DNA of 21,583 bases from a virus. The position numbers and the translations under genes are program-made. The notes under the pieces are model-generated. The model worked only from the letters and a program-made list of their open reading frames with translations. It was not told the origin of the DNA and did not search any database. Positions 1-21,583 of the stretch are shown here, one piece after another; position 1 is the stretch's first letter; each line of letters starts with the position of its first letter. The DNA lies in IMG/VR virus record IMGVR_UViG_3300037010_001654, positions 1-21,583 of that record, one strand, 5' to 3'.

Positions 1-780
1 AAGACGCCCGAACCGACTGTTGAAACGTGCGTTCCCGATGACCAGGAGACAGTTGAGCCGGAAGTCGCTGTTGCGGAAGTCGCTGTTGCGGAAGCTGATG
101 AATCGGATGAACAACCGCCGGCTTGCGATTCGGACTATGACGAAGAAGGCGGTCAAACGGGCTGGTCTGGCGAAAAGAATGGCGATTACGTCGTGCCGTT
201 GGGCGATTACATCGCGCCGTTTGTGCCCAACGAACTATGTGCCGCAACAAGGGACGAGCCTAAGCGCCCGACCGAAGCGTCCGGTCACGCTGGTCTGAAT
301 TACTACGTCGACGTAGATCAGTTTCGCACCGATACGCGCGTCACTGAAGCCTCACTGGATCAGTGCATGATCGAGCAGAATGGTCTGCGTGCCTATTACG
401 GCGCACAGGCTGCCCGAGCCGAAGCGCAAGCTGCTCGTATCAAGGCTAAATTTGAGGTCGTTGAAGCCACGCTCTACGATGAGCAGCGTAAGATTCTTGC
501 CGCATCTGGCGAGAAGACGACGGAGAAGATGGTCGAGAATGCCGTCAAGATGGATCGTCGCTGGATCAAAGCGAAGAGCATGGTAATTGAGGCAGAAACC
601 ATCGCGGCGATCAACAAGGGCCTGGTGCAGTCGCTCGCTGACAGAAGAGATATGATTATTCAACTAGGCGCAGATCGTCGTGATGAATACAAAGGGGCAG
701 CTCGTATCCTGGCGGAAAAACAGGACAGGGATGATCTGCGCGAACGTGCCTTGCGGCTCAAGCAGGGTGGCGCAGTGTAA
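1..780 (+). CDS. UvsY-like recombination mediator (5' truncated)
   Basis: The frame is open from base 1, so the gene starts upstream of the window. The visible N-terminal part is acidic and low in complexity, with a 15-nt unit repeated twice at 61-75 and 76-90 (EVAVA twice). The last ~160 residues are helical and charged (AARAEAQAARIKAK, LADRRDMIIQLGADRRDEYKG). This helical layout, and the position directly before an SSB gene and close to a RecA gene, resembles phage UvsY-type mediators that load recombinase onto SSB-coated single strands. T4 UvsY is shorter (about 137 aa), so the acidic N-terminal part would be an addition. The GTG at 193 lies inside the same frame and is not needed as a start. 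The coding call is firm; the UvsY assignment is inference from general pattern and context. Confidence 0.6.
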   Translation, partial: KTPEPTVETCVPDDQETVEPEVAVAEVAVAEADESDEQPPACDSDYDEEGGQTGWSGEKNGDYVVPLGDYIAPFVPNELCAATRDEPKRPTEASGHAGLNYYVDVDQFRTDTRVTEASLDQCMIEQNGLRAYYGAQAARAEAQAARIKAKFEVVEATLYDEQRKILAASGEKTTEKMVENAVKMDRRWIKAKSMVIEAETIAAINKGLVQSLADRRDMIIQLGADRRDEYKGAARILAEKQDRDDLRERALRLKQGGAV

Positions 781-802
781 GCAGGAAATAGTTTGCTATG
801 AC

Positions 803-834
803 TTGTGATATAAGTCAGCGGTGACTATAATTAA
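803..834 (+). promoter_or_regulatory. Palindromic promoter upstream of SSB gene
   Basis: A possible -35 TTGTGA (803-808) lies 17 nt before TATAAT (826-831), which is followed by TAA. The spacer contains the perfect palindrome AGTCA (813-817), GCGG, TGACT (822-826), whose last T is the first base of the -10. An extra TGACT half-site lies just upstream near 799. The same arrangement recurs near 9839, 17006 and 18103. It faces the SSB gene at 939, giving a leader of roughly 100 nt. Confidence 0.75.
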
Positions 835-863
835 AGGGCTGAAACGAGGTAAGCAACGAAATG

Positions 864-919
864 GTTGAGTTTTCTGACCGTCGTTGCCCGACTCTAAAAG
901 GCACTAACTAAAACTCAAC
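864..919 (+). promoter_or_regulatory. Stem-loop in SSB mRNA leader
   Basis: GTTGAGTTTT (864-873) and AAAACTCAAC (910-919) are perfect 10-bp complements. They close a 36-nt loop that can itself form a small hairpin (GTCG/CGAC near 880-892). The 3' arm ends 4 nt before the AAAAGGA ribosome binding site (924-930). T4 gp32 represses its own mRNA by binding a structured leader, so an analogous autogenous control site is a reasonable inference. A simple mRNA-stabilising stem is the alternative. Confidence 0.5.
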
Positions 920-938
920 TTTGAAAAGGAACTAAAAC

Positions 939-1784
939 ATGGACGCTACAAAACTGATGCAATTGATGAAAGACAAGAAGCAGTCTCTCAAGCAGAAAGC
1001 CAAAACACTCAAGCCTAACCCCGGTGCAAACCGTTACGTTCTGTTGCCTGGCTGGCGCAAGGGCGAGGAGTATATCTGGTTTCACGACTTTGGTCAGCAC
1101 TACATCAAGAACGCCGCTGGCGAAATTCAAGCTGTTTATCCCTGCCTCGACAAGACATTCGGAAAGCCTTGCCCAATCTGCGAAGGTTTGAGCAAGGCCG
1201 CGCGTATGACATCGGACGACGAAACCGTCAAGCTGCTGAAGGACGCCGCTTCTGGCCAGTCTTATCTGTTTAATGTTTTGGCCCTGGATGCTGATGACGA
1301 CACGACTCCGCAAATTCTCGAAGTTCGTAAGTCGGTATTCGGCCAGATCGTTGACCTGATCGAAGAATGGGGTGTCGCCGTGTTTGATCCGGTTGCTCCG
1401 CAGATCATTACAGTCAACCGCGATGGCAAAGGTTTGAACACCAAATATACCGTTCAAATCTCTCCGAAGAAGCACACCCTTCCAAAGGGTGTACTTGGCA
1501 AGCTGAATGACTTGGACGAGTACGTGCGTCAGGAAAATGAAGAGCAACAGCGTCGCGCTCTGAACGCCATCAACAACGTCGCCGGTCTGCTGCCTGCCGT
1601 TCCTTCTGACGCCGACAAGCCGCGTACCAGCTTCAGCACTATCGACAATGACGATGCCGCGCTGCGTGATGTGGAGGCGCGTCACGTTGTCTCCGCAAGC
1701 AAGCCGTTTGCCACTGACATCGCGCTCGATGACGAGCTGGATGATCTTCTTGGTGAAATGACTGGCGCTGGCGCCGACGCGTAA
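939..1784 (+). CDS. Single-stranded DNA-binding protein, gp32-like
   Basis: 281 aa. The protein follows the T4 gp32 plan: a basic N-terminal segment rich in Lys/Gln (residues 5-25), a core with a zinc site, and an acidic C-terminal tail (LDDELDDLLGEM). The putative zinc ligands are H49 or H54, C69, C78 and C81 (CPIC), spaced much like the His-Cys-Cys-Cys set of gp32. Such proteins coat single strands at replication forks, and their acidic tails recruit recombinase, mediator and replisome proteins. The ATG at 939 has AAAAGGA 8 nt upstream. The gene has its own palindromic promoter and leader stem-loop and is followed by an intrinsic terminator at 1811-1834, so it can be made as an abundant monocistronic message. 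The neighbours (UvsY-like, flap exonuclease, RecA) agree with this role. Confidence 0.88.
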   Translation: MDATKLMQLMKDKKQSLKQKAKTLKPNPGANRYVLLPGWRKGEEYIWFHDFGQHYIKNAAGEIQAVYPCLDKTFGKPCPICEGLSKAARMTSDDETVKLLKDAASGQSYLFNVLALDADDDTTPQILEVRKSVFGQIVDLIEEWGVAVFDPVAPQIITVNRDGKGLNTKYTVQISPKKHTLPKGVLGKLNDLDEYVRQENEEQQRRALNAINNVAGLLPAVPSDADKPRTSFSTIDNDDAALRDVEARHVVSASKPFATDIALDDELDDLLGEMTGAGADA

Positions 1785-1810
1785 TGGCGTAAGTCATTAG
1801 TAATCTAACG

Positions 1811-1834
1811 AAAGCCCTCTTCGGAGGGCTTTTT
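1811..1834 (+). terminator. Rho-independent terminator after SSB gene
   Basis: AAAGCCCTC, a TTCG tetraloop and GAGGGCTTT, followed by a T run, form a textbook intrinsic terminator 26 nt after the SSB stop codon. It ends just before the ribosome binding site of the exonuclease gene. Confidence 0.93.
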
Positions 1835-1848
1835 AACCAGGGGGATCC

Positions 1849-2754
1849 ATGAGCAAGACATTACTTGTCGATGCCAATAGTATTGGATATGCGGCCCATT
1901 ACGCCACGAAATTGACCTCGGGTGGGATGGAAACACAAGCGGTCTTTGGCTTCATCAAAACCATGCGCGAACTACGTGTGACTTATCCTGAACACAAGCT
2001 GATGTGTCTCTGGGACGGTCGCGCTGAATGGCGCTTCAACATCAATCCCGATTACAAGTCCAACCGTGAAGCCGACCCTAAGAAAGCTGCGGCTAAGGAA
2101 GCGTATGTGACTCAACGTCCGTATATTTCTCGCGCCCTGCATCATCTTGGTGTGCGGCAGATGACGGTCGCTACACACGAAGCTGATGACATGGCGGGGC
2201 TGCTGGTATCGCAACTTACGCAGAAGCCTGACAACGAGATCGTTATGATTTCTGGCGACAAAGACTGGATACAACTGGTTCGCCCAAATGTTATCTGGCG
2301 CGATTTGCGCGACGACAGTCGCATCGTCACCATCGACAACTTGATGGACAAGACTGGCTACGCGACACCGTATGGCTTTCTTGAGGGTAAATGCCTTCAG
2401 GGCGACTCGTCCGACTGCATTTCTGGCATCGGTGGTATCGGTGAAAAGGGAGCGCCAGAGTTCATCGCTGAGTTCGGGTCGGTTCGCAAGTTCTGGCAGC
2501 GCTGTGACAGCGGTGAATTCAAGCCCAAGAAGAAAGCGCACTTGCGTCTGTGTAGCGCGGAAGGGCGAATGATCTTTGGCCGCAATTTTCGGATGATGCA
2601 ATTGCTGAAAGTCGCTCCGCCCGCCAAGAGCGCGGTAAGTATCGACAGCGGCGAATTCAACAACGAGAAGTTCGGCGAATTGTGTGAGGAGTTGGCGTTT
2701 GTCTCGATTCTTAGAAATCAAGAAAACTTCACCAACGCTTTTAAGGAACAGTGA
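1849..2754 (+). CDS. 5'-3' exonuclease / flap endonuclease (PIN-like)
   Basis: 301 aa, a typical size for phage flap nucleases (T4 RNase H, T5 D15) and the Pol I 5' nuclease domain. Acidic metal ligands are visible in order: D8 (LLVDAN), D56 (WDG), E111/D113/D114 (EADD), and D137/D139 (SGDKDW). A helix-hairpin-helix (H3TH) segment follows at about 184-202 (LQGDSSDCISGIGGIGEKG). The Y69-K70 pair lies in the expected arch region. The enzyme would remove RNA primers and 5' flaps during lagging-strand synthesis and recombination. The ATG at 1849 follows a strong AGGGGG site. It lies right after the SSB terminator, so its expression depends on read-through or on the weak promoter-like site near 1790. 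Confidence 0.92.
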   Translation: MSKTLLVDANSIGYAAHYATKLTSGGMETQAVFGFIKTMRELRVTYPEHKLMCLWDGRAEWRFNINPDYKSNREADPKKAAAKEAYVTQRPYISRALHHLGVRQMTVATHEADDMAGLLVSQLTQKPDNEIVMISGDKDWIQLVRPNVIWRDLRDDSRIVTIDNLMDKTGYATPYGFLEGKCLQGDSSDCISGIGGIGEKGAPEFIAEFGSVRKFWQRCDSGEFKPKKKAHLRLCSAEGRMIFGRNFRMMQLLKVAPPAKSAVSIDSGEFNNEKFGELCEELAFVSILRNQENFTNAFKEQ

Positions 2755-2794
2755 GCGAAGCGGTTACATTTAATAAATTCAAGGAGATATAATT

Positions 2795-3814
2795 ATGAGT
2801 TCATCAGCACTGGCGAAAGCTCTGCTCGACGCAATTGGTCCGAACGACGAAGGACAAGAAGTCAAACACTGGCTTGATACCGGCTACCCGTTGTTGAATA
2901 AGATCATCAGTGGCGACTACGACAAGGGCATTCCGTGTGGTCGTATTATTGAAATGTTTGGTCCGCCATCTTCGGGCAAAACGTTGATCGCTACGCAGCT
3001 TATGATCGCCACGCAAAAGGCCGGCGGCTTTGCTGGCTTCTGCGATCACGAATACACCTATCAGATGCCGTTCGCTAAGAAGCTCGGTCTGAGCGACGGT
3101 GGCTCGAACTGGATTTATCGTCGACCGAGAACGTGGGAGGAGTCAAACACTATCGCGCTCAAAGCGGGTCAGATCATTCGCAAGAACAAGCTGGTGCCTG
3201 ACGATGCTCCGATTCTGTGGGTTTTCGATTCTGTCGCTGCAATGATTCCCAAGTCAATGTTGATGGACAAAGATGGCAGGGATCGCGGCATTGACGAGTT
3301 GAATATGAACGACACGACGGCCCTCTCGCGGGTCAGCTCCAGTACGTTGAAGGTTATCAATCAGATGACTGCCGAGCTGAATATGACGGCTTTGTATTTG
3401 AACCAAATTCGCACCAAGGTAGGTGTCGTTTACGGTGATCCGACTACGACGCCAGGTGGCGCCGCATTCGAGTTTTACGCTTCGGTGCGTCTTGCGCTCA
3501 GCAAGAAGCTGGTCAAGGACAAGGCTTCTGGCGATGTGGTCGGTCAAGTTACTGGCATCATGACCAAGAAAAACAAAGTAATTCGTCCATTTCAGGAAGT
3601 TGATCTGCGTTTGACTTTCGACGATGACGGCATGGCCCACTTCGACTTTACTAGCGGCATGTTGGACTTCTTGATTGAAAACAAGAAACTGGAAATGTCA
3701 GGTGCGTATATAAACTGGATTGACGGCAAGAAGTATTACAAGAAAGCGTTGGCTGAAAAAATTGAAGCTGAAGGTTTGCAGGAAGAACTCAAGACCTTGG
3801 TTCGGGCGGTCTAA
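2795..3814 (+). CDS. RecA/UvsX-like strand-exchange recombinase
   Basis: 339 aa, close to bacterial RecA in length. Walker A is GPPSSGKT (56-63). The catalytic Glu region is CDHE (83-86) and Walker B is ILWVFDS (D145). The L2 region carries LNQIRTK, a conserved Gln (Q204) and the GDPTTTPGGAAFEFYASVRL block, all of which closely track RecA. The protein would form filaments on single-stranded DNA and drive strand invasion for recombination-dependent replication and repair, working with the SSB and the UvsY-like protein. The start at 2795 has a strong AAGGAG site. The gene lies 40 nt after the exonuclease and is probably cotranscribed with it. Confidence 0.94.
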   Translation: MSSSALAKALLDAIGPNDEGQEVKHWLDTGYPLLNKIISGDYDKGIPCGRIIEMFGPPSSGKTLIATQLMIATQKAGGFAGFCDHEYTYQMPFAKKLGLSDGGSNWIYRRPRTWEESNTIALKAGQIIRKNKLVPDDAPILWVFDSVAAMIPKSMLMDKDGRDRGIDELNMNDTTALSRVSSSTLKVINQMTAELNMTALYLNQIRTKVGVVYGDPTTTPGGAAFEFYASVRLALSKKLVKDKASGDVVGQVTGIMTKKNKVIRPFQEVDLRLTFDDDGMAHFDFTSGMLDFLIENKKLEMSGAYINWIDGKKYYKKALAEKIEAEGLQEELKTLVRAV

Positions 3815-3821
3815 TCTGTTA

Positions 3822-3857
3822 TTCGGGTGATGCAAATTGGAACTCTCTATAATTAAC
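3822..3857 (+). promoter_or_regulatory. Probable promoter, TATAATTAA type
   Basis: A perfect TATAAT at 3848-3853 is followed by TAA, giving the same CTATAATTAA core as the palindromic promoters. The AGTCA/TGACT palindrome is absent and no good -35 is seen (TTCGGG at 3822 or GGGTGA at 3825). It lies in a 72-nt intergenic gap before the ASCH-like gene. Confidence 0.5.
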
Positions 3858-3886
3858 CTGTCTTCAACAGTGTAGGGAGTTTCGTC

Positions 3887-4237
3887 ATGAGTATCAGAGT
3901 CATTGGCTTTATTGCGCCCATTATCGGCACCGAGGATGAATTCAACACGTTTCGTTTGGGGAGTTTTTACGCCAAGCGTCTTTCTCCTGGGGATGAAGTG
4001 TTTCTTCTGGATGAGAAAGAGAAAATGGTCTTTGGTTGTGCAAGAGTGCAAAGCATCTACACCGGCGGTCTTGATGAAATGTGCGCTATTCACGCGCACA
4101 AGAACCACACTGAGCTTGCAAATGATCCGAGCACGGCGCCAGAGAGGCTGAATGAGACGATTCGTAAGATTTACGGCCCTCACATCGCCACTATGCACAG
4201 AAAAACAACTGTGATTTATCTCAAGAGAATTGAATAA
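3887..4237 (+). CDS. Small ASCH/PUA-like domain protein (tentative)
   Basis: 116 aa. The segment R-L-G-S-F-Y-A-K-R followed by LSPGDEVFLLDEKEKMVFG and a short beta strand (CARVQSIY) looks like an ASCH/PUA-type fold: a basic helix, then a GDxVxL strand and a G-x-A-x-V strand. Proteins of this superfamily often bind RNA or act on modified nucleosides. The match is by general pattern only, with no catalytic signature. The gene has its own probable promoter, and the ATG at 3887 follows a weak AGGGAG. It is the first of a run of small genes between recA and the gp47/gp46 pair. Confidence 0.55.
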   Translation: MSIRVIGFIAPIIGTEDEFNTFRLGSFYAKRLSPGDEVFLLDEKEKMVFGCARVQSIYTGGLDEMCAIHAHKNHTELANDPSTAPERLNETIRKIYGPHIATMHRKTTVIYLKRIE

Positions 4238-4291
4238 GTTTTGGGATAAACGACACACTGGATTCGACAAATACGGAGGTAGAGACGTTTA

Positions 4292-4669
4292 GTGATTACT
4301 CGCGTCAAGCACACGATCAACGGCAAGGTCTGCGGCATGTTCTATCGCTTTAAGGATGGGCGCTATCTGTATCTGGCATGGGTGTCGGGCGATAAGCCGC
4401 GTTCTCTGCATGTCAAGAAGAATGCTTGGTGTATTGATTTGTCCATCGTGCGTGAAGTCGAACGTCGTGGCTGTACTGCGATAGGCGTCGCGCACAAGAC
4501 CAGCAAAGGCGTGATCTATTACATTACGAACATTGCCGACATGCTGAATTCACCATCGGAATTCTACTCTGGTGGGAAGCAGCCACAGCGCTTGCTGCAT
4601 CGCGATTTGTTCCTTGTGAACACTTCCAAGAGTGCAGGCAACATCGCTAAGGCTATCAAAATACGTTAG
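4292..4669 (+). CDS. Hypothetical phage protein with GTG start
   Basis: 125 aa. An in-frame stop at 4280-4282 leaves GTG 4292 as the best start, with GGAGGT at 4275-4280. The N-terminal half looks beta-rich (GKVCGMFYRFKDGRYLYLAWV). The C-terminal half is basic (QPQRLLHRDLF, SKSAGNIAKAIKIR). No signal peptide, membrane segment or known motif is seen. I do not recognise the family. Codon use matches the neighbours, and the gene is placed colinearly between the ASCH-like and HicA-like genes. Confidence 0.65.
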   Translation: MITRVKHTINGKVCGMFYRFKDGRYLYLAWVSGDKPRSLHVKKNAWCIDLSIVREVERRGCTAIGVAHKTSKGVIYYITNIADMLNSPSEFYSGGKQPQRLLHRDLFLVNTSKSAGNIAKAIKIR

Positions 4670-4695
4670 TTACTCCTGACGTATTCTTATATAAT
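4666..4695 (+). promoter_or_regulatory. Possible promoter before HicA-like gene
   Basis: A perfect TATAAT lies at 4690-4695 in a TATATAAT context. The best upstream hexamer is TTAGTT (4666-4671) with an 18-nt spacer, which is weak. The site falls in the 53-nt gap before the gene at 4723 and lacks the AGTCA/TGACT palindrome. Confidence 0.45.
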
Positions 4696-4722
4696 GGTTT
4701 CAATTACAGAAAGGGTTGAACA

Positions 4723-4941
4723 ATGCTTTACTCGAAAGACAGGACAATAAACGATGTGGTTCGTGAATTACTGCGAGGCGATTGGGCGTTGAAGTCCAGA
4801 AACAAGCACATTCGCATTGAGAACAGAGTCACGCATGACGTAATCACTGTGCCATTCTCTCCGAGCTGCCCTCGTACAGTGCAGAACTGGCTGCATCAGG
4901 TCAAGAAGTCGTGCGGCGTTCAGGCAGCAAAGCAATGCTGA
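4723..4941 (+). CDS. HicA-like small protein (tentative)
   Basis: 72 aa. The order helix (INDVVRELLRGDW), strand with histidine (RNKHIRI, H29), strand (HDVITVPF), helix (RTVQNWLHQVKK) resembles the double-stranded RNA-binding-like fold of HicA/YcfA mRNA interferases, whose active histidine lies on the corresponding strand. No HicB antitoxin is visible next to it, so it may be a lone phage version used to cut or bind mRNA, or only a fold relative. The start follows an AAGGG site. Its last 31 bases overlap the next gene, which suggests coupled translation. The gene call is good; the function is a pattern-based inference. Confidence 0.55.
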   Translation: MLYSKDRTINDVVRELLRGDWALKSRNKHIRIENRVTHDVITVPFSPSCPRTVQNWLHQVKKSCGVQAAKQC

Positions 4942-5348
4942 TGACGGCCGCTCTTACATGCCTGGCGATGAACATTTACGCGGAAGCTCGCGGAGAATCG
5001 TTTATTGGGCAACATGCGGTCGCGCAAGTAACTATGAACCGTGCCAAACGCGATTCAATGAATGTGTGCAAGGTTGTAACGGCCAGCGGGCAGTTCTCGT
5101 GGACAACGAAGGTGGTTCGCAAGATCAATGGCAAGTACGTGCTGCTGAAAAAGGCAGAGCCGAAAGATAAGAAAGCGTGGGCGCTGGCGCAGAGCATTGC
5201 GTTCGTAACCATGAAGGGTTGGACGCCCGACATAATTGGTGGCGCAACCTTCTACCATACGAAGGCGGTAAATCCGTACTGGAGCAGAAGCAAGAGTTTG
5301 AAGTTGGTGACTGTAATCGGACAGCACTGTTTTTATCGTTTTGCATAA
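4911..5348 (+). CDS. SleB-like cell wall hydrolase
   Basis: Up to 145 aa. The block MNIYAEARGES, GQHAVAQVTMNRAKRD, CKVV, GQFSWT and later GATFYHTKAVNPYW matches the Hydrolase_2/SleB family, whose catalytic glutamate lies in the E-A-R-G-E motif. Such enzymes cut peptidoglycan. The start is uncertain: GTG 4911 gives a basic N-terminus plus a hydrophobic stretch (MLMTAALTCLAM), while ATG 4935 or 4941 would begin inside that stretch. Depending on the start it may carry a short signal-anchor or be cytoplasmic. It could be the endolysin, a lysis helper, or a wall-remodelling enzyme. It is oddly placed among recombination genes, without an adjacent recognisable holin or spanin. Confidence 0.78.
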   Translation: MRRSGSKAMLMTAALTCLAMNIYAEARGESFIGQHAVAQVTMNRAKRDSMNVCKVVTASGQFSWTTKVVRKINGKYVLLKKAEPKDKKAWALAQSIAFVTMKGWTPDIIGGATFYHTKAVNPYWSRSKSLKLVTVIGQHCFYRFA

Positions 5349-5376
5349 TAAGTCATTTGCGACTTGGAGAAGAGCG

Positions 5377-5574
5377 ATGAAGATTCATGTATGCACACGT
5401 TGCGGCAGCGGAAACGTCTTGCAGGATGTCTTTGTTCACTATAACGACAGAAAGAATGTCCAGGCATTCGATGATATTTACTGCGAAAACTGCGAATCGT
5501 TCTGTGAGACGAATGAAGTTGAAGTGCCTGACGACTTCGATGTGTATTCCGACATTTATTATGATTTATTATGA
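5377..5574 (+). CDS. Small zinc-ribbon protein
   Basis: 65 aa from ATG 5377, which has TTGGAG at 5364-5369. Two CxxC knuckles, CTRC near the start and CENC about 30 residues later, form a zinc-ribbon pattern with an acidic C-terminal tail (EVEVPDDFDVYSD). No enzyme motif is seen. It may bind nucleic acid or RNA polymerase, but that is only a general property of such folds. An upstream in-frame TTG at 5341 would add 12 residues and would overlap the hydrolase gene. I prefer the ATG because of the ribosome binding site. Confidence 0.65.
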   Translation: MKIHVCTRCGSGNVLQDVFVHYNDRKNVQAFDDIYCENCESFCETNEVEVPDDFDVYSDIYYDLL

Positions 5575-5625
5575 AAAGAAAGTATAAACATGTATAAACG
5601 TGAAGAAAATTTGGAGGAGTTGAAC

Positions 5626-6693
5626 ATGAACATGAAGCCTTATGGTTTGATAAGCGACACACATCATCATTTATGGTCAGCATTCGCCGGTGTAAACGAT
5701 AACGGCGTGAATTCCAGACTGCAATTGCTTCTGAACGAAACAGTTCGTTGCGCTCATGAGGTTCGCAAGGCTGGCGGCGACACCATCATTCACGCCGGTG
5801 ATCTGTTTCATGTAAGAGGTAGTATTGCGCCGTCCGTCCTGAACCCAACGCTCGACTGTTATGACAGTCTGATTAACGACGGTTTCAAAATCGTGATTAA
5901 CGCTGGCAATCACGATCTGGAGGGTAAGACTTCCGCGCGACTCAATAGCGCCATCACCGCGCTTGAGGGCATCGGCTGCGTTGCTGTTAATACGCAGGAG
6001 ATTGGTTCGCGCGTAGTAGATCGAGTGATTCTAATCCCCTGGATCGCCAATGTAAAAGATTTGCAAGAAGTTATCGTATTCGCTCGCGACGTCTGTCGTG
6101 ACCCGTCTGAGGTCGATTTGATTCTACATGCGCCAATTGATGGTGTAATTCCTGGTCTGCCCAATCACGGCTTGACACCAGATTGGCTCGGCATGCTTGG
6201 TTTTCGCTCTGTCTATTCTGGTCACTATCATCACCACAAAGAATTCGACCATCATGTTTATTCAATTGGTGCGCTTAGTCACCATACCTGGAGCGATGTC
6301 GGCACTAAGGCTGGATTTCTGGTTGTTGGCAAAACAGGCCCGAAGTGGTTTAAGAGTCACGCGCCAGAGTTTGTCGAGATTACCGCCGACACCGATCCTG
6401 ACGACATTCCGATGATTGTGGACGGCAACTACTGCCGTGCGGTGATTAACTCATCAAAACAGAAAGAAGTTGAGGAGCTTCGGCAGTATTTAATTGGGCT
6501 TGGCGCAAAGGGCGTGGTCATTCTGTCGCAGAAGGAGGCGACAGTGACGAAGCGTGACGGTGCTACGATAAAGGCTGGCGCGTCACTTGAAGTAAGCGTG
6601 GCCGATTTCATCAAGGGTCAGAGTTACGCCAATCCTGAAAAGCTGGCTGTACTGTGTCAGGAGATTCTGAGTGAAACAAGGAGTGCGACATGA
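5626..6693 (+). CDS. SbcD/gp47-like recombination nuclease subunit
   Basis: 355 aa from ATG 5626, chosen because GGAGGAG at 5613-5619 is ideally spaced. An in-frame ATG at 5590 lacks a good site. Metallophosphoesterase motifs appear in order: D11-x-H13 (ISDTH), G58-D59 (HAGDLFH), N95-H96-D97 (AGNHD), and G199-H200-x-H202 (GHYHHH). This is the Mre11/SbcD/T4 gp47 nuclease fold, which pairs with an SMC-like ATPase to resect DNA ends and make 3' tails for recombinase. The ATPase gene follows with a 4-nt ATGA overlap, as expected for subunits made in fixed ratio. Confidence 0.93.
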   Translation: MNMKPYGLISDTHHHLWSAFAGVNDNGVNSRLQLLLNETVRCAHEVRKAGGDTIIHAGDLFHVRGSIAPSVLNPTLDCYDSLINDGFKIVINAGNHDLEGKTSARLNSAITALEGIGCVAVNTQEIGSRVVDRVILIPWIANVKDLQEVIVFARDVCRDPSEVDLILHAPIDGVIPGLPNHGLTPDWLGMLGFRSVYSGHYHHHKEFDHHVYSIGALSHHTWSDVGTKAGFLVVGKTGPKWFKSHAPEFVEITADTDPDDIPMIVDGNYCRAVINSSKQKEVEELRQYLIGLGAKGVVILSQKEATVTKRDGATIKAGASLEVSVADFIKGQSYANPEKLAVLCQEILSETRSAT

Positions 6694-8642
6694 ATATCGA
6701 AAAACTGTCCGGTCAGAACTTTCTGGCACTCGGCAACATCAGCATGGAATTGGACAACCGTGGATTGCTTCTGATTCAGGGCGAGAATGGCGATGATCCA
6801 TCCGCTGACTCAAACGGCTCGGGCAAGTCGTCCATTCCTGACCTATTGTGCTGGACGCTCTATGGGGTTACGGCGCGAGGAGTGTCTGGCGACGCGGTGG
6901 TCAACAAAACGGCCAAGAAGGACTGCTTCGGCTCTGTGATTTTACGCGATCAGCCTGGAGACGATTTTGTCTACACGATTCAGCGTTTCCGCAAACACTC
7001 GACGGGCAAGAATCAATTGCTGGTGACGAAGGTGACTGGTGCCGCATCTGTAGACCTGTCGAAAGGCACCGACAAGGAGACGCAAGAGGTCGTCAATCAA
7101 ATCATGGGTTGTAGCCTCGACGTGTTCATGGCGGCTGTCTACGCGGGTCAGGAGCGTATGCCAGATTTGCCGGGTATGACCGACAAGATGCTCAAGACGC
7201 TGATTGAGGAGGCTGCTGGCGTTGAAGTGTTGACCGAAGCCTACGCGAATGCTCGTAACCGTTATGGCACAGCGAAATCCTATGTCGACAACCTGCTTTC
7301 AACAAGAGTCAGCGCGACTGCCAACGTCAGCTACCTCAACGGCGAAGTGGCGCGTCTCGAAGGGGTGATGAAGGATTTTGAGGATGGTCGTCGCGACCGC
7401 GCAAAATTCGAGCTGACGAAGATTTTGCCACTCAACAAAGAAATTGCCACCGCAGAAAAGGCGCTCAAGACTTGGAATGAAACAGATGTTCGTGAACAGC
7501 TCGCCATCTGCGAGGTCAAGATTGACAGTCACAAAGCAGAACAAGCCGAGCTGAATCGCCTGACCGCCGAGTATCGCAAGGCTGAACTTGCGCAAAGCAA
7601 GGCCCGTCGCGATGCGGAAGAGGTGAAGCGTATCGTGGATCAGCGCGAAAAGGCGCTTGCCGACATCGACAATCGTGTTGGCAAACCTTGCGGTGAATGT
7701 GGCAAGCTATATCGCGCCGAAGACCTCGCGACTGCCAGAACAACACAAGAAGAACAGATTGCAAAGGCCAAAGCGTCCCTGCGCCCTCTTCTGGTTGAAC
7801 TCAAGAAGGCTATCGAGAGCGAAAAGATCGCTGCTGACGCTGCCGCGTCATTCAAAGGTAGCATGACCGACATTACCGCTGTGGCGCAGCGACAGCGCGA
7901 ATTGAGCAACCTGTCAAACGCAATAGACGCTACTAAACGAAGCATTGAAGCGAAGCGGAAAGAGGTCGCTTCTGTCAAGAATGCGGCAAACCTGAAATTG
8001 ACTGAAACGAACCCCTGGACGATGGCGGTCGAAACAAAGCGAGAAGAGGTCAAACGTGCCGATTTGGCGCTTGCAGAAGTTACAGCAAAGATAGAAGAAG
8101 GCAGCGCAATGCTGGAGCTTCTGGCAGACGCGGTAAAGGTCTTTGGCCCAGCCGGTGTTCGGGCGCACGTTCTCGACACTGTGACGCCATACCTCAACGA
8201 CCGGACGCGGGACTACTTGGGCGCACTGGCAGATGGTAACATTCATGCGACGTGGGCCACACTTACAAAGACGGCCAAAGGTGAGTTGAAGGAGAAATTC
8301 AACATCGAAGTGGTCAACGACAAGGGAGCCGAGAATTTTGCTGGTCTATCTGGAGGTGAGAAGCGCAAGGTGCGCCTGGCGACAGCGATGGCCCTGCAAG
8401 ACATGGTAGCTTCAAGAGCCACGAAGCCAATAAACATCTTCATCGCGGACGAAGTTGACCATGCGCTTGACGAAAGTGGCCTTGAGCGCCTGATGGGCGT
8501 GTTGGAACGCAAGGCGCGTGAACGTGGCACGGTGCTGGTAATCAGTCACAACTCGCTCAGTGATTGGATTTCGGAGGTAATTACTGTTACAAAAACAGCC
8601 GGCATTGCAACGGTAAGTGGAGCAACCGAACGTGGTTTCTAA
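6690..8642 (+). CDS. SbcC/gp46-like recombination ATPase
   Basis: 650 aa. The N-terminal Walker A is unusual: GENG (31-34) is followed by an inserted loop DDPSADSN before GSGKSS (43-48, catalytic K46). Long charged coiled-coil segments flank a zinc hook, C334-x-x-C337 (CGEC). The C-terminal lobe holds the ABC signature LSGGE (553-557), Walker B with D587-E588 (IADEVDHALD) and an H-loop (ISHN, H620). This is the SMC-like partner of the gp47 nuclease. It should bind DNA ends and use ATP to regulate resection. It is shorter than cellular SbcC, as phage versions usually are. It starts inside the stop codon of the nuclease gene. Confidence 0.94.
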   Translation: MNIEKLSGQNFLALGNISMELDNRGLLLIQGENGDDPSADSNGSGKSSIPDLLCWTLYGVTARGVSGDAVVNKTAKKDCFGSVILRDQPGDDFVYTIQRFRKHSTGKNQLLVTKVTGAASVDLSKGTDKETQEVVNQIMGCSLDVFMAAVYAGQERMPDLPGMTDKMLKTLIEEAAGVEVLTEAYANARNRYGTAKSYVDNLLSTRVSATANVSYLNGEVARLEGVMKDFEDGRRDRAKFELTKILPLNKEIATAEKALKTWNETDVREQLAICEVKIDSHKAEQAELNRLTAEYRKAELAQSKARRDAEEVKRIVDQREKALADIDNRVGKPCGECGKLYRAEDLATARTTQEEQIAKAKASLRPLLVELKKAIESEKIAADAAASFKGSMTDITAVAQRQRELSNLSNAIDATKRSIEAKRKEVASVKNAANLKLTETNPWTMAVETKREEVKRADLALAEVTAKIEEGSAMLELLADAVKVFGPAGVRAHVLDTVTPYLNDRTRDYLGALADGNIHATWATLTKTAKGELKEKFNIEVVNDKGAENFAGLSGGEKRKVRLATAMALQDMVASRATKPINIFIADEVDHALDESGLERLMGVLERKARERGTVLVISHNSLSDWISEVITVTKTAGIATVSGATERGF

Positions 8643-9240
8643 ACATGGGCCGACATTTGGCGATATGATGCAGCCTGGCTTTCATTCGAGCGACTCAAGC
8701 ACCTGGGCATCGACGAAAGAATATGTCAAAAAATATGTCAAAAAATATGCCGAAATAGAAGAGTTGCAGAAGAAATATAATCACAGCATGGTAAAGGAAA
8801 GAAACGTGGAAACAGATGAAGAAGTAACAATGAATGGCTTTGCAGATATTATGACGAGCTTTCTGGAATCTGAACAATCCAGGCGCTTCATGCTTGCCGA
8901 GCCTCTGACGCTGACGGTCAAGAAGAAAGATGGCAGTTACTCGAAGCGACCGCACGTAGGTGGTGAAGAATTCAAGGTGGTGCGCTGTTACGTCAGCAAA
9001 CGCTCGCGCTTGATCTATGTTTTCAAGCCTGTCGACGTGGCTGATTACGTTGAAATGGAAATGCCTGAATCGCAAGCGAAAGCGTCATTGAATGATTTTG
9101 CCGCGTTTATCGGCACAGGTGGTTCAGAGCTTGATCGCCTAAAGCGCGATGTGATGCAGAAAGCGTCTTTGGATGCCGAACGTGAAAAGATGGCAGACCG
9201 TCATGATGTTTATGCCGACCTCGGCTTCGGCAGTTGGTAG
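8617..9240 (+). CDS. Hypothetical protein downstream of gp46
   Basis: 207 aa if started at GTG 8617, overlapping the ATPase gene by 26 nt. Other in-frame starts are ATG 8665 and GTG 8806, the latter having AAGGAAAG just upstream. The N-terminal region has a short repeat (12-nt units around 8721-8755, giving YVKKYVKKYAEIEEL) likely to form a charged helix. The middle (SKRPHVGGEEFKVVRCYVSKRSRLIYVFKPV) looks beta-rich. The C-terminus is helical and ends in DLGFGSW. I do not recognise the family. Its position between gp46 and the RuvC-like gene suggests a DNA-processing accessory role, but that is context only. Confidence 0.65.
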   Translation: MEQPNVVSKHGPTFGDMMQPGFHSSDSSTWASTKEYVKKYVKKYAEIEELQKKYNHSMVKERNVETDEEVTMNGFADIMTSFLESEQSRRFMLAEPLTLTVKKKDGSYSKRPHVGGEEFKVVRCYVSKRSRLIYVFKPVDVADYVEMEMPESQAKASLNDFAAFIGTGGSELDRLKRDVMQKASLDAEREKMADRHDVYADLGFGSW

Positions 9241-9258
9241 AAACGACAAGGAATTGGT

Positions 9259-9831
9259 ATGAAAATAAAAATTGTAGGCGTAGACCCCTCTCTCAGAAAT
9301 TTTGGCATCGTTAAGGCAGAGTTAGACCTGGATACGATGAAATTCAAGGTGTATGACATGCGCCTTGTCACGTCTGAAGACAACGCGAAAGCGACCAAAA
9401 CCGTTCGCAAGAACTCTGATGATCTTCGTCGCGCAAGGCTGCTGCACGAGGGTTTTGTCGACGCTTGCAAGGATGTGTCGTTCGCCTTCGTCGAAGTGCC
9501 TGTAGGTTCGCAATCTGCTCGCGCAATGGCTTCTTACGGCATCTGTATCGGCGTTCTTGCGGCGTGTCCAATCGCAATGATCCAGGTTTCACCAGCCGAA
9601 GTGAAAATGGCAGGCACTGGCGAGAAGACCGCGACGAAGGGCGAAATGATCGAAGCTGCCGTTGCCGCGCACCCTTACGCACCGTGGATGACGCGCAAGT
9701 CGAAGGGCAAGATCGAACTGCTTAACGCCAATGAACACCTCGCCGATTCTATTTGGGCAATTGAGGCAGGCATCGTCACAGATCAGTTCAAAGGCGCCGT
9801 GGCAATGCTTCACACTCTAAAGGTTGCCTGA
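9259..9831 (+). CDS. RuvC-like Holliday junction resolvase
   Basis: 190 aa. The N-terminus IKIVGVDPSLRNFGIV with D9 is the first strand of the RuvC RNase H fold. E79 (FAFVEVP) is the second acidic ligand. The C-terminal helix NEHLADSIWAIEAG supplies the final aspartate. The central block (QVSPAEVKMAGTGEKTATKGEM) resembles the RuvC region before the last helix. The protein would cut branched recombination intermediates before packaging, the role played in T4 by the unrelated endonuclease VII. The start at 9259 has AAGGAA upstream. It closes the recombination module, and a palindromic promoter begins within a few bases of its stop. Confidence 0.9.
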   Translation: MKIKIVGVDPSLRNFGIVKAELDLDTMKFKVYDMRLVTSEDNAKATKTVRKNSDDLRRARLLHEGFVDACKDVSFAFVEVPVGSQSARAMASYGICIGVLAACPIAMIQVSPAEVKMAGTGEKTATKGEMIEAAVAAHPYAPWMTRKSKGKIELLNANEHLADSIWAIEAGIVTDQFKGAVAMLHTLKVA

Positions 9832-9834
9832 TAA

Positions 9835-9861
9835 GGTAAGTCAGAAGTGACTATACTTACA
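9835..9861 (+). promoter_or_regulatory. Palindromic promoter before decayed gene
   Basis: GGTAAGTCA, GAAG, TGACT (palindrome arms 9839-9843 and 9848-9852) run directly into the -10 TATACT (9852-9857). No good -35 is seen (TGATAA at 17-nt spacing). The element matches the class found before the SSB gene, nrdB and the tRNA. It begins 4 nt after the RuvC-like stop codon and faces the broken gene at 9895. Confidence 0.7.
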
Positions 9862-9894
9862 GAGTAAGCTGATAAACGATTGAGAGGAAGAGAA

Positions 9895-10264
9895 ATGTCT
9901 CAAAGAGACGAATACGGAAGTTATAAGGTGGCCCACCGCTGGATAAGGGCATGGCGTCATCCTTATCCGGCATTCTCACTGAATTGAATACCGAGAATAT
10001 GTGGATGGAAAGAAGCGAGTTTATACGAGCGCCGCGGTGTACATAGCCGATCATCCAGAATTGGAGTTTGCGCACGATGTTTTCCTGAGAGTTCAGGGCG
10101 AGTTGGAAGCGGGTATCTCGCAGCCATAAACGGAGGCTGAGGCGTACTTGCCGCAACTTATCGAGCGGGTGCGGAATGAAGCGAATATCAGACTGAGCGC
10201 AACAAAATTGGGTAAAGCGGAACGATTCGCGTTTACATTAGATTATTTGTTTTTTTGGAGATAA
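9895..10264 (+). pseudogene. Decayed small gene, two frameshifts and a stop
   Basis: ATG 9895 has a good GAGAGGAAG site and starts MSQRDEYGSYKV, but the frame stops at 9982. Coherent coding continues after a -1 shift (LDKGMASSLSGILTELN, about 9930-9988) and after a second -1 shift (EYREYVDGKKRVYTSAAVY, AVYIADHPELEFAHDVFLRV) to a TAA at 10127. The same frame then stays open and coding-like (LPQLIERVRNEANIRLSATK) to TAA 10262-10264, 2 nt before the next ATG. Joined, this is a protein of about 120 aa that I do not recognise. It may be a true pseudogene, sequence errors, or two or three small genes. The in-frame TAA makes a single sequencing error insufficient. Confidence 0.55.
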
Positions 10265-10266
10265 AA

Positions 10267-10644
10267 ATGGACGATAAAACTATAGCATTAATTGGAAAAA
10301 TAGCCGAGAAACTTGGAACAACGTCAGAGCATTTGTGGGGTGTTTTGCTACGCCAAGCGCCCATAAGCGGTGCTGTTGAGTTGTCTACGGCTGTTGTTAT
10401 GGCATTTGCGGCTGTTGGTTTAGTGCGGTTTGTTAAAGGTAAGACAACGAAACCAGCTAAGACTGAAGACAAGCGATGCTCATATGCCGAATGGAAAGAC
10501 GAAGTTGCGATCTTTGCATGGCTTGCAACGGCTGTTTATTTAATTATTACTGGCGTGGTGGTGTTTGGATCAGTACAGGAAATTGTGGCGGCGTTTTTCA
10601 ACCCTGAATACTGGGCTCTGTCTTACATTTTGGGAAAGGTATAA
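10267..10644 (+). CDS. Two-helix membrane protein
   Basis: 125 aa from ATG 10267, with GGAG at 10257-10260. The N-terminal helix (IALIGKIAEKLGTTSEHLWGVLLRQAPISG) is amphipathic. Two hydrophobic segments follow, about 36-55 (VELSTAVVMAFAAVGLVRFV) and 82-104 (VAIFAWLATAVYLIITGVVV), separated by a Lys-rich loop (KGKTTKPAKTEDKR). No signal peptidase site is seen. The size and topology would suit a holin-like or inner-membrane exclusion protein. There is no lysis gene beside it, though, so no function is assigned. An in-frame TTG at 10255 overlaps the ribosome binding site and is unlikely. Confidence 0.72.
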   Translation: MDDKTIALIGKIAEKLGTTSEHLWGVLLRQAPISGAVELSTAVVMAFAAVGLVRFVKGKTTKPAKTEDKRCSYAEWKDEVAIFAWLATAVYLIITGVVVFGSVQEIVAAFFNPEYWALSYILGKV

Positions 10645-10673
10645 CAGGGTGAGTTGATAGTGTTTTTTGATGC

Positions 10674-10865
10674 AAAAAGACATGAGTGAGAGGGTGATTG
10701 TAATTGGGCACCACGGCCACGCACAGGCAAAGCGGACGAGTGATGCGGGTGGCACCGCAAGATCACTGGCAGTCAGCAGCGCACGCGCAGTCCATGCTGC
10801 AGGAACGGAAGCCAACCGGAAGGCCGAGCAAAAGCCGGCAATCGCTCTCTCACTCATGTCTTTTT
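10674..10865 (+). ncRNA. Putative structured RNA closed by 19-bp stem
   Basis: AAAAAGACATGAGTGAGAG (10674-10692) and its exact complement at 10847-10865 can pair over 19 bp. The stem extends inward after a small bulge (GATTG/CAATC). Inside are further hairpins: AGTGAT, GCGG, loop, CCGC, bulge AAG, ATCACT (about 10738-10776); GCAG/CTGC near 10788-10801; and GC-rich arms near 10815-10840. The interior is more GC-rich than the flanking genes. A 72-codon open frame crosses the element (10670 to 10885, ending in an ATGA overlap with the next gene) but has no good ribosome binding site and a poor protein-like composition. I recognise no known RNA family. It could also be a MITE-like insertion, although no target duplication is seen. 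Confidence 0.5.
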
Positions 10866-10881
10866 ACATAGGGATGCGCAA

Positions 10882-11145
10882 ATGAAGCTCGAAGGTAAAC
10901 CAGAGTTTGCTGGAACGCCGAAGTGGTACATCGGATCGGATGGCATTAAGCGTTGGCTGAGTAATGATCAACCATGCGACAAAGCAAGCGAACGAGCTAT
11001 GTGGAAATGCACCCAATGCGGAAGAATTGGGCTGGTTGGTCGGTGCTGCGGGTTTGATACCCGCGAGCCGATTGAGATTGATCTGCCTAACGTGTCGTGT
11101 CTGGACGACTCAGTAAAGTCAGATACCGAAGGAGAAGTGGAATGA
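10882..11145 (+). CDS. Small putative zinc-binding protein
   Basis: 87 aa. The middle segment WKCTQCGRIGLVGRCCGF offers a CxxC and a CC pair that could bind one zinc ion. The C-terminus is acidic (DLPNVSCLDDSVKSDTEGEVE). The family is unknown. ATG 10882 is preceded by AGGGATG, 18 nt after the inverted-repeat element. Its stop overlaps the next start by ATGA (11142-11145). It opens a chain of tiny coupled genes. Confidence 0.6.
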   Translation: MKLEGKPEFAGTPKWYIGSDGIKRWLSNDQPCDKASERAMWKCTQCGRIGLVGRCCGFDTREPIEIDLPNVSCLDDSVKSDTEGEVE

Positions 11146-11354
11146 ATGAGCAATGGAACTGGTTGATCGGACGCAGGCTTAGTCTCGGCGAGGTGATTGA
11201 TGTTTTTGGCGAGTCTGCAACCGTGCGGCGTGGCGATGATGAGATACGTATCCTGCTGTGCGAACTGCTAGAAGATGACTACAAGGAGCACGACAGAATC
11301 GACCGAGGTCTGAACGATGCATTGGACACCGGCGAAGGAATATACCGTTCATGA
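11142..11354 (+). CDS. Small hypothetical protein
   Basis: 70 aa from ATG 11142, with AAGGAG at 11129-11134. It begins MNEQWNWLIGRRLSLGEVIDVFG and continues with an acidic middle (CELLEDDYKEHDRIDRG). No motif is recognised. Both ends overlap neighbours through ATGA junctions, which indicates translational coupling in a small-gene operon. Confidence 0.6.
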   Translation: MNEQWNWLIGRRLSLGEVIDVFGESATVRRGDDEIRILLCELLEDDYKEHDRIDRGLNDALDTGEGIYRS

Positions 11355-11497
11355 GTGATGATCAACTAATAGCGGAAGTGGCTAAGCTCTGGGTGGATAA
11401 TGGAGGGGATGCTGAAGGATTGACCTGGTGTTATGATAAATTGCGAGATGCCATAATTTCCGAAACAGAAAAACGACAAACCCACGCAGGAGAATGA
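11351..11497 (+). CDS. Small acidic hypothetical protein
   Basis: 48 aa (MSDDQLIAEVAKLWVDNGGD to the end THAGE). The ATG lies in the ATGA overlap with the preceding stop. The protein is predicted helical (LIAEVAKLWVD, YDKLRDAIISETEK). The next gene starts 1 nt after its stop, and the GCAGGAG at its 3' end serves as that gene's ribosome binding site. No function is recognised. The call rests on the overlap pattern and colinearity. Confidence 0.5.
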   Translation: MSDDQLIAEVAKLWVDNGGDAEGLTWCYDKLRDAIISETEKRQTHAGE

Positions 11498-11498
11498 A

Positions 11499-11810
11499 AT
11501 GGACATACAACGACTGCGTAACCTGACAACGGGATGGATACACACCAGGTTCGAACACGTTTATGAGGATATTGTAATAATAGTTGGCGAGCGCAATGCC
11601 TTGTTGCATCAACTGTCGAATGTCGTCCGAGCAATTCAGCCATACTTGCGCGAAAAGATTACGGACGCGAGATTTTGGGACGGGAAAAACGATCCAACGC
11701 ACGCCGGAGATATAGACGTTCCGACGATGAACAGTGTGGAACAAGAAGCGATGTGGAAAAGATACGCAGAAGAACAGGAGACAATGCGGAAGAGATATGC
11801 AGGAGAATAA
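11499..11810 (+). CDS. Hypothetical helical protein with C-terminal repeat
   Basis: 103 aa. ATG 11499 follows GCAGGAG. The N-terminal half looks like two helices (FEHVYEDIVIIVGERNALLHQLSNVVRA). The C-terminus is a short duplicated motif, MWKRYAEEQET then MRKRYAGE, encoded by a recent-looking tandem at about 11752-11807 in which both copies carry a GGAG-like tract. No known domain is seen. It belongs to the same small-gene chain. Confidence 0.6.
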   Translation: MDIQRLRNLTTGWIHTRFEHVYEDIVIIVGERNALLHQLSNVVRAIQPYLREKITDARFWDGKNDPTHAGDIDVPTMNSVEQEAMWKRYAEEQETMRKRYAGE

Positions 11811-11812
11811 AA

Positions 11813-12016
11813 GTGATTAAGGGACTAATTTGCGCGCTGTTTGGACATCGCTACGTAGTGCAACAGGTTTTCAGCCCGACAAGCCGGAAGGTTGGTTGTG
11901 CGCGATGTGGCAAAGAGTGGGGAATGAATGACAGTGTGTGTGCGTTCGTTCCGTGGGACGGTGAGCTGGAGCAGTTGCACCGTGACATCGGACAATGGCC
12001 TGATGCGAAGATTTGA
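11813..12016 (+). CDS. DUF1660-like small zinc-finger phage protein
   Basis: 67 aa from GTG 11813, with GGAG at 11802-11805. The order IKGLICALFGHRYV, FSPTSRKVGCARCGKEWGMND and AFVPWDGELEQLH resembles a family of small phage/prophage proteins (DUF1660-like) with an L-F-G-H start and a CxxC knuckle. The function of that family is unknown to me. The frame is open further upstream to 11675, but that region overlaps the preceding gene in another frame and lacks a ribosome binding site. Confidence 0.68.
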   Translation: MIKGLICALFGHRYVVQQVFSPTSRKVGCARCGKEWGMNDSVCAFVPWDGELEQLHRDIGQWPDAKI

Positions 12017-12074
12017 CGTTCTCCCCGCTCTAAAGGACGGGATTGAAGTAAATGACGGAAACGGGGAATAGAAA

Positions 12075-12323
12075 ATGCGTGGACGAATAAAAGTAGGTGC
12101 GTTAATTACTCAGGATTTTGCAACAGGTCGATGGCCGGCGGCAAGGATCGGTACGGATACTGACCCGGATATAGAATTCGAATGCGAATGGAAAGGATCG
12201 TTTTGGGAATGCATCGCGGATGGCTATGGGATGTTGCGTAGCTGTGGTGATGCTGGAGAGTACGGCAACGGAAGCATTTTTGTACATGATGTAGATGGCG
12301 TGATTGCGTCTTCTGCGGAATAG
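12075..12323 (+). CDS. Small hypothetical protein
   Basis: 82 aa. ATG 12075 follows CGGGGAATAG. The protein looks beta-rich (IKVGALITQDF, IEFECEWKGSFWECIADGYG, NGSIFVHDVDGVIASS) with no recognised motif. It is preceded by a 58-nt gap with inverted-repeat potential: TCCCCG at 12022-12027 can pair with CGGGGA at 12062-12067, which includes the ribosome binding site. Confidence 0.6.
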   Translation: MRGRIKVGALITQDFATGRWPAARIGTDTDPDIEFECEWKGSFWECIADGYGMLRSCGDAGEYGNGSIFVHDVDGVIASSAE

Positions 12324-12344
12324 ACATCAACAAAGGAGAATAAG

Positions 12345-12587
12345 ATGGAATGGAGAAAAGATAAAGCGCCGCATTCAATCGGTGAAGTATTGTTTCTTGG
12401 ACCTTGGAATGTTGGAGGTGTTCATTATGACAGTCTCTCGTCTAAGGACGATGTAATTAAATATACCGCTACGTGTAAACTTCCTGGAATCAAATGGCCT
12501 GGAAAATTTCAGACAGCAAAGGAAGCCAAAGCAGCAGTTGAGTATTCAGTCAAGCATTGGCTTAGTCAGTTGCCAATAGAACATTAG
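12345..12587 (+). CDS. Small hypothetical phage protein
   Basis: 80 aa. ATG 12345 has AAAGGAGAATAAG upstream. It starts MEWRKDKAPHSIGEVLFLG and contains YTATCKLPGIKWPGKFQT and a C-terminal helix (AKEAKAAVEYSVKHWLSQL). The pattern is like other small phage accessory proteins, but I cannot name a function. No signal peptide or membrane segment is seen. Confidence 0.65.
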   Translation: MEWRKDKAPHSIGEVLFLGPWNVGGVHYDSLSSKDDVIKYTATCKLPGIKWPGKFQTAKEAKAAVEYSVKHWLSQLPIEH

Positions 12588-12635
12588 TCGATGTCAGTTA
12601 AACGCAAAATAGCTAACTATCAGGAGTCAAGAACC

Positions 12636-12884
12636 ATGAAATTTAGAAAGAAGCCGGTTGTAATTGAAGCAGAATGCTACGACGGCACTAATGAAAGTGC
12701 TGAGCGAATTATGAGCATGGGAGGTACGCGAGAAATTAGATACCGTCCTGAAGGGCTTTACATCGTAACCTTGGAAGGGACGATGAAAGCAAACATCGGG
12801 GATTGGATAATTCGGGGTGTCAAAGGAGAGTTGTATCCCTGTAAGCCGGATATTTTCGATGCGACGTATGAGCCTGTACGCTGA
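12636..12884 (+). CDS. Small conserved phage protein (KKPVVIEA type)
   Basis: 82 aa from ATG 12636, chosen because AGGAG at 12622-12626 is well placed and [12 protein letters not shown] is the usual N-terminus of a widespread small phage family. The family ends, as here, with [20 protein letters not shown] and ATYEPV. The function is unknown. An upstream ATG at 12591 would add 15 residues and overlaps nothing, but it has no ribosome binding site. Confidence 0.75.
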
Positions 12885-12920
12885 AATTCAGAATCAAATT
12901 GTCACAGTAGTAACGAGTTA

Positions 12921-12942
12921 GCCTCCTGCTCACTCAGGAGGC
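12921..12942 (+). promoter_or_regulatory. Perfect hairpin before Tad2-like gene
   Basis: GCCTCCTG (12921-12928), loop CTCACT, CAGGAGGC (12935-12942) form a perfect 8-bp stem 10 nt before the AAGGAGA site of the next gene. No T run follows, so it is not a classical terminator. It could insulate or attenuate the downstream message or act as an RNA-processing or stability stem. Confidence 0.5.
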
Positions 12943-12962
12943 ATAATAGAAAGGAGATTACT

Positions 12963-13244
12963 ATGAACTTTGGTGAAGCTATTGAAGCACTTAAATCCGG
13001 CAAGAAAATGGCCCGCACTGGCTGGAACGGAAAAGGCATGTGGATTATTCTTGTTCCAGGAGCGTCGGATGCGAAACTAAACGAAAACACGCCGTACCAC
13101 AATGCCCTGCAAACAGATCATTGTGAAATTCTGCCTCATATTGATATGTGGACAACCAATGCACAAGGGCGCAGAGCAATGCTACCAGGCTGGCTTGCCA
13201 GTTCGTCGGATATGCTTTCCGACGACTGGGTTGTCGTTTCGTGA
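12963..13244 (+). CDS. tad2: Tad2-like anti-Thoeris protein (DUF2829)
   Basis: 93 aa. It starts MNFGEAIEALKSGKKMARTG, followed by WNGKGMWIILVPG, and ends with PHIDMWTTNAQGRRAMLPGWLASSSDMLSDDWVVV, the ordered hallmarks of DUF2829. Characterised phage members (Tad2) are small sponge proteins that bind the Thoeris immune signal, a cyclic ADP-ribose isomer; some also bind cyclic dinucleotides. Binding specificity cannot be read here. A segment between the two halves (SDAKLNENTPYHNALQTD) is an insertion-like loop whose equivalents vary in the family. The ATG at 12963 has AAGGAGA. It sits in the accessory block, where anti-defence genes are expected. Hairpins lie at its 3' end (about 13203-13225 and 13228-13256). 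Confidence 0.82.
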   Translation: MNFGEAIEALKSGKKMARTGWNGKGMWIILVPGASDAKLNENTPYHNALQTDHCEILPHIDMWTTNAQGRRAMLPGWLASSSDMLSDDWVVVS

Positions 13245-13281
13245 GACGACGAACCCGTTGGTTGTCAGGTTAGGATGTTTT

Positions 13282-13536
13282 ATGCGCGACACGAAGAAAG
13301 ACGCACCAGACTTTACAAATGATGATGGCGTTCAGTGGTGGCGTGAGCCAACGCTGACACGCTACGCTCTCTCGAAGGGTCTTGCAGACATGAAGGTGTG
13401 GACAGTACACAGACCGGATGGGCACAGAACTCGTCTTCTTACGGAAGGGCGAAACGTACTGGCTGAAGACCAAACACTCGAAGGATTAGGGATTAAAATT
13501 GATCTGTTGGCATTTCTGCGACAGACGGCAGGCTGA
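13282..13536 (+). CDS. Small hypothetical protein
   Basis: 84 aa from ATG 13282, with TTAGGA at 13270-13275. It begins MRDTKKDAPDFTNDDGVQWW and contains KVWTVHRPDGHRTRLLTEGR and a C-terminal helix (LGIKIDLLAFLRQTAG). The same frame is open upstream to 13102, but that part lies antiphase inside the Tad2-like gene. No known motif is seen. It is the last small gene before the methyltransferase. Confidence 0.6.
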   Translation: MRDTKKDAPDFTNDDGVQWWREPTLTRYALSKGLADMKVWTVHRPDGHRTRLLTEGRNVLAEDQTLEGLGIKIDLLAFLRQTAG

Positions 13537-13568
13537 ATATTGAAGTCACACAATGAGAGGGTTGAACT

Positions 13569-14690
13569 ATGGCAAAAGAAGATGTTAATAGCAAGGATAC
13601 GAAAAACACACCAATGAACCGAAGCGTTTGCGCCGCGAGGGTGGCCAAGCAGGACGAGTTCTATACGCGGTACGTCGACATCCAGAAAGAAGTCGAAGCC
13701 TATCTTGAGTTTGACTCAAATACCTTCCGAGATAAGGTCGTCTATTGCAACTGCGATGATCCATTCAAGAGCAATTTCTTCAAATACTTCGCCATCAACT
13801 TCAACAGGCTTGGTCTCAAAAAGCTGATCTCTACAGGTTTACCCATCGCCGGTCACGAAACATCCCAGAAGCTCACGGCGCTTGCTGTCATTCTCGATCA
13901 GGTGAAAGACGAAAACGGCGATGGCGCCGTGGACGTCACCGATGTCGAGCTTTTCCTCAAGCGCAACCAGACGGCGCAGATTGCGCTGAAAGGCAGCGCC
14001 GACTATCCCGGCGGCGATTTCCGCAGCCCGGAGTGCGTCGACTTCCTGAAACAGGCCGATATCGTCGTCACCAACCCGCCCTTCTCGCTGTTTCGCGAAT
14101 ATGTCGCCCAGATCGTGGCGCACGGGAAGAAGTTTCTCATCATCGGCAACAAGAATGCGATCACCTACAAGGGGGTATTCCCTCTTATCAAGGAGAACAA
14201 GATTTGGGTGGGGGCAACGGCATTTTCGAACGACATGTGGTTCGTTGCTGACTATATTGGAAAGTATAAAAAAGTAGTCGATGGAGTGAAGCTCATCAGT
14301 GTGCCGGCAATCTGGTTCGCCAACATCGACCACGGACGCCTTCATCAGGAACTGCCGCTCATGACTATGACGGACAACCTGAAGTTCAGCAAGCACAAGA
14401 AAATTCGCAGCAAGACGACCTATGACCGCTACGACAACTACGACGCCATCGAGGTGCCTTTCACCGATGCTATCCCTAGCGACTACGACGGCGTGATGGG
14501 CGTTCCCATTACCTTCCTCGACAAGTACAACCCGGAGCAGTTTGAGATATTAGGTGGCACCGAAAGTGAAGGTAAGGGCCGTTCAAATGGTCTGTGGTGT
14601 GGAGGGGCTACGCAAGCGTTAGTCAATGGCAGGAAAATCTATAAGCGCCTTTTCATTCGTCACCGCCGTCCGACCACAAAAGGGAAGTAG
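13569..14690 (+). CDS. EcoRI-family adenine-specific DNA methyltransferase
   Basis: 373 aa. The N-terminal KQDEFYTRYVDIQKEVEAYL, then VVYCNCDDPFKSNFFKYF, and the catalytic motif VTNPPFSLFREYV (NPPF at 169-172) match the EcoRI methylase family. These enzymes move a methyl group from S-adenosylmethionine to the N6 of adenine. No partner endonuclease is nearby, so the likely job is to protect phage DNA. At least nine GAATTC sites remain in this window (for example 2515, 3938, 6241, 12174), which is compatible with protection rather than avoidance, though phage family members need not share EcoRI specificity. The core (about 13900-14150) is visibly richer in GC than the small genes before it, which suggests a separate origin. 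The C-terminus (GRSNGLWCGGATQALVNGRKI) is complete. Confidence 0.9.
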   Translation: MAKEDVNSKDTKNTPMNRSVCAARVAKQDEFYTRYVDIQKEVEAYLEFDSNTFRDKVVYCNCDDPFKSNFFKYFAINFNRLGLKKLISTGLPIAGHETSQKLTALAVILDQVKDENGDGAVDVTDVELFLKRNQTAQIALKGSADYPGGDFRSPECVDFLKQADIVVTNPPFSLFREYVAQIVAHGKKFLIIGNKNAITYKGVFPLIKENKIWVGATAFSNDMWFVADYIGKYKKVVDGVKLISVPAIWFANIDHGRLHQELPLMTMTDNLKFSKHKKIRSKTTYDRYDNYDAIEVPFTDAIPSDYDGVMGVPITFLDKYNPEQFEILGGTESEGKGRSNGLWCGGATQALVNGRKIYKRLFIRHRRPTTKGK

Positions 14691-14692
14691 AC

Positions 14693-14767
14693 ATGAAGAA
14701 GTTTAGGACTGGTAAGTCACGACTGGATGATGTAGACTTCCATTCCCGTTTTTCAGCCACAACATAA
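14693..14767 (+). CDS. Possible 24-aa microprotein before nrdA
   Basis: ATG 14693 with GGGAAG just upstream opens a 24-aa frame (MKKFRTGKSRLDDVDFHSRF and four more residues) that fills most of the gap between the methyltransferase and nrdA. It contains a weak copy of the palindromic promoter element (GTAAGTCA at 14711, CGAC, TGGAT). It could be a leader peptide, or the site may simply be regulatory DNA. Support is limited to the ribosome binding site and spacing. Confidence 0.28.
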   Translation: MKKFRTGKSRLDDVDFHSRFSATT

Positions 14768-14779
14768 GGACAAAATTAG

Positions 14780-16999
14780 ATGGATGTAATTAAACGTGAC
14801 GGCTCAACGGAGCCGCTCTCAATCGAGAAGATTCACAACGTAGTAGGATGGGCCTGCTCTGGTCTGGATGTTTCGCAGTCCGAAGTTGAGGTTGAGGCGC
14901 ATTTGATGTTCTTTGATAAAATCAAGACAAGCGATATTCATGAGGCGCTGATTAAAGCCGCCGCAACGCTGATCTCCGCCAACCGTCAAGATTACAGTTT
15001 TGTGGCCGCGCGTCTGCTGCTGCAAAAGCTCTACAAGGAAGTGGCAAAGTCCACCGAATACCCGCACATCGCCGATTACCTCAACGCGGCGGTCAAGGAG
15101 GGTCGTGTAGCGCCAGCGCTGCTGACGTTTGACTTGAACCGCATCAACGCCGCGATCAAGAAGAAACGCGACCTGCAATTTACTTATTTGGGCCTGCAAA
15201 CTATAGCCGACCGCTATTTGATTCGTAAGACGCACCTGGACGGCCAGGGCAATGCGCAGATTCTCGAATTGCCGCAACACTTCTGGATGCGCGTCGCGAT
15301 GGGGTTGGCGCTCAACGAGAAGGACCGCGAGGCTCGTGCCATTGAATTTTACGATGCGCTGTCGTCCTTTCTGTTTGTCAGCTCCACACCGACGTTGTTT
15401 AATTCTGGCACTCTGCATTCTCAACTTTCTTCCTGTTACCTGAACACTGTCGAAGACAGCATCGACGGCATCTACGGCACAATTCACGAGTGCGCCAACC
15501 TGTCGAAGTACGCAGGTGGCATTGGCACCGACTGGACGCGCGTTCGTCCCGCCAACGACGCAATTCTTGGCACCAATGGTAAGTCTTCCGGCATTGTGCC
15601 TTACCTCAAGGTGTTCAATGATACTGCCGTAGCGGTGAACCAAGGCGGCAAAAGAAAAGGTGCGTTTTCGGCATATCTGGAGCCGTGGCACCCCGATTTG
15701 TACGATTTCATCGACCTGAAAAAGAACTCCGGTGACGAACGTCGCCGCGCACATGACATTTTCCCCGCACTGTGGGCTAATGATCTGTTCATGAAGCGTG
15801 TCGAGGAGCAGAGTGAGTGGAGCTTCTTCAGTCCGAAGGAGTTTCCAGAACTTCACGAGCTACATGGCGATGCCTTCGAAGCACGTTATGTCGAGCTGGA
15901 GCAGGCTGGCAAGGCCCGTTTCTCACGACCAGCAATGGAAGTGTGGAAGAAGATTCTGACCAGCCTATTTGAAACTGGTCATCCGTGGATGACATTCAAG
16001 GACGAATGCAACCGTCGCAACCCGCAAGATCACGTTGGCGTGATTCACAATTCCAATTTATGCACCGAGGTCGTGCTGAATACGTCCGACGATGAAACCG
16101 CCGTGTGTAATCTCGGCTCGCTGAACTTGTCGCGCATCAAAGGCGATGACGAACTGCGCCGCGTCATTCATACCGGCATGCGAATGCTCGACAATGTGGT
16201 GGACATCAACTTCTACCCATCCGAACGCGCCAAGAGCGCCAATATGCGGCACCGTCCGGTCGGCATGGGTGTGATGGGCTACACCGAATGGCTGGTACAG
16301 AAAGGGATTGACTGGGAATCAGAGGCGCACGTCGAAGCGGCTGATAATCTGTTCGAGCGTATCAGCTATCACGCCATCGAAGCGTCAAGTGACTTGGCTG
16401 CCGAGCGCGGTTCTTACGCCAGTTTCGCGGGTTCGAAGTGGAGTCGCGGCATTTTGCCGGTCGACACCGCGCGGAAGGTTGGCGCGGTTCTGATGCAATG
16501 GGAAGCCCTGCGCGAGAAGGTAAAAGCTCAAGGCATGCGTAACTCGAACTGTATGGCAATCGCGCCGACCGCCACCATTGCAAATATCGCCGGCACCACA
16601 CCCTGTATCGAGCCGATCTTTGAACGTCAGTACACCAAGTCCAACCTCTCCGGCAGCTTCACTGTGGCAGATCCATGCTTGCGTTATGGCAAGCCGGAAC
16701 TGTGCAAGGAAGCGTTTGAAATCGCGACGATCTGGATCATTAGGGCCGCAGCCGTGCGTCAAAAGTGGATCGACCAGTCGCAGTCCGTGAATGTGTTTGT
16801 CAAGCATGGTATTCGTGGCGCGGAATTGGCTGACATTTACATGACCGCGTGGAAGATGGGCCTGAAAACGACCTATTACCTTCGCAGCCAGTCAGCTCAG
16901 CTCGCCACATTGTCGAACGAAGCGTCAGGGGTGGTTAAGGAAGGGCCGAAAGTGAATTTCTGTTCTATTTCGGACCCTAGTTGTGAAAGCTGCCAGTAG
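14780..16999 (+). CDS. nrdA: Ribonucleotide reductase class I, alpha subunit
   Basis: 739 aa, a full-length class I NrdA. An N-terminal ATP-cone (MDVIKRDGSTEPLSIEKIHN and the helices that follow) indicates allosteric activity control. Active-site residues are present: C219 (SSCYL), the N426-C428-E430 set in NLCTE, C443 (AVCNLGS), the adjacent tyrosines of the radical path (TTYYLRSQSA) and the C-terminal redox pair C735-x-x-C738 (CESCQ). It reduces ribonucleoside diphosphates to deoxy forms, with NrdB supplying the radical. The redox tail needs thioredoxin or glutaredoxin, and none is encoded here, so a host protein is probably used. AAGGA upstream supports ATG 14780. nrdB follows after a separate palindromic promoter. 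Confidence 0.96.
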   Translation: MDVIKRDGSTEPLSIEKIHNVVGWACSGLDVSQSEVEVEAHLMFFDKIKTSDIHEALIKAAATLISANRQDYSFVAARLLLQKLYKEVAKSTEYPHIADYLNAAVKEGRVAPALLTFDLNRINAAIKKKRDLQFTYLGLQTIADRYLIRKTHLDGQGNAQILELPQHFWMRVAMGLALNEKDREARAIEFYDALSSFLFVSSTPTLFNSGTLHSQLSSCYLNTVEDSIDGIYGTIHECANLSKYAGGIGTDWTRVRPANDAILGTNGKSSGIVPYLKVFNDTAVAVNQGGKRKGAFSAYLEPWHPDLYDFIDLKKNSGDERRRAHDIFPALWANDLFMKRVEEQSEWSFFSPKEFPELHELHGDAFEARYVELEQAGKARFSRPAMEVWKKILTSLFETGHPWMTFKDECNRRNPQDHVGVIHNSNLCTEVVLNTSDDETAVCNLGSLNLSRIKGDDELRRVIHTGMRMLDNVVDINFYPSERAKSANMRHRPVGMGVMGYTEWLVQKGIDWESEAHVEAADNLFERISYHAIEASSDLAAERGSYASFAGSKWSRGILPVDTARKVGAVLMQWEALREKVKAQGMRNSNCMAIAPTATIANIAGTTPCIEPIFERQYTKSNLSGSFTVADPCLRYGKPELCKEAFEIATIWIIRAAAVRQKWIDQSQSVNVFVKHGIRGAELADIYMTAWKMGLKTTYYLRSQSAQLATLSNEASGVVKEGPKVNFCSISDPSCESCQ

Positions 17000-17000
17000 C

Positions 17001-17028
17001 AGGTAAGTCACAACTGACTACAATTAAT
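17001..17028 (+). promoter_or_regulatory. Palindromic promoter between nrdA and nrdB
   Basis: GGTAAGTCA, CAAC, TGACT (arms 17006-17010 and 17015-17019) abut a -10 TACAAT (17019-17024) followed by TAA. No clear -35 is visible at 17-nt spacing. The element lies 2 nt after the nrdA stop and about 50 nt before nrdB, so nrdB can be transcribed separately from nrdA. Confidence 0.68.
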
Positions 17029-17071
17029 GACAGGTGAGGCGCGGTGCCCCACTTTTCAAAGGAGATTCTAA

Positions 17072-18073
17072 ATGAGTAAATATGCAGACAGGGTGAACAG
17101 CCGACGCATCATCGAAGGCCCGAAAGATAATTTGATGGCTATTTCGCCGATGAAGCACCCGTGGGCGCGTGAAATTTGGCGCGTCATGGCGGCAAATACA
17201 TGGTTTCCGCAGGAAATCGACTTGTCTCGTGATGTGCGAGACTACAAGACGACACTGACGGACGCCGAGCGCACCATGTACGACAAGGCGCTGGCCTTTC
17301 TGTCGAATCTGGACGGCATTCAGTTCAACAACCTGATTCACAATATCGGCCATTACATCACTTCGCCCGAAGTCTCGATGTGCATCAGTCGTCAGGCATT
17401 TGAAGAAGCAAATCATGTAGACTCTTACGCCACCATGATCGAGGCTATATCGCTCGATCCAATGTCGGTCTATATGACGTTTGAGCGCGACGAAATGCTC
17501 GCCGCCAAGAATGAATACATTATGCAGAAAAGTCTCGCATTGAAGGAAGACTATTCTGCGAAGAATTTTGCCCTGGCTGTAGTAGCGAACATCATTCTTG
17601 AAGGTATCTATTTTTTCAGTGGCTTTTTGGCGTTCTACGTGCTGGCCCGCAACGGCAAGATGCTCGGCTCGTGCGATATGATTCGCTTGATCCAGCGCGA
17701 CGAACAAGGCACGCACTTGCAACTGTTCGTGCATATCTTCAAGGCGTTGCAGGTCGAGCGCCCTGAACTGTTCGATGAGGACTTCTACGCGCAGGCGCGA
17801 AAGCTCTTCGAGGGAGCAACCGAACTGGAAAGTGCCTGGGGCCGCTACATCATTCGTGATGGCGTTCTGGGTATCACGGATACGATCATCGACGATTACA
17901 TCAAACACCTAGCGAACGACCGCGCAGCCATGATCGGTATGTCGCCTATTTACCCAGGCGTGAAGAACCCCGTTGCCTGGGTGGAGAAATTCAGCGAAGT
18001 GCGCGGCACGGAGACTAACTTTTTCGAAGGAAAAGTCACTAACTATGCCGTAGGTGGCACACTCGACTGGTAA
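17072..18073 (+). CDS. nrdB: Ribonucleotide reductase class I, beta subunit
   Basis: 333 aa. Di-metal ligands are visible: D81, E112 and H115 (EANH), E177 (ILEGIY) and E211 with H215. The radical tyrosine candidate is Y119, four residues after H115 as in E. coli NrdB. The second Glu/His pair reads RDEQGTH, giving ExxxH instead of the usual ExxH, as if one residue were inserted in that helix. The C-terminus is complete (NYAVGGTLDW), suitable for docking to NrdA. It generates the tyrosyl radical used by NrdA. ATG 17072 follows AAAGGAG. It has its own palindromic promoter, and the tRNA/tmRNA cassette follows. Confidence 0.95.
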   Translation: MSKYADRVNSRRIIEGPKDNLMAISPMKHPWAREIWRVMAANTWFPQEIDLSRDVRDYKTTLTDAERTMYDKALAFLSNLDGIQFNNLIHNIGHYITSPEVSMCISRQAFEEANHVDSYATMIEAISLDPMSVYMTFERDEMLAAKNEYIMQKSLALKEDYSAKNFALAVVANIILEGIYFFSGFLAFYVLARNGKMLGSCDMIRLIQRDEQGTHLQLFVHIFKALQVERPELFDEDFYAQARKLFEGATELESAWGRYIIRDGVLGITDTIIDDYIKHLANDRAAMIGMSPIYPGVKNPVAWVEKFSEVRGTETNFFEGKVTNYAVGGTLDW

Positions 18074-18091
18074 AACTTGCCTGAGTTTTGC

Positions 18092-18124
18092 TTGTAAACA
18101 TAAGTCATTATTGACTATAATTAA
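18092..18124 (+). promoter_or_regulatory. Palindromic promoter for tRNA/tmRNA cassette
   Basis: The best-formed copy of the element. A -35-like TTGTAA (18092-18097), an 18-nt spacer and TATAAT (18116-18121) followed by TAA surround the perfect palindrome AGTCA (18103-18107), TTAT, TGACT (18112-18116). It lies 31 nt before the tRNA. A short A/T-rich hairpin (AAAACT/AGTTTT, 18072-18089) sits between it and the nrdB stop. Confidence 0.78.
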
Positions 18125-18151
18125 ACAAGTGAAAAGCAAGCAGTAACGAAT

Positions 18152-18225
18152 GCCGGGTTAGCTCAGTTGGCTAGAGCGCACGATTGATAAACGTGAAGAC
18201 GCCTGTTCGAGTCAGGCACCTGGCG
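18152..18225 (+). tRNA. tRNA-Ile (anticodon GAU)
   Basis: The cloverleaf is complete: acceptor GCCGGGT/ACCTGGC (one G-U pair), D-arm GCTC/GAGC, anticodon stem CACGA/ACGTG with loop TTGATAA (anticodon GAT), variable loop AAGAC, T-arm GCCTG-TTCGAGT-CAGGC. Two oddities: the last anticodon-stem pair (31-39) is A-A, and position 73 is G, whereas isoleucine tRNAs normally carry A73. CCA is not encoded (TCA follows). It is transcribed from the palindromic promoter just upstream and is probably processed from a joint transcript with the tmRNA. Confidence 0.88.
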
Positions 18226-18240
18226 TCAGAAATTGTCGTA

Positions 18241-18525
18241 ACCCCCTTGAAATTGAAGGTGTGTCGGACGCGGGGGCAGTGCCCGCCGCCTCCACCAAAA
18301 GAGTATCGCAGTATTCTTTTGATGGGGGCGACACAGATTCGACGGCGCATTTAGGTGGAGAGGGCGACACGGTAGGCGATGACCGTAAATCAAGCAAATC
18401 CAGTAAATGCAAACGATAGCACTTACCTGAAAGCCGCCTAAACGGCGATTTCGGGGCGCTCATCACGGTAGCAATACCGTCCTGGCAACAGAAGGATGAG
18501 GAGGTTGGTTCTCGCAAGAGAGCCT
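18241..18525 (+). ncRNA. ssrA: Circularly permuted (two-piece) tmRNA
   Basis: The parts occur in permuted order. First comes the acceptor piece, ending in a T-arm-like stem GCGGG/CCCGC, then CGCCTCC and an encoded ACCA (3' end at 18297). Next is a 26-nt intervening hairpin (AAAAGAGTA/TATTCTTTT, 18298-18323). Then the coding piece starts GGGGGCG at 18324, followed by ATTCGACGG, typical of tmRNA 5' ends. GGGGGCG pairs with CGCCTCC (one G-U). GCGCATTT (18345-18352) can pair with AGGTGTGT (18257-18264) as the P2 helix. A tag frame encodes ANDSTYLKAA (18409-18441), with the stop inside a GCCG/CGGC hairpin, then ACGGTA-GCAA-TACCGT. The T-loop GGCAGTG is not the usual TTCRANY. tmRNA frees stalled ribosomes with SmpB and tags the product for proteolysis. 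The outer ends (about 18241 and 18525) are estimates. Confidence 0.85.
18409..18441 (+). other. tmRNA tag reading frame (ANDSTYLKAA)
   Basis: The resume codon is GCA at 18409, followed by AAC GAT AGC ACT TAC CTG AAA GCC GCC and TAA. The start AND and the C-terminal Ala-Ala are typical of proteobacterial tags. The usual final LAA is KAA here, with Leu two residues further in (LKAA). Such a change near the protease-recognition end could alter ClpXP handling of tagged proteins. Confidence 0.85.
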
Positions 18526-18656
18526 ACTTCGAAGCTGACGGCAAAGTCCGGCAAGTCCGGCAAGTCCGGCAAGTCCGGCATTGCCGGAGTGTCTCTGCTT
18601 AGTTCTGTTTTTACAGACAACGCAATTCGGTCGTCAGCCGTCAGCTTCGAAGTAGG
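18523..18656 (+). repeat. 20-bp perfect inverted repeat after tmRNA
   Basis: CCTACTTCGAAGCTGACGGC (18523-18542) and its exact complement (18637-18656) enclose 94 nt. The loop contains four tandem 9-bp units, an inverted GCCGG copy (18583-18587) and a small hairpin TCTGT/ACAGA. The structure starts where the tmRNA body should end. It may be a 3' processing or protection stem, a terminator-like element without a clear T tract, or a small inserted element. Confidence 0.8.
18544..18579 (+). repeat. Four tandem AAGTCCGGC units
   Basis: Four identical 9-bp copies of AAGTCCGGC occur in a row (18544-18552, 18553-18561, 18562-18570, 18571-18579), followed by ATTGCCGGA, whose GCCGG is complementary to part of the unit (CCGGC). 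Perfect identity implies recent slippage expansion or selection for repeated binding or pairing sites. The units lie inside the 20-bp inverted repeat. Confidence 0.92.
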
Positions 18657-18730
18657 GCGACCACAAAGGTATCGCCATGTAATACGTGAGTCGGAATCGT
18701 AACCTGATAAACTCTTTGAAAGGAGAGCGC

Positions 18731-18913
18731 ATGCCTGTTTTTGATTATCGCTGTGAGTGTGGACATGAACAAGAAAAGTTCGTGCGAAGCGCGGAACAGC
18801 TTGTCGAGTGTCCGAAGTGCGGTGCTGCGATGAAGAGGCAATTGGCCGCGCCAGGAGACTTTAAGTGCAAAGGCGACGGGTTTTACAAGCCTGGCGCCAA
18901 TTTCAAAAAGTGA
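18731..18913 (+). CDS. FmdB-type zinc-ribbon protein
   Basis: 60 aa from ATG 18731, with GAAAGGAGAG upstream. MPVFDYRCECGHEQEKFV followed by VECPKCGAAMKRQ matches the FmdB family putative regulatory zinc ribbon. Here the first knuckle is CxC (C8, C10) rather than the common CxxC, and the second is CPKC (C27, C30). C46 (FKCKGDGFY) is extra. The C-terminus GFYKPGANFKK is typical. The molecular role of the family is poorly defined. It is the first protein gene after the RNA cassette. Confidence 0.78.
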   Translation: MPVFDYRCECGHEQEKFVRSAEQLVECPKCGAAMKRQLAAPGDFKCKGDGFYKPGANFKK

Positions 18914-18921
18914 AGGATAAA

Positions 18922-19161
18922 ATGCGAAAAGTTATTGGATTTATCATCATGGTCTGTGCGGTCATTGTTGGCGCCTACGCGGGAATCGTATGGGCATTGA
19001 TCGGCGGGATTGTTGATGTTGTCAATGCATTCAAGGCGCCGTCTGTTGATGCCTGGGGCGTGGGGATTGGTGTTGTCAAGATTCTGTTCTGCAGTGTAAT
19101 CGGCTGGGGAACAATCACAATCGGCGTGTTCATTGGCGCCATCGTCGTCGGCGACAAATAA
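18922..19161 (+). CDS. Small hydrophobic membrane protein
   Basis: 79 aa from ATG 18922, with GAAGGA upstream, 8 nt after the zinc-ribbon gene. The protein is almost wholly hydrophobic: a segment at about 4-34 (VIGFIIMVCAVIVGAYAGIV and WALIGGIVDVV), a short polar turn (NAFKAPSVDAWG), and a second long segment at about 47-76. The Gly-rich helices suggest two or three membrane passes. It resembles small membrane proteins seen in other phages, with no known function. Confidence 0.68.
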   Translation: MRKVIGFIIMVCAVIVGAYAGIVWALIGGIVDVVNAFKAPSVDAWGVGIGVVKILFCSVIGWGTITIGVFIGAIVVGDK

Positions 19162-19173
19162 GGAAACAAAATA

Positions 19174-19701
19174 ATGAAGAAAACAATACTGGCGCTTTCT
19201 GTGGCGCTGTCACTTACAAGCGCGTCCGCTATGGCGTTCGATCTGAACGACTGTTCTGCATACTTTTCGCCGCACGGCGGCGTAACTGATGCTCTTGTCA
19301 AGTATATCGACACGGCGAAATCGAGCGTTCGCGTTCTTGCCTATAATTTCACTTCAAAACCCGTGGCGCAAGCTCTGATTGATGCACACAAGCGCGGCGT
19401 GGATGTTCAGATAGTGTTGGACAAAAGCGTGCCGACCGAGCGCAACAGTGCGCTTCCTGACCTTCTTGTCGCTGGCGTGGTGTCGTACATCGACAAGGCG
19501 CACAAAATCGCGCACAACAAGACAATCCTGGTCGACGGCGAGTGGATTGAGACAGGCAGCTTCAATTACAGTCCCAACGCCGAAAATTTCAATGGCGAAA
19601 ATGCTTTGATCTGCCACGGCGTCGAAGCCTACGCGCAGTACAACGCGGATTGGGAAAAGCACAAGGCACATTCGACACTTACGGAGGTAACATCAAAATG
19701 A
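19174..19701 (+). CDS. Exported PLD-family nuclease (Nuc-like)
   Basis: 175 aa. A classic Sec signal peptide (MKK, hydrophobic core, SASAMA, cleavage near residue 21) precedes a single phospholipase D-type domain. The HKD motif is H114-x-K116-x4-D121 (HNKTILVD), followed by G128-S129-x-N131 (TGSFNYS). Single-HKD proteins of this size, such as the plasmid endonuclease Nuc, dimerise and cut DNA without metal. Export would place it in the periplasm, where it could degrade incoming DNA or salvage nucleotides. ATG 19174 follows AAGGAAAC, and the stop overlaps thyX by ATGA. Phage export of a nuclease in a nucleotide-metabolism operon is notable. Confidence 0.87.
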   Translation: MKKTILALSVALSLTSASAMAFDLNDCSAYFSPHGGVTDALVKYIDTAKSSVRVLAYNFTSKPVAQALIDAHKRGVDVQIVLDKSVPTERNSALPDLLVAGVVSYIDKAHKIAHNKTILVDGEWIETGSFNYSPNAENFNGENALICHGVEAYAQYNADWEKHKAHSTLTEVTSK

Positions 19702-20564
19702 CCATATCGGCAAAAATTATTAAGGATTCGATTAGTGAAGCTGATGCAAGAATAACGACACTTCAGTTGATGTATCCAAGGTTCATTCATGCGGAAATGC
19801 TTACGCATCGCGTGTTCAGTCGTAACGCCAGCTCCTCCCGCGCCATTCCAGTTAAGAAGATGATCGAAATGGTACGTAATGAGCCGGCAATGCCTATTCA
19901 TTGGGGCGCAAATCAACCAGGAATGCAGGCAAGTGAGCAATTGGTCGGTGAGCGTCTTGATGCCGCTAAAAACGCTTGGATGATGGCTGCGAAAGCGGCA
20001 GCGGATATTGCAGAAACGATGATGAGAGTGGGTCTGCACAAGCAGGTTGCCAACCGCATTCTTGAGCCATTTCAGCACATTCATGTGATTGTAACGGCGA
20101 CAGAATGGCGTAACTTCTTCGCCCTTCGCGCCCATCCTGACGCGCAGCCTGAGATTCAAGCGCTGGCCGTTGCGATACGCGAGGCGATGGCTGCCAGTGT
20201 ACCGAAATTGCTGCGTGAAGGCGAATGGCATTTGCCGTATGTGACCGACGAAGACTTCCTCGCCATCGAACAGCATATCGGTAACCCGCTCAACCATAAT
20301 GGCGTTGTTGAAATAGCAAAGAAGGTTTCTGCCGCTCGATGCGCTCGTGTTTCGTACCTGATGCACGACGGCAGCAAGCCTAGCATCGAGAAAGACCTGG
20401 AGCTGTATGAGCGCCTTGTTGGTGGTGAGCCAATTCATGCGTCACCTGTAGAGCATCAAGCGACACCGGACTTTCACGATTGTTGGGAAAATCCACATCT
20501 GCACGGTAATTTTGTCGGCTGGATTCAATACCGCAAGGAAATCGAAAGTTCTTTCGCTTCCTGA
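19698..20564 (+). CDS. thyX: Flavin-dependent thymidylate synthase ThyX
   Basis: 288 aa from ATG 19698, with GGAGGT 10 nt upstream. The signature THRVFSRNASSSR (36-48) fits the ThyX motif (R/T-H-R, Ser, Arg). Other expected parts are the helical core around HKQVANRILEPFQHIHVIVTATEW (written here as HKQVANRILEP and FQHIHVIVTATEW, near residues 114-137), AARCARVSY, and the C-terminal HASPVEHQATP. ThyX makes dTMP from dUMP using FAD, methylenetetrahydrofolate and NADPH, independently of ThyA. It is longer than many ThyX proteins (about 220-250 aa). It belongs with NrdAB and MazG in dNTP supply. Confidence 0.9.
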   Translation: MTISAKIIKDSISEADARITTLQLMYPRFIHAEMLTHRVFSRNASSSRAIPVKKMIEMVRNEPAMPIHWGANQPGMQASEQLVGERLDAAKNAWMMAAKAAADIAETMMRVGLHKQVANRILEPFQHIHVIVTATEWRNFFALRAHPDAQPEIQALAVAIREAMAASVPKLLREGEWHLPYVTDEDFLAIEQHIGNPLNHNGVVEIAKKVSAARCARVSYLMHDGSKPSIEKDLELYERLVGGEPIHASPVEHQATPDFHDCWENPHLHGNFVGWIQYRKEIESSFAS

Positions 20565-20583
20565 TTTACGCCCGTATCATTAA
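20552..20583 (+). promoter_or_regulatory. Possible promoter after thyX
   Basis: TATCAT (20575-20580) followed by TAAA resembles the TATAATTAA -10 core. TTTCGC (20552-20557) sits 17 nt upstream as a weak -35 overlapping the thyX end. It would serve the microprotein and MazG-like gene. There is no AGTCA/TGACT palindrome. Confidence 0.3.
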
Positions 20584-20615
20584 ACTCAACCTGCAAATAT
20601 CAAAGGAGAAACGAC

Positions 20616-20687
20616 ATGATTCAAACAATTCTTGGCGGTAAAAAGACCGTCGCTGGCGTGCTGACGCGCAACGAAGGAGTGCGCTAA
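20616..20687 (+). CDS. 23-aa microprotein coupled to MazG-like gene
   Basis: ATG 20616 has an excellent AAAGGAG site 8 nt upstream. The frame encodes a 23-aa basic peptide starting MIQTILGGKKTVAGVLTR. Its TAA overlaps the next ATG (TAATG, 20685-20689), and the GAAGGAG inside its last codons is the ribosome binding site for the MazG-like gene. The strong site and stop-start overlap support real translation, either as a leader that couples expression or as a functional micropeptide. Function unknown. Confidence 0.55.
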   Translation: MIQTILGGKKTVAGVLTRNEGVR

Positions 20688-21061
20688 TGGACGCCAAGTA
20701 CAGTGAGATATACAGCGAGATGGTAACGGCGCTTGCGAAGCCAGGTCTTGCCATTCTGAACGCAATGACGCCTAACAGCGCTCACTTGCTACACATGGCG
20801 GTGGGCGTTTCTGGCGAATCGGGCGAACTGCTGGATGCGGTGAAGAAGCACGTTGTCTACAATAAGCCTCTGGATCGTGAAAACGTGATTGAGGAATTGG
20901 GAGACCTTGAGTTCTACATGGAAGGTCTGCGCCAGGGTCTTGGCATCACGCGCGAAGAAACGCTCGTTGCCAACATTGTCAAGCTCTCAACTGGCACGAA
21001 AGCGCGTTACAAGGCTGGCTATTCCGATCAGGCGGCTCAAGAGCGAGCCGATAAGCAATGA
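20687..21061 (+). CDS. MazG-like nucleotide pyrophosphohydrolase
   Basis: 124 aa, the size of phage single-domain MazG proteins. Metal-binding acidic residues are laid out as expected: G43-E44-x-G46-E47-L-L-D50 in the first helix and E69-E70-L-G-D73 in the next (VIEELGDLEFYMEGL). Family members hydrolyse (d)NTPs to monophosphates and pyrophosphate. Phage versions have been proposed to lower host alarmone or free up host nucleotides. The ATG overlaps the microprotein stop, and the 3' end overlaps the next gene by ATGA. Confidence 0.86.
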   Translation: MDAKYSEIYSEMVTALAKPGLAILNAMTPNSAHLLHMAVGVSGESGELLDAVKKHVVYNKPLDRENVIEELGDLEFYMEGLRQGLGITREETLVANIVKLSTGTKARYKAGYSDQAAQERADKQ

Positions 21062-21583
21062 TTGGCTTGTGTGGTAGTCATAGGGTAGGCAAAACTTCTC
21101 TGGCCCGCACTTTCGCCGAAAAGCGCGGACTAAAGTTTGTCGAAACTTCAGCCAGTGCGATTTTCAAGGAGTTGGGATACGACCCTGCCGTCACCTACGA
21201 CTTCTCGACGCGCTTGCTGATTCAAGAAGAGATTCTAAAGCGCTTCGACCGCCTGTACAGTCAGCATGTTCGTGCCGATTTGTCCATCACCGACAGAACG
21301 CCATTGGATATGTTGGCTTACACGATGGCAGAAGCTGTAGGTAACGCTGTGAGTGCAAAAGATCAGGAGCGGTTCAGACAGTATGCTCGAAACTGTATTG
21401 AGATCACCAACAAGCGCTTCACTGTTCTGGTCGTCGTGCAACCTGGCATCAAAGTCGTAGCAGAAGAGGGCAAGGCTGCGCTCAATGACGCATACATCGA
21501 GCATCTGAACTCGGTCATTCTTGGCTTGAGTGTGGATGAGCGTATCAAGCCGACACATTTCTACCTGCCTCGTCAAATGACAG
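21058..21583 (+). CDS. P-loop NTPase, nucleotide-kinase-like (3' partial)
   Basis: At least 175 codons, open to the end of the window. The N-terminus MIGLCGSHRVGKTSLARTFA has a Walker A motif (GSHRVGKT, 6-13). ITDRTPLDMLAYTMAEA has the D-R-(T/S)-x-x-D pattern found in deoxynucleoside/nucleotide kinases and NadR-like P-loop proteins. The start overlaps the MazG-like stop (ATGA), so it is translated with the nucleotide-metabolism operon. A deoxynucleotide kinase role would fit the context, but the substrate cannot be told. The C-terminal part is cut by the window edge. Confidence 0.78.
   Translation, partial: MIGLCGSHRVGKTSLARTFAEKRGLKFVETSASAIFKELGYDPAVTYDFSTRLLIQEEILKRFDRLYSQHVRADLSITDRTPLDMLAYTMAEAVGNAVSAKDQERFRQYARNCIEITNKRFTVLVVVQPGIKVVAEEGKAALNDAYIEHLNSVILGLSVDERIKPTHFYLPRQMT

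Follow-up and report, generated by a model that had tools for sequence, protein, structure and literature searches.

Two-piece tmRNAs carried by phages have been described before. Buchholz et al. (2022) reported tmRNAs in 402 of 18,146 phage genomes, with 53 of the 133 distinct ones being two-piece and mostly aquatic, one of which was detailed (PMC9004378), and a tmRNA database from 2025 holds 79 phage sequences (PMC11915505). An earlier, sequence-only reading of the DNA considered here had assumed that a permuted tmRNA on a phage would be new; as such genes were previously reported (PMC9004378), the novelty is lower than that. We found no tests of the function of a phage two-piece tmRNA in infection in the cited literature. 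The aquatic-phage genes (Melnitz and others, PMC9004378) and those of IMG/VR contigs are permuted and phage-borne, and many have a CGGTAGGCGATGACCG..AATCAAGCAA core; the Melnitz gene is alphaproteobacterial and lies under a glutamine riboswitch (PMC9004378), whereas the only other Rfam family adjoining our gene is a tRNA. Mesorhizobium phage Cp1R7A-A1 (MT188704) is 97% identical to our locus over 36 nt, covering the T-arm and acceptor, but its tmRNA differs in having an alpha-type body (112 bits), a spacer of about 93 nt and the tag VAANDNHFEARALAA. This permuted tmRNA is unannotated, and lies at 2913-3298 of our locus L292, which corresponds to about 58.68-59.06 kb of MT188704.

The window, by which we mean the whole 21,583-nucleotide stretch of viral record IMGVR_UViG_3300037010_001654 that was analysed, adds a divergent and apparently intact member to these phage-borne permuted tmRNAs. 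We are highly confident, judging by its sequence, that the locus is an intact circularly permuted ssrA gene in a phage. The Rfam model tmRNA_permuted (RF04321) is matched from end to end by positions 18234-18441 of the + strand, at 138 bits and an E-value of 1.9e-27 against a gathering cut-off of 47 bits, and ARAGORN independently called a permuted tmRNA with the tag ANDSTYLKAA followed by a stop. The betaproteobacterial model (RF01850, beta_tmRNA; cut-off 84 bits) matches 18189-18531 with 107.5 bits, compared with 106.7 bits for the alphaproteobacterial one (RF01849, alpha_tmRNA; cut-off 50 bits), a near tie that does not separate the Rfam subtypes. The covariance-model check put forward in the sequence-only reading, which took zero matches as grounds for rejection, thus returned RF04321, RF01850 and RF01849, all above their cut-offs.

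The anatomy of the gene, which lies entirely on the + strand, can be followed base by base. The acceptor piece (18234..18297, its 5' end being approximate), as delimited by the RF04321 alignment and covariation, holds the 3' strands of P2, the T-arm, the 3' half of the acceptor stem, A73 and an encoded CCA. Its T-arm, GCGGG-GGCAGTG-CCCGC, occupies 18270..18286, with G54 and G58 in the loop at 18275-18281; A18294 (A73) followed by CCA at 18295-18297 can be read directly, as can the pairing of G18326 (G3) with U18291 (U70) that constitutes the alanine tRNA signal. Next comes a 26-nt intervening hairpin, AAAGAGTATCGCAGTATTCTTTTGAT (18298..18323), which belongs to an inverted repeat at 18287-18305/18312-18330 and is predicted to be removed in processing; viral relatives have spacers of comparable size, many of them hairpin-bearing. 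The coding piece (18324..18524), set by the RF04321 and RF01850 alignments and by its pairs, contains the 5' half of the acceptor stem (GGGGGCG, 18324-18330), the D-loop region, P2, the PK1 stem, the tag reading frame, a CTCATC/GATGAG stem and a terminal hairpin (18507-18524). The tag frame, GCA...TAA at 18409..18441, was given by ARAGORN and by the end of the RF04321 match; an Ala resume codon and a stop are present, and the encoded ANDSTYLKAA ends in Ala-Ala. Beyond the RF04321 model lies the TGGCAACAGAA element (18483-18493), with the CTCATC/GATGAG stem, an element common to the alpha consensus and one Burkholderiales gene. Folding of 18324-18670, a range that takes in a long 20-bp stem, gave z = -5.0. 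The junctions in the sequence-only reading, namely a CCA end at 18297, a hairpin at 18298-18323 and a coding start at 18324, are base-exact by sequence reading; its outer limits have shifted, with the acceptor piece starting near 18234 and the coding piece ending in the 18507-18524 hairpin. The mature RNA would, very probably, consist of two pieces.

This structure is upheld by covariation. We aligned the window with ten relatives, both viral and bacterial (11 sequences), and scored 31 pairs from the acceptor stem, the T-stem, PK1, a local hairpin and the two segments of P2; 17 of the 31 pairs changed on both sides. Standard pairs fill 93.2% of cells, whereas shuffles reach 79% and slid registers 43-61%; for covariation the alignment scores 0.479, compared with 0.182 for shuffles and at most 0.141 for slid registers. 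The acceptor stem, T-stem and P2 are 100% paired in every row, and P2 and PK1 are conserved with compensatory change; the local hairpin (18245-18248/18256-18259) is retained in only part of the aligned set. The complementarity of acceptor stem and P2 noted at the outset is borne out by 7/7 and 5 + 6 standard pairs respectively, covarying in relatives, and the T-stem has 5/5 standard pairs in the window, four of which vary on both strands among relatives.

Which of the known types does this gene resemble? With betaproteobacterial permuted tmRNAs, the nearest bacterial rows in our tree, it shares the gene order, acceptor stem, P2, PK1 (CGGTAGGCGA-GACCG), resume region AAATGCAAACGA and terminal hairpin, but its RF01850 score of 107.5 bits compares with 169-296 for the betaproteobacterial genes found, and they have a TTCRAYT T-loop and ANDExxALAA tags whereas the window has GGCAGTG and ANDSTYLKAA. 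With alphaproteobacterial permuted tmRNAs it shares the T-loop GGCAGTG, but differs in the sequence of PK1, P2 and the coding region. The loop had been called atypical in the sequence-only reading, which holds with respect to the textbook TTCRAYT but not more widely, as this is the usual alphaproteobacterial loop and is found in further viral tmRNAs too. Indeed, a genome scan placed GGCAGTR in a tmRNA setting in at least 117 bacterial contigs, the named ones being nearly all Alphaproteobacteria; the Rfam alpha consensus T-loop is GGCgGUA, and two guanines were noted at the same place in the T-loop of the R. americana mitochondrial tmRNA (PMC1168896).

In the T-arms counted, positions 54 and 58 of this loop follow a simple rule. 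Across 191 distinct T-arms they read T-A in 66 and G-G in 125, with no mixed arms, the bacterial G-G counts being biased because most such loci were located by that loop, and the viral counts being unbiased; a second set held 66 T-A and four G-G among 70 viral T-arms, T-A in 21 of 21 Burkholderiales T-arms, and again no mixed ones. A parallel tally of the 3-70 pair does not count as evidence, since the search patterns largely fixed it. In the tree, TTCGATT rows surround the window (GGCAGTG), and the sister row of L338 (GGCAGAG) likewise has TTCGATT; a joint change of both positions therefore seems to have occurred repeatedly. Such a pattern favours selection over decay, and the loop therefore looks maintained; we infer that the G-G pair substitutes for the usual 54-58 contact. 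The joint change offers a simple test of how far the tRNA-like domain tolerates the loss of the TΨC signature. The T-arms of the window (18270-18286), L338 and L383 can serve as examples for the T-A or G-G rule.

The relatives of this gene are largely viral. A pattern of CCA, spacer and coding start was found in at least 120 viral contigs, as was the PK1 core pattern CGGTAGGCGATGACCG..AATCAAGCAA, and two scans of this yield suggest that permuted tmRNA genes are common in viral metagenomes; among the new loci listed for the PK1 core, ARAGORN made 85 calls, every one of them permuted. In bacteria, a slightly looser PK1 core was found in one of 369 genomes from the class of one Burkholderiales-type genome, a label read from the strong RF01850 matches of bacterial genes, and 28 of 200 genomes from that genome's family held permuted tmRNAs above the cut-off, 26 of them at >140 bits. 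In a tree of the matches listed, the window groups with viral rows (32 rows, support 89/95), and the viral rows join Burkholderiales-type genes in a group of 50 (support 88/87); the window's own branch is long (0.56), and its precise position is moderately supported (91/80, not starred). An earlier and wider tree put it in an all-viral group of seven rows (support 96, starred), apart from alphaproteobacteria. The closest copy among the matches listed, L322, is 76% identical over 161 columns, and no near-identical copy was found among them. By sequence, then, the tmRNA would belong to a virus-rich lineage beside the Burkholderiales type, in which the data suggest that a large share of viral permuted tmRNAs falls. 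The sequence-only reading had proposed capture from a host by the phage; given that the nearest matches listed are permuted tmRNAs of viruses that border on the Burkholderiales type, descent within viruses accounts for the gene equally well. Capture from an alphaproteobacterium, hinted at by the T-loop, finds no support in the rest of the sequence in either tree.

The surroundings of the gene are those of a phage. The contig encodes SSB, an exonuclease, RecA, SbcCD, RuvC, an EcoRI-type methylase, NrdA, NrdB and ThyX, and the tmRNA cassette is flanked by nrdB and by a small gene for a zinc-ribbon protein. A 112-kb viral contig (L005), whose NrdB is 74% identical, has the same order SbcC-RuvC-NrdA-NrdB-...-PLD-ThyX-MazG, and neither it nor L006 has a tmRNA after nrdB; since the order is conserved in L005 and the tmRNA absent there, the cassette was either gained in this lineage or lost in others, and a chimeric assembly is unlikely. 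The RF04321 match, the phage neighbour genes and this synteny bear out the proposal of a permuted tmRNA on a phage, and the sequence around the gene places it in a phage genome rather than in a bacterial chromosome or a chimera. The source phage belongs to a group of roughly 110 kb. The sequence-only reading took it to be lytic, which goes beyond what a fragment of 21.6 kb can show. Among 14 related virus records, one (G002, a 110-kb relative) has a permuted tmRNA match, at another genome position (L139, 1501-1817, - strand), its spacer being about 130 nt long and its tag ANDDYIRAAA. The tmRNA stretch was not found in the other viral contigs compared, and the contigs of near-identical relatives end before the tmRNA region. 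A search that used the downstream zinc-ribbon gene to locate relatives gave nothing, and a host assignment through the annotated phages closest in NrdB and SbcC (of Pseudomonas syringae and Rhizobium) was rejected, these being too distant at ~42% identity. The EcoRI-type adenine methyltransferase (13569-14690; Pfam EcoRI_methylase, 375 bits) is an orphan, and possibly guards against host restriction.

Two further features on the + strand separate the nrdB stop (18073) from the tmRNA. A consensus scan found a putative promoter, the promoter-like site TTGTAA-18-TATAAT, at 18092..18121 (10/12 matches, with 0.6 such sites expected in shuffles of the region); directly upstream of the tmRNA is a tRNA-Ile with anticodon GAT, called by ARAGORN at 18151..18227 and by the Rfam tRNA model at 18152-18225 (60.3 bits). 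Transcription from a promoter at about 18100 would then yield an RNA that carries the tmRNA precursor along with the tRNA-Ile; RNase P and the enzymes that process tRNA 3' ends would cut at 18323/18324 and 18297/18298, and the two RNAs would stay joined through the acceptor stem and P2. SmpB was not found in the window or among the 14 related records searched, and the tmRNA therefore depends on host SmpB; together with host AlaRS, this would load the tmRNA, which would rescue ribosomes stuck on non-stop or damaged mRNA in infection, appending ANDSTYLKAA to the unfinished proteins. We lean towards a tmRNA that is active in trans-translation during infection. Should RNAs of this kind function in infected cells, phages would handle ribosome stalling themselves.

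The tag has a rare ending. Lys as its third-last residue (a KAA ending) occurs in one of 133 bacterial and none of 102 viral ARAGORN tags, and in none of the 85 among further matches listed. Nearly all viral tags found end in LAA, MAA, VAA or IAA, so that viral tmRNAs generally seem to keep the degradation signal. For recognition by ClpXP the terminal Ala-Ala matters most, and changes to the antepenultimate Leu raise KM modestly (PMC7652416); with Ala-Ala kept and Leu replaced by Lys, degradation of proteins tagged with ANDSTYLKAA is therefore expected to be weaker, not lost, and by this analogy they may be degraded more slowly. The rare ending could also represent relaxed selection on the tag. 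Elsewhere in the virus-rich permuted set (L322-L432), which has one shared PK1 core, several tags are very long, up to ~31 aa, such as ANADTFDFSAMSFTGNTVRGAANESRFALAA.

How else could this locus be read? That it is a tRNA-like sequence or a chance fold might be suspected from the tRNA-Ile directly upstream, tRNA overlap being a known source of false tmRNAs (PMC11915505), but that tRNA stops short of the tmRNA, at 18225-18227, and the idea is refuted by the RF04321 match over the whole model at 138 bits, the covariation in 11 sequences and the conservation of TGGCAACAGAA beyond that model; we regard its chances as negligible. A genuine gene could still be a decaying or passenger copy, acquired with the neighbouring tRNA, transcribed at best and with no role in infection. 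The long branch and the odd tag ending would fit this, as would the lack of a tmRNA after nrdB in L005 and L006 and of any permuted tmRNA in 13 of the 14 related records, the remaining one carrying its copy elsewhere. Decay, however, should break pairs, whereas all helices are intact with compensatory changes, positions 54 and 58 changed jointly, and the tag frame is open and has its stop, which makes such a copy quite improbable.

Less probable still is that the RNA acts as a decoy, sequestering host SmpB or ribosomes instead of performing full trans-translation, as for mycobacteriophage DS6A, whose CDS-less (tag-less) tmRNA-like RNA inhibits endogenous tmRNA according to a work cited in PMC11915505. 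The tag of our gene is atypical at its third-last residue, but the tag frame, resume codon, stop, alanine signal and pseudoknot region are all kept, and a pure decoy needs none of them. An intact gene that takes part in trans-translation remains our preferred reading. A more elaborate version of it, in which a viral tmRNA lineage evolving separately from its hosts gave rise to a copy whose T-loop went from T54-A58 to G54-G58 and whose tag changed from ALAA to LKAA, with ribosomes still freed but tagged proteins degraded more slowly than with the host tag, strikes us as a long shot when taken as a whole.

The 3' end of the coding piece overlaps a perfect 20-bp inverted repeat (18523-18542/18637-18656) around 94 nt with tandem AAGTCCGGC copies; inverted repeats of 14-mers with a spacer of up to 150 nt occurred in none of 30 shuffles. 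We considered an inserted mobile element and rejected it, as the arm has no exact copy in viral contigs and no target duplication is visible. RNase III participates in 3' processing of the one-piece tmRNA (PMC3968760), and by analogy the repeat could be a candidate 3'-processing stem and RNase III cut site. The gene is thus mildly unusual in two respects: the third-last Lys of its tag, and this perfect 20-bp repeat at its 3' end.
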